Source: Planctomycetota bacterium
Lineage (GTDB): Bacteria; Planctomycetota; UBA1135; GCA-002686595
Assembly (NCBI GenBank): GCA_014238415.1
Contig: JABABA010000001.1
Location: 186,001 to 250,000 of the forward strand
Reading direction: 5' to 3'
DNA length: 64,000 nucleotides
Shown here: one piece after another, positions 1 through 64,000 of the stretch
Layout: each line of letters starts with the position of its first letter
How positions within the stretch are numbered: the first letter of the stretch is position 1
Notes under the pieces: model-generated
Databases searched by the model: none
Told to the model about the DNA's origin: nothing
The model's input: the letters and a program-made list of their open reading frames with translations, nothing else
Program-made: the position numbers and the translations under genes

Positions 1-515
1 ACAATCGGGCGAGCAAGACTGCCCGCAGCGTTGAGGGCTGAAATCTGTCGTTCCGCCTCTGCCTTCTGTTCTTCGTCATGAAAGAAAATCACCGAGCGGT
101 ACTGGGGGCCGGCATCACCTCCCTGGCGGTCCATGGAGGTGGGATCATGCAGTTTCCAGAACCACTCAAGGATTGTGCCCGCGCTGATCTTGGAGGGGTC
201 GTAGGTCAGTTGGGTGACCTCCACATGGCCGCTCTGCTTGCTGCAGACCTGGGCGTAGGTGGGATTCTCGATGTGGCCTCCCATGTACCCAGAAACCGCA
301 TCCAGGATTCCGTCCAGTTGTTCGTAGACCGCTTCGGTACACCAAAAACAACCCGCTCCCAAACTCAGGGTCTGGGCTTCTGCCTGTGGGGTCTGGCCTT
401 CAGTCTGGGCCTGGGGAGCATCCTTAGGATCTTGCATGGTGGTAGGCGTAGCTGACCTGGATTCGGAGCCAGTGCAGGCTGCCAAGAGGGTAAGAGAAAG
501 CATCAGGACACGCAT
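1..515 (-). CDS. msrA: Peptide-methionine (S)-S-oxide reductase MsrA, lipoprotein form (C-terminus beyond window)
   Basis: MsrA reduces methionine-S-sulfoxide in proteins, using an N-terminal catalytic cysteine. This ORF is absent from the track because it has no stop inside the window; I read it on the minus strand from the ATG at 513-515. The protein opens with a lipoprotein signal (MRVLMLSLTLLAAC, Cys at about 13) and a low-complexity P/Q/T linker, then the family signature AGCFWCTEAVYEQLDG at about residues 54-69, followed by SGYMGGHIENPTYAQVC, GHVEVTQLTYDP and FWKLHDPTSMDRQGGDAGPQYRS. All are diagnostic of MsrA. The last 40 or so residues lie left of position 1. The lipobox suggests periplasmic or outer-membrane repair of oxidised proteins rather than the usual cytoplasmic location. 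It is co-oriented with, and 21 bp downstream of, the BatD-like gene. Confidence 0.93.
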   Translation of the reverse strand, partial: MRVLMLSLTLLAACTGSESRSATPTTMQDPKDAPQAQTEGQTPQAEAQTLSLGAGCFWCTEAVYEQLDGILDAVSGYMGGHIENPTYAQVCSKQSGHVEVTQLTYDPSKISAGTILEWFWKLHDPTSMDRQGGDAGPQYRSVIFFHDEEQKAEAERQISALNAAGSLARPI

Positions 516-536
516 GTCTCCCATCCTAGCCCCTGA

Positions 537-1556
537 TCAGGGTCTTGCCCAGCGACGGTGTAGGAAGACCGCGAGGACCAACAGCAAGCCCATTCCAGAC
601 CACCACAGGATCTTCTCCGCCAGACTTGGAATCTGGGAATCTTCTGGCCCCTGCCGAGAAGCCTCCCCCAGCACGTTCACGTGAATGCCTGGCAGGCGCT
701 CCTCGTGAAATCGCCCCGTGAGGGGATCGAATACATGCAGAGCAAAGGCCGGAATCTCCAGAGGACCGAGTCCCGTTGGAACCAGGCTGTAGAGCCACAG
801 GACGCAGTCCTCTTGGACCTCCACCCCAGTGAACGTGAAACGCGCACGTTGGCTGCCTTCCCAATGGGGAGGCTTGCCAGGATCACCATCGCCGCAAACG
901 AGGATCTCGAGAGGCAGTTTGACCCCGTCCAATACCGTCGGTGGTGGACCTCGTTCCAGGTGCAGACTGAACCGTCCAAGAGCCCCACTCCAAGCCGGAT
1001 CTCGACCCAGTTCTGGAATGCTGTTCACCACCAAAGGTGCCAGCCCTGCTGCCAGCCTGTGTTGAGTCCCTGGAGCAATCCCGAGCACCCCCGAGGTACC
1101 AGAGATGGCGGGTTTGAGGGCATAGGAAACGGCCACTGGAGGGAACTCTATGGTCCCGGGTCGATCCGGAATCCAACTCACATCCAGGGACAAGCGAGCT
1201 TGGAGTCTGCCGTCCAAACCACTGAGCTGCTCAAATTGGAGTTGCTCCACTTCCCCATTGAGCACGACCTCGGCCAGAGCTCCGTCTCCAGGAATCCGCA
1301 CCACCGGGCCCGCCCGTTGTTCATCGAACCAGGGCACAGACCAGTCCAGAGGCACCTCCACAGAACGGGCAAACAACTGGGTCAGGCCCGAGCGAATAAG
1401 ATCCAAAGGCCCTTCCAGAACCACCCTGAGACGGCAGCTCTGACCCACATAGAGAGTCTCCTGGGGGCCTTCGATACGCAGTTCAAGTGAATCCGCCGCC
1501 TGAACTGGCGAAGCCAAGAAAGGGCCGAACAGGAAGAACAACTGGCTGAGGCCCAT
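537..1556 (-). CDS. BatD-like membrane protein (oxygen-tolerance family)
   Basis: The protein has an N-terminal signal peptide (MGLSQLFFLFGPFLASPVQA), a long extracytoplasmic beta-rich region and one C-terminal membrane segment (ILWWSGMGLLLVLAVFLH) with a short basic tail. The order of beta modules, the phrase YSLVPTGLGPLEIPAF and the FDPLTGRFHEE segment just before the anchor match the BatD family, whose members usually accompany MoxR/BatA/BatB. None of those partners is adjacent, so the functional inference is weak. I use the ATG at 1556 rather than the track start at 1631 because it places the signal peptide at the N-terminus and leaves a clean 43-bp divergent gap to the gene at 1600. It reads toward msrA and may be co-transcribed with it. 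Confidence 0.6.
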   Translation of the reverse strand: MGLSQLFFLFGPFLASPVQAADSLELRIEGPQETLYVGQSCRLRVVLEGPLDLIRSGLTQLFARSVEVPLDWSVPWFDEQRAGPVVRIPGDGALAEVVLNGEVEQLQFEQLSGLDGRLQARLSLDVSWIPDRPGTIEFPPVAVSYALKPAISGTSGVLGIAPGTQHRLAAGLAPLVVNSIPELGRDPAWSGALGRFSLHLERGPPPTVLDGVKLPLEILVCGDGDPGKPPHWEGSQRARFTFTGVEVQEDCVLWLYSLVPTGLGPLEIPAFALHVFDPLTGRFHEERLPGIHVNVLGEASRQGPEDSQIPSLAEKILWWSGMGLLLVLAVFLHRRWARP

Positions 1557-1599
1557 GGTCCCCAGTATAGCGCGACGCCAGACGCTATCCTCTAGGGCG

Positions 1600-3876
1600 A
1601 TGCAATTCACCTCTCCCAATCTGATCGCCACCGGAGCACTGTTCTCCTACCTGCTGAGCTCTGCTGCCCTCGCGTCCATATCCACGCAGGGCCAGTCCCA
1701 GGACGCCCAGGGCAGCGTCTCACGGGAAGAAATGTGGGCCGCCCCTACGACAGAGGATTGGGCCAAGCCCTGCCTGATTCCTTGGCAGCGCAATTTCAAT
1801 GATGCCTTGGCCGTGTCCTTGCGCACGGGCCGAGCGATCCTGGTGTGCGTCAACATGGACGGGGAAATCGCCAGCGAACACTATGCGGGCGTGCGTTACC
1901 GGAGCCAGGAAATCGCCGACCTCTACGAACCCTATGTGACAGTAATCGCTTCGGTCTATCGTCATACGCCACGGGACCATGATGAACAGGGCCAGCGCAT
2001 TCTCTGCCCCCGTTTTGGCAGCGTGACATGCGGCGAGCACATTGCCATAGAGCCGATCCTCTACGAGCAGTACTTTGATGGCACCCGGGTCTCCCCGCGC
2101 CACATCATGATCGAGCTGGACAAGCAAGAGGTCTACGATGTGTACTACGCCTTCGACACGGCATCGGTGTTCACGCGCATTCGCACGGGGATCAGTCAAC
2201 GGGTGATCAAGCCGAATCCTGAACCAAAGGGAGATCGAGCCCTGCAGGAACGGCTGGCCAGCCATGACCAGGCCGATCGGACGTTTGTCGAAACGCACTA
2301 CACCACGGGAGACAAGAAAGTCCGCAAGGATATGCTGCTCAAAGCCCAGGTCCTGGGTTCCAAGGCTCCTTTGCAGCTGCTGCGTCTGGCGCTGTTTGGC
2401 CTGGATACAGAACTCGCATCCCTGGCGCGACAGTCCCTCGCAGTCAGTGAGAACCCCGCCGCCATCGACCTGATCACCCTGGCCCTGGGAGTGCCCATGC
2501 CCGCGGTAGAGCGGGAGAGCTTGCTGCTGGCCCTCGAGCGCCTGGGCGCCACGGACCCACGAGGAAAGACCCTCGCGGTGGTTCATAGGGGGCTGGGCAG
2601 TGAATCGGCCAGTCTGGACGCCGCCCGCTGGAACGAGTCGCTGAGGCAGGTCGCACCGGAAGCTCCCCGGCCTGCCCCTGAGGAACGCCGCAGGGCAGTA
2701 GAAGCCCGGGTCTCCTATGCATCCGCTGTTGCCGGTACACAACCGGATGATGCGACAGCGCAACTTGAACTGGCCGAGGCCTTGTTGGCCATGGCGTTGG
2801 ATCCTGCGGCCCTGTGGACCCCCTGGAACAGTCGCGGTCAGGTGAAACGATTGAACGCTTTACGCTTCAAAGACGCAGAGGCGGCAACCGAGAACGCAAT
2901 TGAAGGCGGGCTCGTCAACTGGCGGACGGATACGGCCCTGGCCCTTTGCAAGTGGTATCTCGGGCACCCAGCCGAAGCCCACAAATTTGCCACCAAAGCA
3001 GTCGCTGATATTCCACCGGGTCAACAGTCCTGGAATGCAATGGCCGTACTGTCTCTGTTTGCCCACGGCCGCAAACAGGCCATCAACGAAGCCACCCTGA
3101 GAGGCAATGATTGGCCGCCCGAATGGCTGGCGGACATTCACGCGGCATACGGAGTTCTCGCCAGCCACCCCGAAGCCAACGCCCAGCATGTGATTGACCA
3201 TTACGATTTCCTGCTGGACCTCGGCGCCAACACGCCAGCGCAACAAACTCTCGAGGCGGGACTGACACGCTTTCACTCTTCACCGCCCTTGCATCAACGT
3301 CTGCGCGCTTTCTTGCTGCGCGCTGGCGGTCCCCTTCGCCTTGAAGAACACTACCGCAACCGTGCGCAGCAACCCAGTGCTGGAGAGCACCGCGACTGGT
3401 TCGCCGCCCAGGCTTCCGTGATTGCGGCAGAGGTCTGGCGCACGGCTCCCGCACCCGAAGCCCAGGCCGCGGCACAGGGCGAGGCCCTAGCGGCCTATTT
3501 ACGCGCGGAAGAATCCTACGCTGCCTGGATAGAGCGGCATCCCAGTCAGGCAGATTCTGCCCTGCATTTCATCATGCTTTCCATGGCAGGACGCGGGCGG
3601 GTACTAACCAACCAGGGGAACCTGAGCGAGGGCAGCGCTCTGCTGATCGAGGCAATTGCACTACGCCCTTTGTCTGCCGCCAGCCCAGACGGCCTGGGGA
3701 TCAGTCCAGTCAACACAATACGAGAACTCCTGCGTAGGGCCAGGGCCCAGGACCAGCCGAAGCTGGTGCAAGATATGAGCGATGCCTTGGAACGCCTGCA
3801 AGCCCTGGATCCGGCCCTGCTTGACGTGCTGCCCAATGAACGGGGCGGTCCCCGTTTTCCGCGGCGACGGCGTTAG
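1600..3876 (+). CDS. Secreted thioredoxin-fold protein with TPR-like repeats, function unknown
   Basis: I do not recognise a named family. From the ATG at 1600 the protein (758 aa) begins with a signal peptide (MQFTSPNLIATGALFSYLLSSAALAS). Residues about 50-180 look like a thioredoxin-like fold (WQRNFNDALAVSLRTGRAILVCVN, then YRSQEIADLYEPYVTV), as in proteins that handle a co-opted DUF255/thioredoxin domain. No CxxC is present at the expected position, so redox activity is unlikely. The rest is helical and alanine-rich, with degenerate TPR or HEAT-like units (for example ATAQLELAEALLAMALDP, AALCKWYLGHPAEAHKFATKAV) and a final repeat near the C-terminus (GNLSEGSALLIEAIALRP). The tail is basic and arginine-rich (GGPRFPRRRR). 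It is probably periplasmic. It is divergent from the BatD-like gene. Confidence 0.6.
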   Translation: MQFTSPNLIATGALFSYLLSSAALASISTQGQSQDAQGSVSREEMWAAPTTEDWAKPCLIPWQRNFNDALAVSLRTGRAILVCVNMDGEIASEHYAGVRYRSQEIADLYEPYVTVIASVYRHTPRDHDEQGQRILCPRFGSVTCGEHIAIEPILYEQYFDGTRVSPRHIMIELDKQEVYDVYYAFDTASVFTRIRTGISQRVIKPNPEPKGDRALQERLASHDQADRTFVETHYTTGDKKVRKDMLLKAQVLGSKAPLQLLRLALFGLDTELASLARQSLAVSENPAAIDLITLALGVPMPAVERESLLLALERLGATDPRGKTLAVVHRGLGSESASLDAARWNESLRQVAPEAPRPAPEERRRAVEARVSYASAVAGTQPDDATAQLELAEALLAMALDPAALWTPWNSRGQVKRLNALRFKDAEAATENAIEGGLVNWRTDTALALCKWYLGHPAEAHKFATKAVADIPPGQQSWNAMAVLSLFAHGRKQAINEATLRGNDWPPEWLADIHAAYGVLASHPEANAQHVIDHYDFLLDLGANTPAQQTLEAGLTRFHSSPPLHQRLRAFLLRAGGPLRLEEHYRNRAQQPSAGEHRDWFAAQASVIAAEVWRTAPAPEAQAAAQGEALAAYLRAEESYAAWIERHPSQADSALHFIMLSMAGRGRVLTNQGNLSEGSALLIEAIALRPLSAASPDGLGISPVNTIRELLRRARAQDQPKLVQDMSDALERLQALDPALLDVLPNERGGPRFPRRRR

Positions 3877-3948
3877 GACCCCGAACAGCCCCATCCAGAA
3901 AACAGGGAAAGGAGCGCGGGATCTTGGCATCCTGCACTCCTTCTTGAA

Positions 3949-4024
3949 TGGCTCCCCGAGCAAGACTCGAACTTGCGACAAATCGGTTAACAGCCGATTG
4001 CTCTACCAACTGAGCTATCGGGGA
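3949..4024 (-). tRNA. tRNA-Asn (anticodon GTT)
   Basis: Reading the minus strand from 4024, TCCCCGA pairs with TCGGGGA in the acceptor. The D-arm is GCTCAGTTGGTAGAGC, the anticodon stem-loop is ATCGG-CTGTTAA-CCGAT (anticodon GTT, Asn), and the T-arm contains GTTCGAGTC. The discriminator is G and CCA is encoded (3949-3951). All arms close, so the gene looks functional. Confidence 0.97.
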
Positions 4025-4272
4025 AGGTGCGCAAAGAGTATTGCCCAAGCGGAGCGAGTCAAGCGGGGCGCAAAGAACTTTTTGGCACAGGCTCGGATTG
4101 GGAGAGATCTGGACTCCCTGGAGGCCAGATTGGAGGCCACAGGGGGCTGGAACGGTCCTTGGGCTGCGGTGGACATGAATCGGCCACGGACATGACAAGA
4201 AACTTGGCATGCTGGGGCCCAGCGGGCCTCGCGCCCGACAACCCTACCCCCCGGAAACCTCTTCAACTGACC

Positions 4273-6834
4273 ATGAAACTCTTCTCCCTTTTGACTTTCA
4301 CGCTCTTGATCCCAAACCTCCAGGCCAACGCCCAGGACGTGGTCTTTCCCCTGGAAACAGTCGGCCGCGAGGCTGCCCTGGACGGTCTGATCCTCGAGCC
4401 GGATCTGGCTGGAGTTGCGGAACTCTTGACCTACCAGACAGTTCGTATGACGCAGGTGCCCCTTTCCAGTGGCGGACTGGTCAGCGTGGATCTTGAGCGC
4501 CTTTCGGTCGCACGCCACGAGTTCGGCCTGCATGTGAACGGCGTACCGACCCCGGGACTGATCGAAAACCTGGGCCTGTCCGTCTGGAAGGGAACGGTCG
4601 TGGGCGCAACCGACAGCGATGTAATGCTGGCCTTTGCTCCCTATGGCTGCCGCGGTTGGATCAAGATCGGAGGGGAGTTGACTCACCTGATGCCCCAACC
4701 GGACGCCAATGGAGACTGGGGAGCGGGTCATGTCCTTCTGCTCACTGAAGAGGCCCTCAACTCACGAGGCTTTGCACTGGACGGAGACTGCTCCACCGCC
4801 ATTCAACCCAATGCGGGGAGTTCTTTCATCAGCAACCCCGGCGGGTTCGCTCCGCCCCAGGGGGCCCCCGGGGCCTGCAGTATGCGCGTCTGCCCGGTAG
4901 CCATCGAATGCGACGACCAGCTCTATGACATTTTCGGAGACCTGAACGCGGCCACGACCTACGTGACCACCCTGTGGTCCTTTATCGGCGACCGCTATGA
5001 AACTCAAGCCAACACGGTCCTGACTCATCCCTACTTGAACATCCCGACTCTCGGCAACGATCCCTGGACCACCCAAGAAACGGGCGGCAACAGCGTTGAT
5101 CTGCTCTATGAGTTTCAAGCTGCCTGGGTTGGCAACATTCCCAACGGCTGTGTCACCGCTCACTTCATGTCGGGGGCCGCACTCGGCGGAGGAGTCGCCT
5201 GGCTGGGCGTGCTTTGCAACGACACCTTCAACTTCGCCGTATCCGGCAACATCGGCGCCGGGGTCAACTTCCCAGTGGTCCAGCAGCCGTCCAACTGGGA
5301 CTTCATGGTCTGTGCCCACGAACTGGGGCACAACTTCAACAGTCCCCACACTCACGACTTCTGCCCTCCCTTGGACGAGTGCGCCCCGTCGGGATACTTT
5401 GGATCCTGCCAGACCCAACAGGTATGCACCAGCGCAGGCACGATCATGTCCTATTGCCATCTGTGCTCCGGAGGCACAGCAAACATAACCACCTTCTTCC
5501 ATCCCACGGCGGCGGGGGTCATGACACAACACGCGATCGCCTGCCTGGACACCTATGTAGATGCCAGCGCGGATGCCCCCAGCATCCTGGTTCCGGGTGT
5601 ACCCACCCCAGTAACCCTGACCACTACTGCAACCCCGACCAGCCCACCGAGTCTGCACTACAGCGCCACTGGCACGGGCTTCCAGGCGATCAGCATGACA
5701 CCCGGTGCCCCAGGAACCTGGAGCGCTGACATTCCCGCTGCGGCCTGCAGCGACACTCCTGCCTTCTATTACAGCTTGGACGATCCCTCCTGCGGCCTTA
5801 TCTTTCTCCCCGCAGGTGCCCCCGCTGCGGTCTACACGGCCCTGGTAGGAAACTCCATCACTTCGGTCTTTGATGACTGCGAGGTCCCAAGTGGCTGGAC
5901 AGCTGGTGTGCCAGGAGATGATGCAACCACAGGGATCTGGGAGCGTGTCAGCCCCGAGGGAACTCAAGCCGCCCCCGGAACGGACCACTCGCCCAGCGGA
6001 ACCCAATGCTGGGTGACTGGCCAGGGCGCGCCCGGCGGATCACTAGGTGCGGACGACGTAGACGGTGGGAGCACAACCTTGCTGACGCCGATTTATGACC
6101 TGACCGGGGGCAGCAACCCACTCATCTCCTACTGGCGCTGGTACTCCAACGACACCGGAGGCAGCCCCGCAGCGGACACCATGAATGTGGACATCTCCGA
6201 TGACGGGGGCGCATCCTGGGTGTCTCTGGAAGTTGTCGGGCCCACACAGGACTCCAGCGGGGGCTGGATCGAGGCGATCTTCACCCTGACCGATTTTGTC
6301 AATATCACATCTCAGGTACAGCTCAGGTTCGTGGCCAGCGACTTGGGAGGCGGTTCAATTGTGGAGGCGGCTATCGATGATCTTTGGATCAAGGATGTCT
6401 CCTGCAACTCTTCGGTGGGCGCGAACTACTGCACACCAGCAGTGTCCAACTCCAGCGGCTTGCCGGCAGGCATTGGCGGAACCGGGAGCGATGTGGCCAT
6501 GGCCAACAACCTGACCCTGACCGTGAGCGATCTGCCCAACGGACAATTCAGCTATTTCATCGCCAGCCAGAGTCAAGGAACCACCCCCAACCCGGGTGGC
6601 AGCCAAGGGGTGTTGTGCCTGGGTGCGCCGATTGCACGCTTCAATGCCAGTGTGCTGGTTGTCAGCGGAGGTCAGGTGAGCTTGAGTCCGGATCTGGGCC
6701 AGGTACCCCTGCCCCCTACATTCGCCCACACGGTTGTGGCGGGTGAGAGCTGGAACTTCCAGCTCTGGTTCCGGGACAACAACCCAGGCCCGACAAGCAA
6801 TTTCAGCGACGGGCTGACGATCACATTCCAGTGA
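4273..6834 (+). CDS. Secreted metzincin (M12-like) zinc metalloprotease with C-terminal sorting-type domain, copy 1
   Basis: This is a predicted exported zinc endopeptidase. The ATG at 4273 gives a good signal peptide (MKLFSLLTFTLLIPNLQANA); the upstream ORF extension to 4027 lacks one and overlaps the tRNA promoter side. Regions in order are: a propeptide-like segment (about 20-200); a catalytic domain with HELGHNFNSPHTHD near residue 349 and the Met-turn GTIMSYC near 390; an Ig-like/beta region; a jelly-roll or MAM-like domain (about 535-710, ending VEAAIDDLWIKD); and a C-terminal domain with NPGGSQGVLCLG and WNFQLWFRDNNPG. The motif HExxHxxxxxH is metzincin-type, but the Gly usual at the eighth position is Asn here, while the tandem paralogue keeps Gly. 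Substrate is unknown. It is probably scavenging or surface-attached. Confidence 0.85.
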   Translation: MKLFSLLTFTLLIPNLQANAQDVVFPLETVGREAALDGLILEPDLAGVAELLTYQTVRMTQVPLSSGGLVSVDLERLSVARHEFGLHVNGVPTPGLIENLGLSVWKGTVVGATDSDVMLAFAPYGCRGWIKIGGELTHLMPQPDANGDWGAGHVLLLTEEALNSRGFALDGDCSTAIQPNAGSSFISNPGGFAPPQGAPGACSMRVCPVAIECDDQLYDIFGDLNAATTYVTTLWSFIGDRYETQANTVLTHPYLNIPTLGNDPWTTQETGGNSVDLLYEFQAAWVGNIPNGCVTAHFMSGAALGGGVAWLGVLCNDTFNFAVSGNIGAGVNFPVVQQPSNWDFMVCAHELGHNFNSPHTHDFCPPLDECAPSGYFGSCQTQQVCTSAGTIMSYCHLCSGGTANITTFFHPTAAGVMTQHAIACLDTYVDASADAPSILVPGVPTPVTLTTTATPTSPPSLHYSATGTGFQAISMTPGAPGTWSADIPAAACSDTPAFYYSLDDPSCGLIFLPAGAPAAVYTALVGNSITSVFDDCEVPSGWTAGVPGDDATTGIWERVSPEGTQAAPGTDHSPSGTQCWVTGQGAPGGSLGADDVDGGSTTLLTPIYDLTGGSNPLISYWRWYSNDTGGSPAADTMNVDISDDGGASWVSLEVVGPTQDSSGGWIEAIFTLTDFVNITSQVQLRFVASDLGGGSIVEAAIDDLWIKDVSCNSSVGANYCTPAVSNSSGLPAGIGGTGSDVAMANNLTLTVSDLPNGQFSYFIASQSQGTTPNPGGSQGVLCLGAPIARFNASVLVVSGGQVSLSPDLGQVPLPPTFAHTVVAGESWNFQLWFRDNNPGPTSNFSDGLTITFQ

Positions 6835-6862
6835 TCTGAATAGGCCTACGGCACCTCATCAA

Positions 6863-6901
6863 GCGCCCCCAGATCGCCCCTCTCGGGTGATCTGGGGGCG
6901 C
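6863..6901 (+). terminator. Strong 17-bp hairpin after metzincin copy 1
   Basis: GCGCCCCCAGATCGCCC at 6863-6879 pairs with GGGTGATCTGGGGGCGC at 6885-6901 (16 Watson-Crick pairs plus one G-T), with a CTCTC loop. There is no U-tract downstream, so it is a terminator-like or mRNA-stabilising hairpin separating the two protease genes rather than a textbook intrinsic terminator. Confidence 0.6.
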
Positions 6902-7017
6902 ACCTGTTCAGGGCTGCGTTCTTGGCCTCGCTGCGCTGGTCGGGGGGTGTCTCACTTTGGGAGCCGTACCAACTTTCGTGGATCCGGTATGCTCTATGCA
7001 ATCCCCACCGTCAGCAG

Positions 7018-9582
7018 ATGAAACCAATCCTATCCCTGATTCTCGCGGGCTTGATAGCCCATACCGCCCAGGCATCACAGACCCTCGACTTCCCCCTCGA
7101 GCACGTCGGCCGTGATTCTGTCACCGGCGGCCTGATTCTCACCCCGGACCTGATCGAGATCGCGGAATTGCTGTCCAACCAGACCCTGCGCATGGAGGGC
7201 GTGCCCCTGACTGATGGGCGCGTGGTGAGTTTGGATCTGGAACGACTCTCGATTGATCGCCATCGATTTGGTCTGCATGTGGACGGGGTAGCGGCGCCCG
7301 GGCTCATAGAGAGCCTGGACATTTCGGTCTGGAAGGGCGTTGTTGTAGGGCAGCCCAGCAGCGATGTAATGCTGGCCTTCGCGCCTCACGGCTGTCACGG
7401 CTGGATCAAGGCCGGTGCTGAGACAACACACCTCATGCCCCGGCCCGATGCCAGGGGAAACTGGGCAGCGGGTCACTGCCTCCTGGTCACAGAGACCATG
7501 TTGAATGATCGCGGGCACGCGCCACAAATCGAATGCGCGGCTGTCGCCCCTCCGGGATCGAACATTTCCACGATCCAATCCCAAGCCGCCAACACGGATC
7601 CCCCGCTTGAGTCAGGAGGCACCTGCTACGTCAGGACCGGCAGTGTGGCGATCGAATGCGATGATCAGTTTTTTGCGCTGTTCAACGACCTGAACGCGGC
7701 GACCACCTATGCGGTCAGCCTATGGACCTTCATAGGGGACCGCTTTGCAACACAGGTCAATACGATCCTGACGCACCCATACCTGAACATACCCACCCAG
7801 GGCAATGACCCCTGGACCTCCCAGGACAACGGAGGCACGAGCTCGGATCTACTTACCGAATTTCAAGCCGCCTGGGTAGGGAACATCCCCAACGACTGCA
7901 CCACAGCGCATTTCATGTCGGGCGCCATCCTCACTGGTGGAGTGGCCTGGGTCAGCGTTATTTGCGGCGGAAACTACAACTTCGCGGTTTCCGGGAATCT
8001 GTTTGGGGGAGTCCAATTTCCCGTGCTGCAGCAACCATTGAACTGGGACTTCTTTGTCTGCGCGCACGAACTGGGGCACAACTTCGGAAGCATCCACACC
8101 CATGAATTCTGTCCGCCACTGGACGAGTGCGCCCCACCGCCATTCTTCGGTGGCTGCCACAACCAGCAGGTCTGCAGCAATCAGGGCACGATCATGTCCT
8201 ACTGCTTTTATTGTCCGGGGCGCACCAGCAACATCACCACCTACTTCCATACGGTTACGGCTTCGATCATGCGGCAGGAAGCAGCAGATTGTCTGGACAT
8301 CTATGCGTCCGTCACTGCGGATTCGCCCCAGTTGCTGACCCCGGGAATGCCCACGGCAGTGACCCTGACGACCAATCTGGCGCCCTCTTCTCCTCCGACC
8401 CTGCACTACGACGCAACAGGCAGCGGTTATCAGCCGATTCCCATGTCATCTTCAGGCCCCGATACCTGGACCGCCGATCTGCCTGCAGGCACCTGCGGAG
8501 ACACCCCTGCGTACTACTACAGTCTGGACGACCCCGTTTGCGGCGGTGTCACGCTGCCGGGGGGCGCCCCGTGGATCGTCTACACCGCCAATGTGGGCTA
8601 TCCCGCTCCCTTTGTGGTGGATGACCTCGAAAGCCCAAGCGGCTGGACCGTGGGCAGTCCCAGCGACGACGCCAGCGAAGGAATCTGGGAACTCGTGGAC
8701 CCCGAAGGCACGATTGCTCAACCCGGTGATGACCACACGGCCCTGGGTACGCACTGCTGGGTCACCGGCCAGGGGGTTCCGGGGGGGGCACCAGACAGCG
8801 CCGATGTGGACGGGGGGACCACCACTCTCTTCTCGCCGATCTATGATCTGAGCACAGCAAGCGCAGCGCGCGTCTCCTACTGGCACTGGTTCTCGAACGA
8901 CACGGGGCCCCATCCAATCCAGGACACCCTCAAGGTGAAGTTCTCCAATAACGGAGGTGCCAGCTGGGCTTTTCTGGAGACCATTGGCCCCACGCAAGAT
9001 TCCAGCGGAGGCTGGGTGCAATCAACTTTCTACCTGAGCGACTACCTGCCCCTCACGGGCCAAATGCAGCTGACCTTTATAGTCAGCGATCTGGTCAACG
9101 ACTCTACAGTCGAGGCCGCCATCGATGACCTCCGGATCGAGACCCTTGAATGCACGACCAGCGTGGGGGCCAATTACTGCACTCCTGCTACAGCAAACTC
9201 TACCGGGCAATCGGCCAGCATCGCAGGTGTCGGAACCGCCTCCGCCCTGGACAACAACCTGACTCTGACCGTCAGTGATCTTCCCAACGGACAGTTCAGC
9301 TACTTCGTTGCCAGTCAAACCCAGGGCAATACCCCCAATCCGGGCGGCAGCCAAGGCGTGTTGTGCCTTGGGTCGCCCATTGCCCGCTTCAATGCCAGCG
9401 TTCTGGTCGTCAGTGGCGGACAGGTGAACCTGGCAGTGGACCTGACAGCAGTGCCCTTGCCCCCTACCTTCTCCCATTCGGTGGTGCCCGGAGAATCCTG
9501 GAACTTCCAGCTGTGGTTCCGGGACAACAACCCGGGCGCAACCAGCAACTTCAGTGATGGATTGGCGGTGACGTTCCAGTGA
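7018..9582 (+). CDS. Secreted metzincin (M12-like) zinc metalloprotease with C-terminal sorting-type domain, copy 2
   Basis: This is a tandem paralogue of the preceding gene with the same architecture and nearly the same length (854 aa from the ATG at 7018). It has a signal peptide (MKPILSLILAGLIAHTAQA), a propeptide-like region, a catalytic centre HELGHNFGSIHTHE with Met-turn GTIMSYC, an Ig-like region, a MAM-like domain and the same C-terminal domain (NPGGSQGVLCLG, WNFQLWFRDNNPG). Long stretches are identical between copies, for example HFMSG near the catalytic domain and the whole C-terminal domain, so duplication is clear. This copy keeps the canonical Gly in HExxHxxGxxH and has Glu rather than Asp after the third ligand. 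It ends 18 bp from the convergent glnS. I chose the ATG at 7018 for its signal peptide. Confidence 0.86.
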   Translation: MKPILSLILAGLIAHTAQASQTLDFPLEHVGRDSVTGGLILTPDLIEIAELLSNQTLRMEGVPLTDGRVVSLDLERLSIDRHRFGLHVDGVAAPGLIESLDISVWKGVVVGQPSSDVMLAFAPHGCHGWIKAGAETTHLMPRPDARGNWAAGHCLLVTETMLNDRGHAPQIECAAVAPPGSNISTIQSQAANTDPPLESGGTCYVRTGSVAIECDDQFFALFNDLNAATTYAVSLWTFIGDRFATQVNTILTHPYLNIPTQGNDPWTSQDNGGTSSDLLTEFQAAWVGNIPNDCTTAHFMSGAILTGGVAWVSVICGGNYNFAVSGNLFGGVQFPVLQQPLNWDFFVCAHELGHNFGSIHTHEFCPPLDECAPPPFFGGCHNQQVCSNQGTIMSYCFYCPGRTSNITTYFHTVTASIMRQEAADCLDIYASVTADSPQLLTPGMPTAVTLTTNLAPSSPPTLHYDATGSGYQPIPMSSSGPDTWTADLPAGTCGDTPAYYYSLDDPVCGGVTLPGGAPWIVYTANVGYPAPFVVDDLESPSGWTVGSPSDDASEGIWELVDPEGTIAQPGDDHTALGTHCWVTGQGVPGGAPDSADVDGGTTTLFSPIYDLSTASAARVSYWHWFSNDTGPHPIQDTLKVKFSNNGGASWAFLETIGPTQDSSGGWVQSTFYLSDYLPLTGQMQLTFIVSDLVNDSTVEAAIDDLRIETLECTTSVGANYCTPATANSTGQSASIAGVGTASALDNNLTLTVSDLPNGQFSYFVASQTQGNTPNPGGSQGVLCLGSPIARFNASVLVVSGGQVNLAVDLTAVPLPPTFSHSVVPGESWNFQLWFRDNNPGATSNFSDGLAVTFQ

Positions 9583-9600
9583 AACCAGCCGGGAACGAGC

Positions 9601-11289
9601 TCAGCCTTTCTTCGACCAGCGATCCTTGAGGGTCACTGTGCGCAGAAAGACCGGTGGGCCGCTCGGGCTCGATGCGTCCCGGGTGAAGTAGCCCAGGCGC
9701 TCGAATTGAAAGGTCTCTCCCGGAGAGCTTGCCAATAAAGACGCCTCAAGGCGCGCGGTGGAAATGACCCGGCGAGAGTCCGGGTTCAAATCCCCAATCC
9801 AGTCTTCCAGAGCGCCAGGGTTCTCTGACAGAAAGAGGGGTTCCAGCAGGTGGACCTCGGCGGCCACGGAATTGTGGGCACTGACCCAGTGAATGATCCC
9901 CTTGACGCGCTTTTGCCCCTCCACCGACGCACCTCCGAAAGTGCGCTCGTCGTGACTGCAAATCAGTTCGATGACCTGCCCTGATTCATCTTTGATGACC
10001 TCCTCGCAGGTCAGAATAGGCCCGTAGCGCAGACGCACCTGGCCTTCAGGACGCAGGCGGAAGAACTTGCGTGGAGCGTCCTCCAGGAAGTCGTTGCGCT
10101 CGATCAGGATCTGGCGGGTGAGTTCCACCTCCCTGGTCCCCCCATCTGCATCCTCTGGGTTGTTGACCGCCTGACACACCACGCTTTGCCCCTCAGCAAT
10201 GGTTCGGATGGTGACCTTGAGGGGATCGAGGACTCCCAGGCGTCTGGGTGCGCGACGATTCTGGTCCTCCCGCAGGGCGTCCTCCAGCCAGAACAACTCG
10301 GCGGTGCTTGAGACCTTGGTCACGCCGATTCGCGCACAGAAATTGCGCACAGATTCGGGGGTGTAGCCGCGGCGGCGCAGTCCCTGCAATGTGGGCAGTC
10401 GAGGGTCATCCCAGCCGTCCACATGACCATCTTCCACCAGTTCCACAAGCCTACGCTTGGAGAGCATAGTGTAGGTCAGATTGAGGCGCGAGAATTCGAT
10501 CTGGCGCGGAGGACTGTCAATGGGAAGGCGCTCCACAAGCCAGTCATAAAGCGGTCTGTGGTTTTCGAATTCCAGGCTGCAGAGGGAGTGGGATACCTTT
10601 TCCAAGGCGTCGCACTGACCGTGGGCCATGTCATAGGTTGGATAGATACACCAGTCTCGGCCCGTGCGGTGGTGCGCTGAATCCTGAATGCGGTAGAGCA
10701 CTGGATCCCGCATCAGAAGATTCGCGTGAGCCATGTCGATCTTGGCCCGCAAGACCACGCTGCCCGGTTCGAATTCGCCAGCGCGCATGCGACCGAAAAG
10801 ATCCAAGCTCTCCTGATTTGGGCGGTCCCGGTTCGGACTGTTGGTGCCAACCAGATTGGGGCCACCCCGTTGGGCTCGCATTTCCTCCACGCCCAGGTCG
10901 TCAACGTAGGCATGCCCGCCTTCAATCAGGTACTGGGCGAAGCCGTAGAGTTCCTCAAAAAAATCCGAGGCAAAAAACAGTCGGTCCTGCCAATCAAACC
11001 CAAGCCAGCGCACATCCTCCTGGATCGCATCCACATACCGGTCCTCTTCCTTGGAGGGGTTGGTGTCATCGAAGCGCAGATTGCAGAGCCCCTCGTATTG
11101 CTGAGCCAGGCCAAAGTTGACGCAGAGCGCTTTGGCGTGTCCCAGGTGCAGATAGCCGTTGGGTTCAGGCGGGAAACGGGTATGCACAACCTTGTTACGG
11201 CCTTGCGCGAGGTCCCGATCAATTTCCACTTCTATGAAATTGCGCGATACACGCGGGGCCTCTGTTTCGTTTTCGGGTGTTTCGCTCAT
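9601..11289 (-). CDS. glnS: Glutamine--tRNA ligase
   Basis: GlnRS charges tRNA-Gln directly with glutamine in the cytoplasm. The class I signatures are plain: FPPEPNGYLHLGHAK (HIGH motif, about residues 40-53), RFDDTNP and TMLSKRR (KMSKS-type motif), followed by a two-barrel anticodon-binding region ending with FERLGYF and FLRTVTLKDRW. The length of 562 aa is normal for bacterial GlnRS. I prefer the ATG at 11289 (MSETPENETEAPRVSRNFIE), because the 20-residue extension in the track (from 11349) has no family counterpart. It is the last of four co-oriented genes (apbE, Gfo/Idh/MocA, sulfatase, glnS) with gaps of 50, 7 and 75 bp, although a shared function is not obvious. Confidence 0.95.
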   Translation of the reverse strand: MSETPENETEAPRVSRNFIEVEIDRDLAQGRNKVVHTRFPPEPNGYLHLGHAKALCVNFGLAQQYEGLCNLRFDDTNPSKEEDRYVDAIQEDVRWLGFDWQDRLFFASDFFEELYGFAQYLIEGGHAYVDDLGVEEMRAQRGGPNLVGTNSPNRDRPNQESLDLFGRMRAGEFEPGSVVLRAKIDMAHANLLMRDPVLYRIQDSAHHRTGRDWCIYPTYDMAHGQCDALEKVSHSLCSLEFENHRPLYDWLVERLPIDSPPRQIEFSRLNLTYTMLSKRRLVELVEDGHVDGWDDPRLPTLQGLRRRGYTPESVRNFCARIGVTKVSSTAELFWLEDALREDQNRRAPRRLGVLDPLKVTIRTIAEGQSVVCQAVNNPEDADGGTREVELTRQILIERNDFLEDAPRKFFRLRPEGQVRLRYGPILTCEEVIKDESGQVIELICSHDERTFGGASVEGQKRVKGIIHWVSAHNSVAAEVHLLEPLFLSENPGALEDWIGDLNPDSRRVISTARLEASLLASSPGETFQFERLGYFTRDASSPSGPPVFLRTVTLKDRWSKKG

Positions 11290-11364
11290 GACGGATGCGG
11301 GTGGCAACACTGAAGAATAGCGATCTCGCGGGTCCCCTCGCGAGAACAAGCTGCCCGGGACGAA

Positions 11365-12759
11365 TCAGGAATCAATTTCTTGTGGCACAGCAGCGTGGAT
11401 TGCCTTGCGCCATGTGTCCAATTCCAGCGCCATGGACCGAACCTTTTCGGGGTGAGCCTCCGACATGTCTTTGAGTTCACCCATGTCGGCGTCCAGGTCG
11501 TGCAGGGTGCGGCGGCCATCGTCATAGAACTCCACCAGCTTCCAACGACCCCGCCGTATAACCGAGCAGGGGGTCGTGCGCCAGTTCGGATCGTCGGGGC
11601 CCTTGCCTTGCAGGTAGCGCGGAAAATGCCAGAACAAGGAACGTTCGGCCAGATGACCCTCCCCCCGCAAGAGTCCAGAAAGATCCTGCCCGTCGAGTAC
11701 GACGGACTCCCCAGGACCCCGAATTCCGCACCACCCCACCAGGGTGGGCAACAGGTCCACATGATGCACAGGTTCGCTGTGCCGCTGATCCGGACCAAGA
11801 TGACCAGGCTGACAGAACACCAAAGGCACCCGAATACCTCCCTCACGAAGGGTCCCCTTCCAACCTGCCAGGGGGAGCATCGAGGTCACACCTCCATGGC
11901 CTCCATTGTCGCTTGTGAGGATCAACAACGTGCGCTGGCGTAGGTCGAGTTCGCTGAGCAGGCTGCGGATGCGGCCCAGTTGCTGGTCCACGGACGCAAG
12001 CATCGCGGCGTAGGAAGGGTTCTTTTGGCCTTGGTCCTCGGGTCGGTCCTTGAAGGCGCCGGCTCCTCCCTTGGGAGGTTGGATCGGGGTGTGCACAGCG
12101 TAGTGGGCCAGATGCAAGAAGAATGGCCTGTCTTGGTTTTCCCGGATGAATTCCAAGGCCGCATCACCCTCCAACTCGGTCAAATAGGCGTCTTCCCGCG
12201 CGTCCTCGGTACCCGGCAACTGGAGAGGCATGTGATAGCCTGCCGGAGGGTGGCCCCACTTGCCGCCCCCATAGTTGAAGGCGTAACCCTGAGTACGAGG
12301 GTCCTTCCCCAGGTGCCACTTGCCAACGTGCCCAGTCGCAAAGCCGGCCGCGCTGAAAACCTCACCCAAAGTGATTTCTTCTTGCGCGAGCGCAGTGAGC
12401 GAATCCGGCACACGCAGGCTGCGCCGTGCCCGCTTTCCCCGACGCTGATTGCCAACGGTCAAGATCCCGTGGCGGGGAGTGTAGCGCCCGGTCTGCAAAC
12501 TCGCGCGACTAGGGGCGCAGTTGGGGCCAGCGCTGTAAGCAGCATTGAACACCACGCCCTCCTGGGCCAGGGCATCCATGTGCGGTGTTGAGTAGAACCG
12601 ACTGCCCATGAAGCCGGCATCGCGCCAGCCCATGTCATCCACAACCACCAGAATCACGTTGGGCGGCTCGACCGACCCCTCGACAGCCTTCTGGCCCTGG
12701 GCCATTGCACTGGACAAGACCAGAACCAGGCACTGCAGACCGAATCCCCGAATACGCAT
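11365..12759 (-). CDS. Sulfatase (arylsulfatase A-like, Cys-type)
   Basis: This is a predicted exported sulfatase that hydrolyses sulfate esters, probably of sulfated polysaccharides. It has a signal peptide (MRIRGFGLQCLVLVLSSAMAQG), a metal-binding DDMG at about 41-44, and the formylglycine signature CAPSRASLQTGR with the modifiable Cys at about 81. Further motifs are GKWHLG (about 145) and TSDNGGHG (metal ligands, about 285). Its 464 aa is typical of S1-family planctomycete sulfatases. Maturation needs oxidation of the Cys by FGE or anSME. The SUMF1-fold gene 2.4 kb away lacks the catalytic cysteines, so the maturase probably lies elsewhere. It sits only 7 bp downstream of a Gfo/Idh/MocA gene, a common planctomycete pairing. 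Confidence 0.93.
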   Translation of the reverse strand: MRIRGFGLQCLVLVLSSAMAQGQKAVEGSVEPPNVILVVVDDMGWRDAGFMGSRFYSTPHMDALAQEGVVFNAAYSAGPNCAPSRASLQTGRYTPRHGILTVGNQRRGKRARRSLRVPDSLTALAQEEITLGEVFSAAGFATGHVGKWHLGKDPRTQGYAFNYGGGKWGHPPAGYHMPLQLPGTEDAREDAYLTELEGDAALEFIRENQDRPFFLHLAHYAVHTPIQPPKGGAGAFKDRPEDQGQKNPSYAAMLASVDQQLGRIRSLLSELDLRQRTLLILTSDNGGHGGVTSMLPLAGWKGTLREGGIRVPLVFCQPGHLGPDQRHSEPVHHVDLLPTLVGWCGIRGPGESVVLDGQDLSGLLRGEGHLAERSLFWHFPRYLQGKGPDDPNWRTTPCSVIRRGRWKLVEFYDDGRRTLHDLDADMGELKDMSEAHPEKVRSMALELDTWRKAIHAAVPQEIDS

Positions 12760-12766
12760 AGCCTTT

Positions 12767-14056
12767 TCAGGAAAAAGGCGTAACGCCGGGCCGTGCCACG
12801 GGGCGCATGGGAACCGGGCCCCACTCTAAGGCCCCGGGAGAGAGATCCTCTTCGGAATTCCAGGCCATGTCCCAAGAGATGCTCTTGCCGGTGTAGGCGC
12901 TCATGCGGGCCATGATCGCCATCATCGTGCTTTTGCACATGTAGTCCGAGTCGTCGATGCGAGCCCCCGCACGCAAAGCGGCAAAGAGCGCGTTGTGTTC
13001 ATTCTGGTACATGTCGTCGGGCTCATCGCTTCTATAGCGCCAGTTCTCATCAGCGGTACGGATACGGGCGGCCTGTAAAGCAGCGGTGCCCTTGGTACCA
13101 AACACGAAGTCCGAGACATTTCCGTCGGCCCCAACCCATTGACGGCAGGAAGAGAACCCTTTGATTCCATCCTTCCATTCAAAGACCGTGTTGAAGTGGT
13201 CGAAAATGTTGCCCCATTGCTCGTCGGAACGCACGATCCGACCGCCGGATGCAGTGGCTCTGACCGGAGGCTCGTCCTGCATGGCCCAGGCAAGCTTGTC
13301 CAGTGAGTGGATGTGCTGCTCGGTGATGTGGTCGCCGGAGAGCCAGGTGAAGTAGAGCCAGTTGCGCATCTGGTACTCCATCTCGCTCCACTCGGGCTTG
13401 CGGCCATGGTGCCACAAACCGCCCGTGTTGTAGGTGCACTGCATTGCGGTGATATCCCCCACCATGCCGTCGTGCACCCGCTTGAGAGTGGCCTGCTTCT
13501 TGAATTCGTAGCGATAGCAGAGCCCTGAGGAGATCGAGAGGCCCTTCTCCGCAGCCTTGTCACAGGCCGCGCGCATACGCCGCACACCAGGCGCATCCGT
13601 GGCGATGGGCTTCTCCACAAAAGCGTGGGTATCGGTATCTACCGCGTACTCCACATGCAGAGGACGGAAGTAGGGCGAAGTGGCAAGCAGAACCACATCC
13701 ACCTGGTCGATCACCGACTTGTAAGCATCAAAACCTACATACTGGCGATCCTCGGGCACATCAATGCGATCAGCGATGTCGCCTTGGCTCTTAAGGTCCT
13801 TGAGTTTTCTAGTCAGCCGATCAGAAAACGCCTCCCCCAGAGCGACCAGCTTGACATTGGGATCAGCACGCAGGGCATTTACGGCCGCGCCGCCACCGCG
13901 ACCACCACAGCCCACCAGACCGACTTTGATCGTCTCCTTGCCGTCAGGGGCAAGGCGGCCCCCAAGCGCCACGGAAAGGGTAGAGCCAGCAGCCGCGAGG
14001 GCTCCACCGGCACGCAAGAACTGACGGCGTGAGCCATTGTCTGGGGAGGTTGTCAT
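12767..14056 (-). CDS. Gfo/Idh/MocA-family oxidoreductase, Tat-exported
   Basis: This is an NAD(P)-dependent oxidoreductase fold, probably acting on sugars or their derivatives. From the ATG at 14056 it starts MTTSPDNGSRRQFLRAGGAL, a twin-arginine signal, so the folded protein is likely exported. The Rossmann motif VGLVGCGGRGGG follows at about 44-55, then EKPIATDAPG and the DHITEQHIHSLDKLAW segment typical of planctomycete members, and a C-terminal alpha/beta domain. The nine-residue upstream extension in the track (from 14083) would bury the Tat signal. It shares its layout with the paralogue at 16375. It lies 50 bp after apbE and 7 bp before the sulfatase, so one transcript is likely. The substrate cannot be inferred. 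Confidence 0.9.
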   Translation of the reverse strand: MTTSPDNGSRRQFLRAGGALAAAGSTLSVALGGRLAPDGKETIKVGLVGCGGRGGGAAVNALRADPNVKLVALGEAFSDRLTRKLKDLKSQGDIADRIDVPEDRQYVGFDAYKSVIDQVDVVLLATSPYFRPLHVEYAVDTDTHAFVEKPIATDAPGVRRMRAACDKAAEKGLSISSGLCYRYEFKKQATLKRVHDGMVGDITAMQCTYNTGGLWHHGRKPEWSEMEYQMRNWLYFTWLSGDHITEQHIHSLDKLAWAMQDEPPVRATASGGRIVRSDEQWGNIFDHFNTVFEWKDGIKGFSSCRQWVGADGNVSDFVFGTKGTAALQAARIRTADENWRYRSDEPDDMYQNEHNALFAALRAGARIDDSDYMCKSTMMAIMARMSAYTGKSISWDMAWNSEEDLSPGALEWGPVPMRPVARPGVTPFS

Positions 14057-14106
14057 GCCTTTGTTATAGCAAGTCCCCAGCAACCTGCAAAGATCGCCCC
14101 CACCAC

Positions 14107-15171
14107 CTATTGGCCTTGCAAGCGCTCCCCCTGCATCCTCGAAGGAAAGTGCGTGTCTGGGAATCGGACCACCGTCAAGTCGGCTCGGTCCTTGCCTTCA
14201 ACCAATCGCGCACCCATGCCGGCTGGCAATTGGGCGAGTCCTTCCACACCCACAATGCAAAGCGCCGTAGCCCAGCCATCAGCAGCACAGGCCGAGTCAG
14301 CCGCCACGGTCACCCCACGGCTGCTGGAAATTCCAAGGCCTGTGCGAGGATCAATGATGTGTCCATGGGAGTCGCCTTCGATCCGGACCGTTTGAAAGCG
14401 ATTGCCCGAAGTTGCAAGGGCACGGTCCTGAATCGCAATCTGCGCCCCATCCCCGTGCCTTGCTTCAAGGCGTACAAGCCATCCGCTCTTGCCCGGGGGC
14501 GCAGCGCCCACCCTCAAATCACCACCACCATCCACCAGGACTGAATTGAAGCCCCGCGCTCGCAGGAGATCAAAGGCCTGATCAATGGCCAATCCCTTGC
14601 CATAGGCGCCAAAATCCAAGCGCATGCCTTCCTTCAGACAACGCATGTGATCTGGAGCAGTTCTTAGCTCAAGAAACTCAAACCCCACCCGTTCCAGGGC
14701 CACTTTCAGCAGGTCCGGATCTGGGAGAGAACCCTGTCGGGCGCTGCGCCGCCAGAGCCGGGTCAAGGGACCCACCGTGGGATCCACCAGACCGTTTGTT
14801 TGCAGGACCAACACGCGACCACGCTGCAAGGCTTGCGCCAAGGGCGGTGAGATTGCAACCCAGGCGGTCCCGTGGCCGGTAGCCTGTCGTGCCTCGCTCT
14901 GGGCGTCATAATCCGTCAACACCTTCTCGAGCTCCGCGATTTTTTCAAAGGCGTCGTCGATAGCGGTCGCCCGGCCGGAGCCTTTCTTGCCCCACACCAC
15001 GATGCGAAAAATGGTACCCATGGCAGGCCGTTCCACCGTGAACGACTCTTGCCCGCCTGCTGAGAGCAAGCTCTCTGGTGCATTCGTTGCTCCCACGCAA
15101 GCGCCCAACACGGTGACCAACAAGGCGCACAGAGCTGAACTCCAGGGAATCCAAAGCACGGGGGCACACAT
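14107..15171 (-). CDS. apbE: FAD:protein FMN transferase (ApbE family), lipoprotein
   Basis: ApbE enzymes attach FMN covalently to a Thr of target flavoproteins in the periplasm, using FAD and Mg2+. The sequence shows a lipoprotein signal (LCALLVTVLGAC), the family opening RPAMGTIFRIVVW, then GLVDPTVGPLTRLW, RLDFGAYGKGLAIDQA, VDGGGDLRVG, ALATSGN and HIIDPRTG, all ApbE landmarks, in 354 aa. No recognisable flavinylation substrate (NqrC/RnfG or an FMN_bind domain) is in the window. The gene is divergent from the SUMF1-fold gene with only 30 bp between them, so their promoters overlap. Confidence 0.93.
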   Translation of the reverse strand: MCAPVLWIPWSSALCALLVTVLGACVGATNAPESLLSAGGQESFTVERPAMGTIFRIVVWGKKGSGRATAIDDAFEKIAELEKVLTDYDAQSEARQATGHGTAWVAISPPLAQALQRGRVLVLQTNGLVDPTVGPLTRLWRRSARQGSLPDPDLLKVALERVGFEFLELRTAPDHMRCLKEGMRLDFGAYGKGLAIDQAFDLLRARGFNSVLVDGGGDLRVGAAPPGKSGWLVRLEARHGDGAQIAIQDRALATSGNRFQTVRIEGDSHGHIIDPRTGLGISSSRGVTVAADSACAADGWATALCIVGVEGLAQLPAGMGARLVEGKDRADLTVVRFPDTHFPSRMQGERLQGQ

Positions 15172-15201
15172 GAGGGCAAAGAGGGTACCCTCATTCCAGT
15201 C

Positions 15202-16326
15202 ATGGCCTCAATCCCCCCCCTGATCTGCGCCCTGTGGTCCCTGAGTTGCGCGACATCTCTTCCCACAAGTACCCCTCAGGAGGCCCAGGGACCGCGCACT
15301 GCCAAGGAAATGCCACCTGGGCGGCCCCCTCTCCACGAAATCGAAAAGGCCGCTGCCAGCCGGGCCCAGGATATGCAGCCATACCGGGAAACCATCCCTG
15401 GAACCAAGATGGGTTTCGACCTGGTTCCTCTGCCGGGGGGATCATTCCTGCTGGGCAGCCCCGAGGACGAGGACGACCGCAAGGCCGATGAAGGGCCACA
15501 GGTCGAGGTGCGACTGTCTCCGTTCTGGATTGGTACAAGGGAGGTGAGTTGGGATGAGTATCACGAGTTCATGAGCGCACTGGACATCGTCCGAAGGCGG
15601 GCCGGGCGCGGAGAATCAGCACCACAGGACCCCTGGGCAGACGCGGTCAGTCGCCCCACCCCGCCCTATGTGCCGATGGATTTCAACATGGGAGTGGATG
15701 GCTTTCCCGCGGTATGCATGACCCAGTTCGCCGCGCGGCAATACACAAAATGGCTTTCCATGAAGACCGGACGCTTTTATCGCCTGCCATCTGAGGCCGA
15801 ATGGGAATACGCCTGCCGCGCTGGCAGCAGCACTTCGTTTTCATTCGGTGCTGATATGGACGACCTGGAAGACCACGCCTGGTTTTTTGACAACGGAGAC
15901 GACACCTACCACAAGTGCGGCGAACTGCCCCCGAACGCCTTTGGCCTCTACGACATGCACGGCAATGTTGCTGAGTGGTGCCTGGATGCCTTCGACCCCA
16001 CATTCTACAGCACACTCAAGAAAGGGGCGCTGGATCCAATCAACTGGCCAAGCGAACTTTACCCCAGAGCGGTGCGCGGAGGATCTTGGGACCACGATGC
16101 AGAAGACCTGCGCTGCGCGCGGCGAATGCCCTCAAAGCCGGGCTGGAAGGTGCAGGACCCACAGATCCCCAAGAGCATTTGGTTCCTTACGGACGCGCCC
16201 TTCCTGGGCTTCCGGGTGGTACGCCCCCTGAAGGAACCCACCACTGAAGAAACCCAGCTTTGGTGGGAAACCAGCCTCGAAGAGGTGCGCATAATTGAAA
16301 CAAGACAACGAAGTGGCGGCCGCTAG
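15202..16326 (+). CDS. SUMF1/formylglycine-generating-enzyme-fold protein lacking FGE cysteines
   Basis: The fold is clear: LVPLPGGSFLLGSPEDEDDRKADEGPQ near residue 75, FWIGTREVSWDEYHEFM, RLPSEAEWEYACRAGS, NAFGLYDMHGNVAEWCLD, AVRGGSWDH and FLGFRVVRPL. True formylglycine-generating enzymes carry two reactive cysteines just after RGGSW. Here that segment reads RGGSWDHDAEDLRCARR, with neither in place, so it is unlikely to mature the neighbouring sulfatases. Such proteins may be binding modules or other oxidases or hydroxylases. The N-terminus (MASIPPLICALWSLSCATS) looks like a signal peptide, possibly a weak lipobox, so export is likely. It is followed after 48 bp by a Gfo/Idh/MocA gene. Confidence 0.88.
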   Translation: MASIPPLICALWSLSCATSLPTSTPQEAQGPRTAKEMPPGRPPLHEIEKAAASRAQDMQPYRETIPGTKMGFDLVPLPGGSFLLGSPEDEDDRKADEGPQVEVRLSPFWIGTREVSWDEYHEFMSALDIVRRRAGRGESAPQDPWADAVSRPTPPYVPMDFNMGVDGFPAVCMTQFAARQYTKWLSMKTGRFYRLPSEAEWEYACRAGSSTSFSFGADMDDLEDHAWFFDNGDDTYHKCGELPPNAFGLYDMHGNVAEWCLDAFDPTFYSTLKKGALDPINWPSELYPRAVRGGSWDHDAEDLRCARRMPSKPGWKVQDPQIPKSIWFLTDAPFLGFRVVRPLKEPTTEETQLWWETSLEEVRIIETRQRSGGR

Positions 16327-16374
16327 CCGCGAATCGATTCTCCCAGCATTTTGTCCCAACCCCCCTTAGTCACC

Positions 16375-17691
16375 ATGAGCAAACCCCACCCCTCTCCAAC
16401 ATCCACCCGACGCTCCCTGGTCAAGTCCAGCAGCCTGGCTGCAGCGGGCCTTGGCTTTAGCTCCCCCGCCCTGGCACTGCCCAGTGGGCGCGCTCGTGGC
16501 GATGAGCCCTTGCGCATCGCCCTGGTGGGCTGCGGAAACCGAGGTACCGGTGCAATATCCCAAGCACTTTCCACCGCGGGTCCTGTCAAGTTGGTGGCTA
16601 TGGCTGATGCCTTCGAAGACCGCCTCCAACGCGCCCTCAAGAGCACCCTAGAGGAGCACCCAGAGATGGTGGATGTGCCCGAGGAGCGCCAGTTCACTGG
16701 ATTCGACGCCGCCCAGAAGGCCATGGACGCAGGCGTTGACGTGGTCATCCTGACCACCCCTCCGGGGTTCCGCCCCATGCACTTTGAATACGCGGTTTCC
16801 AAGGGCTTGCATGTCTTCATGGAGAAGCCTGTGGCGACAGATGCACCGGGCATTCGCCAGGTCCTTGCCGCTGCCGAGGAATCTCGGCGCAAGGGACTGA
16901 AAGTGGGCGTGGGCCTCCAAAGACACCACGACTCGGGCTATCAAGAGACTATGCGCCGCGTTCAAGAGGGCGCCATTGGTGATGTGCTCCTCATGCGCTG
17001 CTACTGGAACTCCGCTGGAGTGTGGACTTACCAGCGCAAACAAGACATGACCGAGATGGAGTACCAGATGCGCAACTGGTACTACTTCACCTGGATCTGC
17101 GGTGACCACATCGTCGAGCAACACATCCACAACCTGGATGTTTGCAACTGGCTCAAGGGAGGTCCACCAGTCAAGGCGCAGGGAGTAGGCGGCCGTCAGG
17201 TGCGCGTAGGCCCCGATACGGGCGAGATATTCGATCACCACATGGTGGAATACACCTACGCCGACGGCACCAAGATGCTGTCCGAGTGCCGGCACCAGCC
17301 TCAGACCTTCGGCTCTGTTTCCGAACACGCCCATGGATCCAAGGGCACGGCCCAGTTCAACCGGTACACAATCTCGACAACGGACGGGGACAAGTGGCGT
17401 TACAGGGAAAAGTCCGAGAACCCCTACCAGGTGGAACATGACCAACTGTTCGCTGCCATACGTTCGGGGGCAGACCACAACGAGGCCGAGTACGGCGCCA
17501 CCTCCACGATGACCGCTATAATGGGACGCATGGCCACCTACTCCGGCAAACAGGTCACCTGGGACGGTGCTATTGCATCCGACACGGACCTTCTGCCCGA
17601 GAGCTTCGCCTGGAATGCAACCCCAAAAGTCATGCCCAACGCTGACGGCTCCTACCCCTGGGCAGTTCCGGGGATCACGCCCCCCTATTGA
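16375..17691 (+). CDS. Gfo/Idh/MocA-family oxidoreductase, Tat-like signal
   Basis: This is a paralogue of the gene at 12767. From the ATG at 16375 the N-terminus is MSKPHPSPTSTRRSLVKSSSLAAAGLGFS, a Tat-type signal. It is followed by IALVGCGNRGTGAI (NAD-binding), MEKPVATDAPG, and the segment DMTEMEYQMRNWYYFTWICGDHIVEQHIHNLD that its paralogue also carries. The C-terminal region has WRYREKSENPYQ. The length of 438 aa fits the family. The 8-residue upstream extension in the track begins with TTG and disrupts the Tat layout. It is probably exported; the sugar substrate is unknown. Downstream, 44 bp away, is the cytochrome b562-like gene, possibly an electron-transfer partner, though that is inference only. 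Confidence 0.9.
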   Translation: MSKPHPSPTSTRRSLVKSSSLAAAGLGFSSPALALPSGRARGDEPLRIALVGCGNRGTGAISQALSTAGPVKLVAMADAFEDRLQRALKSTLEEHPEMVDVPEERQFTGFDAAQKAMDAGVDVVILTTPPGFRPMHFEYAVSKGLHVFMEKPVATDAPGIRQVLAAAEESRRKGLKVGVGLQRHHDSGYQETMRRVQEGAIGDVLLMRCYWNSAGVWTYQRKQDMTEMEYQMRNWYYFTWICGDHIVEQHIHNLDVCNWLKGGPPVKAQGVGGRQVRVGPDTGEIFDHHMVEYTYADGTKMLSECRHQPQTFGSVSEHAHGSKGTAQFNRYTISTTDGDKWRYREKSENPYQVEHDQLFAAIRSGADHNEAEYGATSTMTAIMGRMATYSGKQVTWDGAIASDTDLLPESFAWNATPKVMPNADGSYPWAVPGITPPY

Positions 17692-17735
17692 CCCCTTCCT
17701 TCTGTGAAATCGACTCAGTTCAGTTATCAGCAATC

Positions 17736-18236
17736 ATGAATCGCCTCTTTCTATCAAGCCTTGGATTCGGTGCCCTTTGCCTGACCCTGCCTCTCAGCCT
17801 CACAGGCAACGGGATCGCCCGTGTCAGTGAGAGCGGAATGATCACCTCTCAAGACGAAGACGCTCAGCAGGCTCCCGTGCAGGAGGAAACCGATCTTGAC
17901 CGGGACATGCTCGAGGTCAAGGCTCAAGTGCGTCTGCTGCGACGGTCATTGCGTAGCCCTGACAAAAATGAGGCATCACTTGAGTCCCTGCAGATTCTCC
18001 AGACCCATGTGCTTGCCGCCAAGCCCCGCATTCCACGCAATACCAAGGATCTGCCGGAAGCCGAACGTGCCGCCTATGTGCTCGCTTATCGAGCAGACAT
18101 GCTCAAGTTCCTGATTATTGCAATCGAAGTCGAGTCCGCCCTCATTGCCGGCGATATGGACGGGGCCCAGGAACTCTTCAAGAGCTTCCGTGAACAAGAA
18201 GATCCGGCCCACGAAAAATTCACAGACGAAGGCTGA
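17736..18236 (+). CDS. Cytochrome b562-like four-helix protein (putative)
   Basis: A 166-aa exported protein from the ATG at 17736 (MNRLFLSSLGFGALCLTLPLSLTG is the signal). The mature part is almost entirely helical. It aligns by eye with cytochrome b562. The N-terminal helix has TDLDRDMLEVKAQVRLLRRSL, placing Met where the b562 heme-ligand Met sits. The C-terminal helix has ESALIAGDMDGAQELFKSF followed by DPAHEKF, placing His where the b562 ligand His sits (family YHQKY). If correct, it binds heme b in the periplasm. No CxxCH is present, so heme would be non-covalent. It ends 1 bp before the convergent phosphatase. Confidence is moderate because it rests on short motifs. Confidence 0.6.
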   Translation: MNRLFLSSLGFGALCLTLPLSLTGNGIARVSESGMITSQDEDAQQAPVQEETDLDRDMLEVKAQVRLLRRSLRSPDKNEASLESLQILQTHVLAAKPRIPRNTKDLPEAERAAYVLAYRADMLKFLIIAIEVESALIAGDMDGAQELFKSFREQEDPAHEKFTDEG

Positions 18237-18237
18237 A

Positions 18238-20850
18238 CTACCGAGGCCCCACGGAGCAGTGTTGAGCAACCGTGCGCAAGTCGGCGCTGCTATTGCCTAA
18301 CCGAACCGTGTAATCGCCAGGAGCAAAGACCCAGGGCCGAACTGCCCCTGGTCCCACTCGCACGGTGTAGAGCGTTTCGCCGCTGTTCTCGTCGATCACC
18401 TGCAAGACCGGGCGATCACAAGACTGCAGTTCCACCGCATCCAGCAGGGCAAAGGGCTTGGGCCCCTGCTCCAGAGCGTGGAACTCAACAGGCCAGCCGG
18501 GAAGCATGTCGCTCACATCTGCACCCGGCTCAGCCCAACGAGGCCAGCCCTCAAAACGGACAGTCCCCGCAACCGGATCCAAGCGCACCAGGCCCCAACC
18601 CGGCATGCGGTCGTGCAAGCCAGCGGGAACCCGCCCCTGCCGGCGGGGATTCGCCACCGCATGAACGCGCACAAGATTGCCCCAGCCATCCCGGAAAGAA
18701 CCCAGGTAGGGAGGAGCGCCCGGACTGCGGTCACGGCCAGGGACTTCGGGGAACCAACGCCTGGGAAAGGTGTTGGCCACAGCTGGAACGCAAAAGGCGA
18801 AAGCGGCGTCACGATCCTGTTCCACCCCGTACTGGACAACCGAGGAAAGGTGCTGGTCCCCTGCCACATGAAACGCGTAGCCCCTCCGGATCTCCCGCAG
18901 AGCCCGGTCCCGGGGGGTGCGGGGCCAACCGTTGGAATCCCCGTCCGCAGCTCGCAGATCGCCCCTGATGAACTCACCGGGGTCAGCGAAACGCAGTGAT
19001 GAAACCACTCCGTCATGCCTGGCACTGGCGGGCAGGGTTGCCAGGTTGCAGAAAATGGTCTGAGAGAGAACTCCCTTGAGGCCCACCTCACGGGGCCAAC
19101 TAGCGCTCCAGCCTTCCAGAAAATCCAACTGGCGCTGCCCCAAAAGCGTGGCACCCTTTGGATCGCCCATGGTAAGGGGATCAAAGTCCTCCGCCCTGGC
19201 CCAGCCATTGATGATCTCGCCCTCGGGGCAGGCGATTGAAGGACTGGACTTCCATTGACGGTCTGCCAGGATCGCGAAAGACACACCACCATGAATCAAT
19301 GAGGTGGTGTAGACCGAAATACCATTGGGCAGGGGCGTCGCATCAGCAGGATCAGGCAAGTGCGCCACCTGGGTGCGATGCACCGCGTTGACGAAACGCG
19401 GGCCCATTCGGTAGCCACCCCGATCCTGAGCCCGCAACTTGCGTCCATCCGGCGCGGTTTCCACCACGCCGCCGTTGCCCCACACATTGCCGTGATAGAC
19501 ATCATGGTCATCTGGAATCGTGACCGTTGGCAGGCGTCGGGTCAGGCTGGCGAAGGACACGCACCAGCGCAACCACTTGCCCTGATAGTCGAGCAAGGCC
19601 TCCTGCAACGGCCCGGAAATCGCAGAGCTCAGATCCCCTTCGTAGATCTGGTCTCCAGCAAAAAAGAGCAGGTCGGGTTGGGCAGCGCTGACGGCCGCCA
19701 CCAGATCATTGTGAGGAAACCAAAGCCCCGAATCGTTCCAGGCCAGATCACCGGTATAGGATTTTACGCAGGACAGAGCTCCCAGCACCAAGGGTTGCTT
19801 GGGGTCAGGATTGGCAGTTACATACAAGGCATAGGAAGTGGTCACCCCGTCGATGGTCCCCGTAACCGAAAGATGTCGGGGACTCGTGGCATCCCAGTTG
19901 GGTACGCGGAAGTGGACGGTGAAAGAATCCTGGTCCCAGTTCGCGTTGTCCAGGACACGGTAGCGATCAAGGTCTACTAGACTCCAGTTCTGCCTGTCCC
20001 CGGGACCCAGGGGCGGCAACTGAGCAGTTACCTTGAGCAGGTCGCGATCGTAGGTGTACTGCACACAATAGACCGGTCCGAGCGCCCGATCGGGTCGTTC
20101 GACCAGGGCAGACTCAGAAAAAGTCCAAGCACGAAACCCGTGGCCACGGGATGACCCCTTTGGGCCCCCGTGACTCAAGAGTGCCACAGAACCGTCCACC
20201 GCATCCATTGGCAGAGTGCAACTCAGGACGAGCCGCTGCCCCTGATTCCCACGGGCTTCCGCGGTCAGGTTCACTGCGCCGCTGGCGTCCAGTTCGCCTT
20301 TCACTCGCAGCTGGATCTCGCCGGTCAGGCCATGCTCGAATCGATCCGTTGATGAAGCCAGCAATGGCAGGTCCTTGAGCCTGGTGGCGTTGTTCATGAC
20401 CCAACCGCCTCCTCTCCCAGACTGGGGACGACTGAAGTCGCGCAGCACCAATTGTCCGTCACCCTGAACAAGCACCAGGGTGCCCCCATCCGCAGCCGGA
20501 GTCTGGTGCACACTGGCGCTGCGCAGGACATGCACCCCGTTTCCTCCTGCTCCGATCAGGAAACCCGCCGCTTGCTCATCACGGAACGGGCCCTCATCCA
20601 AAGGCCAGAGAGTCACGGACACCCAACCAGGGCCCTGTTCTGGTTCCCAGGCTCGCGTCAAACGATGCAGGCTCCGAAAGGGCCAGCGCGCGCGTCCCTC
20701 CACACACAGCAGGCCCTGTTCCCCTTGTCGCCAATCAGCCAGTCTATTGGCCCAGTGCTGGGCCCCGGTCCAGACCCGAGTCTCCCCAGAGGGATCAGGG
20801 TCGGTGGCGGATAACAAGACACACAGACTCAGACAAAGAGACAATCCCAT
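18238..20850 (-). CDS. PhoD-like phosphatase/phosphodiesterase
   Basis: This is a secreted metallophosphoesterase of the PhoD/DUF7800 type. The signal peptide is MGLSLCLSLCVLLSATD. The N-terminal 360 residues are beta-rich and accessory. The catalytic core includes LSCVKSYTGDLAW, LLFFAGDQIYEGD (about 395), TIPDDHDVYHGNVWG (about 450) and HVAGDQHLSSVVQYG (about 675), the metal-ligand motifs of the PhoD core. A beta-rich C-terminal domain follows (residues 745-870). At 870 aa it is longer than Bacillus PhoD (about 580) and matches long planctomycete versions. It probably releases phosphate from exported organic esters. It ends 1 bp from the cytochrome b562-like gene in convergent orientation and is divergent from the DMT transporter 39 bp away. 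Confidence 0.88.
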   Translation of the reverse strand: MGLSLCLSLCVLLSATDPDPSGETRVWTGAQHWANRLADWRQGEQGLLCVEGRARWPFRSLHRLTRAWEPEQGPGWVSVTLWPLDEGPFRDEQAAGFLIGAGGNGVHVLRSASVHQTPAADGGTLVLVQGDGQLVLRDFSRPQSGRGGGWVMNNATRLKDLPLLASSTDRFEHGLTGEIQLRVKGELDASGAVNLTAEARGNQGQRLVLSCTLPMDAVDGSVALLSHGGPKGSSRGHGFRAWTFSESALVERPDRALGPVYCVQYTYDRDLLKVTAQLPPLGPGDRQNWSLVDLDRYRVLDNANWDQDSFTVHFRVPNWDATSPRHLSVTGTIDGVTTSYALYVTANPDPKQPLVLGALSCVKSYTGDLAWNDSGLWFPHNDLVAAVSAAQPDLLFFAGDQIYEGDLSSAISGPLQEALLDYQGKWLRWCVSFASLTRRLPTVTIPDDHDVYHGNVWGNGGVVETAPDGRKLRAQDRGGYRMGPRFVNAVHRTQVAHLPDPADATPLPNGISVYTTSLIHGGVSFAILADRQWKSSPSIACPEGEIINGWARAEDFDPLTMGDPKGATLLGQRQLDFLEGWSASWPREVGLKGVLSQTIFCNLATLPASARHDGVVSSLRFADPGEFIRGDLRAADGDSNGWPRTPRDRALREIRRGYAFHVAGDQHLSSVVQYGVEQDRDAAFAFCVPAVANTFPRRWFPEVPGRDRSPGAPPYLGSFRDGWGNLVRVHAVANPRRQGRVPAGLHDRMPGWGLVRLDPVAGTVRFEGWPRWAEPGADVSDMLPGWPVEFHALEQGPKPFALLDAVELQSCDRPVLQVIDENSGETLYTVRVGPGAVRPWVFAPGDYTVRLGNSSADLRTVAQHCSVGPR

Positions 20851-20889
20851 GGGCCGAGTCTAGCCCTCGCCTTCCCGTAGGATCACCCC

Positions 20890-21732
20890 ATGCCTCGACT
20901 TTTGATCGCCACCCTGCTCTGGACCCTGCCCTTTGGCTTGATCCCGCGATACCTGCTCCAGGTCGATCCGGATGTACTGGCGATCACGCGGCTGGGCCTC
21001 GGTGCACTGGCCTTGACGGTCCTGATCGGAGGGCGAGCCGCACGGCCCAGGACATCATGGCTGCTGGTGGGCGCCATTCAATTTGGCGTCTGCTATGGAG
21101 CCTATCTGCGCGCATACCAGTACCTTCCAGGACACGCGATTGCCCTTCTGACATCCACCACGCCCCTTTGGATCCTGATTCTGCACAGGCAGGGGCACCT
21201 CTGGCGAGGCAGGTCGCTTCTGGCAGTGGTCCTTGCTGTCAGTGGCGCAATGTTGCTCTCGACCGCCGATCTTGATCCAGACCCCGACTGGTGGATCGGG
21301 GTTGCCTGGACCCAACTGGCCAATGCGGCCTTTGCTTTTGGTCAACTCCGCTGGCGTGCCGCAAAAGAAAACGAGCGTCAGCACCCCATGGCAACCCACG
21401 CCTGGATGCTATTGGCAGGAGCCTTGGTACTTGCACCCTTGGCCTTGATGAACCTTCCGGGAAGCCTGGATCAAATTGACGGCAAAGGCATCGGCGCTCT
21501 GTTGTATCTGGGCATTGGTGCAACCGGCCTGGGCTTCTACCTTTGGAACGAGGGGGCGCGACAGGTTTCCGTGTCCAGGTTGGCTGTCATGAACAACCTC
21601 AAGGCACCCCTGGCGGCACTGGTGGCCGTCTGGATATTTGGAGAAGATGCGGCGCCATTGCCCCTTGCCCTGTCGATGCTCTGCCTGCTGGCCGCCATGC
21701 ACTTCAGCACGACCCACAAGCTTGGCCAATAA
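20890..21732 (+). CDS. EamA/DMT-family transporter
   Basis: The protein of 280 aa shows about ten hydrophobic segments arranged as two EamA repeats: from LLIATLLWTLPFGLIPRYLL through LLVGAIQFGVCYGAYLRAYQYL, HAIALLTSTTPLWILIL and LLAVVLAVSGAMLLST in the first half, and IGVAWTQLANAAFAFGQL, LLAGALVLAPLALM, LYLGIGATGLGFYLW and SRLAVMNNLKAPLAALVAVWIFGE in the second. The conserved TP (here STTPLW) and the NEG-ARQVS-A-M-NNLKAP region fit the drug/metabolite exporter superfamily. The substrate cannot be predicted. It starts at the ATG at 20890, 39 bp from the divergent phosphatase. Confidence 0.9.
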   Translation: MPRLLIATLLWTLPFGLIPRYLLQVDPDVLAITRLGLGALALTVLIGGRAARPRTSWLLVGAIQFGVCYGAYLRAYQYLPGHAIALLTSTTPLWILILHRQGHLWRGRSLLAVVLAVSGAMLLSTADLDPDPDWWIGVAWTQLANAAFAFGQLRWRAAKENERQHPMATHAWMLLAGALVLAPLALMNLPGSLDQIDGKGIGALLYLGIGATGLGFYLWNEGARQVSVSRLAVMNNLKAPLAALVAVWIFGEDAAPLPLALSMLCLLAAMHFSTTHKLGQ

Positions 21733-21773
21733 TTCAACGGAGGGTGCACACCAGTTGTGTTTTCCTTCCACAC

Positions 21774-23114
21774 TCACTCAATGCGCTTCAACAATGTGAA
21801 ACCTCGCGGCGCGAGGGCCGGGTGGTACTCCACCAGTCCAAAGGCCCCCACCTCCAGACCGAAGGCCACATCCAGAAACCCCTGGGGAAACTCATGGGCG
21901 GGACGCCAGCGCACCGTGGTCAGGTACTCACCAAGTTCGGAATTCAAGCCCTTGGAGATCTCCACGTACTCTTCCCGGCTGAGCTCCTTGGCAGCGAGCT
22001 GCTGACCCGCCTGGCGCAGACGCTCCTCCAGGGCTTGTTGCAACTCGCGCATGGCCACGTCCCCCTCTCGATCGCGCACACCCGGGGCCAGAATTCGGTG
22101 CACCGCCCGACGGACATCATCTCGCACCCCGCCGGCATCGGAATGCAAAGCAGCGAGGTCCAACAGGTCCGCACCCCCCTTGATCTGTTCTTGATAGGCG
22201 CTCATCAAGGCCTGCGCCTCGGCGGCACTGCGGGGCTGGCCGGAAGCGCTGCACTGCACCACCAGGGCCTGCACGATTACACGGGAAGCCACATACCCAG
22301 ATGCTTCGTCCCTGCCCGGCCGCACCAGGGGCATCTCTCCCACGGGTGGCGGTCCCCGCACCACCTTGGCAAACCGGATCACCACGGGCACCCTGGGCTT
22401 GGACGTCTCGCGGCCATCCGAACTCACCCCGACCGAGGCCATCGCTTCAAGAGTGGGCACCCCATTGACCACCCGACCAAAGCTGGAATACTTGCCGTCA
22501 AGATTCCAGTGGGCTGGCCCGTCATCACAGCAGATAAAGAACTGGCAAGATGCAGAATTGATGTCCGATCCCCCGCGCGCCATGGAAAGTACCCCGTAAC
22601 GGTGATCCCTCCCTGGCTTGTCCGAAAATTCGGGCTGCAGGTTTCCGTAGGGAGAGCTACCTGTACCGTTTGCCAGTGGACAGCCACCCTGCACCATGAA
22701 GTCGCGCATGATACGGTGAAAGGTCAGTCCATCGTAGAAGCCCTCATCTGCCAGACGCAAGAAATTACGGGTGGTGAGCGGTGCTTCCTGATGCCAGAGC
22801 TCAATCACCAACTCTCCCACGTCCGTATTATTGATGTCAACACCAAGCACAACGTGATAGTCCTTGAGCGCCTCATCTCCCACGGCTCCGCCAGGTTCAA
22901 ATCCCAAGGTCTTGCGGGGAGCAACCACTTGAGGCGGCAATGAATCCTCGACTGGTTCTCCGGGCTCTGCACTCACTGGATCAGGAGGGGTGTTCTGAGG
23001 CTCCAGCCCAGCTGGGTTTTGATCTGAACCACCACAGGCGCTGAGGGCCAGGCAGGCCATGGCTGGGATCCAAAAGAGCAATTGAGAGGTGCAACGAGTG
23101 TCCATGGGAGACAT
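21774..23114 (-). CDS. Cyclophilin-type PPIase lipoprotein with C-terminal parvulin-like domain
   Basis: This is a predicted envelope prolyl isomerase. The N-terminus has a lipoprotein signal (MACLALSACGGS) and a Pro/Glu linker. The cyclophilin domain spans about 85-260: IELWHQEAPLTTRNFLRLADEGFYDGLTFHRIM, VQGGCP, FEP-type residues, MARGG.D-NSASCQFFICCDD, LDGKYSSFGRV. The second half resembles a parvulin domain split by an insert: VIVQALVVQCSASG, then EAQALMSAYQEQIKGGADLLDLAALHSDAGG, and finally FPQGFLDVAFGLEVGAFGLVE plus RGFTLLKRIE, matching the parvulin ending (AF-L--GE----V-----GYHI-K). If both halves fold, this is a dual PPIase. Start M1 or M4 (23105) are equally plausible. It is divergent from the sulfatase 30 bp away. 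Confidence 0.82.
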   Translation of the reverse strand: MSPMDTRCTSQLLFWIPAMACLALSACGGSDQNPAGLEPQNTPPDPVSAEPGEPVEDSLPPQVVAPRKTLGFEPGGAVGDEALKDYHVVLGVDINNTDVGELVIELWHQEAPLTTRNFLRLADEGFYDGLTFHRIMRDFMVQGGCPLANGTGSSPYGNLQPEFSDKPGRDHRYGVLSMARGGSDINSASCQFFICCDDGPAHWNLDGKYSSFGRVVNGVPTLEAMASVGVSSDGRETSKPRVPVVIRFAKVVRGPPPVGEMPLVRPGRDEASGYVASRVIVQALVVQCSASGQPRSAAEAQALMSAYQEQIKGGADLLDLAALHSDAGGVRDDVRRAVHRILAPGVRDREGDVAMRELQQALEERLRQAGQQLAAKELSREEYVEISKGLNSELGEYLTTVRWRPAHEFPQGFLDVAFGLEVGAFGLVEYHPALAPRGFTLLKRIE

Positions 23115-23143
23115 GATGGCGCGGTCGACCCCGAATTGCGACC

Positions 23144-24712
23144 ATGCAGGTTCTCGATCCCTGCCACCAACCAGGCCGCCTGACTCCCGTAGAGAACCCA
23201 GTGAGACCGAAGCCCCATCGACGCGACATCCTCAGAGGAGCCAGCGCTCTCTCCCTGGCCGCCACCGTTGGCAGCGCGCAGGGTCGCCCCAACATACTGC
23301 TGATCATGGTGGACCAGCACCGTCACGACCTTGCGGGCTATTCTGGTGCCGGATCCAGCTACGCGACCACACCCCACCTGGATGCCCTGGCTGCGGAGAG
23401 CGTCCAGGTCGAGTCCTGCTATGCAAGCGTCCCCCTCTGCGCTCCGGCCCGGCAGTCGTTTGTCACAGGCCAGTACGCATCAACCCATGGAACCTTCCGC
23501 AACCGACATGCCCTCCTGGCGGGAGAGCGCACGGTCTTCCATGAAATCACTGCGGGTGGGTACCACACAGGCTGGTTTGGCAAGACCCATTGCAATGTCT
23601 CCGGCTTTGACCAGGTGGCATCCCAGGACGATCTCTTCAAGGCTTTCCAGGCGGAACATCCTGAGGCAAAACTCGCAGGAGCCGAACGCATCATCACCGA
23701 CCGGCCCACTCCAGTGCCGTTCATGGAGCCCTACAACACGCGCTACGAGGACGCCGGCTCCGGCAAGGTCTTCCACATGGAAGAACATGTCACTCGAACC
23801 TCTCTCAAAGCCCTGGCCCAACGCCCAAAGGACAAGCCCTTTCTGATGGTAGCCAGCTACTTATCTCCCCACCCGCCCCTGTTTCCGCCAAGTGACTTCT
23901 TGGAACTCTACAGGGACGCGAAGCTACCCTTGCCCAAGGATCGTCTGTTACGCGAACTTGGCCTGCCAAAAGACCTTGGACGGCGGCGAAGAACCACGCG
24001 CATGTTGCGCGTCAACGACAAGATGGCACTGAACGCCACCCGGGCCTACTACTCGAGCCTCGCCTGGACCGATCACTGCGTCGGCGAATTACTACGGGGA
24101 CTCGCGGACCAGAAAATGAGTGACTCCACCATAGTGATCTACACCAGCGATCACGGGGAGACCCTGGGTGAACACGGATTGTTCGGCAAGCGCTCATTTT
24201 TCGACAGCGCGAGCCGCGTGCACCTGCTTGTTCGACAGCCTGGAGTATTACCCCAAGGGGTACTGCGACCCAGGGTCACCAGCCACCTGGACCTGACCGC
24301 CAGTCTGATGGATTGGACCGGCACGAAGAGCAAACAGTCTCTGCCTGGAAGACCCCTGCAGGCCCTGCTGGCCGGAGATCCTGATCTGGATTGGCAGGAC
24401 GAAGCTCGCATGGAACTGACCCGGTCCGTAGGCCTTCCCGAAGACAGTGAACTGAAACTGCAGCCCGGAGATTCACCCCCTGTGGCGGGCTACTGGTGTA
24501 TGCGTCGAGGAAATTGGAAGTACAGCGACTTTGGCGAGGGCCAACGCTTCTTGTTTGACCTAAAGACAGACCCCGGGGAACGCATCAACCGCATTCAAGA
24601 CAGCAGCAGCGGCGACGTGGCCGATGAGATGGCGGCGGCCCTGCACCAGGCCAGTCCCGAGAGCTGGGCCCTTCATCGCACCGATTCCGGTCAAAAGGGT
24701 GCGCCCAAATAG
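23144..24712 (+). CDS. Sulfatase (S1 family, Cys-type, DQ variant), Tat-type signal
   Basis: This is a predicted exported sulfatase. PHRRDILRGASALSLAATVGSA near the N-terminus is a twin-arginine signal. The metal/substrate site begins NILLIMVDQHRHD (DQ rather than DD, as in choline-sulfatase-like enzymes), and the formylglycine signature is CAPARQSFVTGQY (Cys about 99). GYHTGWFGKTH and TSDHGETLGEHGLFGKRSFFD follow, with the phrase GNWKYSDFGEGQ near the end. Length is 522 aa. The track start is ATG 23144. A GTG at 23201 (VRPKPHRRD) would give a more typical short Tat n-region; I leave the ATG but regard both as possible. The Cys needs FGE/anSME-type activation, not encoded here. Confidence 0.9.
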   Translation: MQVLDPCHQPGRLTPVENPVRPKPHRRDILRGASALSLAATVGSAQGRPNILLIMVDQHRHDLAGYSGAGSSYATTPHLDALAAESVQVESCYASVPLCAPARQSFVTGQYASTHGTFRNRHALLAGERTVFHEITAGGYHTGWFGKTHCNVSGFDQVASQDDLFKAFQAEHPEAKLAGAERIITDRPTPVPFMEPYNTRYEDAGSGKVFHMEEHVTRTSLKALAQRPKDKPFLMVASYLSPHPPLFPPSDFLELYRDAKLPLPKDRLLRELGLPKDLGRRRRTTRMLRVNDKMALNATRAYYSSLAWTDHCVGELLRGLADQKMSDSTIVIYTSDHGETLGEHGLFGKRSFFDSASRVHLLVRQPGVLPQGVLRPRVTSHLDLTASLMDWTGTKSKQSLPGRPLQALLAGDPDLDWQDEARMELTRSVGLPEDSELKLQPGDSPPVAGYWCMRRGNWKYSDFGEGQRFLFDLKTDPGERINRIQDSSSGDVADEMAAALHQASPESWALHRTDSGQKGAPK

Positions 24713-24737
24713 TCCAGCCCCGGCGTTCCTCCAGGTC

Positions 24738-24971
24738 CTAGTGGTGAGGCGGCGGGGCCTCGTCCAATACTGCGGGCAACTCCCCTTCCCTGCCCTGACG
24801 AAGACTGGAGACCAGAGCCTCCATGCGCGCCAGCAATTGGGCAAGTTGCTCCCCCTGGGCAGCGGTTTCGCGCGAGACCAGGTCCAGATTTTCCTCTAGA
24901 AAAGTCAAGCGACACTCAAGCTCCACAATTCGCGCGTCGGGAGTATCTGCTTGCCCAGTTGGACTGCTCAT
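24738..24971 (-). CDS. slyX: SlyX family protein
   Basis: A small 77-aa protein with the SlyX pattern: ARIVELECRLTFLEENLDLVSRETAAQGEQLAQLLARMEALVSSL, a coiled coil, then an acidic hinge and the family-typical C-terminal PPPHH. SlyX function is unresolved. The gene is convergent with the sulfatase (25 bp) and 62 bp downstream of the membrane-anchored HTH gene in the same orientation. Confidence 0.85.
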   Translation of the reverse strand: MSSPTGQADTPDARIVELECRLTFLEENLDLVSRETAAQGEQLAQLLARMEALVSSLRQGREGELPAVLDEAPPPHH

Positions 24972-25033
24972 CAGTAAGAAGGAAGGTTTGGGTTTCGTGT
25001 CTACTGCACAGGGATAATGTCCCTCAGGTCAAG

Positions 25034-26683
25034 TCAACGCCCGTTTGCGTCTACCCCTGCGGTCCATTCGAAGCCGACCAGCCAATCAAAGTGGGGTCCA
25101 TCCGCCAGCACGAGCTCCAAGCTGAAACGGCGCAAGCGAACCTGACTGCCCTGCTCCAGCAAACGCACCCACGAATCAACACGCCAGCCCCCCTGGTCCA
25201 ATTGAGCCAGACTGTGGTTGCCGCCCGCCTCGAATCCCGAGTCCACCCAAGCACCTACCCGTTGACGCAGCATGCGGCGCGCTGCGCCTTCAACCCGTTG
25301 GGTCATCAGAGGCGCCGGCAATCCCTCTCGCTTTGCTGCCGCTGCGGCCGATTTTTCCCGGGCCAGGTCGCCACCACGATCCCTCAGAAACGCCAGGTGA
25401 TGAGTGCAGGTTTGCGACCCGCGATGACGGTGCAGACCAACAACGGCCAGCCGCTCCTCGTCCCATGGGCCCTGGCAGGGGCCAAGCAGCTCCCGCAGCG
25501 CACCCTCTGGTTGTGTCACATCCCACCAGGCACAAGCTGGCCCGCTTTCTCGGAGCGCCTGGGGAGGTTCAGGGTCGATGACAAAATCAGGTCGCCGGAC
25601 AACTGGGGCCCCGACCGAATGACTCACCCCAGAATCCGGAGAGGACGATAGGCCGGGAGCACCTTGGTCTCCTCGCTTTGATGTCAACCCGCCCGTGTCT
25701 TCGGATGGATCCTGCTCCAGGCCTCCTGACGCCAGGGGCGCCTCTCCTTGTGAACCAATTGGAGCCGCCAACACTTCGTCAGAGGACTGGGTGCGCAACC
25801 ACATCCAGGTGCTCACCATCACCCCGGTTCCCAGCACCAACAAAACCTGACCAGTGAAGTGTCTCCGAGCTTTACGGGCTTCGAAACGGCGCACATCCAG
25901 CTCGAGCTGGACCGCTTGAGCTTGAACGCCTGCAGTTTGCCCGAGCAGGGGCTCACCTGAATAGGAGCCATCAACCAGACCCTCATCTGCAGAGGAATCC
26001 GGGTCCGCTGGCTGCGATCCTTGAACCTCGTTCCCGGAGGCAGGTGCCGACCCGTCGCCAAAGAGATCCGCCAGACGGTCCGAAGTCCAGTCTGGTGACG
26101 GAGCATGACGGCCCATGGGATCTACCGTCGGGAGCGCCTGCCCGCTGGATTGCGGCTCAGGGTCAGGGCCCTGATCCAAAGGCGTGGCAGTCTCCTTTGA
26201 AACGGGAGCGGGATCCACGTCGAAATCCTCCCGGCCCGGGGTGATTTCCAGCGCAGGCTCCTGCTCGATCCGCTCCGGAACAGGTACCCTGGATTCCCCT
26301 TCCAGATCCTTCGAGTCCTCTGGAACAACCTCGTTCAGTTCCGGCTTGGATTCGAGGACCGACTCAACGGGAAGAGATCCAGGGGGCTGATCCTCTTCGT
26401 TGACGCCAATCCAATCAATGCCTCGCTGAGCGGGATCCAATGGAGGTCCAGCTTGCAGAGTCGCCTGGGGAAAGGCTTCCCGCAAAGCGGTTGGTTCCAC
26501 CAGGCGAATCGGCTGGCCCAGGTGCAGCGCGGGCAGAGTGCGCAAGCGACCAGCTTGAATGGCCTCACGTACCTTCAAGAGAGGAGTGCGGGTACGACGA
26601 GCCGCATCACCCAGCGAAAGCAAACGACCAGGATCGGGGTGGGAAGTGCGACAGGTGACCCCCTTTGGGTTATCAGAGTTCAC
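25034..26683 (-). CDS. Membrane-anchored protein with N-terminal MerR/excisionase-like HTH, function unknown
   Basis: I do not recognise the family. From the GTG at 26683 the protein (549 aa) starts near a helix-turn-helix-like segment (RLLSLGDAARRTRTPLLKVREAIQAGRLRTL, about 20-50), of the type found in MerR/excisionase domains. A long acidic Pro/Glu/Ser-rich stretch follows, then one transmembrane helix (GQVLLVLGTGVMVSTWMWLR, about 280-300), a second disordered linker, and a conserved-looking C-terminal domain of roughly 170 residues (TCTHHLAFLRDRGGDL ... FDWLVGFEWTAG). I prefer the GTG because it overlaps the upstream stop in a GTGA, indicating coupled translation with the barrel lipoprotein gene; the track start at 26716 would overlap it by 37 bp. 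Confidence 0.62.
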   Translation of the reverse strand: MNSDNPKGVTCRTSHPDPGRLLSLGDAARRTRTPLLKVREAIQAGRLRTLPALHLGQPIRLVEPTALREAFPQATLQAGPPLDPAQRGIDWIGVNEEDQPPGSLPVESVLESKPELNEVVPEDSKDLEGESRVPVPERIEQEPALEITPGREDFDVDPAPVSKETATPLDQGPDPEPQSSGQALPTVDPMGRHAPSPDWTSDRLADLFGDGSAPASGNEVQGSQPADPDSSADEGLVDGSYSGEPLLGQTAGVQAQAVQLELDVRRFEARKARRHFTGQVLLVLGTGVMVSTWMWLRTQSSDEVLAAPIGSQGEAPLASGGLEQDPSEDTGGLTSKRGDQGAPGLSSSPDSGVSHSVGAPVVRRPDFVIDPEPPQALRESGPACAWWDVTQPEGALRELLGPCQGPWDEERLAVVGLHRHRGSQTCTHHLAFLRDRGGDLAREKSAAAAAKREGLPAPLMTQRVEGAARRMLRQRVGAWVDSGFEAGGNHSLAQLDQGGWRVDSWVRLLEQGSQVRLRRFSLELVLADGPHFDWLVGFEWTAGVDANGR

Positions 26684-27393
26684 AGGGTCCAAGTGAAACC
26701 TCCTGCAAAAATCCATCCCCGCGGACTGAACTCCGTGTAGGTCGGGACCTGAAATACGTCGCTGACCACAAGAAAAGAGTTCGCCTCAGCGGGCTCGATG
26801 GCCTCCTCGTAGATCGCCCCCAACTCAAAACGAAGGCCAGAATTGATTGCTCGCGAAACTCCGAAACCCAGGCCCCACTTCCAATAGGACGAGGCATCAA
26901 CATGGAGGGGGATGTCAGCAGTTCCAGGGCCGAAGGTGGTTGGGATTCGCGTGCGAGGCACCAGCCCAAGACGCATTTCCAAGAAGGGCACCCAGCCAGC
27001 CAATGAGGCCTGCTCGCCAAGGGGCTCCCAAAGCACAGCACCCATGGCCTCTACTTGGGTCATGGATTGAAAAGCCAGGCCCTCGATATCCAACGCACGC
27101 AAGCGCCGAACGATCCAACCCACGCGTGCATCCACGTTCTGACCCAGATCGAACTCAACCCCGGCCCCCATTCCCCAGCGACCGTCGATGGTGGATTCAA
27201 AATCAAAGGACCCGTCGGGTCCGAGATCTGCAATAGCCAGATGGCTGTCCGCGTGCATGCTCTCGCCCAAATCGAAAAGCATATAGGGGCGCAGGGACGA
27301 ACCAGGCGCACTCGTCACAGAACCGGAGGGGGCAGCGCAGGACGCCAGCAAGGAGACTGCAATTAGAAGATTGAGGAGTGAAGAAGCTCTCAT
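26680..27393 (-). CDS. Outer-membrane beta-barrel-like lipoprotein
   Basis: A 237-aa exported protein. The start at 27393 (MRASSLLNLLIAVSLLASCAAP) gives a clear lipobox, whereas the track start at 27522 adds 43 residues with no signal. The mature part alternates polar and hydrophobic residues in strand-like runs (GRWGMGAGVEFDLGQNVDARVGWIVRRL, SYWKWGLGFGVSRAINSGLRFELGAIYEE), ending in WIFAGGFTWTL, as in small 8-strand outer-membrane barrels (final residue Leu rather than Phe). No specific family is recognised. It is the first gene of a pair whose second gene starts at the GTGA overlap. It is divergent from the CTD-bearing gene, with 148 bp between starts. Confidence 0.65.
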   Translation of the reverse strand: MRASSLLNLLIAVSLLASCAAPSGSVTSAPGSSLRPYMLFDLGESMHADSHLAIADLGPDGSFDFESTIDGRWGMGAGVEFDLGQNVDARVGWIVRRLRALDIEGLAFQSMTQVEAMGAVLWEPLGEQASLAGWVPFLEMRLGLVPRTRIPTTFGPGTADIPLHVDASSYWKWGLGFGVSRAINSGLRFELGAIYEEAIEPAEANSFLVVSDVFQVPTYTEFSPRGWIFAGGFTWTL

Positions 27394-27541
27394 TGGGAGA
27401 TCGCGGGGCCTCTCTTGTACCCCAGAAGGCCCTTTCATGCGAGTGTTTGCTCGCCGCCCTACCCAGAACATGCCCTGAGGCGTAGGATTTGAGGTGTCTC
27501 CAACAGACCCCCACCCTCCCAATTCTCAAAAAGATTCCAGC

Positions 27542-28579
27542 ATGCGCCTCCTCCTCCCCCTTCTCCTGCTCGCGGGCCCGGCTCTGTCCCAAAGCCCCAT
27601 CTCCATGACCATTTCGTCAAGCCAAAGCCAATGGAATTGGAGTGGCACCTCTAGCATTGGCCCGATTGTGGGCAACCCATCGACCAATTTTGCAATCAAC
27701 GGCGACATGGTCGTGACCCTGGGAGCGGGCGTACTGCCCATCTCAACTGGACAGTTCAATTCCGGTGGGGTTGCCAATGTATTCCCCGATCTGCACGGCA
27801 TGATTCCAAACCCTCTGCCCTTCCTGCCGCCTCTTGCCACCATCGATGTGGTAGGCCTGACGCTTGAGTTCACCTCGGCCCCGTTCGTCGTAAGCGGCAA
27901 TGGCAGCTTCAGCACCAGCAATGTCACCACCGCACTTTCGGGCACGGTGACAGTTACTCCCCTGACCGGAGGTGTCAGCGTGATTGACTTGACCGGACTC
28001 TCCGGAGATCCCCAGGCCCTGAACGGGCAAATCAGCCAGGCAGGCAATACGGTGACCCTGCATGCCCCTTCAACGGGAACCTTCTCCTTCATAGACCCGG
28101 GCACGGGCATCAGCGCCGACTTCACCATCAGCGGTACGCTGCACGGTGACTGGACCAATCCGGCCCCAAGCACCTACTGCGTCGCAGCTCCCAACTCCAC
28201 AGGTCTGGCGGGCACAATTCTGATGACGGGCTCAACCCGCCTTCAGGACCAGAACCTGGTTCTCATGGCAACCCAAATGCCAGTGGGACAGTTCGCGTTC
28301 TTCATTGTTGCGCCGGACCAGGGGTTCGTACCCAATCCTGGCGGCTCCCAGGGCAATATCTGCCTCAGCGGGGGTCTTGGCCGCTACAACGCTCAAGTTG
28401 GTCAAGTGGATGCCTTCGGTAGCTTTGCACGAAACCTGAGCGTAACCAACATCCCGGTCAACCCTCCTGTCAGCGGCCAGATTGGCGAGACCTGGTACTT
28501 CCAGGCCTGGTACCGGGACCAGAACCCGGGCACCGTGAGCAACTTTACTGAAGGTCTGGCTGTGACCTTCGCTCCCTGA
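27542..28579 (+). CDS. Secreted beta-rich protein with C-terminal sorting-type domain
   Basis: This exported protein of unknown function has 345 aa. The ATG at 27542 gives MRLLLPLLLLAGPALSQSPIS as a signal. The middle region is Ser/Thr/Gly-rich and beta-stranded, without a recognisable catalytic motif. The last roughly 120 residues (from YCVAAPNSTGLAG) form the domain shared with three other proteins in this window: VGQFAFFIVAPDQGFVPNPGGSQGNICLSGGLGRYN and GETWYFQAWYRDQNPGTVSNFTEGLAVTF. The shared domain suggests a common export or attachment route. Confidence 0.72.
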   Translation: MRLLLPLLLLAGPALSQSPISMTISSSQSQWNWSGTSSIGPIVGNPSTNFAINGDMVVTLGAGVLPISTGQFNSGGVANVFPDLHGMIPNPLPFLPPLATIDVVGLTLEFTSAPFVVSGNGSFSTSNVTTALSGTVTVTPLTGGVSVIDLTGLSGDPQALNGQISQAGNTVTLHAPSTGTFSFIDPGTGISADFTISGTLHGDWTNPAPSTYCVAAPNSTGLAGTILMTGSTRLQDQNLVLMATQMPVGQFAFFIVAPDQGFVPNPGGSQGNICLSGGLGRYNAQVGQVDAFGSFARNLSVTNIPVNPPVSGQIGETWYFQAWYRDQNPGTVSNFTEGLAVTFAP

Positions 28580-28620
28580 TAGGAGACAAGAGTCTTCGGC
28601 CCAAGGGCCCCATTCATGAC

Positions 28621-28660
28621 GCCCAGCGTTCTCTCAGGAGAAGGTTGGGCGCCTGCTTTT
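28621..28660 (+). terminator. Terminator-like hairpin after the CTD-protein gene
   Basis: GCCCAGCGTTCTC at 28621-28633 pairs imperfectly with GAGAAGGTTGGGC at 28638-28650 (one central mismatch and one G-T), with a TCAG loop, followed by TTTT at 28657-28660. This is a probable rho-independent terminator for the gene ending at 28579. Confidence 0.55.
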
Positions 28661-28953
28661 GGATAGCACCATGGACCCTTGGCAGGTGCACTGAGTCCCT
28701 GCGCTCCTGACAGCGATGGAGATTCGGAGACGAGCCTCAAGATCAGACGGCCAGGCACCAACCCAGCATCCTCCGGCCAACGAGATGGGGCGAGAGTCCG
28801 TGGCCCGTTCCACTGGGGACCGAACTCGCATCCTCCGCGGGCAGTCGAGGCACACCTCTATCCACATCTACCAGGCTGCGATTCCAGAAAGACCCGCCGA
28901 ATCCGACCTTTGTCCCCTCACGGAGCCCACCCTCTCGTGCATCCTCTTGCCCC
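28661..28953. other. Intergenic stretch before the PRMT gene
   Basis: About 290 bases between the terminator-like hairpin and the methyltransferase start. Short ORFs cross it on both strands (for example 28634-28867 minus) but none has a signal peptide, recognised motif or plausible start context. I see no RNA gene and no clear promoter hexamers. Confidence 0.4.
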
Positions 28954-29934
28954 ATGCCGAGAGCAGACGACTATTTTCAGAGCTACACCGACCCAGGTGT
29001 GCACCGTTTGATGATCCAGGACACGGTACGCACGGAAGCCTACCGGGACGCGCTCAGCGAGTTGATCCAGCCGGGAATGGAAGTCGTGGACGTAGGCTCT
29101 GGATCTGGAATCCTTTCCCTCTTTGCCGCACAAGCCGGCGCAGGGCGAGTCCACGCGGTGGAGGCCTCCAGCATGGCACCGGTGATCGAGGCTCTGGCCA
29201 AGGCCAATAACTACGAGAACATCATCAAGGTCCACCACTGCCGGGCAGAGGACCTGCAACTTGATGGCAAGGTGGATCTGATCGTCTCCGAGTGGATGGG
29301 ATATTTTGGCATCGCCGAACGGATGTTTGAGTCCGTACTCGATGTTCGCGACCGCTTTCTTGCAGAAGACGGGCGCATGGTGCCCGACCGCTTCCGCCTG
29401 AAACTGTTCCCCATCCAGGACGAGGGGCTGCATCAGGTTCATGGCCCCGGATCCTGGGATGACCCGGTCTACGGGTTCGACTTCGGGCCCCTCAGGGAAT
29501 ACGAATATGCGGAGCTCGTCACTACCGCCCCCACGATCCTGCCCAGCGGAGCCCTGGGACCCCACATGTCCCTGCTCGACCTTGATCTGGAATTCTGCAG
29601 CGCAGAGGATTTCTTCTTTGACCAGAAAATCGAGTTGCCCATCGAGTGCAAGGGAACGGTGCAGGGGATAGGGGGCTATTTCGAGGTGGACCTCGCCCCG
29701 GAAACCTCCCTGACCTGCGCTCCCGAAGCCCCCGCCACCCACTGGCGTCAGTCCTGGTTCCCGGTGCGCCCCTTCCCGGTTTGCTGCGGTGACAAACTGG
29801 AGCTGACCATGCAAGCGGTGCCGCGCTTTGAGGGGGACATCCGGCTGCCCGACTACTTGATGGACGGGGCTCTGATGCGAGCCGGTAAACTTGAACACAG
29901 TTTCTTCCATCGACATCTTGGCAGCTACGAATAG
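28954..29934 (+). CDS. Protein arginine N-methyltransferase (eukaryote-like type I PRMT)
   Basis: Class I SAM-dependent methyltransferase with the full PRMT motif set in 326 aa. N-terminal helix: DDYFQSYTDPGVHRLMIQDTVRT, matching the PRMT1 YFxxY...M..D.VRT segment. SAM motif I: VVDVGSGSGILSLFAAQAGA. Motif II acid: VEAS. Double-E loop: SEWMGYFGIAERMFESVL, with both Glu at PRMT1 spacing. Following: RDRFLAEDGRMVPDR. THW loop: APATHWRQSW. Together these predict transfer of methyl groups to protein arginine, type I-like (asymmetric) by residue context. The beta-barrel region is present but short. Substrates are unknown. A 47-bp gap separates it from a downstream membrane-protein gene of unknown function. 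Family known mainly from eukaryotes; bacterial examples are rare as far as I know. Confidence 0.93.
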   Translation: MPRADDYFQSYTDPGVHRLMIQDTVRTEAYRDALSELIQPGMEVVDVGSGSGILSLFAAQAGAGRVHAVEASSMAPVIEALAKANNYENIIKVHHCRAEDLQLDGKVDLIVSEWMGYFGIAERMFESVLDVRDRFLAEDGRMVPDRFRLKLFPIQDEGLHQVHGPGSWDDPVYGFDFGPLREYEYAELVTTAPTILPSGALGPHMSLLDLDLEFCSAEDFFFDQKIELPIECKGTVQGIGGYFEVDLAPETSLTCAPEAPATHWRQSWFPVRPFPVCCGDKLELTMQAVPRFEGDIRLPDYLMDGALMRAGKLEHSFFHRHLGSYE

Positions 29935-29981
29935 AAGCACCTCCCAAACGAAGAGGACTCAGCCCCAACCAAGAGGAGACC

Positions 29982-30743
29982 ATGAGCAGCACACAAACCG
30001 ACCCCGGGCCCCAGCCCTCCGAGGATGCACCCGACAAGTCAAAGCGGTCCAAAGAGTCGGTCTGGGAGGTCTACTGGCCCAAGAAGATTGACGGGCATCG
30101 GGAGGCGCTGACCGTGGCTTCATTTCCGCCGATCATCTATTTCTGGCCGACCATGGTGATGTTGCTGGCCGGTGGCCTGCTGCAGAGCCTGGGTTTGACT
30201 TCCGAAGTCACGATCGGATGGCTGGTGAGCGCCACTCTGACCTTCAACCTCTTGGTGACCGTGGTGGACCTGGACCAGAAGAAGTTCGTCATCAGCCTCT
30301 TGGTCCTGGCTCTGGTGTGCATCGGGTTGTGGGTCGCCCACGACAAACAGTGGGCAATCCTCGGGGCCTTCACAGTCTGGCTCGGAGGACTCGAACCCAG
30401 CTACAACACGGACACCCTCTTCCTGTTGCTGGCGGCAATCTCTTCGCTCTTCGTAATTGGCATGATGCGGCCACGGCTCAATTACTGGCGCTTTGAACCC
30501 AATGAGTTCACACATTACGTGCAGCCCTTTGGCAGAGAGCAGAGCATTCCCCGCGCTGGCAGCACCGTTACCCGAGAGGTACCGGACATGCTGGAGTTGA
30601 TCCTGCTCCTCGGCGGCGGATCCCTGGTTGTGCGACGGGAAGGTCAAGTCGTTGCGCGCATCGAGCATGTGCCCTTCTTGGGACGCCGCATGCCAGCCCT
30701 TGAAGCCATGCTCGGCGTGACGCGCGTGCAGCACGTGGACTGA
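29982..30743 (+). CDS. Multi-pass membrane protein of unknown function
   Basis: The protein has 253 aa and an acidic/basic disordered N-terminus (SSTQTDPGPQPSEDAPDKSKRSKES). Four hydrophobic segments follow (IIYFWPTMVMLLAGGLL, VSATLTFNLLVTVVDL, VISLLVLALVCIGLWVA, TLFLLLAAISSLFVIGMM) and a soluble C-terminal domain of about 90 residues (LNYWRFEPNEFTHYVQPFGREQSIPRAGSTV...LGVTRVQHVD). I do not recognise the family. It lies between the PRMT (47 bp upstream) and the M18 aminopeptidase (31 bp downstream), all in one direction, suggesting one operon. Confidence 0.65.
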   Translation: MSSTQTDPGPQPSEDAPDKSKRSKESVWEVYWPKKIDGHREALTVASFPPIIYFWPTMVMLLAGGLLQSLGLTSEVTIGWLVSATLTFNLLVTVVDLDQKKFVISLLVLALVCIGLWVAHDKQWAILGAFTVWLGGLEPSYNTDTLFLLLAAISSLFVIGMMRPRLNYWRFEPNEFTHYVQPFGREQSIPRAGSTVTREVPDMLELILLLGGGSLVVRREGQVVARIEHVPFLGRRMPALEAMLGVTRVQHVD

Positions 30744-30774
30744 CTCCCATTTTCCAGACCCAACCCCGAAACCC

Positions 30775-32073
30775 ATGCTAGACCCCGACCTGGCCCAGAG
30801 CGAAGACCTTGCTGCCCTGATCAACGCATCCCCCAGCCCCCGGCTGGCCTGCAAAGAAGTGGCAGGACGATTGAGTCAGGCAGGCTTTCAAGAACTTGAG
30901 GACCGCGACTCTTGGGCCGACATTGAGGGTGGATGGTTTGTGCGCCGAGCCGGATCCCTGCATGCCGGCTTCGAGCCGCCGAACTTGGACAAGGCCGGCG
31001 GTTTTCGCCTACTTGGGGCCCACACGGACAGCCCCAACCTGCGGCTCAAGCCCAAGCCGGACAGTGGCCGAGCCGGTTACCGCCAGTTGGGCGTTGAGAT
31101 CTACGGGGGGGCACTGCTGAACTCTTGGCTGGACAGGGACCTGGGAATCTCCGGAACGGTCTGGATCGATGGAGACAGTCAGCCCACTGCACTGGATTTT
31201 CACTTCGATGAACCCCTGCTGCGGGTGCCTCAACTGGCAATCCATCTGCATCCGGAATTGCGAAAGGATGGCCTGAGGCTCAACCCCCAACAGCACCTCT
31301 CCCCAGTCTTTGGCCTAGGCGTTCAACGCGAGGGAGTCTTCAAGGAGTGGCTCTGTGATCGATTGGAGGTCAACCCAAAGGACACGCTCTCCTTCGAGAT
31401 CATGACCCACGACCTGACTCCCGCTCGCCTGACGGGACCCAACCAGGAGTTCCTCAGTGCCCCCCGGCTGGACAACCTGCTCTCAACCTGGGCCGCAACC
31501 ATGAGCCTGCTGGAGTGTGCGCAAAAGGGCACAGAGCGGGCCACTGTGATCACCCTGTTCGACCACGAGGAAGTCGGGTCCGGCTCACGCAGCGGAGCCC
31601 AGGGGCCCCATCTGCGCCAGATACTTGAGCGATTGATAATGCAACGGGGTGGGCAACGTGAGGACTACCTACGCGCTTTGGCGGACACGATCTGCGTCTC
31701 TGCCGACATGGCCCACGCAGTGCACCCCAACTACGCCGACAAGCACGACCCGCACCATCAGGTAGCGCTCAACGGAGGTCCTGTGATCAAGGTCAATCAG
31801 AATCTGCGTTACGCCTCAGAGGGCGAGACCCAGGCGCTCTTCGAACGGGCTTGCCGCAAGGCTGAAGTGCCCTTCCAAAAGTGGGCCATGCGATCCGACA
31901 TGGCCTGCGGCTCAACTATTGGGCCCCTGACCGCAATGAACCTGGGAATTGGCGTGGTGGATGTTGGCTGCCCCCAACTTGCCATGCACAGCGCCCGGGA
32001 GTTCGGTGGTTCAGGTGACCCGGGCTGGATGGTGGCTGCCATGAGCGCCTTCTGCGGTGCCGGCGAGGGGTGA
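30775..32073 (+). CDS. apeB: M18-family aminopeptidase (aspartyl aminopeptidase-like)
   Basis: This dinuclear zinc aminopeptidase, probably cytoplasmic, cleaves acidic or other N-terminal residues from peptides. Family signatures are in order: GAHTDSPNLRLKPKP (first zinc His/Asp, about 82-96), YGGALLNSWLDRDLG (bridging Asp, about 110-124), DHEEVGSGSRSGAQG (Glu pair, about 262-276), MAHAVHPNYADKHDP, GGPVIKVNQNLRY and MACGSTIGPLTAMNLGI, ending MHSAREFGGSGDPGWM. The length of 432 aa is usual for M18. It is the third gene in the direction of the PRMT. It ends 8 bp from the convergent SUI1-like gene. Confidence 0.95.
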   Translation: MLDPDLAQSEDLAALINASPSPRLACKEVAGRLSQAGFQELEDRDSWADIEGGWFVRRAGSLHAGFEPPNLDKAGGFRLLGAHTDSPNLRLKPKPDSGRAGYRQLGVEIYGGALLNSWLDRDLGISGTVWIDGDSQPTALDFHFDEPLLRVPQLAIHLHPELRKDGLRLNPQQHLSPVFGLGVQREGVFKEWLCDRLEVNPKDTLSFEIMTHDLTPARLTGPNQEFLSAPRLDNLLSTWAATMSLLECAQKGTERATVITLFDHEEVGSGSRSGAQGPHLRQILERLIMQRGGQREDYLRALADTICVSADMAHAVHPNYADKHDPHHQVALNGGPVIKVNQNLRYASEGETQALFERACRKAEVPFQKWAMRSDMACGSTIGPLTAMNLGIGVVDVGCPQLAMHSAREFGGSGDPGWMVAAMSAFCGAGEG

Positions 32074-32080
32074 GCAGAGT

Positions 32081-32482
32081 TCAGTTCCCACGCCGGGCCC
32101 TGAATCCCTGACCCACCAACCAGTCCAGAACCGGATCGGCGATCTCTCCCTGGATCACAACTTCCTGCCCCTCCACCCGTGCGCCTCTGCCGAGAGCCTT
32201 GCTGGCTGCCCTGGCAATGGATTTGCACCGATCCTGGGGAAGGCCCTGCACGAGCACCACGCCCTTGCCTGCGCGGCCTTTGCGCTCACGACGCACGATG
32301 AGTTCCGGTTGGACCCTGGAAGTCTTGGATGGAGGCTGGGCGGGTTGCTCGAAAGAAGCATCAGGAGCATCCGAGCCCGATCCCCCCTTGGCCCCGGTGA
32401 GTTGTGTGAAAGGATTGTGCTGCAAGCCCTCGGCTGGCCCGTCCAGTTCACGCCTGCCCTGGTCCTTGGATTTTTTGCCCAT
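32081..32482 (-). CDS. SUI1/eIF1-family translation factor (YciH-like)
   Basis: A 133-aa protein with a disordered Pro/Ser/Gly N-terminus and a C-terminal eIF1/SUI1 fold: LIVRRERKGRAGKGVVLVQGLP (family hallmark basic loop), IARAASKALGRGARVEGQEVVIQGEIADPVLDWLVGQGFRARRG. Bacterial YciH affects initiation fidelity in vitro; the exact role here is not known. The 133-aa length includes an unusually long N-terminal tail (about 60 residues) compared with E. coli YciH (108 aa). It is 14 bp downstream of the glycosyltransferase-like gene, in the same orientation. Confidence 0.9.
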   Translation of the reverse strand: MGKKSKDQGRRELDGPAEGLQHNPFTQLTGAKGGSGSDAPDASFEQPAQPPSKTSRVQPELIVRRERKGRAGKGVVLVQGLPQDRCKSIARAASKALGRGARVEGQEVVIQGEIADPVLDWLVGQGFRARRGN

Positions 32483-32496
32483 GGGCCCAATCTAGC

Positions 32497-34053
32497 TCAT
32501 TGGGGCTGTTCCAGGTGAAACCCGCACTCGCCCAGTCCCGGCGCAAGGCCCTTGAGAACCAACACATTCAACCATCCGCCTGGCACTTCCAAGGAGACTG
32601 CCACATAGTCTCGAGCCAGAAGTTGTGCCTCCTCGGCGCTGCGGGGAAGACCAATGTGAGCGGCGCTATCCTGGGTCAAGCTGCGACGCACATCCAGTCC
32701 GGCCCAGGGCCGCGTACGAAGGCGTTGGTGGTCCAGATGAAGAATCTCCACACCATCGAGGGCCAACAATCCAAAGGCGTCCCGGCCATGGCGTACGCGC
32801 CCGGGTGCAGGAGAGCGCGCGATCTTGCGATCGGTCAAACCCGATGCATCGCGCAAGGGTATGTCTGGTTCAAACCAACGCAGACTCTGCATGTCACGCA
32901 CCCCAATAGTTGCACCCCCGAGGGCACGGGAAGCACAGGCGAGACCCCGACCGGCGGACTGTTCCAGATCGAAATCACGGGTTCGGAGCGGCTCAAAACT
33001 GGAGACTTCGAACAGCTGGCGCGCCACTCCTCCGGCTGCAGCCAGGGCAGGCAGGAGTACCAGGGCCAGTGCCACAAGGGCACCACAGCTCTGAACACGG
33101 TTGCCCCCTTTGAGCATGAGCCCCACGCACCCCAAACCCAGCAAGCTGACCGGAAGCATCAGTCGGGCCCCCACATAACCGTCTCCGCCCTCGAGCAGGA
33201 CAAGGGCCAGGGCTGCTCCACCCAACAGAGAGAGTCTCCGTGCACGGGTCAGCCCTGCTTCACCTGGCAACCACGCCAGGCAGAGCCCCAGCATGATCCC
33301 GGCACCCGCCGGGGTAACCAGAAACGCGCGCATGTAAGCGATTCCGTCACGGACTTCCTCCAACCGAGAGTCCGAACTCTTGGCGTAGAAGGTATCCGGC
33401 AGAATGTGCCCTGCCGCCCAGTAACGCCAAATGAATCCGAGGGACACCGCGAGCACAACCCAGGGCAGCAGTCTGGGGCGGATGGCAGCCAGAAGGAGAG
33501 CAAGCAGGGCTGCTTCAGGGCGGCACCAGGCCAGGGCAACCAGGGCCATCCCAAGCCGTTGGTTCCGCCAGTTCTGGAGCCAGCCCAGAGCAACAAGCCC
33601 CATACAGAGGCCCCAGAGTGCGCTTTCCAACAAATAGGCGCTACCCTCGGCAAACCCTGGTGCACAGACAAATCCAAGGCCCAGGAGTCCAGCCATCCAA
33701 GGCACGCGCACATCGGCGCCGGCGCCTCCCTGCCCCCCCTCGGTCAAGACCCGCGCCACCCTCACGAATACCCAGCAGGTCATCAGATAGAGGACGGTAT
33801 TGCCCCACCAAACCATGAGAATCGGATCGCCCAGGGTCTGGAGAAGGGCCTTGAGCAGAAGGTCGAGGCTGCTGGTCGCCCCCCAAGCGGGGAGCCCGGC
33901 GGCTTCAAGGCTGCCCCAGGAGCCCTCCAGCAAGCTGCGCCCCTGACTCAGGACCACAAACACGTCATCCAGGCTGCCCGCCCGCTGGGAGCCCAGCAGA
34001 AGCAGACCCACGACCAGGGCAGCGAGAGCGGATAACAGGCGGAGGGGGGACAT
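32497..34053 (-). CDS. GT-C-type multi-pass membrane glycosyltransferase-like protein
   Basis: The protein has 518 aa with about ten transmembrane segments in the first two thirds and a soluble C-terminal domain. The N-terminal DDVFVVLSQGRSLLEGSWGSLEAAGLPAWG resembles the luminal Asp-containing opening of GT-C/ArnT-type polyprenol-sugar transferases. FIWRYWAAGHILPDTFYAKS resembles a motif of arabino- or mannosyltransferases of that group. This suggests transfer of sugars from lipid carriers to periplasmic glycans, but the family assignment rests on weak motifs. The adjacent SUI1-like gene shares the direction, with a 14-bp gap. The large upstream gap (34054-34502) should hold its promoter. 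Confidence 0.6.
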   Translation of the reverse strand: MSPLRLLSALAALVVGLLLLGSQRAGSLDDVFVVLSQGRSLLEGSWGSLEAAGLPAWGATSSLDLLLKALLQTLGDPILMVWWGNTVLYLMTCWVFVRVARVLTEGGQGGAGADVRVPWMAGLLGLGFVCAPGFAEGSAYLLESALWGLCMGLVALGWLQNWRNQRLGMALVALAWCRPEAALLALLLAAIRPRLLPWVVLAVSLGFIWRYWAAGHILPDTFYAKSSDSRLEEVRDGIAYMRAFLVTPAGAGIMLGLCLAWLPGEAGLTRARRLSLLGGAALALVLLEGGDGYVGARLMLPVSLLGLGCVGLMLKGGNRVQSCGALVALALVLLPALAAAGGVARQLFEVSSFEPLRTRDFDLEQSAGRGLACASRALGGATIGVRDMQSLRWFEPDIPLRDASGLTDRKIARSPAPGRVRHGRDAFGLLALDGVEILHLDHQRLRTRPWAGLDVRRSLTQDSAAHIGLPRSAEEAQLLARDYVAVSLEVPGGWLNVLVLKGLAPGLGECGFHLEQPQ

Positions 34054-34502
34054 TGCAGGGAGGCAGCATGCACGATCCTAGGGCCCAATTCTGCCCCCTG
34101 TGAGCATGAATGCAGCCCACAACTGATTTGAGCGCTTCCCGGGCACCTTGGGCCCCACTGACTCCCCCGCATGGACCCACTCGTGGGTCGCTCCCCACCA
34201 CCCTTTGAGCCGTGCGGTATCGCACGATGGGCCCCAAGAAGTGTCATGTACGAGTGCTCGAAACCGTTGCCTGATGGCCCCTGGAGCCCTATGGTATGTG
34301 CCCCATTGCCGCTGCGTGCTGGAACAGGATTTGCCTGTGCCGGACGCAGGTTCTGGAATTCCTGACCGGGCACGCCAGAATCCGACAATCCAGCCTCTAA
34401 CCTCCGGCACATCATCCAATCCCCCGGCCCAAGCCGTCGGGCGTCTCCCTAGCAGCTTCATTCTCTGCACCCTCTCCCGCCTGATCGAGCGGGCCCTTTC
34501 CG
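34054..34502. other. 449-bp intergenic region between divergent genes
   Basis: The region separates the GT-C gene (minus) from the giant lipoprotein gene (plus). Several ORFs cross it in both directions (for example 34078-34470 minus and 34148-34657 plus), but their compositions are unremarkable and none has a recognisable motif. I see no tRNA or strong hairpin. It probably carries the two promoters, but I cannot place them. Confidence 0.4.
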
Positions 34503-37500
34503 ATGACCCGTCAAGCCACGAGCACTACGCAATCAACTATGGCCAACGCCACCTCCACCAAGCACCTGCCCAGGCCCCACGGGAATTCGGTCCGGACGCT
34601 GCTCTCCAAGTTTGCCATGGGCGGTTCCTTGCTGGCTCTTGCTGTTGCCTGCAATGACACAGTTACCCCCACGATCATCACCAGCAATCCAGGAGAGGTG
34701 ATTGTCAATCCACTCAACGGTCGACGGGTGATCGTTGATCAGTCCTACGGCGGCCTGACCCCCGACCTGCGACTGGAACGCATCTCCTGGGGCCGACTGG
34801 TGAATGTGTTTGCCCTCGGGGCCCAGCCTGGCGACCCCAAGATTCTGACCAATGTGGATCTGGTGATCGACCCGGGCGTGCAAACCAGTGCAGGCTTCTA
34901 TGAACTCAACTCCACCACCCTCACAGGCAAGGATGAGCTGACCATCTTGCGCACTCTGGATGGCGGCTCCCAGGAAGAGTCCTTCAACACCCTGCTTCGT
35001 CAGCTTTCCGAGGGTCTTGAACCCGTGGCCGATGTGGGTTTCATCACCAGCGGTTTCTTTACCGCCATCCCACGCAACGCAGCCTTGCAAATCACTTTCA
35101 ACGACCTGCTTGACCCCAGCACGGTCAATGAGCGAAGCCTGCGCATTTTGGTGGGAGCACCATCAACGGTGCCCTTTGAGTCCCGCATCATCGTGGACCC
35201 CAACCACGGGGACGTGCTCGACACCAATCACGACGGCGCTCTTGCGTTTCACCCCACTCGGGTTGTGCTCGACCTGACCATCAGCGAGGTCGAATCATTC
35301 TCCACCGACCCGCCCCTGGCGCCCAATGCCATTGGCTTACCCGCCAGCATCACCGCCAGCGTCGCCAATCTCCAACTGCGCATCCCCACGGTGATCAATC
35401 CGATCCTGGGGCAGGATGTGCTGGTCTCCAACCTGACGGCGCACCACATCGAAGCCGTGGGCGCCGGAACAGTGGACTACTCCGATCCTCTGCAGCCCAT
35501 CATGCGCAACGCGCGCTCTGGGGGCAGCGAGGGCCTGACCGGGGACGCCTACAACGGATTCCTGATTGACAACCACCCGCCGAGCATTGTGGGCGTCTTT
35601 GACGGCACCATCCTGCAAGTTCCCCAGCAGCAGACACAGCAAACCCAGTTTATTATCCCGGTGATGAGCTTTGACTCCCAAAACTGTGCCCAGCAGCTAT
35701 TTGATGGCGACGTGCTGGTACAGGGGGCGGTGGTGGCTCAGGTGCTGCAGCCTTCAAGTGCGCCCCTGGGGCCGGACATCGGTTCGGTCCGGGTGGAACT
35801 GCTCCAGTGGCCGCCAGCCTGGGGGGACAACCCCTCCGAATGGACATCCATAGCGGTACAACCGGTCAAGATCCACTCAGCATGGGATGCGGACCTGGAT
35901 ACGGGCAATGAGGCCTGCTTCATCACCCTGCGTCCCGAGGCTCTGGGCGCGCCGGAAAACCCCACCAGCCAGGCACATGTTTCCACCAAAGTCTCCGTAC
36001 GTTTCAGCGAGCCCATGGCCAGTGACACGATGGAGGCCTTCGAATCCCTGCGACTGACTCGCAAATCCCTGAGCGCCCCCGATTTCGGCTCCCACGATTG
36101 GGTGGTTGCTGCGATCCTGGCAAATACGAGCCTTGACAGTTTCGAACTTACACCGGATCTGCCCCTTGCTCATGCCGCCGGCTCGGCCGAGGTCTACACC
36201 TTTTCAATGAATCCCGATGACAACGGGGCCACGGATCTGGCTGGTAACCCGCTCAGCTCAACTCTGCCCGAGGTTCCTATCACGCTCTGGACAGGAGGCG
36301 AAGCGGTGGTCAACGGAGGTCGCGCAAGCCGCTATACCTCCCATGACGAAGACCTGCAGATCGCCGATCCGATCACGGCCGCCTTCCCCTACGCAGAATG
36401 GGGCGGTGAAATCGTCTTCCAGTCCGCACTGGGAATCATCCGCCCCAGACCGGTCTCGCGCTTCATGGGCGTGGTGGCTCGGGAGCCCGCGGAGACGGCA
36501 AACGGCAATCCAGCCTACAGTGGCTTCTCAACGGTCAATGCAATGCCCGTCAACCCTACCCGTGTCATCGACCCGCTCTCGCGCTTCGGCTCCAAGACCC
36601 AGTTCATCTGGCGCTTCATGGATGTGGGCTTCAACATTATTGAACGTGGGCCGGGGCTCGATGTAGACGACCCGACGGACGATCTCTACATACCCGATCC
36701 CAGCACCTACAACTTGGATGTGGAAGGACTCTGGTGGGCTCCAAAATCAGGCACACCGGTGATCGACAGTTTCGATGTGATCGAAATGCGTATGTCCCAT
36801 GGGTTCTTCCAGCCCGACGAGTGGGTAGTAGGCCCCCCCTACATCGTGCCCTTTGCTGACTCGGGTCTGGTGCCCACCTTCACCAACAACATGCTGAGCG
36901 GATCTGAAGATCCCCAGCGCATTGTCCACACCCGGGATCTGGGCTACATCATTTCGCCGGGTGAATTGATCCTGGTGGGCACCAATACAACCCTCATGCC
37001 CTGGCCAATGAACAGAACAATTCCGCCCAGCGAGCACCGCTACTACACCTGGCGGGACACGGGCCTGCGCACACGCGGTGGTCCAGGCAACGGCGGGGTC
37101 GACATGCAGCGCTGGTTCGAGACCAACCCGGAGATCAACCTGCCCATTCAGCCGCCTCCGGGAATCGTCGTCTGCGACGACCCCATGAATCCGCCGGTGT
37201 TCCACCCCTTCTACAGCACGGAACAGATCCAGAGCATTGCCCTTCCTCTCCTGGTTGAAGTGCGCTGCTTCAGTGACCTGGCCGCCTCCGGCGCCAACGA
37301 CTTTGACACGAACATCGCCCCCCCGCCGGTCTACACCGGTCTGCAGCCCTACTTCCGGGCCTTTTCCACTGGTGGATACCCCGCAGGCAGTGACGATGCC
37401 TTCATCGTCAACCCTGACCTGCAGGACTTCGCCAATGGCGGTTTCGATTCCAACTCGGTGCCCCCGGGCGACCCAACCCCGGGCTTGGACAACTACGTCT

Positions 37501-38027
37501 ACATCGGAGGTCTCGATTTTGTGGTGCGCATCAGCCGCAGCCACTCGATCTGGTGGGAGGTACTCGATGCCAATGGCGAGAACTTCCCCAATGGCCTGAT
37601 CAACAACCCGAGCTTCAATCCGCCGGTCCTTGAACCCCGCGCGGAACTGCGGCCGGTCGGCACCAGCATTCAAGCCTCCTTCCGTGGTGCAAGCGGTGTA
37701 ACTACCAGCCCCGGTCCGCCGCCGATCGAAACCGACCCCGCGTTCCAAGTGCGGGAGGCTGCGACCATGCTTGACCGGTATGGGGACCACTATGTGGACA
37801 CCTCTTCAATCTGTGACAACTCCATCGATCATGACGCCTTCAGCGCACTGACCGGTGTTCTGCAAGTCAACACACCGATCACTTTCACCGGAAACGACAG
37901 CTGGCAAGATGACGTGTCCCAAATCAACGGGTCCTTCTACTACCAGGTGCGACTGACCTTCACCTCAAATGCCACCAGCGGGATCTCGCCCTACCTGAGC
38001 GCATTTGGTATGACCTGGCAGCAGTGA
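34503..38027 (+). CDS. Giant surface lipoprotein with Ig-like/SbsA-type repeats
   Basis: An exported protein of 1174 aa. The N-terminus reads MTRQATSTTQST... FAMGGSLLALAVACNDT, a lipobox-like site at about residue 50 after a long basic n-region. M13 (34539) is a shorter alternative start. The mature part is all-beta, with repeated Big/SbsA_Ig-like units, recognisable by phrases such as AALQITFNDLLDPSTVNERSLRI and VSVRFSEPMASDTMEAF (the usual SbsA-like FSEPM motif), NPDDNGATDLAGNPL and DGALAFHP. The C-terminal third is Pro/Asn-rich with no recognised motif. It is probably anchored in the outer membrane and displayed outside. No enzymatic motif is visible. Confidence 0.68.
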   Translation: MTRQATSTTQSTMANATSTKHLPRPHGNSVRTLLSKFAMGGSLLALAVACNDTVTPTIITSNPGEVIVNPLNGRRVIVDQSYGGLTPDLRLERISWGRLVNVFALGAQPGDPKILTNVDLVIDPGVQTSAGFYELNSTTLTGKDELTILRTLDGGSQEESFNTLLRQLSEGLEPVADVGFITSGFFTAIPRNAALQITFNDLLDPSTVNERSLRILVGAPSTVPFESRIIVDPNHGDVLDTNHDGALAFHPTRVVLDLTISEVESFSTDPPLAPNAIGLPASITASVANLQLRIPTVINPILGQDVLVSNLTAHHIEAVGAGTVDYSDPLQPIMRNARSGGSEGLTGDAYNGFLIDNHPPSIVGVFDGTILQVPQQQTQQTQFIIPVMSFDSQNCAQQLFDGDVLVQGAVVAQVLQPSSAPLGPDIGSVRVELLQWPPAWGDNPSEWTSIAVQPVKIHSAWDADLDTGNEACFITLRPEALGAPENPTSQAHVSTKVSVRFSEPMASDTMEAFESLRLTRKSLSAPDFGSHDWVVAAILANTSLDSFELTPDLPLAHAAGSAEVYTFSMNPDDNGATDLAGNPLSSTLPEVPITLWTGGEAVVNGGRASRYTSHDEDLQIADPITAAFPYAEWGGEIVFQSALGIIRPRPVSRFMGVVAREPAETANGNPAYSGFSTVNAMPVNPTRVIDPLSRFGSKTQFIWRFMDVGFNIIERGPGLDVDDPTDDLYIPDPSTYNLDVEGLWWAPKSGTPVIDSFDVIEMRMSHGFFQPDEWVVGPPYIVPFADSGLVPTFTNNMLSGSEDPQRIVHTRDLGYIISPGELILVGTNTTLMPWPMNRTIPPSEHRYYTWRDTGLRTRGGPGNGGVDMQRWFETNPEINLPIQPPPGIVVCDDPMNPPVFHPFYSTEQIQSIALPLLVEVRCFSDLAASGANDFDTNIAPPPVYTGLQPYFRAFSTGGYPAGSDDAFIVNPDLQDFANGGFDSNSVPPGDPTPGLDNYVYIGGLDFVVRISRSHSIWWEVLDANGENFPNGLINNPSFNPPVLEPRAELRPVGTSIQASFRGASGVTTSPGPPPIETDPAFQVREAATMLDRYGDHYVDTSSICDNSIDHDAFSALTGVLQVNTPITFTGNDSWQDDVSQINGSFYYQVRLTFTSNATSGISPYLSAFGMTWQQ

Positions 38028-38070
38028 GATCAGAGCGGGATCTTGTGGTAGCCCACCAGGTTTCAACCTC

Positions 38071-38808
38071 TTAGAGATCACCGATCTGGTCGGAAACCCC
38101 CTGCACGGGGTCTTCCCAGACCTCAAGGTCTGTGAGTTGGTGTCGCTCGACACCCAGTAGCAAACACAGGCCCCCCAAGATGCCACTCCCCACCAGAGCC
38201 AGGGGGAGCCACCAAGGCAGCAAGCCCCCGGCCAGATGCTCTCGCACCTCGGCCATGGAGGTTGCGGGCACAGGCTTCAGTTGCACGTGCATCATCCAAC
38301 TGATCAGCAGAACTGTGTAGATTGGCCAGTAGTTACGAGCAAAGCGCGCTCTGACCGCTTGAAGTTTTGTGATGCGAAAGCGTGGGCTGAAGAGGTCGTC
38401 CGCAACAAGATCGCCCCAGCGCTCCACAGGGCTCGACAGGTCCCTCCGTAGGATAGGCGCGTAGAAGTTCTCCTCCAACAGGCGTACTCGGCTTCGCCAG
38501 ACATCTGCGAAGCGGAACCGGCGGGCCTCAAAGAGCAGAAACACCGTCACAATCGGGATCCCCACGAGGACAACCCAATGGCTGTGGGCACCCTCCCCAA
38601 ATGAAAATGTCAATAGGCCTGCACTTGTCAAGACCGCCCAATTGGTGGTGTTGTCCAAGCGCAGTCGCCACGCGTTCGCACGGTAGAGCTCGCCCCTGTA
38701 GAGGTGCACCAGGGCGGAAATATACTCGGAACGGGTCAAGGGTGAACTTTCATAGTCCACCCGATCGCGCGCACTTGGGCCATCCTGCTCAAATGTTGGG
38801 AAGGGCAT
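38071..38808 (-). CDS. DUF2270 membrane protein
   Basis: The protein (245 aa) has the DUF2270 signature: LYRGELYRANAWRLRLDNTTNWAVLTSAGLLTFSFG, EARRFRFADVWRSRVRLLEENFYAP, then a conserved Trp-rich region and paired helices (YWPIYTVLLISWMMHVQL; PLALVGSGILGGLCLLLG). Four membrane segments are visible. The family's function is unknown. It is convergent with the giant lipoprotein gene (43 bp between stops). Confidence 0.85.
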   Translation of the reverse strand: MPFPTFEQDGPSARDRVDYESSPLTRSEYISALVHLYRGELYRANAWRLRLDNTTNWAVLTSAGLLTFSFGEGAHSHWVVLVGIPIVTVFLLFEARRFRFADVWRSRVRLLEENFYAPILRRDLSSPVERWGDLVADDLFSPRFRITKLQAVRARFARNYWPIYTVLLISWMMHVQLKPVPATSMAEVREHLAGGLLPWWLPLALVGSGILGGLCLLLGVERHQLTDLEVWEDPVQGVSDQIGDL

Positions 38809-39011
38809 CGAGGGAGTCTAACCCCTGCACAGCACCGCTTCCATGTCGATCACAGATACCTGCAGCCGGAACCGAAATCCCTGGCGGGTGACCGCATCGA
38901 TGCTCCCCATAGAAGACCAGATGAGAGCAAGCAGCCTGAAGTAGACGATCGCCGAGGGCTACGATGCGAAAATCGTAACCCCCGGCGAGGGAGAACCATC
39001 CAGTTGGGGGC

Positions 39012-39875
39012 CTAGTGTCCTTGAGCTCGAAGCACCACAAGGGAGCTCTCGTGAGCGCTACTCAGGCGTCCGGCTCGCAGTTCCTCACGGGCAAGATCCT
39101 CGTAGTTCACATGCTCCTCGTCCTGAGTGAGCACGTCGAGGCGCGCTTCCTGACGGGTGCGGATCTTGGTGATGTGGCTGGAGATTTGGTCCAAACTGAC
39201 GGCATCCCAAGAGCGGATTTTCTCGATCGTCCGGTTGCGCTTCTCCATCAAGGTGATCATGCGGTCGTTGCGCGCAATCGAATCCACCTGACGCTCAAGC
39301 TGGCTGAGCTGAACCTGGAACTGAGCACGCTCAGACTCCAATTGCTGAACCATGCCGTCGAGCCGTTGCTCCTGTCCTTTTAGGACCTCAAGGTCCTGGA
39401 CAGCTTCTACAGCGCACCCTTGATTGGCCAGAATGATCTGCTCCAAGCTACGCTCGCGAGCACCTTGACGGCTGATTTGGGCTCGTAGTGTGCCGCCACT
39501 CAGGCTGGTGAGTTGGGCACCTGAGGCTTGCGACCGCAATTGAGCCAGGTCTTCGCCCGCTAGCACGACAACCCGATCCGAGACGGCCAGTTCCTCTTCG
39601 AGCTTGGAGATGTCCTCGCGCAAGTCTGCAAGATCCAGACGGACCTCGGCGATGCGCTCGGGGTACTCCTTCTCGATGGTCACCAGTTGACGCCGAATGG
39701 CGTTCGGGTCGTCCAGGTTGATGTCAATGACCTGGCTTACCCGGTCCTTGAATTGATGGGCCATTGCCGTTGCGCGGCCCGGGCCCGCGAGCAGGTAGGT
39801 GCCTCCAGCGATGGCGGTCACGGCCAGAAGCGAAAAAACGGCTGTCTTGGTGATTCCTTTGATGATGCGGAACAT
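39012..39875 (-). CDS. Membrane-anchored coiled-coil protein, function unknown
   Basis: The protein of 287 aa has one N-terminal membrane segment (TAVFSLLAVTAIAGGTYLL), then a long, nearly continuous heptad region: EKEYPERIAEVRLDLADLREDISKLEEELAVSDRV, LEQIILANQGCAVEAVQDLEVLKGQEQRLDGMVQQLESERAQFQVQLSQLERQV. No enzymatic motif. It resembles the single-pass coiled-coil proteins often seen beside ECF sigma factors in planctomycetes. It is divergent from the ECF gene, with 203 bp between starts (39876-40078), a region likely to contain both promoters. Confidence 0.65.
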   Translation of the reverse strand: MFRIIKGITKTAVFSLLAVTAIAGGTYLLAGPGRATAMAHQFKDRVSQVIDINLDDPNAIRRQLVTIEKEYPERIAEVRLDLADLREDISKLEEELAVSDRVVVLAGEDLAQLRSQASGAQLTSLSGGTLRAQISRQGARERSLEQIILANQGCAVEAVQDLEVLKGQEQRLDGMVQQLESERAQFQVQLSQLERQVDSIARNDRMITLMEKRNRTIEKIRSWDAVSLDQISSHITKIRTRQEARLDVLTQDEEHVNYEDLAREELRAGRLSSAHESSLVVLRAQGH

Positions 39876-40078
39876 GGTGGTCTGGTTCTCCAGGGCTAGT
39901 TGACTTGGCGGACAAAATAGGACCGCTCTGATGGTGCCATCCGGTCTGGAAAGGGCCTGGGGGCCCGATCTGGGGTGGCTGTCCCTCTTTCTGGGGAAAC
40001 GCGGCTGGGTCTTTCATCAGTTCCCCGGATTCCCACCCCCGGGAAGCAGTCACAGCCCCGGATGCGTATGCTGGGAGC

Positions 40079-40834
40079 ATGCATGATCTCACTACGCGGT
40101 TCGTCGGACGTCTGCGGGCCAGGGATCCGCAGGCCTGGTTCGAACTCTGGGAGACATTCGGACCGATTCTGAGGGCCCAACTGGCTCGCTGGGGCCGAGG
40201 GCGCATTGGCCCTGAAACGGTAGCTGACCTGTCCCAAGAGACTCTGACGGCACTTTCTTCGGCGATCGATCGCCACGACCCCTCCAAGGGGGCGCGCTTC
40301 AGCACCTGGCTCCTGGCGATCGCGAAATACACCCTGAGCGACGAAATGGACAAACGCTTTGCCCAAAAACGCGGTAGCGGGATCAAACCCCTGTCCCTCA
40401 GCCCCCAGGACGATGATGGACCCCGTTTTGACGTGGAAGGAGGCGAGCGCCCGGATCAAGAATATGAGGCCCAGGTATTTGAAGCCAAAGTGGACGCTGC
40501 TCTGCGCCAGGTGGAGCGCAGTGCAGGGTTTGAAGATTTCGAGGCCTTTCGGCAACGGGTCCTGGAGGGCCAGGGGGGGCGCGCCGTGGCCGCCGCCCTG
40601 GGCACCAGCGAAGCCACCATCAGCCGCCGAGCAGGGCGTGTACGGGAGGCTTTGCGGGGGGCCCTCAGCGATGTTTTCAGCAAATACAGCTTCACTGAGG
40701 AAGATTGGGACGAATTACCACGCAATGGATTGGAGCTGAATCCTAAGAAGGGGCAAGACGCTTCCTTTGACGAAGCCCTGGCCGAGGTCTGGCTGCGGGC
40801 AAGCCGGCGCCGCCAGCAGAAAGGAAGGTCCTGA
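40079..40834 (+). CDS. ECF-type RNA polymerase sigma factor (kinase-linked group)
   Basis: 251 aa. The sigma-2 region is visible: FVGRLRARDPQAWFELWETFGPILRAQLA, then ADLSQETLTALSSAIDRHDPSKGARFSTWLLAIAKYTLSDEMDKR, which includes the region 2.4-like helix (FSTWLLAIAKY). The sigma-4 helix-turn-helix is GGRAVAAALGTSEATISRRAGRVREALR. A C-terminal extension of about 60 residues (SKYSFTEEDWDELP...RRRQQKGRS) is present, as in ECF factors that lack a separate anti-sigma. The kinase starts 23 bp downstream in the same orientation, a layout established for planctomycete ECF groups whose activity is thought to be phosphorylation-controlled. Confidence in the class is good; regulon unknown. Confidence 0.85.
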   Translation: MHDLTTRFVGRLRARDPQAWFELWETFGPILRAQLARWGRGRIGPETVADLSQETLTALSSAIDRHDPSKGARFSTWLLAIAKYTLSDEMDKRFAQKRGSGIKPLSLSPQDDDGPRFDVEGGERPDQEYEAQVFEAKVDAALRQVERSAGFEDFEAFRQRVLEGQGGRAVAAALGTSEATISRRAGRVREALRGALSDVFSKYSFTEEDWDELPRNGLELNPKKGQDASFDEALAEVWLRASRRRQQKGRS

Positions 40835-40857
40835 CGACCTAAGCAACGGCACTCCCA

Positions 40858-42939
40858 ATGAACGTGATCGGCGGCGGAATCCTGCTCCTCTTCTTCTTGG
40901 CCGTGATGGCCGTGATCCTACCGGCGATCCTGGTTTGGGTCGCTGTGCGCTTGGTTGGACTGGTGTTTCGCATATTTGGGATGAGCAACCGCACACTCCG
41001 TCACGGGGGCGGAAATCTGATGCGCTTCGTCAAGGGCATGCTCAACGATGCCTTGAGTCTGGTCAGCGGTCTGGTGGCCGCCATCTTGGCTCTGGCCATG
41101 GGACTGACCAACATCCTTCTCCTACGGGGCCGAACGGTACGTCATTACTTTGCCGCGCTGGAGGACGAATTGGTGGCAGTCGTGCAATGCGCGTACCGTC
41201 TGATCCTGGGACACCCCCTGCGGCTGCTCGGAATGGGGCCTGCTCTCGCGAATCTGGAAGAGCGCATGCCTCAAATGTTGGCCGGACCAAGAAACCTTGA
41301 GACCCAGGGGCACGACGTGCCCATGCCCCAAACCACGAACAGCACCCCGGGTGAATTCGAAGGCTATCGCGTCCTCAGCCAACTACCTCCGGGAGGCTCA
41401 GGAGCCCTGCTACATGTGGCCCGGGCCACCCCAGAGAAGGCCTCGGAACTCCGGAGCAGAGGAGTTTCCGTTCCCGACCGTGTGGTGATCAAGGCGTTCT
41501 CCCTCGATACCGGATCCACCCTGCCGCAAATCGTGCGCGAGAGCCGTGCCCTTGAAGCCGCTGGTCGGCTGGGCCTGGTGTTGGAACATCGTTTGGATGA
41601 ATCTTCATTCCACTACGTGATGCCATTCATGGCCGGGGACACCCTCGATGTGACCGCCAAGCGCCTGCACGAGCGCTCCGACGATGATGGCCTGCAACAT
41701 GGAGATCTGCAGGATGCGATAGGTCACGCGTACGACCTGACCCGCATCCTTGCTCGTTTTCATTCAGAAGGACTTTGGCACAAGGACATCAAACCAAGCA
41801 ACCTGATCGTTGGACCTACTGGCCTGCAAGTGGTGGACCTCGGCCTGGTCACGCCCCTCGCCTCAGCCATGACCTTGACCACCCACGGTACCGAGTACTA
41901 CCGCGACCCTGAACTTGTACGCCTGGCGATGAAAGGAGTCAAAGTACACCAGGTTGACGGAGCCAAGTTCGACATCTACGGCAGCGGCGCTGTGCTCTAC
42001 ACCCTGCTCGAAAACTCGTTTCCAGCCCACGGCAGCCTCTCGCGCTTCAATCGCCCCAGCCCCAAGGCCCTTCAATTCGTGGTACGCAAGGCAATGGCTG
42101 ACATGGACTCGCGCTATAGCGCAGCAGCCCACATGAGTCAGGATCTGGAATACCTGCTGAAGGCAGAAGATGTATGGAGTGTGCTGCCTGCGGACTTGCC
42201 GTCCTATCGCGGCGGCCTTGCCACGCCGATGGAGGTGTCCCACCGGGCACCCGCCACCGCCCAGGCCCCCTATCGCACAATGGGTGGAAGCGACTGGGCC
42301 GCAGTCCCTTCCGAGCCGGATGACCTGGGACCAGTCACTCGGGCAGCCCAGGCAGCCGGATGGAACTCCCCTACTCCACAGGGCCAACGGCATTTGGGCC
42401 GTACGGCACGACGCCGCAAGCGCCGCGGCCCCTTCAAGGCCCTTGCCTTGGCGGTGATGGGGCTTCTCTCCATTACATTCTACGGGGCGAGATTCACCAG
42501 TTTATTCAACAACCCTGGAGTGAGCGATAGTGCCGCCCAGGCCTCGGACCTGAGATTGCGCCCCACGGCTGACCTGTCCAACCCGGACCTGACCGTGATC
42601 TTGGCAGAGCTCAACAAGCTATCTCCCCAGTCCCTGGTCCTCGTGACCGGGCCCAACAGGACCAGCGCACGCCCCCTGCGCGAGGAAATCTCAAGAGCAG
42701 GTCTCACGCCGGTTGCCAACGACGCCAGCCTGTCCAGCGAAACGAGTCGCAATTGGATTGCTGGCGCCCAGGTCCAGAGGGGCAGCTCAACATGCGATGA
42801 CCCCGCTGCCCGGGTGCGCCTGATTGCCTGGCAGAAGGTATCCGCGCCTGAGTTGGACGCCCTCGTCTGGTTGACAGGGGAGGACCTGAGCCGCACCGAA
42901 GTACTGCTCTTCAAGGCCGCCCAAGGCAGCGAGGATTAG
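40858..42939 (+). CDS. Membrane-associated Ser/Thr protein kinase
   Basis: Hanks-type kinase (693 aa) with membrane segments at both ends. Two or three N-terminal hydrophobic segments (LLLFFLAVMAVILPAILVWVAVRLVG; SLVSGLVAAILALAMGLTNILLL) precede a kinase domain at about 165-440: Lys of VVIKAFS, catalytic loop HKDIKPSNL at about 307, VVDLGLVTP (DLG for DFG), GTEYYRDPEL and DIYGSGAVLYTLL. A proline-rich linker follows, then a further TM segment (ALALAVMGLLSITFYGARF, about 525) and a C-terminal periplasmic domain (about 550-693) of unknown role, possibly a sensor. It sits 23 bp after the ECF gene and probably regulates it. The catalytic residues are present, so it should be active. Confidence 0.88.
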   Translation: MNVIGGGILLLFFLAVMAVILPAILVWVAVRLVGLVFRIFGMSNRTLRHGGGNLMRFVKGMLNDALSLVSGLVAAILALAMGLTNILLLRGRTVRHYFAALEDELVAVVQCAYRLILGHPLRLLGMGPALANLEERMPQMLAGPRNLETQGHDVPMPQTTNSTPGEFEGYRVLSQLPPGGSGALLHVARATPEKASELRSRGVSVPDRVVIKAFSLDTGSTLPQIVRESRALEAAGRLGLVLEHRLDESSFHYVMPFMAGDTLDVTAKRLHERSDDDGLQHGDLQDAIGHAYDLTRILARFHSEGLWHKDIKPSNLIVGPTGLQVVDLGLVTPLASAMTLTTHGTEYYRDPELVRLAMKGVKVHQVDGAKFDIYGSGAVLYTLLENSFPAHGSLSRFNRPSPKALQFVVRKAMADMDSRYSAAAHMSQDLEYLLKAEDVWSVLPADLPSYRGGLATPMEVSHRAPATAQAPYRTMGGSDWAAVPSEPDDLGPVTRAAQAAGWNSPTPQGQRHLGRTARRRKRRGPFKALALAVMGLLSITFYGARFTSLFNNPGVSDSAAQASDLRLRPTADLSNPDLTVILAELNKLSPQSLVLVTGPNRTSARPLREEISRAGLTPVANDASLSSETSRNWIAGAQVQRGSSTCDDPAARVRLIAWQKVSAPELDALVWLTGEDLSRTEVLLFKAAQGSED

Positions 42940-42984
42940 AGAATCAGGTCCAAACCAAGGGAGCATCTGTTCTATCCTGTCACC

Positions 42985-43407
42985 ATGAGCTATGAAACAA
43001 TTCTCCCCACGGGTGCAAGCACCCGCTTGACCTCCGGCTGGGTCTACCTCGACGTGCGTAGCAGCGAGGAGTATGAAGAGGGCCATCCTCCCGGCGCATA
43101 CAACATCCCAGTGGCATTCATGAGTCCAGCGGGCATGGAACCCAACGAGACCTTCCTCTCCGTAGTGCAGCGACACTTCCCCTCGGACACACGCTTCGTG
43201 GTGGGCTGCAAGGCTGGAGGGCGCTCGGCCATGGCCTGTGAAATCATGGAGCAGGGTGGCTATGAATCCCTTGCCAACATGGACGGCGGCTACCACGGCA
43301 GACCGGACGGTATGGGAGGCATCGCCGTCCCTGGCTGGGCCGCTTGCGGTCTGGATCAGAGCGTCACCCCCGAGCCAGGACGGACCTGGGCCGAACTCTC
43401 CGGCTAG
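42985..43407 (+). CDS. Rhodanese-domain protein
   Basis: The protein of 140 aa is a single rhodanese domain: YLDVRSSEEYEEGHPPGAYNIPVAFM, then VVGCKAGGRSAMACEIMEQGGYESLANMDGGYHGR. The active-site Cys lies in CKAGGRS, so sulfurtransferase activity is expected. No signal peptide. The gene starts 45 bp after the kinase and overlaps the stop of the convergent HAD gene by 4 bp. Confidence 0.92.
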   Translation: MSYETILPTGASTRLTSGWVYLDVRSSEEYEEGHPPGAYNIPVAFMSPAGMEPNETFLSVVQRHFPSDTRFVVGCKAGGRSAMACEIMEQGGYESLANMDGGYHGRPDGMGGIAVPGWAACGLDQSVTPEPGRTWAELSG

Positions 43408-44075
43408 AGCCCAAGCCCTACAAGTGGCAGCACTTCCTGCAAGCGAGCAATGGATTCGGTTCCGGGGCCCAGCAAGCGGAACTGCATGCCTGCGTTCCGC
43501 GCTCCAGCCCCGTCCGCATCGTCCCGATCCCCCACCACCAGCACCTCTTCGGGTGCCACGCCCAGGACCTGCGCCAGATACAGATAGCCTCTGGGGTCTG
43601 GCTTGAAGGCTCCCACCTCTTCGCTGGTGGCGCAGCACGAGGCTTGCACCCATTGGTCCACGTCCAGAGCCTTGAGCTTGTCTCGCACCGGATGGTCGCT
43701 GAAGACTCCAACCCTTACATTTCCCGCCCGCAAGGCCTGCAGAGTTGAACACAGATCCACACGGGCACACTTTGAAAGATGGCGCAGGGGGCGCTGCTCC
43801 AACCACTCATGCGCGCAACTCTGTATCTGCTCCTGGGACATCCCCGAGCGCCGGGCAGCGCGAGCAAGATGCTCTCTGGCGAGTTGCTCCCCAGTGGCGA
43901 ACCGCTCACCGCGCAAGTCCTCCCGCTCTTGACGCCAGGCCCCAATGACGCGGGGCAGCCTGAGCCCCAGCCGCAGAGTACCAAGCCCCAGCTCGATCAA
44001 CATGCGCCGGCGCAGGGGACCCTCATGATAGAGGGTTCCGTCGAGATCAAAAATCACGGCCCTTGCCTGAGTCAT
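43404..44075 (-). CDS. HAD-superfamily hydrolase
   Basis: The protein (223 aa) has all HAD motifs: VIFDLDGTLYHEG (motif I nucleophile Asp), VGVFSDHPVRDK (motif II Ser), FKPDPRGYLYLAQVLGVAPEEVLVVGDRDDADGAGARNAGM (motif III Lys and motif IV acids). The helical cap (about 20-120) is of C1 type. Substrate unknown; many relatives are phosphoglycolate phosphatase-like. It overlaps the flippase gene by 4 bp (ATGA), so translation is coupled, and the pair is led by FkbM, suggesting a role in surface-glycan or sugar-phosphate metabolism. Confidence 0.88.
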   Translation of the reverse strand: MTQARAVIFDLDGTLYHEGPLRRRMLIELGLGTLRLGLRLPRVIGAWRQEREDLRGERFATGEQLAREHLARAARRSGMSQEQIQSCAHEWLEQRPLRHLSKCARVDLCSTLQALRAGNVRVGVFSDHPVRDKLKALDVDQWVQASCCATSEEVGAFKPDPRGYLYLAQVLGVAPEEVLVVGDRDDADGAGARNAGMQFRLLGPGTESIARLQEVLPLVGLGL

Positions 44076-45424
44076 GCGGGCGCCTCACTCGTGCGATCAC
44101 GACGGAACCACAAGGCGGCATAGCCAACATGGGTCAGACTCCACAAGAAGGTGAACGACAAGCCCACCGCCGCGCCGTAGTCAGGCCAGCGCATACAGGC
44201 CAACACCAGGACACTCGTATTGACAACCAAGCCCACCAGCGACAGGAGAATGGCCATCCGCAGCTGACCGGTTACCAGGTAGAAGGTGTCATTGGCCACC
44301 GAGAAACCAACCACCACTGTGCCTGGCAGGAGAATCAAGAAGGAGATCCAAACCGGGTGGTGGAACGCGTATGGCAGGAAGGCCCTGATAGCCCAAGGGA
44401 GCACCAGAGTCAAAAGACCCAAACCGCTGGCAATCAACAGGCCTGAACCCAAGGTGGCACGCCAATAGACCCGGCGCAGCGTGGCTCGGTCACGAACTTC
44501 GGTCAACCCACTGAGCACGGGCAAAGCAGTGCGACTGATCCCCTTCATGAACATGCGGCTCACATCAACCAGGCGTTGGGCGATACGCAGGAAGGCCACC
44601 CACTGAGGACTGGAAAAACGGCCAAGGATCAGAGCGGGGAGGACCTGCACCGCCAGGGCGTCGATGTTGCGAACGATGCCCATCTTGATTCCCAATCGCA
44701 GGCCCATCGTCCAGGGCACACGAACCGCAGCCCGAAGAATTTCCCCCATGCCCGGAAGATCCTGGGCAGAGGCCAGACGCTCGCGCTTGAAGACCCTCAA
44801 GGCAACCAGGGAACCGAGAGCCGAAGCACTCACAGTACCGATGGCTGGGCCTACTGCGCTGCCGGTCAAGAGAGCACCTATCACAACCAAGACCACCCGC
44901 AAAACTTCCTGGGCGTTCTCCACCCGCGTCACCGCCAGCATCCGGCGGGCACCCTCCAATCCGGCCAGGGCCACAACCCGGGGCAACTCCAATAGGGGTG
45001 AAAGAGCCAGGATAGACGCGCAAAACGCAATTCTTTGCACATCCGCGCCGGGATCGGTGGTCCACCAACCCAGGGCCAGGGGCAGGAGCCAGGTCCCCGT
45101 GGCAAGGGTCAGAAAGCCGAGCGGGACGCCGCTCTTGAACAGATAGGCCAACCACCGCACGGCCCCCTCACGGTCCTGCTTCGCCAGACATTGGGAGACC
45201 TGACTGATGGTCACTGGATAGAGACCAAGGTTCATGCAGAACCAAAGCAGCGAGTACGCGGCGATGGCGATGTAGAACTCACCCTGGCGGTGAGCCCCCA
45301 GAACATGGGTAAGAGCCACGGTCCCCAGAAATGCCAATCCGGAAATAGTCAAACTGCCTGCCTGCAGAACCGTGGAGTCCCGAACAAAACGACTCGCCAG
45401 CAACCGCCTCAGCATAGGCCGCAC
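44072..45424 (-). CDS. Polysaccharide/oligosaccharide flippase (MATE/Wzx-like)
   Basis: The protein (450 aa) has about 12 hydrophobic segments arranged in the MATE-like pattern of Wzx/MurJ/MviN flippases: FVRDSTVLQAGSLTISGLAFLGTVALTHVLGAHRQGEFYIAIAAYSLLW at the N-terminus and repeated GLG/LLP-rich helices throughout, ending in a basic cytoplasmic tail (WFRRDRTSEAPA). It presumably moves lipid-linked oligosaccharides across the inner membrane. It sits 2 bp downstream of FkbM and overlaps the HAD start. Confidence 0.83.
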   Translation of the reverse strand: MRPMLRRLLASRFVRDSTVLQAGSLTISGLAFLGTVALTHVLGAHRQGEFYIAIAAYSLLWFCMNLGLYPVTISQVSQCLAKQDREGAVRWLAYLFKSGVPLGFLTLATGTWLLPLALGWWTTDPGADVQRIAFCASILALSPLLELPRVVALAGLEGARRMLAVTRVENAQEVLRVVLVVIGALLTGSAVGPAIGTVSASALGSLVALRVFKRERLASAQDLPGMGEILRAAVRVPWTMGLRLGIKMGIVRNIDALAVQVLPALILGRFSSPQWVAFLRIAQRLVDVSRMFMKGISRTALPVLSGLTEVRDRATLRRVYWRATLGSGLLIASGLGLLTLVLPWAIRAFLPYAFHHPVWISFLILLPGTVVVGFSVANDTFYLVTGQLRMAILLSLVGLVVNTSVLVLACMRWPDYGAAVGLSFTFLWSLTHVGYAALWFRRDRTSEAPA

Positions 45425-45426
45425 CC

Positions 45427-46173
45427 TCAGACCTGTTGAACTGGAAGAAAGAGAATATCGTCGACCTTGGCCATGCTGGAGAGGTCTTGACGCTGATAGC
45501 CCAGTTCAAACAGGCGTTCCACGACCTCGGCCTGCTCGTCCCAATGGGGATGGTATTCCTGTTCCAACAACTCGGACAGGATCACAGGCAGGCAATCCGT
45601 ACGCTCCAAGAAAGGCAACATACCTCGCAGAACTGCATAGTCAAAGCCTTCGGTATCTGTCTTGATGAAGTCCACTCGCTCGATGCCGTGCTCGCGCGCA
45701 AAAGCGTCCCAGGTTATGCACTCAATCAACTCTTCGTCAATCACTGTGTCGGGACGCACCATGGCATTGTCGCGCCGATCAAACATGATCTCGGGCAGGA
45801 CCGAATTGGCGCCGTAGTTATGTCGGGCTTTGTAGATCGGACGCTGCTCCTGACTGTCGGAAAGCGCCAGCCGGTGAAGCTCCACCCGCTCGTCCCCATC
45901 AAAGCGCTGCCTGCAGGCCTCATGGTAGCGCGCAACCGGTTCGAATTGGATCACCCGGGCCGATGGCCGTTCACGCAACAAGGCCTCACTGAAGAGACCC
46001 ACATTTGCCCCCACATCCAAGACCAGAGCGTCCGCAGGCACGTGAGGCAAAATGCGCTGAAGCTCCCGATGCACCACTTCAGCATGGGCATCGGCCCACT
46101 CATCGAGGGTCTTGGCGCGGGGCTGGGTCAAGGTTTTGAACCGCCGCAGGAAGCTCAGCAGGATGTTGGCCAT
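45427..46173 (-). CDS. FkbM-family SAM methyltransferase
   Basis: The protein of 248 aa has the FkbM pattern: VLDVGANVGLFSEALLRERPSARVIQFEP (SAM motif I plus acidic loop), VELHRLALSD, the central YGANSVLPEI, VDFIKTDTEGFDYAVLRGMLPFL (FkbM hallmark D-TEG) and LSELLEQEYHPHW. It likely methylates a sugar of an O-antigen or similar glycan. It leads the three-gene operon FkbM-flippase-HAD. Upstream (46194-46225), CAAAGGGGATG is repeated at a 21-bp period, a possible operator; see findings. Confidence 0.9.
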   Translation of the reverse strand: MANILLSFLRRFKTLTQPRAKTLDEWADAHAEVVHRELQRILPHVPADALVLDVGANVGLFSEALLRERPSARVIQFEPVARYHEACRQRFDGDERVELHRLALSDSQEQRPIYKARHNYGANSVLPEIMFDRRDNAMVRPDTVIDEELIECITWDAFAREHGIERVDFIKTDTEGFDYAVLRGMLPFLERTDCLPVILSELLEQEYHPHWDEQAEVVERLFELGYQRQDLSSMAKVDDILFLPVQQV

Positions 46174-46193
46174 GGGTCCCCTATTTATCGTCC

Positions 46194-46225
46194 CAAAGGG
46201 GATGGTTCCACCATCAAAGGGGATG
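46194..46225 (-). promoter_or_regulatory. Direct repeat upstream of FkbM, possible operator
   Basis: The 11-mer CAAAGGGGATG occurs at 46194-46204 and 46215-46225, 21 bp apart (two helical turns). On the minus strand, CATCCCCTTTG is repeated upstream of an AT-rich ATAAATAG at about 46181-46188, 8 bp before the FkbM ATG. It could be a regulator site on one DNA face. The rest of 46226-46457 shows nothing I recognise. Confidence 0.35.
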
Positions 46226-46457
46226 CAAAGTTACTTTGGTGCCCCTTGCATGGCCTGCTCCAGGAGTGCCCGGCTGGAGAGGGTGGCAGTCCAGGAGGGC
46301 AGGACCGCCTGTAGAGCTACCAGCAAGGTTCTAGCTTCAGCTCCCAAATCTCTGTCGAGCCCGCAGACAAAAGGTCCCATCGCACCAGGCAGGTCCGGGA
46401 TTGAGCTGCGACCAACTTCAAAAGAGTATGTTGGGGATTGGGCTGAAGAGCTCGCGC

Positions 46458-48134
46458 TCAGGGCGCCTCATCTTTGACCAGACTCTTGAGCTGGGCAGCA
46501 AACTGGGGCGCCATGGATTCAAGTTCCTTGAGCAAGGCCGTGTAGTCGGCCTCTCGCCCCAGACGGTGCAGGATCACCCCCTGCCCCACCCACGCAGCGT
46601 AGTCCTCGGTGCTGAGCCCGATCAGCTCCTTCCAGAGGTCCAGGGCCTGCTCATCGTGCCCCATCAAGGTTTCCATGCTTGCTAACGATCGCAACCATTG
46701 GGCACGCCGCTCACTTGAATCGGCCGCCCCTTCCAGCCCAAGAGCCTGCCTCATTGATGCCACTGCCTGTTCCCGTTGACCCTGCTGCCAACGGGCCATG
46801 GCAATCTCGACCAGATAGCCGGGCATATCAAAATCACGAACCCGGATCGCCAAGGTCTCGAGTTCCTGCGCGGCGTCATGCAATCCCCGACGCTTGAGCA
46901 CCCGAGCAAACCCGACCCCCAACTCTTCGGACGGGGACATGATCCAGCGACCTGGACGCAGCCCAGCGAAGTTCTGTCGGCGTGCTGGCTCCCAGGGGGC
47001 AGCCAGGCCCAGATCCACCTGGATCTGCCCTTCATCCACCCGCCCCTGATAGAGAGCGACCAATCGCCCACTCCCATCAAAAAGATAGGTGCTGGGTGAA
47101 ACCATGGGCAGATCGCTATCGCTCAGGTAGCCGCCCAAGGCGTCCAGAATGCGCAGGGACTGTTCAGGGATACGTCCCCTGGCTCCAGGCCAATCGGACT
47201 TGTCCAACAGCCCCCTGACCCTCAATTGTTCCGAAGCCGGATCACTGGACAGAGCGATCACGGCCACCCCATTGCTGGACCACTCACGGGCCCTCTGGGA
47301 CAGGCCCGGCAAGGCGGCTACGCAAACCGCGCAGTCCACGCTGAATACATGCAGCAGGGTGGGTTGATCGGAAGGAACCGCCACTTCCCTTCGTGTACCA
47401 AGGATGCGCCGTCGGAGACCATCCTGATCACGAATCAACAGACTGGGCACAGGTAGAGGAGCAGCACCCACAAGGCGACCACGCCGAGCGGGTTGGTGAG
47501 CAGGCACAACAGGGCCAGGCGCCCATTGGGAGGATAGGCCAGGAGGGACAAAGCGCTGGGCCTCGCCCGTGCCCTGACGCAGGGTGTATCGGCGACCTGA
47601 CCGTAAACCAGAGAAATCCTCGTGCCTGCCATCGGGCCAGGACACCCTGGCTATGACCGACTGTCCCAAAGCACTGGCAATCAGGGTCCAGGGCCCCGAC
47701 TGACACAAGAACCCCTCGCCGGCTCGGCGCACGAAATGCTGCTCCGGCGCACCCTCGCAGATCAAGGTGACCCGAACTCCGATTGCATCCACCATCGAGC
47801 CCTGCCCCACCAAGCGCAAACCCACGAACCCCCGGTGCGGCTCACCCCGGTTCAAGAGGCAACGCAAGCGTGGAGCGCCCCGACCAACCCGCAACACATC
47901 CAGGTCACCATCAAGATCCAAGTCCAAGACCACCGCGGTCCGGCCGTCATCAACCACGTCCAACCCGCTGATTGCAGACACGTCAACAAACGAACCGTCC
48001 CCCAAGCCGGCGAAGGCCGTATCCCGTTCGTGACCGCTCCACGATAACCCCCTCCGTAGGTGGCGGGAGAGAGCTTGCCAGCCGAGCAGGTAGGCATCCT
48101 GCTCTTGCTCAAGCGAATCAGGGGAGTGCGACAC
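46458..48134 (-). CDS. Downstream half of a TGA-interrupted CRTAC1 protein: VCBS-ASPIC/UnbV, thioredoxin-like and TPR domains
   Basis: This ORF is in the same frame as the one at 48156-49883 and is separated from it only by one TGA. The GTG at 48134 in the track is not a convincing start, because the residues between the TGA and it (SYFWRQV) continue a segment that I believe is common in CRTAC1 proteins (FFWRQVV). Domains: a VCBS-like end (VVLDLDLDGDLDVLRVG), an ASPIC/UnbV domain (GFVGLRLVGQGSMVDAIGVRVTL ... VSWPDGRHEDFSGLRSGRRYTL), a thioredoxin/peroxiredoxin-like domain (LLHVFSVDCAVCVAALPGLSQRA, CxxC at about 273-276) and C-terminal TPRs. The full protein would have 1141 aa. It is either a selenoprotein C-half, a readthrough product, or a pseudogene piece. 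Confidence 0.75.
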   Translation of the reverse strand: MSHSPDSLEQEQDAYLLGWQALSRHLRRGLSWSGHERDTAFAGLGDGSFVDVSAISGLDVVDDGRTAVVLDLDLDGDLDVLRVGRGAPRLRCLLNRGEPHRGFVGLRLVGQGSMVDAIGVRVTLICEGAPEQHFVRRAGEGFLCQSGPWTLIASALGQSVIARVSWPDGRHEDFSGLRSGRRYTLRQGTGEAQRFVPPGLSSQWAPGPVVPAHQPARRGRLVGAAPLPVPSLLIRDQDGLRRRILGTRREVAVPSDQPTLLHVFSVDCAVCVAALPGLSQRAREWSSNGVAVIALSSDPASEQLRVRGLLDKSDWPGARGRIPEQSLRILDALGGYLSDSDLPMVSPSTYLFDGSGRLVALYQGRVDEGQIQVDLGLAAPWEPARRQNFAGLRPGRWIMSPSEELGVGFARVLKRRGLHDAAQELETLAIRVRDFDMPGYLVEIAMARWQQGQREQAVASMRQALGLEGAADSSERRAQWLRSLASMETLMGHDEQALDLWKELIGLSTEDYAAWVGQGVILHRLGREADYTALLKELESMAPQFAAQLKSLVKDEAP

Positions 48135-48158
48135 GACCTGCCGCCAAAAGTAACTTCA
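48128..48158 (-). promoter_or_regulatory. In-frame TGA followed by a SECIS-like hairpin
   Basis: The TGA (48158-48156) interrupts an otherwise continuous reading frame. The RNA after it folds as GCGGCA-GGUCG-UGUCGC (48144-48128; six pairs including one G-U) with GGU in the loop. From TGA to the first loop G is 17 nt. In E. coli fdhF the corresponding sequence GUUGCAGGUCUGCACC places the same loop GGUC at 18 nt. Stem size, loop and distance fit the bacterial SECIS model. That makes selenocysteine insertion plausible but unproven. Confidence 0.5.
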
Positions 48159-49883
48159 GAGATCATCCGGGCGCTGCCCGGTGACAAAGCCAGCCGGCAC
48201 ATAGAGATCGCGTCGTCCGTCCAGGTCGAAATCGCAGAAAATTCCGCCCCAAGCCCAACGCCCCATCTGAGCCCCGCCAGCTCCTGAGACTTCGATCAAA
48301 GGTCCACCACCCTGACCCAGGAACAAACTGTTTCCCTGGGCATGGCGCAGAAAGACCTGGCGCTCAGCAGCATCCGCTCCCTGCCTGAATTTCTCCTGAG
48401 AGGCGATGCGTCTGCCAGCTGCAGAGAACATGTTCGAAACAAAGAGATCCTCATGTCCATCACCATTCACATCGCCCAGGCTGCAACCCATGCCCGCGGC
48501 CACATCCTCAACACCCTGTGCTCTGGCCACATCCACAAAGCGCCCACCATCATTGCGCCACAGCTGATTAGCGCCGAAGTCATTGACCGCCAGGATGTCC
48601 TGGTCACCGTCCTCGTCAAAGTCCCAGAAACTCGCTGAAAAGGTGAAGCGCTGATTGTCAGCCGCCAAACCCACGGATTGGGTCACATCCTCGAATTCAA
48701 AGTCTCCCTGGTTCGAGAACAGGAAGTTGGCCGCGCCGTTCTTGGCGTCATGGTATGGAAGGGGCACCTGCTGCCCCTGGTAGGGCGATAGATAACCACA
48801 GGCAAAGATGTCCAGATCCTGATCTCCATCGAAATCAGCGGCGGCGAGGGATGTCAAGTAACCCGCACTCGCCCGGGACTTCAACACAAAAGTGCCGCCC
48901 GGCTGGCGCCAGAAGAAATGCAACTCTGCTCCGGCCGCCAGAACCAGATCCTGCCAGCCATCCCCGTCAAAATCGAGCAGCAAGGCACTGCGCGAGGGAT
49001 CACAGAAATCGACTCCAAGCTCTGCCGCACGATCCTGAAACTCGCCCTTGTGATCGCGCATCAGAAGCAGATTCGGAAGCCCACCCGGCTGACAGACATA
49101 GATGTCCTCAAGTCCATCCCGATCCAGATCGCCCAGCGCCAGGCCATGGTGCCCCAAGAGGCCGACCCCCAGCCGAGCGTCAAGGGTGGTTCTCAAGTCC
49201 GCAAGTGAATGTGTGAGCTGATCCCGGGCATTCTGATCTGCGATCCAATTCACCCCTAGATCCGCCATCAATGGAACGCCTCCGGCGCGCCGGGCAAACT
49301 GCAGCTCTTGCAGGTCGATTTCCAGGACGGAAAGATCGTCAGGCTCCCCAATCAGTGACAGGCGTATGCGGGCAATGGCCTGGAGCGTGCGGGAGCGGTT
49401 GACCCAAGCCAGGCTCAGGAGTGCCGAGACATCCTCACCAGCTAATTGGATATCGATCACCTTGGCCCCCTCGAAGACCAGATTGGGGCCCCTGTTGAGC
49501 AACCCTGTGAACCTGTCACGCGCCTGATCGAGGGCATGGACCTGCCCGGTGGCGTCAGCAGGAAGCAGCAAGCGAGCAAACTCAAAGGCCCCTGTCTTGT
49601 TCCAAGTCAAGTCGGACCCGGGCAGCCTGCAGACCAAGGGATCCCGCAGATTGGCAGGGGCCTCGGCCTGCCCCAGCATCCAGACCCCAGCAGCACGGCC
49701 CAACTTGAGCACCCTGCCCGCCAGGACTTCGCTGTTCCAACCATCCCGGCTGGGCTCAAAGCGCCCAAGTTCATCAACCAGAGCTGGATCCAGGCCTTGG
49801 TCAGAGGGCAGATCCACAGGGGTACCCTCCTGGACCCCGGGTCCAGTCAGCAAGAGCAGAGCAACAACGGGTGCCAGAGCCAT
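48156..49883 (-). CDS. Upstream half of a TGA-interrupted CRTAC1 protein: FG-GAP/VCBS repeats
   Basis: The ORF begins with a signal peptide (MALAPVVALLLLTGPGVQEG) and a helical N-terminal region of about 220 residues, then FG-GAP/VCBS calcium-binding repeats: LALGDLDRDGLEDIYVCQPGGLPNLLL, ALLLDFDGDGWQDLVLAAG, LAAADFDGDQDLDIFACGY, FWDFDEDGDQDILAVNDFG and LGDVNGDGHEDLFVSNMF. It ends FCDFDLDGRRDLYVPAGFVTGQRPDDL, then TGA. Similar proteins in planctomycetes run on into ASPIC/UnbV without a stop, which here is only one codon away in the same frame. It is therefore treated as the N-terminal half of a single gene 46458-49883. The protein is exported and binds calcium; its role is unknown (surface adhesion or glycan interaction is inferred). 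Confidence 0.8.
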   Translation of the reverse strand: MALAPVVALLLLTGPGVQEGTPVDLPSDQGLDPALVDELGRFEPSRDGWNSEVLAGRVLKLGRAAGVWMLGQAEAPANLRDPLVCRLPGSDLTWNKTGAFEFARLLLPADATGQVHALDQARDRFTGLLNRGPNLVFEGAKVIDIQLAGEDVSALLSLAWVNRSRTLQAIARIRLSLIGEPDDLSVLEIDLQELQFARRAGGVPLMADLGVNWIADQNARDQLTHSLADLRTTLDARLGVGLLGHHGLALGDLDRDGLEDIYVCQPGGLPNLLLMRDHKGEFQDRAAELGVDFCDPSRSALLLDFDGDGWQDLVLAAGAELHFFWRQPGGTFVLKSRASAGYLTSLAAADFDGDQDLDIFACGYLSPYQGQQVPLPYHDAKNGAANFLFSNQGDFEFEDVTQSVGLAADNQRFTFSASFWDFDEDGDQDILAVNDFGANQLWRNDGGRFVDVARAQGVEDVAAGMGCSLGDVNGDGHEDLFVSNMFSAAGRRIASQEKFRQGADAAERQVFLRHAQGNSLFLGQGGGPLIEVSGAGGAQMGRWAWGGIFCDFDLDGRRDLYVPAGFVTGQRPDDL

Positions 49884-49982
49884 GAAAGCATTCTAATGTC
49901 AGGCACCCCGCAGGCGGTCCAAGTGAAGGATCTCCTAGGTGGACTCCGCGCATGCGCAGAGTCCCTGAAACGGCAACGAACA

Positions 49983-50016
49983 AGGAGCCCCCCCGGAATA
50001 CGCCGGGGGGGCTCCT
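49983..50016 (-). terminator. 14-bp GC-rich terminator hairpin
   Basis: AGGAGCCCCCCCGG (49983-49996) pairs perfectly with CCGGGGGGGCTCCT (50003-50016), loop of six. On the minus strand it follows the CTD-protein stop (50057) and is trailed by TTGTTCGTT, fitting an intrinsic terminator for that gene. Confidence 0.8.
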
Positions 50017-50056
50017 CTGTGATCGCCGGAATCACCTCCGACAAACAGCTGACGGA

Positions 50057-51385
50057 TCAGCTAAAAGTCACAACAGCAGCGGTCGAGAAGTTCGACACAC
50101 CGCCCACATCGCGATACCACAGCTGGAAAACCCAGGTGGAACCGGGAACCACCTGCTGGGAGATCGGTCCAGGGATGTAGTTGGGAACGTCATAACCCAT
50201 GCCTGTAGTCGAAGTGCCAGAGAGGTTTTGCAACACGCCACTGGCATCGAATACCGACACGCTCTTGAAGTCCGGGTTGCCTTCGCCTGTTGCGGTGGCA
50301 GCGGTGTAGCGCACCTGGGGCGCGCCTACGCACAGCTGACCCTGAGACACATTGATGCCGGGATCGATCGCCGATGCGGAAGCCAGGAAGTAGCCGAACT
50401 GGGTCGGGGGACCATCGGTTACTTCGATGTGGATCGGATAGGTGTCCGCAGAATCAAAGCTACCAGTCACATCCGTCTTGGCATCAGTTCCAGTGGAGTT
50501 GTTGTTGGCCGGATCACAAGCGTAGGTCACGCTGCCTCCGCCACCGCAGGGGTTCCCGGTACCACCTGTTCCAGACACCGTCAGGTCATAGGTGTTGCAG
50601 GGGCTGCCGCTTCCGGTCCAGATCTCCGTGCGCACTGAAATCAGCATGTCACAGGTATCTGTGTTGGTATAGATGATCTGCTCATTGTTGGAGCCGGAAA
50701 GGCTTTCCGCGATCACATTCACACCGCAATCATCGTAGACAAATACATCAATGTCACCCGAGCCATGGCTGAATGTGTAATCCATCTGCAAGGTTGCTGC
50801 CGGCGCCAGCTCGAAGTAGTAGTAGTCGGGATCGTCCTTTGAAACAAAGAGGTTGGTGTAGGAAGTGTTCGCAATGGGAACGGCCGAAGCACAATCACCG
50901 TTGGGATCGAGGGGATCCGTCGGGTCAGTGACACAGAAGTCTGTAGAGATCTCAAAGGTGCCCGAACCCGAAGCGCCCGCTGCTCGGGAGCCGAGGCGGA
51001 TCAAATACTGTTGACCACTGACGGCGTTGAATACCACCTCAGTCTGGCCACCGCAGGTTGAGGCTGCGCAGGTGATCTGGGGATAGGTCGCACAGTCAAA
51101 ACCATCATAAATCACGATTCGTGTTTCGAGGGTCGTGCCGTTGCAGGTGGAGACTGAATAACCGTCGGTGGCCGTACAGGTCCAGATGAACCACATGTCC
51201 CTACGGACAGGCTGTCCATTGCAATCATGGGGGCCGTCGATGGAGAAGCCTGTGTTATCAAAATTGTGGACACCGAGTCCGGAAATCGGGGTTGCCGTTG
51301 CGCAAGTGTCGGAACCGTTCACTGCTGCCGCGGCGCCAATCAATAGGCAGGCCGGGAGCAGACGTAGGATCGTGTTAGTTAGCAT
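50057..51385 (-). CDS. Secreted beta-rich protein with pre-peptidase-like domains and C-terminal sorting-type domain
   Basis: The protein of 442 aa starts at the ATG at 51385 (MLTNTILRLLPACLLIGAAAAVNG, signal peptide); the track start at 51520 lacks one. The N-terminal region (DTCATATPISGLGVHNFDNTGFSID...RRDMWFIWTCTATDGYSVSTCNGTTLETRIVIYDG) and the second unit (DPDYYYFELAPAATLQMDYTFSHGSGDIDVFVYDDCG) resemble bacterial pre-peptidase C-terminal (PPC) domains. The C-terminal region (YFLASASAIDPGINVSQGQLCVGAPQVRY ... GSTWVFQLWYRDVGGVSNFSTAAVVTF) is a divergent member of the domain shared with 4273, 7018 and 27542. No protease core is present. It ends 41 bp before the terminator-like hairpin. Confidence 0.72.
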   Translation of the reverse strand: MLTNTILRLLPACLLIGAAAAVNGSDTCATATPISGLGVHNFDNTGFSIDGPHDCNGQPVRRDMWFIWTCTATDGYSVSTCNGTTLETRIVIYDGFDCATYPQITCAASTCGGQTEVVFNAVSGQQYLIRLGSRAAGASGSGTFEISTDFCVTDPTDPLDPNGDCASAVPIANTSYTNLFVSKDDPDYYYFELAPAATLQMDYTFSHGSGDIDVFVYDDCGVNVIAESLSGSNNEQIIYTNTDTCDMLISVRTEIWTGSGSPCNTYDLTVSGTGGTGNPCGGGGSVTYACDPANNNSTGTDAKTDVTGSFDSADTYPIHIEVTDGPPTQFGYFLASASAIDPGINVSQGQLCVGAPQVRYTAATATGEGNPDFKSVSVFDASGVLQNLSGTSTTGMGYDVPNYIPGPISQQVVPGSTWVFQLWYRDVGGVSNFSTAAVVTFS

Positions 51386-51741
51386 TGAAGTTTGCCGAAT
51401 GAGGGTGGTCCCTTGAGCAGCCTCAAGGGAATATGGAGAAAGGAGAACTCGGCGCTGGAAGGCAGCGCCTCCCAAATTGTCTCCCGAATCCAGGCTTCTG
51501 GGGAGGGGTATTCTCCACATTCCGAGATAGGCTCAATTCGAGGCCCAGGACACGCTCCTAGAGGAGGCCAACGTCCCCTGTCCGGCTCCACACGGCCTTT
51601 TCAGCGATGCAGCGCTGGACCGTCACCCATTTTGGGCACCTAGATCAATTCACCCCAGGAATGGCGCGTGGGCCAACCGCAGTCACACCAGGCCTCCGTC
51701 AGAAGGCGCCAACCAAGCCGGACACACGTAAAGCAGAGAAG
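51386..51741. other. 356-bp region between CTD-protein gene and GGDEF-like gene
   Basis: Both neighbours run on the minus strand, so this is the leader of the CTD-protein gene. ORFs crossing it show no signal or family motif. I see no convincing hairpin, RNA gene or repeat. Confidence 0.4.
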
Positions 51742-52734
51742 TCAACCCGCATCACGCCTGGAGCGGCGCTGAAGGTCCCGGTTGGCCTCAAAAATAGTGC
51801 GCATCAGGTCGGCACGCAAGGCGTCCTCAGTACCCAGAGATCGTCCTCCGGCGGCTCCCTCCAGGGAATCATCGCGATCAAGGGAGGCCTGCTTGAAAGC
51901 CCTCAGTTCCCGCAGCTCCTCCTCATTGATCCCCAAACTGCGGGTCAGCTTGGCAATTCGACGCCGCAGCAGGTCCACTTCCGCCTTACCGCTCTCGGTC
52001 ACAGGGCGTCCATCCATTTGAACAACCTGTCCCTCCAGGGCACGACGAACAATTTCGTCAGCCAGCTCCCGAGCTGAATCCTCTAGCCCACCGCCAGCAG
52101 AAACCATCTCGACCAAGCGCTCTCGATAGTCAGGGAACAATTGCTCTGCAGCGGTCTCGACTGGAGCACTGACGGGCTCTGCAGTTGGAAGAGACTCGAG
52201 TTCATAGAGCTCACTTTCTACCCACCGATCCCCACCACCAGCTTCTGCGACGGCCAATCCGTCAAGAGCAACCCGTTCAAGAGTTGCAAAGTCAAGTGCG
52301 TGAGGATTACGACTGTGGCTCGCACCGATTGAGAGACTTATGCGGTGGGTTCCTGTCCCGCCCTCAAAGACGAGAGTACCTGCGCCCGCGATGACCCGTT
52401 TGCAAAGGACCACAAGAGCGTCAGGCGCCAGATGCGGCAAGATCAGGACCAAGCGCTCGTCTTCAGTAAAGCCGAGAAGATCGCCTGCACGAATCGTGCG
52501 CCGGACAAGGTCTACGACAGCGTGGAGAACTTCGTCTTTTGATTCCTGTCCGTGAATCAAGCACAGCTGATCGAGGCGATCAGGATGCAAAGCAAGACAA
52601 CTGACAGGATACCCATGGCGCTGTCCACGTTTGAACTCGACCTCCATCAACGCACGCACCTCCTGCGGCGAAAATAGATTGCCTCCACTACGGGCGAAGG
52701 AATGTGTCGAATCGGCAGTCATCTGGGGGTACAA
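51742..52734 (-). CDS. Degenerate GGDEF-domain protein
   Basis: The protein of 330 aa has a domain whose layout follows GGDEF: EFKRGQRHGYPVSCLALHPDRLDQL, then RRTIRAGDLLGFTEDERLVLILPHL and SLSIGASHSRNP...LERVALDGLAVAEAGGGDRWV. The signature site that reads GGDEF in active diguanylate cyclases is FTEDERL here, so catalysis is not expected; a regulatory or nucleotide-sensing role is possible. The C-terminal half is helical (ELADEIVRRALEGQ; LLRRRIAKLTRSLGINEEELRELRAF), with Arg-rich end. Start M1 or M5. The 3' end lies 356 bp upstream of the CTD-protein start. Confidence 0.62.
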   Translation of the reverse strand: MYPQMTADSTHSFARSGGNLFSPQEVRALMEVEFKRGQRHGYPVSCLALHPDRLDQLCLIHGQESKDEVLHAVVDLVRRTIRAGDLLGFTEDERLVLILPHLAPDALVVLCKRVIAGAGTLVFEGGTGTHRISLSIGASHSRNPHALDFATLERVALDGLAVAEAGGGDRWVESELYELESLPTAEPVSAPVETAAEQLFPDYRERLVEMVSAGGGLEDSARELADEIVRRALEGQVVQMDGRPVTESGKAEVDLLRRRIAKLTRSLGINEEELRELRAFKQASLDRDDSLEGAAGGRSLGTEDALRADLMRTIFEANRDLQRRSRRDAG

Positions 52735-52794
52735 CTGGAGGACAGTTGCACTTCCAAATCGCCCTTCCAGGTCCCTTGACTTGAGATTCCAGGC

Positions 52795-55700
52795 CTATTT
52801 TCCGTCTTCCACCGGCTTTTCCTTCAATTGTGAGAGGAACGCCAGGACATCTCGCAGCTCTGAGTCGGAAAGTTTTTCCGCAAGGTCCTCGGGCATGGAC
52901 GACAGATCCCTGCGCCTCCCATCCACCAGACCCGGCTCCCAGGTGTGACTGACGCCCTCCGCGTCCAATATGACCAGCTTTTCGGGTCCCTCCTCCAGCA
53001 CACGGCCAACCACCATGGTCCCATCCTGGTGCAAAAAGGTCCAGGCTTGAAATTCCTCAGCCAATTCACGGTTTGGCTCCAAAATTGACCACAAAAGAGC
53101 GTCCTGATCAAGCCGCGAGGCTACCCCGGTCAGGTCAGGCCCCACCTGACTGCTGCCCATCTCGCCTGCCCGATGGCAGCGTAAACAGGAGACCTCGACC
53201 TTTTCCTGGAACAACTGACGGCCGCGCCCCGCATCGCCCCCTGCACGCAGAAGCGCAGCCCGGGGACCAACAGGATCTGCAGCCGCCCGCTGTTTCCACG
53301 CCATCAGCGCCGTGGCCGAGTCCTGACCTGGATCTCCCGCCAGTGCACGCATCAGTTCAAGGGCAATCGGCGACGCCCCCTTCGTGCTGGCCTCAGCCCG
53401 CAACAGGCGCGCCAGGGCCCCGTGCCCGGCGCGATCGGGAAGCTGGGCAAGAGCCTCCACCGCCACCTGACGCTCTTGAGCCGGGCCCTTGCCCGCTAGT
53501 TGCAGAAGCGCAGCGGCCGCTCGCTGGGGCTGGGTCGTGGCCAGATGCTCAAGGACAGTGCTGACCACCTTGCCGGATGGATCGTCCAACATCTCCTCGA
53601 GCAGAGCTTGATCCGCCCACCCTCGACGCAGCAAACCTCTGAGAGCCGCCACGCGAACATCTTGATCTGCGGCCTGATGGAGGAGATCCAGAAGTTCCTG
53701 CTTTGCTCCTACTTCATCTCTTCCTTCAAGATCAAGCCAAGCCTGAATAGCGGGCTTGCCCGCCTTACGGGCGGCTCCCAGAAGCGCCGCCAGGTCCAAT
53801 CCCTTGGGAACCGGGGCCCCATCAATTGGGCGCCATGATCCAATTACGCGATCAATGGGACTTGGTGCAGACCACTCGGCCAGAATCGCGATGCCCTCGT
53901 GCACCAGCACCCGGTCCAATCCCGGACGCACAATCCAAGCAGCGATGCGCTGAGCATCCAGGGGGCGGTGCAATTCCCTGCAAGCTGCAAGGGAACGGCG
54001 CAGGAGATAGAGATCTCGATCCACAGGCCCCACAAGCAAATCAGCCAACCGTTCGGTGCAGTGGGACAGGGGCACCTCATGGATCGCCCGAGCGGCCTCC
54101 TCCACCACCGCCGGGTCTGAGTCTGCAAGAGCCTCCACAATGAACCCGTCACTCTTGCGGCGCAGAACCACCACCCCCAGGCGCCGTATATTGGGATCTT
54201 CGTGCAGCAACAGGCTGCGCTGCTGCTCGGGGGTCGCCAAAGCCCCAAGGGCACGTACGCCCGCGTGCCGCAACCATGGATCCGTGGCCCCAGCTTCGAT
54301 CAAAAAATCGATCACAGGCTCCAGGCATGCATTGCGCTGCTCAGGCTCAAGATACTCAGCCAGGCTCGCCAGCCCATGTGCTGCTGCCGCCCGTTCGCGG
54401 TACTCAACCGCAAGCAGACTCCGCCTGAGAACAGAAAATCCAAGAGGATCCTGCAACTCGCCCAAAACCTTGAGCGTCTGCACGCGCACCTCCGGATCCA
54501 TGTCTTCGGCCAAGGGCAAGAGGCTTGCCGCGAATCCGCCTGCCTCCGGCTCCATCCGCGCAATGAGGCCCACACCCCAGATCCCGTGCAGGCGTGCAAG
54601 AGGCCGATCCTGGAAGTGGTACGCTGCACTCAGCAGAGCCCCCATTCCCTTGCGCAGGGCTTCGGAACCCAGTCCCCCTCCGATAGCGCGAAAACCCAAC
54701 TCCAACTGCGCCTCCTGGCGCACGACACGACCCGGATGTCCAAGAAGTTGGGCCAGCTCTTCCCAATCCCGATCCCCCATCCCCTCCGCCAGCAGACTTT
54801 TCTGCTCCTGAACTGCGGGATCCTGGTCGAGGCCCTCAGGAGCCAATCGGAAAACACGCCCCTTGCCGGTCATGTTCCAACCATTGACCCAGTCACTCAC
54901 ATAAAGCGCACCGTCCGGGCCCACATCGCAATCTGTGGGCAGGAGATCACGCACCCAAGGGCGCGCATGCTCCAATGCAAAGCCAGCACCAACGGGGTGG
55001 TGACGCACCTCCATGATCGACGAGTGGGGCACAGAACCACGGAAATCGCACAACAGAAAGGCTCCTTGCTGCTCTTCGCTCCAACCCACGTCGGGGACCA
55101 TGCAGAGCCCAGAAGGGCCGTCCGCCACATTGGCGATGGGCGGCACCAAAAACCAGGGCTGCTTGTCATGGAGAGGTTTCCACTGACCCTCTGCATTCCA
55201 TGGGCCTCGCATGTTGGGCTGGGTCACGTACTGGTAGTGGTGCCGCCAGCCCGTGTCGCCCCCTTGAACCACATAGACCCAACGAGCTTTGTCTCCTCCA
55301 TCTGAATTGTTGTCTCCTGTAAACAGGTTGCCGTGATCGTCAAAAACCAACTCCTGAGGGTTGCGCAAACCACTTGCAAACACCTCAAGCCCAGAACCGT
55401 CCAGTTCGCAACGCAAGACGCTGCCGCGATCGGGGAGATGAAAGGTCTCTCCCTCAAAGTTGATGTGCAGGCCCCGGTCGCCGATGGAGAAATACAGTCG
55501 CCCGTCCGGCCCAATACGCAGTCCGTGCAAGTCATGTCCCAAGAGAGCGATCTTGACCCCGTATCCCGTGTGCAGGACCTCGCGGCCTTCGGCGCGACCG
55601 TCATCATCCGCATCGGTCAACTTCCACATGTCGGGAATGCATCCGTACCAGACATCCGAGCCTCGCACCAAGAGTCCCGCGGCAATGCCTGTCCCGGGAT

Positions 55701-56166
55701 GATTGAACCCCTCGGCAAAGACGATCGACTCATCACAGGTCCCATCTCCGTTCGTATCGGCCAGGCGACGGATGTGCTCGTGTTCGATGCCGTATTCCTT
55801 GAACTTCTCTCCCTCATGTTGCTCCATGAAAGCCAGCCGGTCCTCAACGCTCTGGGCAGCCAGTTCGTCTTCCAGCCAGTCCATATGGTCGCGCATGTCA
55901 GTGACCCCAGCGTGAAGCCGGAAACTCATGGCCACGAAAACGCGGCCACGATGATCCACATACAAACACACGGGGTTGGCCAGATCAGGCTCTGAGGCCC
56001 AGAGCTTCATCTCTAGATCAAGCGGCAGACGAACACGGGCGAAAGCCGCGGCTGCTTCATCGCTGGCCTCGGCAATATCAGGGACATACGGTTCCTGCGC
56101 ACCCTGAGCAGGGTGTTGAAGTGCAAGCAGGAAGTGGAGGAGAAGAAGCAAGGTGAGGACAGCCAT
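52795..56166 (-). CDS. PVC-type heme-binding protein (dehydrogenase propeller, HEAT-like repeats, cytochrome c CxxCH)
   Basis: An exported 1123-aa protein of the PVC-specific class. Signal peptide ([22 protein letters not shown]), then an NHL/PQQ-like propeller beginning [33 protein letters not shown] and continuing with [68 protein letters not shown]. The middle has HEAT-like units with many paired helices. The C-terminal segment has one heme c motif [25 protein letters not shown] (about 994) and ends [20 protein letters not shown]. Proteins of this class are abundant in Planctomycetes and probably oxidise sugars or related compounds; substrate unknown. It is followed on the minus strand by the GGDEF-like gene 60 bp away, and preceded at 14 bp by DUF3810. 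Confidence 0.88.
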   Translation of the reverse strand: [1123 protein letters not shown]

Positions 56167-56180
56167 GGGGAGCGATGAGT

Positions 56181-57221
56181 CTAACGCCGTTCAGCAAGAA
56201 CAAGGTCGAGAACGAGACCGTAGCTCCTGATCCCCTGTTCCTGGCCCGCAACCTTGAGATAGGTGTCGTTGACCCGCCCTGTTGCCCGTGAGAGAGGGCC
56301 CTGACGAAGGCGCCAGAATTGCCGTACCAGAACTCGACGCTCTTGAAGGGCGGGATGCAACGTCGAAAGAAGCTCCCCCACGAGTTCCGGATTCTGCCCG
56401 GCCAAGGCACGCAGGGCCTGATTCAAGAGGGCAAATCGGGCAGAGTAGCGAGCAGCTGGTTCGGGCGCGTCTCGGAGCACAACCCATGCGATGAAGTTGG
56501 CCTCCTCTTCCCGGGCAATCCCCCGCTGATGCGCAACCTCGTGGGCTGCGGTGTGCCAGATGACGGGCGCGGGAAGCAAACCCTCCAGATGCGCTTCGCC
56601 GGTCCAAGGAGAGTAAACCCCCGCGATTCCAAGGCGCGCCAGCAGGCCCCTGGCAAGGGGAACCCTTAGACGCGCTTGAGTACCCCGCAGCCAAGACCAT
56701 TGCTTGGCCTGCCTGTCAAAAGTCGAGGTCAAAAGTTGCTCCAGGGCATCCGTCGAAGGAGCCAGTTCGGCCTCCCCAAAAGATCCCTCCAGCGCCCTCA
56801 ACTCCCCAGCCAGTTCATGAACCAAGTCAACGAGTTCCTCCTGCTGGGGCTGATCCATGCTCCACCCCAGACGCTGGGCAATCGGGGGACGACAATGATT
56901 CAGGCCCCAGAACAAGATTCCCGACGCCAGAAGAAGGGGAATCAACCAGGCAAGACCAGACAGCAAGGGCACAAGGCCACGACTCAGCCAGCGCAGGCAG
57001 AGCACCAGGATGAGCAATATGCTCAACTCACTGACAGACAGGGGCACCAGGGACAGGAGCAGAGCCTGGACAGTGGCTATCACTGGAAAAACGCCCCCGT
57101 AGACCTGCTCTGCATGGAGCGGGAAAGCTCGGCCCAGCGCGAAGAGCAGAACGCTCAAAAGCAGCAGGCCCAGCGAGCACTTGAGGAGGCGCTTGGGTCC
57201 CGATTCCGGGCTGGTTTCCAT
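56181..57221 (-). CDS. DUF3810-family membrane protein with HExxH
   Basis: The protein of 346 aa starts with four hydrophobic segments (LLKCSLGLLLLSVLLFALGRAF; VYGGVFPVIATVQALLLSLVPL; ILLILVLCLRWLSRGLVPLL; LAWLIPLLLASGILFWGLNH) and then a soluble domain containing WHTAAHEVAHQRGIAREEEANFIAW, a HExxH...E-type zinc motif. This is the DUF3810 pattern, usually predicted as a membrane-bound metalloprotease. The ending GQEQGIRSYGLVLDLVLAERR is conserved-looking. Its substrate is unknown. It lies 14 bp upstream of the PVC heme protein in the same direction and likely shares its transcript. Confidence 0.82.
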   Translation of the reverse strand: METSPESGPKRLLKCSLGLLLLSVLLFALGRAFPLHAEQVYGGVFPVIATVQALLLSLVPLSVSELSILLILVLCLRWLSRGLVPLLSGLAWLIPLLLASGILFWGLNHCRPPIAQRLGWSMDQPQQEELVDLVHELAGELRALEGSFGEAELAPSTDALEQLLTSTFDRQAKQWSWLRGTQARLRVPLARGLLARLGIAGVYSPWTGEAHLEGLLPAPVIWHTAAHEVAHQRGIAREEEANFIAWVVLRDAPEPAARYSARFALLNQALRALAGQNPELVGELLSTLHPALQERRVLVRQFWRLRQGPLSRATGRVNDTYLKVAGQEQGIRSYGLVLDLVLAERR

Positions 57222-57295
57222 GATCGCCAGCTTACGGAGGCGGCTCCAGAGGAAATACCCCTAGCTCGGAAAGGAACAGCGCGGTCCAACAAAAG

Positions 57296-57325
57296 AAGGG
57301 CGCGGCTCCTTCGAGCCGCGCCCTT
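57296..57325 (-). terminator. 13-bp intrinsic terminator for the small membrane-protein gene
   Basis: AAGGGCGCGGCTC (57296-57308) pairs with GAGCCGCGCCCTT (57313-57325) around CTTC. On the minus strand it is followed by CTTTTGTT. A second, weaker hairpin (GGGGACG/CGTCCCC) sits at 57361-57390. The pair probably ends the transcript carrying the MamK-like gene or the small ORF at 57402. Confidence 0.78.
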
Positions 57326-57401
57326 TGTTCAAGCCCATGGGGCCTGAATAAAATGTGAAAGGGGACGAGGACTCTCCAATCCGCGTCCCCAGTCTCACGC
57401 C

Positions 57402-57602
57402 TTAGAACAAACGCTGGTAAGCTCTAAGTGGGGTCAGAGGTTGCTTCTCCATTAGCACAGCCTCATCCCTTGCGGTTCCTCTCAATCGCCAGCCGACTGC
57501 AAAGGCGCAAACGCACCCCCCCAGCCAACCAAGCATGCCCAAGCCCATCAAAAGACCAAAACCGGTCCCGGGGCCAACGATATTAAAAATACTCTCTCCC
57601 AT
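57402..57602 (-). CDS. Small single-pass membrane protein, putative
   Basis: From the ATG at 57602 the 66-aa product has one glycine-rich hydrophobic stretch (GFGLLMGLGMLGWLGGCVCAFAVGWRL) and a basic/polar tail (RGTARDEAVLMEKQPLTPLRAYQRLF). The longer track version starts with TTG. The terminator at 57296-57325 and the orientation after the MamK-like gene support expression, but no family is recognised. It could be membrane-anchored partner or unrelated. Moderate doubt. Confidence 0.45.
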   Translation of the reverse strand: MGESIFNIVGPGTGFGLLMGLGMLGWLGGCVCAFAVGWRLRGTARDEAVLMEKQPLTPLRAYQRLF

Positions 57603-57831
57603 GCAGAGTCCATAGGACGGGTACGCCAACTGTCACCCCCTTGCATGGCTGTCCATGCAGGGATGAGGTTTCCAGGCAGCATCTTGTCTCTGCTCTTGCC
57701 AAGCTCAGGAAGTCACTGCCCCCTTCCAGGCGTCCACAAGCCCATTAATTCGCATGATTGAGACAGGGGCCAGGCTCAATGGCTGGCGCAAGGTTTTGTC
57801 TGCAGCCAGACTCAGCCCTGGGAAAACAACA
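57603..57831. other. 229-bp gap between small ORF and MamK-like gene
   Basis: Nothing recognisable. An ORF at 57705-57899 minus overlaps the MamK-like stop in another frame and looks like a shadow. Confidence 0.4.
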
Positions 57832-58887
57832 TCACTCCTGTAACTCGGTCCAATAATCCGCAGGCATGTCGTGGGCAATCTTGAGGGCTCCATTGGCACC
57901 TCCGTAGATAGGCTCCTCGATTCGGACCACCTTCCCGGAGCCGAGATGCTCCCGCATATAGGCTTCGATAGCCTTGTCCAGGCCCTGAATCATGCTTCCG
58001 CCCCCGGCCAGCAAAACCCGTCCCTTGAGTTTGTCCTGGAACTCAGGATCGAAGGTCGCCACCAGCTTGCCCAAGCCTTCCACCACCGGTGGAATCATCT
58101 CCCCGCAGGCTTTCCGCATGCACTCCGTGATGTCGAAGGAAGTAGGTTTACCGTTGACGGGCAGATCCACCATGATCTTCCCAGAAGTGGGCTCCACCGT
58201 GGAATAGCGTTCCTTGATCGCCTTGATCATCTGCTTGGTGTGCTGAGCGTCGGGGTAGGCACGGCTGATCTCCTTGGCCAGTTCGTCATCCACGAAGTCA
58301 CCCGCGCTGGGCAGGGTCAATTGATCGGTATCGTCAGGCATGGTGCCGTGCATGCGGCAAAGGTCCACCGTTCCCGCGCCGATGTCGATGACCAGCACAT
58401 CGTCATACATATCGAGGCCATAGGCCACGGCAAAGGGCTCGGAGCAGAGCATGACCGAGTCCACGGATTCCCTGGCGGCCTGAAGAATCGCGTCCTTGTT
58501 GTGAATCGAAGCCTGGGCAGGAACACCGATCACCGCATAGACCAATTCATCGGGGCGCGGCGCAGCAAGGCGTACGATCTCCTGCACCAGGTCCTTTGCA
58601 GCTTTGAGGCTCTCCTCGTCCTCCTCATCATCCTTGTTGAAGGACAGGACCCCATGCTCCAGGGGCCGATGCAAGCGCAAGGAGAGGCGCTTGTCCCTGG
58701 CTTCCTGGCCAAAAAGCACGTCCTTGCCCAGCAGCTTGCGCGCCACGGGGTCCTTGGGATATCCAACGAAGGACTCCACTGTTTCACGCATACCATTGGA
58801 TGCGGTCACGCTGGTGCGCGAAGTACCAAGGTCGATTCCAAGATAGAGGACGCCTTTGTCCTCGCCGTCGGCAGGCTCTTCAGTCAT
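57832..58887 (-). CDS. MamK-like actin (filament-forming ATPase)
   Basis: The protein of 351 aa is an actin/Hsp70-fold ATPase and matches MamK rather than MreB, ParM or FtsA. Phosphate-1: YLGIDLGTSRTSV (about 15-27). The MamK-like VGYPKDPVARKLLGKDVLFGQEA follows. Connect-1 is AVIGVPAQASIHNK; then SEPFAVAYGLD; phosphate-2 VLVIDIGAGTVDLC (about 163-176); GTMPDDTDQLTLPSAGDFVDD; adenosine motif VLLAGGGSMIQGL (about 290); and a C-terminus GALKIAHDMPADYWTELQE, much like the MamK ending. The MamK catalytic Asp equivalent (in DIGAGT) is retained. In magnetotactic bacteria MamK filaments position magnetosomes; no other magnetosome genes are here, so the cargo is unknown. It begins 97 bp downstream of a basic coiled-coil gene. 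Confidence 0.9.
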   Translation of the reverse strand: MTEEPADGEDKGVLYLGIDLGTSRTSVTASNGMRETVESFVGYPKDPVARKLLGKDVLFGQEARDKRLSLRLHRPLEHGVLSFNKDDEEDEESLKAAKDLVQEIVRLAAPRPDELVYAVIGVPAQASIHNKDAILQAARESVDSVMLCSEPFAVAYGLDMYDDVLVIDIGAGTVDLCRMHGTMPDDTDQLTLPSAGDFVDDELAKEISRAYPDAQHTKQMIKAIKERYSTVEPTSGKIMVDLPVNGKPTSFDITECMRKACGEMIPPVVEGLGKLVATFDPEFQDKLKGRVLLAGGGSMIQGLDKAIEAYMREHLGSGKVVRIEEPIYGGANGALKIAHDMPADYWTELQE

Positions 58888-58984
58888 GGTTGATGCTCAG
58901 GTTTGGCTCCACCCCAGATCAGGCAATGGACCGGATCACGGGAACCGCCTGCGAATCATACGCAGCCCATTGGGCCGTTGGCCC

Positions 58985-59422
58985 CTAAGAATCCAGGACC
59001 TGCTGAGCAAGTTCCTTGCGAAGGGCCACGTTGGCCACAAAGATCGCGCGCATGGCGGCCGCATGGCGCTTGCCAGTCTTGCGATCGCGCCCGGGGATCA
59101 AGGTTCGCGGAGGGGGCACAGGCTTGAGAACAGACCGTGAACCGAGTGAACTTCTCAGGCTCTCCAGTTCACTCGCTTGATCCTCTACCCTCCGCATCAG
59201 GCTGACTAGCCGCTTTTGGAGCTTCTGATCCGGTTCCCTTCTGTCATGTGGACCCTTGGCACGTGGAGCCGTTGAAGGAACCCGTTTTTCAGCTTCAGGG
59301 GCTTCCGTACGAGCCGGAACCAACATCCAGGAGCCCTCTCTGGAGCCAGCAAGCGGGCGTGAGGGGCGCTCTAGGACGATCGGGTGGATCACCCGCATAG
59401 GTGCTTTGGGGCGGCGAAACAT
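58985..59422 (-). CDS. Basic coiled-coil protein preceding the MamK-like gene, function unknown
   Basis: From the ATG at 59422 the 145-aa protein (MFRRPKAPMRVIHPIVLERPSRPL...) is rich in Arg, Lys and Pro with a coiled-coil core (KLQKRLVSLMRRVEDQASELESLRSSLGS) and a C-terminal helix (MRAIFVANVALRKELAQQVLDS). The track start at 59542 adds 40 less plausible residues. No family is recognised. Position and high charge make it a candidate accessory factor for the actin-like filament. Confidence 0.5.
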   Translation of the reverse strand: MFRRPKAPMRVIHPIVLERPSRPLAGSREGSWMLVPARTEAPEAEKRVPSTAPRAKGPHDRREPDQKLQKRLVSLMRRVEDQASELESLRSSLGSRSVLKPVPPPRTLIPGRDRKTGKRHAAAMRAIFVANVALRKELAQQVLDS

Positions 59423-59773
59423 GGCAGGAGGTACCAGGAATACCCTATTTGCCACAATCCGTGTTGTTCCCAGGGGCTTTTTTGAATCAAGAAAAGCAAT
59501 CAAGCCCATCCAGTGCACGGAGTCGGCCGGACCGGTCCTCAAATTGCGGGCATTTCCCCTTCTTCACAAGCCCGGGAGCAAGGCAGTGACTGGTCCCTGG
59601 CCGAGCAAGATGCTTCCCCAGGCGCGCCTCTCAGAGGAGACTGACCCTGTGAAAGGACCACCGGAACGCTTGGTCTGAACCTGCAACCCTATCCCAGTGC
59701 TTCCGGCGTCCGAGGCTTGAAAGTCCAGGGCCCTGTGGGACCATTCCCTCGGGAGCACAAGGCCAGGCGCGGT
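59423..59773. other. Intergenic stretch upstream of the coiled-coil gene
   Basis: About 350 bases between the NodT stop and the coiled-coil start (both minus). It includes the optional N-terminal extension. I see no clear terminator, RNA or repeats. Confidence 0.35.
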
Positions 59774-61243
59774 CTAGCGGGTGGAACTATCGGCGGGAGC
59801 TTCCGCCACACCGCTGGCCTCTTCCCCCCCAAGAGCCAACCAAAGATCAAGGCGCGTCTCCAACGCAGCCCGCCGGGCATGCAGCAGCTCCGCATCCGCA
59901 GCCAGCCGGCCTCGCCGGGCATCGAGCACGATCACGATGCCCACCAAGCCACTGATGTACTGTTCCTGGGCCAGGCGCTCCGCCTCCAGGAACTCCTCGC
60001 TCATCTGCTGCAAGGCAACCAACCGCGCATCCACAAGAGAGCAACGCACCAGTGCTGACTCGACTTCTCCACAGGCACGCAGCACCAACCCGGCCCACTC
60101 CGCCAGGACTGCACGGGTCTGGGAATCTTGAGCTCTTACCCCGGCCCGCAGGCTCCCTGAGTCGAAGACCGGACGAGTCAGGTTGGTCGCAAGGGACCAG
60201 ATTCCGAAATCCGAATCAGTCAGATCTCCGGGTTCATCAGATGAGGCCCCCCCTGAAGCGCTGAGAGAAAGCCGCGGATAGAGATCTGCGCGGGCCACCT
60301 GAGAACGTGCCGCTGCGGCTTCAGCGCGAATCCGCGCCGCCTGAAGATCCGGGCGACGGCCCAGCAAGGCAGCAGGAATCCCCGCCGAGACAGCCGGGGG
60401 AATATCAGGGAAGGTATGGGCGGCGCTGAGTTCCCCCGCGGGGTATCGCCCCAGCAGGACCTCCATGGCGCGGGCCGCCAGATCATTGGCCTGTTCCACC
60501 TCCAACAAGCTCGCACGGGCCCGGGCCGTATTGGCGGCAGTCAGTCGCAGATCCAGGGCCGGACCAACTCCCGCATCAAAACGGCTGCGCGCCCAGCGCT
60601 CACTTGTCTCCCAACTGGCCAGGGTCTGCTCGGCAAGGAGCAGCTGCTGATGCGCCTCCAAGAGGATAAACCAGGCCCGACAGACCTGGCCCGCCAAAGA
60701 CAGGCGCGCTCCCTCCAGTTCTATCCTTGCGGCTCGGGAATCCGCGTCCGCAGCCCGTGCCCCGGCCCGCACCCGGCCCCAGAGATCCACCTCCCAGGAG
60801 GCAGACAGGCCTGAATTCCAACTGGAAGTTGTGCTCGTCAACACAGAGTCCCCGATTCCCGGAATGGGCAGGCCGATGTAGTTGCGCCGGTTGCGTTGAA
60901 AATCCAGACCAGCCAGGACGCTGGGATAGAGGCCCGCCCGGGCGATCACACCTTGGGCTGCCACCGCCTCAACCCGCTGGGCTGCCGCCATCAGGCTCTG
61001 GTTGTGCCCCAGAGCCTCTACGATCAGGGCTTCGAGACGAGGGTCACCCAGTTGATCCAAGAACTGGAAAGGCGCTTGTGGGTCTGCCCCCATGGGCGCA
61101 GACCAGGTGGCCGGCAGAGGCAGAATGGGCTTGCTTACCTGGGGCGCTGGACCGACGCAGGCGGAAACCAAGAAGCACAGACAGACCTGAACAGGAAGGG
61201 ACTGGAATTGAAGTGAAGTCAAGGGAATGGAAAGCAGGCCCAC
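59774..61243 (-). CDS. Outer-membrane factor of RND/type I efflux (NodT/TolC-family lipoprotein)
   Basis: The protein of 489 aa is the outer-membrane channel of a tripartite exporter. It has a lipobox (VCLCFLVSACVGPAP), then two repeats of helical hairpins: FQFLDQLGDPRLEALIVEALGHNQSLMAAAQRVEAVAAQG, FQRNRRNYIGLPIPG, ASWEVDLWGRVRAGARAADADSRAARIELEGARLSLAGQVCRAWFILL, and in the second half RRPDLQAARIRAEAAAARSQVARADLYPRLSLSASGG (NodT signature LGRRPDLQAARIR). No RND pump or periplasmic adaptor is adjacent, so it is orphan here. The promoter should lie in 61244-61588, shared with the divergent SPFH gene. Confidence 0.92.
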   Translation of the reverse strand: MGLLSIPLTSLQFQSLPVQVCLCFLVSACVGPAPQVSKPILPLPATWSAPMGADPQAPFQFLDQLGDPRLEALIVEALGHNQSLMAAAQRVEAVAAQGVIARAGLYPSVLAGLDFQRNRRNYIGLPIPGIGDSVLTSTTSSWNSGLSASWEVDLWGRVRAGARAADADSRAARIELEGARLSLAGQVCRAWFILLEAHQQLLLAEQTLASWETSERWARSRFDAGVGPALDLRLTAANTARARASLLEVEQANDLAARAMEVLLGRYPAGELSAAHTFPDIPPAVSAGIPAALLGRRPDLQAARIRAEAAAARSQVARADLYPRLSLSASGGASSDEPGDLTDSDFGIWSLATNLTRPVFDSGSLRAGVRAQDSQTRAVLAEWAGLVLRACGEVESALVRCSLVDARLVALQQMSEEFLEAERLAQEQYISGLVGIVIVLDARRGRLAADAELLHARRAALETRLDLWLALGGEEASGVAEAPADSSTR

Positions 61244-61588
61244 AGCAACTGGACGGGCCGGTCCCGGGAAGGAGTTCTCCAGCAGCTGGAGTCAGGGGCG
61301 GCCCCAAGGAAACTCGGAAGCGGGCAGTATTGGGTAAAAGGTGGAAGGATGGTCTCGCTCAGTGCTGGTTTTCGATGATGCCTGACAGAAGGCAAAACCC
61401 CAAGGACGGGAAGAGCGCTCTATTGGCAAACAGCCACTTTGGACCCTCAGAAGGCGTCAACATACGCTCTGAACGGGGACCAGCAGTTGAGAATGAATGC
61501 CCCGGGCCTCCGCTGCGTAGAATGTACAGGGCGACCCCCACTCTCGGGGATCGCAGGACGGATTGACCCCCACAAAGAGGATAGCGAG
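61244..61588. other. 345-bp divergent intergenic region
   Basis: This lies between the NodT-type gene (minus) and the SPFH gene (plus). The only clear signal is AAAGAGG at 61574-61580, a Shine-Dalgarno about 8 bases before the SPFH ATG at 61589. No tRNA, repeat or strong hairpin is visible. Confidence 0.45.
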
Positions 61589-62713
61589 ATGGGCGTGATG
61601 GACTGGTTCAAACAAGGCACATCGGAACTGATGGTGGCGCGCCCGGATGGCGCCAAGGCCCAGGTGGTCTGGAAGCACCCTGACCCCACCATCCCCACAA
61701 TGGCCCAACTGACAGTTGAAGCCGATGAGGTCGCGCTCTTCTTCAAGGATGGCAAAGTAGTGGGCACCCTCCAGCCAGGCCGCCACACCCTGGACACAGC
61801 GAACATTCCCTTCTTTTCCAACCTGATCGATTCCTTCACCGGCGGCAACGTGCTGATCTCCGAAGTGTTCTTCGTCAACACCCGCGAACACGTGGGCGCG
61901 CGTTTTGGCGGCCGTATCGGACATGTGGAAGATCCCAAGTCGGGCGTTCCCGTGGAGACCCTGGTGCATGGAGAATTCAGCTTCCGGGTCGTTGATCCTG
62001 AACAACTGGTGATTGGCCTGGTAGGTATGGGCCGCGCGGAATCCTTCGCCGTCAAAGCCTGGCTCAAGGAACAGGTCCTCAAGGTCATGCGCGACCGCGT
62101 CGCAGAGACCCTGGTCAAGCGAAAGTGGCCGCTGCTCGATGTGACCAGCGGCGCGTACACCGAAGAATTGGAACAAGAGGTGCTCACGGGCCTGGACGCC
62201 CATGTGGCCCCCTATGGCCTGAGCATCGTGCGACTGGGCAACTTCGTGGTGGGCATGGACGAGGACGACTCAGAGCACCTCAAGACCCTTTACCGAGATG
62301 CGGCTTATCTACGCACCGTTGGTGGCGTGGAAAAATACCAGCGCTTCGCCGCAGGCAAGGCTTTCATGGGCGCAGGCGAGGGCATGGCCGCTGGAACCAT
62401 GGGCGGCGGTGGTGGCGATGGTGGCGGCGGTGGTGGTGGCAACCTTGCCGCTGGAGCCAGCCTGGGCATCGGTCTAGGCATGGCGCAGATGTTGATCAAA
62501 GACAACGCAGGGGGCGATACGCTGGCCCCGGTCACTGCTGGAGTTGTCTGCGGCTCCTGCCAGGCAAGCGTTGCTCCCGGCAAATTCTGCAGCCAATGCG
62601 GCGGCGCTCTCAAGCCGCCGGTGGCTGCAAGTCCCCTGGCCTGCAGCGGCTGCGGCGAAGCCATGGCTCCGGACGCGAAGTTCTGTCCTTCCTGCGGAGG
62701 AGCAAGGGGCTAG
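61589..62713 (+). CDS. SPFH-domain protein with C-terminal zinc ribbons
   Basis: The protein of 374 aa begins at the ATG at 61589, preceded by AAAGAGG, and not at the track start 61439. The N-terminal 240 residues are an SPFH/virion-core-like domain (MGVMDWFKQGTSELMVARPDGA, VTVEADE-like strands, FFVNTREHVGARFGG, VHGEFSFRVVDPEQLV, FAVKAWLKEQVLKVMRDRVAETL). A Gly-rich linker follows, then two zinc ribbons (CGSCQASVAPGKFCSQCG and CSGCGEAMAPDAKFCPSCG). No transmembrane helix is visible. Proteins of this layout are conserved in many bacteria and associated with membranes, but their function is unknown. Confidence 0.8.
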   Translation: MGVMDWFKQGTSELMVARPDGAKAQVVWKHPDPTIPTMAQLTVEADEVALFFKDGKVVGTLQPGRHTLDTANIPFFSNLIDSFTGGNVLISEVFFVNTREHVGARFGGRIGHVEDPKSGVPVETLVHGEFSFRVVDPEQLVIGLVGMGRAESFAVKAWLKEQVLKVMRDRVAETLVKRKWPLLDVTSGAYTEELEQEVLTGLDAHVAPYGLSIVRLGNFVVGMDEDDSEHLKTLYRDAAYLRTVGGVEKYQRFAAGKAFMGAGEGMAAGTMGGGGGDGGGGGGGNLAAGASLGIGLGMAQMLIKDNAGGDTLAPVTAGVVCGSCQASVAPGKFCSQCGGALKPPVAASPLACSGCGEAMAPDAKFCPSCGGARG

Positions 62714-63544
62714 TCACCAACCCGCGGCGTAGGGATCGGACTCGGGCCACCCCAAACAAAGGCCCCAACCTGCCAGGGCCAAAGCGAGAAGCAAGCGAAG
62801 GAGAAGCGCAGCCCTGTTGTAGGGCACGGGAGCACAAAGGACTCCAAGAGCTCCCGCCATGCACAGGCCAGAAGAAGCGGGGGTCGATGCATACAGCACC
62901 CCATTGAGCAGCAGCCCCCCTGCCCCAAGGGTCACCGGCCAGGCAAGCGCTGCAAGGGCCACGGAATCTCTGGCGCGGAGACACACCACTGCACTGGAGC
63001 CCAGGGCAATTCCCAGGCAACCGAGGAGGAGCGCACTTGCTCCGCTGGACTGAGCCACCACAAGGGCGCCGATTACCAGCAGACCGAGCAGGCCAACGGG
63101 TAGCCACCAGCCCTGCTCTTCTTTGGACAGACAACGATCAAGTGCAAACCCAAGCACAAGGAAGATGACCGCGGCGCCTCCCAACCGGAGCATTGGCTGG
63201 GAGCCCAGCCAGTGCCTGTCGTGGTAGGGCTCGAGCCCATACCAAAGCCAGAGGCCCAGACCTGCCAACGCCAAGCCCAGGCCAAGCCCCCGACGCGGAA
63301 GGATTCGCACGAACGCGGTCAAGGGCAGGCAGTAGACCAGAATTCCAAGCGCATCGATCGGCGGCCAGGGAGGAGCCTGCCCGTTCAGTCCGTGGTAGCC
63401 GGCCAGGAGGGCAAGGGGAAGTGTCAGGCCAATCGCCAGAACACGGGGCAAAAGTGCTCGACCACGGCCCGGGGGGGACACCTCCCCCAAGAGCAGGACC
63501 AGACTCGCAGCCACAAGGCCAGAAAAGAGCGTGCTGAGTTCCAA
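62714..63544 (-). CDS. Multi-pass membrane protein of unknown function
   Basis: The protein of 276 aa has about eight hydrophobic segments separated by short loops (LFSGLVAASLVLLLG, LAIGLTLPLALLAGYHG, LGILVYCLPLTAFVRIL, GLGLGLALAGLGLWLWYG, VIFLVLGFALDRCL, WWLPVGLLGLLVIGALVV, GCLGIALGSSAVVCL, LALALAGWGLCLGW). It is leucine/glycine-rich with no conserved charged motif. Its stop (TAG region) abuts the SPFH gene, and its start lies 10 bp after the YceI stop in the same direction, suggesting coupling with YceI. Function not recognised. Confidence 0.62.
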   Translation of the reverse strand: MELSTLFSGLVAASLVLLLGEVSPPGRGRALLPRVLAIGLTLPLALLAGYHGLNGQAPPWPPIDALGILVYCLPLTAFVRILPRRGLGLGLALAGLGLWLWYGLEPYHDRHWLGSQPMLRLGGAAVIFLVLGFALDRCLSKEEQGWWLPVGLLGLLVIGALVVAQSSGASALLLGCLGIALGSSAVVCLRARDSVALAALAWPVTLGAGGLLLNGVLYASTPASSGLCMAGALGVLCAPVPYNRAALLLRLLLALALAGWGLCLGWPESDPYAAGW

Positions 63545-63554
63545 GGGAGCGCGC

Positions 63555-64000
63555 CTACTTGAGCATGCCCTCGATGGCGATGATCACTTCAACCTCATCC
63601 CCCACGGCACTATCGGGATAGGTCGTAATGCCAAAGTCGCGCCGATTGAAGCGAAAGCTCCCTTCGAAACCAATACGCTCCCCAAAACGCTCTCCCCGAT
63701 CTCCTTGTCCCAGGATCTTGGACACGATTTCGACCTCCTTTTCAACCCCGTGCAGATTGAACATGCCCACGATCTTGAGTTCGCCATCCTTGCCCGCACT
63801 GACCTTTGTGGATCGAAAGCCTGCATCGGGAAACTGGGCCACATTAAGGAAGTCGGCCCCTTTGACATGCCGGTCCCGCCCGGCGCTACCTGTGTCCAAG
63901 GAAGACGGGTCGATCGCCATCTGCACGCTGCAGCTCGCAGGATCCGAGCCGTAGGCCAGACTGCCTTCAAAACTCAAGAAGCGGCCCCAGCACCAGGAAA
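63555..64000 (-). CDS. YceI-family protein (N-terminus beyond window)
   Basis: The YceI lipocalin-like fold, which binds polyprenyl or similar lipids in the periplasm, is shown by FEGSLAYGSDPASCSVQMAIDPSSLDTGSAGRDRHVKGADFLNVAQFPDAGFRST, GELKIVGMFNLHGVEKEVEI and FEGSFRFNRRDFGITTYPDSAVGDEVEVIIAIEG. The reading frame is open beyond 63977 (SWCWGRFLSFEG), so the track start (TTG at 63977) is artificial; the true start, and probably a signal peptide, lie to the right of 64000. About 148 residues are visible of an expected 180-200. Confidence 0.9.
   Translation of the reverse strand, partial: SWCWGRFLSFEGSLAYGSDPASCSVQMAIDPSSLDTGSAGRDRHVKGADFLNVAQFPDAGFRSTKVSAGKDGELKIVGMFNLHGVEKEVEIVSKILGQGDRGERFGERIGFEGSFRFNRRDFGITTYPDSAVGDEVEVIIAIEGMLK

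Follow-up and report, generated by a model that had tools for sequence, protein, structure and literature searches.

Arginine methylation of type I counts as a eukaryotic trait of unsettled origin. The closest described relatives of the enzyme reported here are the eukaryotic type I protein arginine methyltransferases (PRMTs): PRMT1 and PRMT8, PRMT2, PRMT3, PRMT4/CARM1, PRMT6 and plant PRMT10. The double-E loop of PRMTs follows the consensus SExMGxxLxxExM, and the functions that we ascribe to this loop and to the THW motif come from the same source (PMC12153873). A more distant PRMT-type S-adenosylmethionine (SAM) domain is found inside megasynthases, where LynB3-OMT of a non-ribosomal peptide synthetase (NRPS) is described as similar to arginine methyltransferases, with tyrosine O-methylation presumed (PMC10127204). 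Our literature search returned no paper on planctomycete PRMTs or on a 'bacterial PRMT', and claims of novelty are limited to the literature searched. In a 64,000-nucleotide stretch of planctomycete DNA (the window), we identify a gene whose product shares with the eukaryotic type I enzymes the whole-length fold, the spacing of the double-E loop, the THW loop, the YFxSY/R54 helix, the type I methionine pair and a barrel with a dimerisation arm region. It differs from them in sequence (about 30% identity), in forming a sister clade outside the tested subfamilies, in carrying Gly/Ala for the double-E leucine, in having no accessory domain and in its place in a putative bacterial operon. We put at about 70% the probability that this is a functional bacterial type I-like PRMT, predicted to be dimeric and encoded in a putative operon that also holds genes for a membrane protein and an M18 aminopeptidase. 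The protein appears to be a known kind of enzyme in an unusual host, with an informative tree position, whose PRMT catalysis we infer.

The open reading frame runs from an ATG start to a TAG stop (Table 1), its translation is as originally predicted, and every PRMT element listed in that prediction could be located: YFQSY at residue 7, MIQDTVR at 20–26, the post-I segment VHAVE ending at E70 (the acidic post-I residue), motif III LAEDGRMVP at residue 136, and the double-E and THW loops. The double-E claim holds for both glutamates, E113 and E122, whose spacing of 9 is the same as in PRMT1; the consensus leucine mid-loop is instead glycine. When the residues of the protein were shuffled 200,000 times, the double-E loop on its own arose in 23 cases; the decisive statistics for PRMT identity are the full-length matches to the PDB and Pfam. 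Residues 3–301 match PRMT8 and PRMT1 best in the PDB (phmmer, PRMT8 E 2.5e-43), all the PDB sequence matches listed are PRMTs, and the Pfam PRMT_C match (PF22528, E 1.2e-14) exceeds the family cut-off and recurs in 12 of 12 aligned orthologues. No NCBIfam PRMT model was found among the best 25 matches listed for this protein. The NCBIfam PrmA models cover its SAM domain only, with scores at a fraction of their cut-offs (TIGR00406, 33.5 bits against 183 bits), and we reject identity with PrmA, the ribosomal protein L11 methyltransferase. Nothing in the source genome scores as PrmA above the TIGR00406 cut-off, and the PRMT itself gives the best partial match there.

Table 1. Features of the PRMT locus, in window coordinates
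Feature	Position	Strand	Description and basis
PRMT gene, 326 aa	28954..29934	+	PRMT1-like class I SAM-dependent protein arginine N-methyltransferase (sequence, profile, fold)
Motif I, SAM-binding loop VVDVGSGSG, residues 44-52	29083..29109	+	Glycines invariant in 12-orthologue alignment
Double-E loop SEWMGYFGIAERM, residues 112-124	29287..29325	+	E113, E122 and M124 invariant in alignment
PRMT_C beta-barrel/oligomerisation subdomain including dimerisation arm region, residues 166-290	29449..29823	+	PF22528 match, fold
THW loop, residues 262-264	29737..29745	+	H263; sequence alignment and orthologue conservation
Membrane protein, 253 aa, no Pfam family	29982..30743	+	Conserved Arg-containing C-terminal half
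M18 aminopeptidase, third gene of putative operon	30775..32073	+	PF02127, E 3.2e-119; synteny

The AlphaFold (AF2) model of the PRMT, built from a 12-sequence alignment, has a mean pLDDT of 91.5. Its closest Foldseek matches in the PDB are PRMT8, PRMT2, PRMT1, Trypanosoma brucei PRMT1, plant PRMT10, PRMT6 and PRMT3, with full-chain TM scores of 0.8–0.9. The comparison with PRMT1 proposed in the original prediction yields a whole-chain superposition: TM 0.88–0.91 and 30% identity to human PRMT8/PRMT1, C-terminal barrel included, and about 0.9 for PRMT8 across 319 columns. Full-length sequence match, profile, fold and active-site residues together bear out the view that the protein goes beyond generic methyltransferase similarity.

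Conservation of the active site extends across the family. All 16 family sequences have the double-E loop and THW, and among the 12 orthologues in the alignment, the most divergent of them 41% identical, THWRQS (residues 262–267) is invariant, as are Y7, Y11, M20, R26, E113, E122, M124 and H263. Mapped through the PDB phmmer alignment, we take these to be equivalent to PRMT1 Y35, Y39, M48, R54, E144, E153, M155 and H293, respectively. The consensus double-E leucine is replaced by Gly or Ala in 16/16 family sequences, a substitution that appears to mark this clade against the eukaryotic type I enzymes. The enzyme would bind SAM at motif I and E70; E113 and E122 would hold the guanidinium of the substrate arginine in a pocket completed by H263 of THW, Y11 and R26. 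It would then transfer one or two methyl groups, with asymmetric dimethylarginine as the probable product. The model is of a monomer, and dimerisation would proceed via the arm and barrel, as in PRMT1. The fold alone gives no product type, and bacterial PRMT7-like proteins exist; even so, a type II or type III enzyme, forming symmetric dimethylarginine or only monomethylarginine, seems unlikely, given that the type I features M20 and M124 (M48 and M155 of PRMT1) and THW are invariant, that the structures nearest to it belong to type I enzymes and that PRMT7 separates in the tree (100/99). A specifically PRMT7-type (type III) identity we reject, as the protein lies outside the PRMT7 group and carries the type I THW. 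The T. brucei enzyme–prozyme complex (6dnz) among the Foldseek matches raises another reading, in which the protein is a catalytically dead PRMT-like scaffold or prozyme. We consider this improbable: the SAM and acceptor residues are all invariant, purifying selection is strong, and we found no second close copy in the source genome with which it could pair.

The PRMT gene is under strong purifying selection, with dN about 0.028, dS about 0.37 and dN/dS about 0.07 against a 95%-identical orthologue, which itself sits on a contig of a Planctomycetota metagenome-assembled genome. Orthologues share 75–95% identity within the genus and 41–59% in other genera of the family. They occur in 27 of the family's 81 genomes, one of which (G454) is a single contig; two thirds of the family do without the gene, which is therefore dispensable. 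The source assembly is fragmented (84 contigs), as would suit eukaryotic contamination, an explanation that the original prediction had judged unlikely. With conserved synteny around orthologues in several genera, one of them on the single-contig genome, even GC throughout the window and bacterial neighbours, contamination is excluded. Some genomes of the order carry divergent second PRMT-like paralogues (L072 at G007:C99:24693-25472, L114 and L117), and the G007 contig that carries L072 has one more weak methyltransferase match, about 2 kb away from it.

Downstream, the PRMT, membrane-protein and M18 genes follow one another on the same strand with gaps of 47 and 31 bases, and no terminator-like site was found on the + strand in either gap. 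The trio, or a pair from it, is retained in four genera (g1, g14, g11 and g23): the membrane-protein gene adjoins that for the PRMT in g1, g14 and g23, and the M18 gene adjoins one or other of these two in g1, g14 and g11. This chromosomal PRMT, retained by some members of a single planctomycete family, is thus probably co-transcribed with the membrane protein and the aminopeptidase, which would make a membrane-associated or general cytoplasmic protein a likelier target than a natural product. Across the 81 genomes, PRMT and membrane protein occur together in 21, PRMT alone in 6, membrane protein alone in 7 and neither in 47 (Fisher p 1.2e-8 over genomes and 8e-4 at genus level, in tests that ignore shared ancestry), and the co-occurrence includes genomes in which the genes are non-adjacent. 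The strongly conserved C-terminal half of the membrane protein (GREQSIPRAGSTVTRE, FLGRRM) contains many invariant arginines, making it a candidate substrate or partner of the PRMT. Its predicted structure is of too low quality for use (pLDDT 45).

A PRMT fold is no guarantee of an arginine acceptor, since for the NRPS domains the presumed acceptor is a tyrosine hydroxyl (PMC10127204), and the planctomycete enzyme could likewise have been re-purposed for small molecules or natural products. Besides LynB3-OMT, with its resemblance to arginine methyltransferases, this reading can draw on a distant PRMT-like domain that we detect in a plasmid-borne Nostoc NRPS (L061, about 5000–5450; best Pfam methyltransferase match PRMT5, PF05185) and on one orthologue (L069) that neighbours another methyltransferase and a PLP decarboxylase. 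The Nostoc domain, however, gives no PRMT_C match and has no THW in the aligned region, whereas the planctomycete enzyme invariably keeps barrel, both glutamates and THW. The genes around the PRMT and its orthologues are moreover mostly of housekeeping type (citrate synthase, M18 peptidase, ABC ATPase, transporter) rather than biosynthetic, which argues against a natural-product role. We regard such re-purposing as unlikely and favour a protein arginine methyltransferase.

PRMT-type enzymes extend beyond eukaryotes, and the original statement that they are almost confined to them was too strong: PRMT_C is found in 23 of 392 Planctomycetota genomes (0 of 14 controls), and PRMT7-like genes lie on plasmids of Pantoea, Tropicibacter and Rhizobium (L056, L057 and L060, respectively). 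The further Planctomycetota PRMT_C proteins (f17, f18, f26 and f71) resemble the window PRMT in having the barrel, THW in most and the two glutamates in part. They differ in that SETLG or another loop sequence is found in most, THW or the second glutamate is missing from some, and all but f26 are more distant from the window PRMT and from eukaryotic PRMTs. The proteobacterial plasmid proteins likewise belong to the PRMT superfamily, but they group with PRMT7 (100/99), have no THW and share 24–32% identity. Among the bacteria sampled, the full type I signature thus appears only in the planctomycete clade of the window PRMT and, in part, in f26. Annotation hides such genes: the Pantoea and Tropicibacter copies are labelled '50S ribosomal protein L11 methyltransferase', that is PrmA, though their SAM domain alone matches it. 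Another Rhizobium plasmid match (H3) carries the annotation of a tetratricopeptide repeat protein, reminiscent of the repeats in PRMT9. The sequence patterns used found no PRMT relatives in phages or IMG/VR, and viral folds match the model weakly (whole-chain TM about 0.6 at best); we reject a viral origin.

Phylogenetic trees (IQ-TREE, midpoint-rooted) sampled Planctomycetota, plasmids and solved eukaryotic structures. In the first, of 45 rows, the seven eukaryotic type I PRMTs (PRMT1/2/3/4/6/8/10) form one group (support 100/100), as do the planctomycete PRMTs of f1 and f26 (95/91). These two groups join with support of 96/97, leaving outside the other planctomycete PRMT-like proteins and the PRMT7 group, which includes the proteobacterial plasmid sequences. 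The phylogeny suggested in the original prediction hence places the window PRMT as sister to the sampled eukaryotic type I enzymes. Altered sampling in a second tree gave 97/97 for the joining node and weaker support for f1 with f26 (85/77). Approximately unbiased (AU) tests reject placement of the planctomycete PRMTs with PRMT1/3/8 (p 0.0015) and with plant PRMT10 (p 0.0005); they do not reject f1 alone or f26 alone as sister of the eukaryotes, nor a topology that puts the planctomycete PRMT-like proteins all on one side (p 0.15). The f1 and f26 clade therefore appears to be the closest sampled bacterial relative of eukaryotic type I PRMTs, a placement that a closer relative elsewhere could change.

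Of the two origins originally offered, horizontal transfer and an ancient planctomycete gene, a recent transfer from the eukaryotic subfamilies tested is, within our sampling, contradicted by the lack of nesting. The ancient gene fits better, but there may also have been a very old transfer, to or from eukaryotes. In one such course, which concerns origin and is compatible with type I PRMT function, planctomycetes would have acquired a stem or early eukaryotic type I PRMT that then evolved in bacteria for a long time. The sister position of f1 and f26, with other bacterial PRMT-like proteins outside, and the patchy distribution (27/81), as expected from transfer and losses, speak for it; the absence of nesting within the tested subfamilies, the deep divergence among planctomycetes, the presence of this PRMT type in two planctomycete families and the unrejected one-sided tree, under the sampling given above, speak against, and we hold it to be possible but doubtful. 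Equally tentative is the proposal that eukaryotic type I PRMTs descend from a planctomycete-type PRMT, or have a bacterial ancestor in common with it, and that true dimethylation of protein arginine persists in these bacteria, possibly on the membrane protein encoded next door. As a member of the closest sampled bacterial clade, the planctomycete PRMT could help to show the origin of eukaryotic arginine methylation. A bacterial sister clade of the eukaryotic enzymes with a complete type I active site offers a testable outgroup with which to root the PRMT tree, and a single-copy bacterial system in which to ask what arginine methylation does without histones or RGG-rich splicing factors.

We found no RGG-rich, eukaryote-style substrate set in the source genome. 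The RGG-RGG DNA pattern occurs 6 times there against 3 for a reversed-pattern control, not a clear enrichment, and across the 81 genomes it is weakly enriched in PRMT-positive relatives (p 0.09). RGG-repeat substrates were rejected: the in-frame matches include a signal-peptide-like protein and a protein with an Arg/Gly-rich linker, and no recognisable RNA-binding proteins. The methylarginine-degrading enzyme DDAH is absent from the source genome and shows no visible association with the PRMT. An Arg-rich protein at 58985-59542, originally put forward as a local substrate, is a weak candidate: it begins at TTG, has 25 Arg among its 185 aa, lacks RGG repeats and belongs to no Pfam family. This reading frame may not be a gene. 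The signal-peptide-like protein L082/L083 (G000:C12, about 22500) has two RGG-rich stretches and is a possible candidate for methylation, though probably exported.

Follow-up and report, generated by a model that had tools for sequence, protein, structure and literature searches.

A MamK-family actin and a family of modular coiled-coil partners in Planctomycetota

The window, a stretch of 64,000 nucleotides from a planctomycete genome, encodes a MamK-family actin-like ATPase (P0001) immediately downstream of a coiled-coil protein whose C-terminal module is usually co-inherited with this actin across the phylum. P0001 probably polymerises into ATP-dependent filaments that work with coiled-coil adaptors, one of them encoded immediately upstream, in a job other than building magnetosomes. 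The occurrence of the actin together with its partner points to a bacterial cytoskeleton module that is widespread and has so far gone undescribed. The first-pass annotation of this DNA had placed the actin gene exactly, without giving its strand, which is the minus strand (Table 1). It had overlooked the near-core status of the gene in the order and both partners in the window, the coiled-coil protein encoded upstream and the one 5 kb downstream.

Table 1. Location of the actin gene, the module proteins and other features in the window and elsewhere in the same genome
Feature	Position	Strand	Description
MamK-family actin-like ATPase P0001	57832..58887	minus	351 aa, ATG to TGA; assigned by NCBIfam, PDB and AlphaFold2
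Upstream partner (adaptor)	58985..59542	minus	at most 185 aa (uncertain start codon); diverged module
Second partner	51742..52734	minus	330 aa; degenerate GGDEF, helices and C-terminal module; ~5 kb downstream of the actin gene
Third partner	contig C1 of the same genome, ~61187-62008		273 aa; module match; ends KRALLSAIFEANVELRAALDS
Small ORF	57402-57629	minus	75 aa, glycine-rich, hydrophobic; ~200 bp downstream of the actin gene
SPFH/Band 7 protein	61439-62713	plus	double zinc ribbon at C-terminus
BMC shell genes (four matches) and mreB	G000:C19:32084-36677 and G000:C19:20292-21281		shell genes ~11 kb from mreB, on one contig

Family, fold and distribution of the actin

P0001 reached 420.4 bits (E 4.7e-126) on the NCBIfam MamK model NF040964, for which the curated cut-off is 400 bits, whereas it remained below the cut-offs of the models for other bacterial actins (197.9 vs. 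530 bits for BeeR, NF053558; 60.6 and 50.6 vs. 293 and 365.75 bits for two MreB models; 17.4 vs. 417 bits for ParM). Pfam gave superfamily-level matches only (MreB_Mbl with 58 bits, Salactin and FtsA). Matches in the PDB were led by Magnetospirillum MamK (5ljw, E 5e-78), followed by BeeR (8r2n, E 1e-38), and 131 of 337 positions (~39%) were identical to the MamK of strain AMB-1. The AlphaFold2 model had a mean pLDDT of 91, values lower than 50 being limited to residues 1-9 and the first strand starting at residue 13. Its best structural match by VIA-align was the MamK filament subunit 5ljv (Z 42.3, 1.9 Å, 325 residues), ahead of BeeR (Z 38.3) and MreB (Z 32.6). Residues E150 and D168 align with E143 and D161, the catalytic residues of MamK, and both were invariant in 50 relatives. 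The phosphate and adenosine motifs of actins were present (DLGTSR, DIGAGT and AGGGS), and the motifs quoted in the first-pass annotation were found in the translation, which contains VGYPKD, IGVPAQASIHNK, SEPFAVAYGLD, DIGAGTVDLC and A..MPADYW.EL. Model score, fold and catalytic residues place P0001 in the MamK sequence family. The earlier reading of a protein similar to MamK throughout, and distinct from MreB, ParM and FtsA, is thus borne out.

BeeR is a MamK-related actin of non-magnetotactic bacteria (Bergeron et al., PMC11929497). The BeeR of Verrucomicrobiota (8r2n) shares with P0001 the condition of a MamK-related actin in non-magnetotactic PVC bacteria, but it carries a disordered N-terminal extension of 30-50 residues that P0001 lacks; P0001 is further separated from it by its low score on the BeeR model and by its position on the MamK side of the tree. 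MreB belongs to the same bacterial actin superfamily, but the true MreB of this genome is encoded at another locus (G000:C19, 460 bits). A close MamK match was present in 52 of the 61 genomes of the order, including this one, and in 114 of 294 Planctomycetota genomes when E values of 1e-60 or better were counted. The relatives that could be named came from GTDB genomes and were mostly uncultured Planctomycetota. In the order, judged from these genomes, the MamK-like protein thus stands beside MreB as a second actin that is near-core. FtsZ, in turn, was found in none of the 61 genomes of the order, this one included, in agreement with the remark of the first-pass annotation that planctomycetes often lack FtsZ, and it was discarded as a partner on these grounds.

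Some possible associations of the actin were also considered. The shell genes of bacterial microcompartments (BMC) listed in Table 1 have counterparts lying similarly near mreB in several relatives. As an obligatory cargo, BMC shells were rejected: they are encoded in this genome, but mamK is retained in families f5-f7, where no shell genes were detected. Flagellar motility was rejected as well, FliG not being found in this genome and being uncorrelated with mamK. Both are thus unlikely as obligatory cargos, given that mamK persists without their detectable marker genes; among the roles offered by the first-pass annotation (membranes, protein bodies or motility), BMC-type protein bodies and flagellar motility find no support as an obligatory job. 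The small ORF downstream of the actin gene has counterparts in very close relatives (conserved at 73-92%) and, in part, in G006; none was seen in other loci.

A C-terminal module common to the partners

An ORF scan showed that the gene directly preceding mamK, in the same orientation, has a common C-terminal module across loci. It is about 77 aa long (consensus LERRIxKLxxxLxxTExELxR....DxGVASIYRxVQGL....KKxLMxxIFEANLxL) and closes with a short IFEANxxL-like helix; the partners that end in it are coiled-coil proteins. Of 80 GTDB loci retrieved separately, some of them sharing a species, 79 had enough sequence, and in 77 of these the module was encoded by the mamK strand immediately upstream. 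Search with a profile HMM built from alignment A3 detected it in 79 of the 294 phylum genomes, all 79 of them with MamK, and in none of the 180 phylum genomes without MamK. Most of the copies in the phylum sample (82 of 101) were within 1.5 kb upstream of mamK and on the same strand, and those encoded away from mamK were likewise confined to genomes with MamK. The Fisher test of this association gave p = 2.6e-44, uncorrected for relatedness, which overstates independence because the counts include related genomes.

The same trend was found within the order. The module was present in all 52 genomes with MamK and missing from six of the nine in which MamK had no strong match; the three of these nine that have it are 78-79% complete. 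In family f5, two genomes (G048 and G060) had both MamK and the module and five (G040, G044, G051, G054, and G057) had neither. Partners detectable by the HMM were lacking in 35 of the 114 phylum genomes with MamK. In families f26, f31, and f78 there was no profile match, yet the motif of the closing helix persists in the upstream ORF, where a single protein can have as many as three copies (e.g., LLAGLVRENQALR), the background for this motif being 10 of 518 other neighbouring ORFs. Neither module nor helix motif revealed a partner in f30 and in the BeeR-side paralogues. Across the phylum, then, the module partner is usually co-inherited with the MamK-like actin. No actin site linked to the presence of the partner is claimed, since the columns differing from AMB-1 MamK were scattered and mostly kept in f30, the family with no detectable partner.

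Two other readings bear on this distribution. The lack of FtsZ in 61 of 61 genomes of the order and the near-core standing of the actin gene would suit a cytoskeleton serving mainly cell shape, budding or division, supplementing MreB and with the partner marking the site of growth or of the bud; we consider it unlikely, as a true MreB is also encoded, the five f5 genomes mentioned above live without MamK and without partner, and the linked unit includes no division or peptidoglycan gene. It could also be that actin and partner are inherited and encoded together without touching each other, the C-terminal helix binding some other target such as the membrane, which short hydrophobic helices can do as well. 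This we regard as quite unlikely in view of the 180 MamK-less phylum genomes where the module was not found and of the restriction to MamK genomes even of copies encoded away from mamK. The preferred reading remains that of adaptors acting together with the filament.

Three module proteins were found in the genome studied here, two of them in the window. The stop of the upstream partner lies 97 bp before the start of the mamK-like gene. Its module (~58985-59230, ending ...KRHAAAMRAIFVANVALRKELAQQVLDS) is diverged and stayed below the threshold in the HMM search; the orthologues in G002, G004, and G006 matched the HMM (1.3e-5 to 3.8e-7). The protein is 78% identical to that encoded at the same place in a congener and 33% to that of G006. 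In the second partner the module (51763-51984, ending ...RADLMRTIFEANRDLQRR) was recovered by the whole-genome search with an E value of 1.1e-11, and a GGDEF domain occupies residues ~10-178 (Pfam E 1.6e-8). The AlphaFold2 model of this protein matched GGDEF structures (Z 17-22); its closing segment, residues 301-329, was helical with pLDDT block means of 71-88, and its middle part was poorly predicted. The N-terminal fold (Z up to 22) is thus that of GGDEF diguanylate cyclases, but FTEDER replaces the GG[DE]EF active-site signature, which is likewise lost in the aligned relatives; with this loss, the protein is probably a sensor or scaffold and not an enzyme.

The N-termini of the partner ORFs in the GTDB set comprised 33 degenerate GGDEF domains, 26 helical domains and 21 with neither, no ORF having both; the counts of 26 and 21 are rough, the helical-domain profile having been seeded with few sequences. 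A PilZ-like N-terminus suspected by eye in partners of f17 and f23 had no Pfam match. Partners of f17 (L080, L095, and L097) and of L187 have a further common C-terminal motif, VKKM.I.NPLDFTPPPLEK-like, which reads VKFTNFEAPQLEK in G096 and is repeated in places.

An actin gene next to an adaptor gene is also the layout of parMR and alfAB, the two-gene systems for DNA segregation. A ParM/AlfA-like actin with a DNA-binding adaptor as its partner would reproduce this layout; it has little support here and we hold it to be very improbable. The family is MamK and the ParM model gave only the low score reported above, none of the partners scanned had a DNA-binding Pfam domain that passed its cut-off, and the actin gene is near-core in the order. 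There was also no centromere-like repeat array in 57200-59900, although a centromere may lie elsewhere.

Relation to magnetosomes and evolution of the family

No magnetosome gene was in view for the first-pass annotation, and no mam protein was present among the window proteins examined; the other genes looked at there are unrelated and code for a DUF3810 protein, a large heme-binding/HEAT protein, an efflux protein of the outer membrane and the SPFH/zinc-ribbon protein. The genome-wide check for such genes that it had called for was carried out with the magnetochrome domain as single marker, and no match was obtained in this genome. This negative result is strong evidence but not final, because the genome is 88.9% complete. 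The search over the 294 phylum genomes gave three matches (G096, G071, and G245); 112 of the 114 phylum genomes with MamK had none. In G096 and G071 there were magnetosome-like clusters combining magnetochrome, CDF transporter, and TauE or trypsin-like genes (L186 and L187 in G096; L190 and L191 in G071), with TPR genes also among them. G071 has its cluster but gave no close match to MamK, and near its magnetochrome gene long coiled-coil proteins are encoded. G245 was not counted as having a cluster: its match is on a short contig where no other cluster gene was seen.

The MamK of the G096 magnetosome cluster scored 378 bits on NF040964, below P0001 and below the cut-off of that model, and the NCBIfam name "MamK family" is therefore no evidence for magnetosomes. 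With no magnetochrome gene found in its genome and a distribution that is near-universal in the order and wide in Planctomycetota, P0001 appears not to be magnetosomal. That the gene belongs, as a remnant or an outlier, to a magnetosome island located elsewhere in the genome is extremely improbable. Its family name and the existence of planctomycete magnetosome clusters, one of them with the same mamK-partner pair, are compatible with such an origin, but the search that recovers the magnetochrome domain in G096 and G071 does not recover it in this genome nor in nearly all others bearing MamK, and the gene is widespread and conserved in sequence.

In a tree of 74 sequences, AMB-1 MamK and the BeeR-type sequences were outside the planctomycete MamK-like clade (96/91), and P0001 did not group with MreB, a placement that the first-pass annotation had named as contradicting its proposal. 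The magnetosome-cluster MamK of G096 was nested in the planctomycete clade together with sequences of f17/f77 (99/93), and the same nesting was obtained in a tree without MreB. Forcing the two magnetosome MamKs together was mildly rejected (p-AU 0.035), the constraint group having been picked after the first tree and AMB-1 MamK being a long branch. Separate planctomycete actins (L204-L207 and L211-L213), with ~230-265 bits on the MamK model, grouped with the BeeR of Verrucomicrobiota.

A module protein is encoded directly upstream of the magnetosome mamK of G096 (ORF 1455-2333 of L187; profile E 1.4e-4), so the actin-partner pair is common to magnetosome and non-magnetosome contexts. The phylogeny suggests recruitment into magnetosomes rather than the reverse, a direction that is not settled because the tree contains a single non-planctomycete MamK, the alphaproteobacterial one of AMB-1; further magnetosome MamK sequences were sought on plasmids, where only MreB-like matches appeared. 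Tentatively, the actin may be an ancient one, present throughout the phylum and working in a non-magnetosome job with modular adaptors that have a filament-binding helix in common, from which the planctomycete magnetosome skeleton might have been recruited as an intact pair. Planctobacterial MamK has already been called an actin ancestor by Cavalier-Smith (PMC7203096).

Proposed mode of action and significance

On the reading that we prefer, P0001 most likely assembles into filaments in an ATP-dependent manner, and the adaptor and the actin are encoded in an operon-like two-gene unit. We infer that the common C-terminal module, ending in its short helix, is the element binding the filament directly; through its variable N-terminus and coiled coil the adaptor may tie this filament to cargo, to a site in the membrane or to a signal. 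The job might be, for example, positioning or segregating intracellular structures, or the site of envelope growth, in cells without FtsZ. Such a system would be comparable to MamK acting with MamJ, or with the coiled-coil Mad proteins, but without magnetosomes.

Magnetospirillum MamK (5ljv/5ljw) resembles P0001 in family, fold and catalytic residues, at ~39% identity. There mamJ precedes mamK, and in both systems a candidate tether gene adjoins the actin gene. In contrast, no magnetosome cluster was detected with P0001, AMB-1 MamK falls outside the planctomycete clade, and the partner of P0001 is a coiled-coil module protein. In Desulfovibrio magneticus RS-1, coiled-coil Mad proteins interact with MamK in two-hybrid assays and organise the chains of magnetosomes (PMC12748827). 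Mad20, Mad23, Mad25, and Mad26, with MamK and Mad28, resemble the partner proposed here as coiled-coil proteins acting together with MamK filaments, a likeness of description, but they are part of magnetosome clusters.

Division without FtsZ and elaborate internal membranes are features of many planctomycetes, but their actin cytoskeleton beyond MreB was uncharacterised in the literature found. A near-core MamK-family actin with a dedicated adaptor family provides handles on it in the form of a gene pair, the short closing helix and a defined pattern of presence and absence. These results set the MamK name apart from magnetosomes, and suggest that a positioning system already in place can give rise to a magnetosome skeleton.
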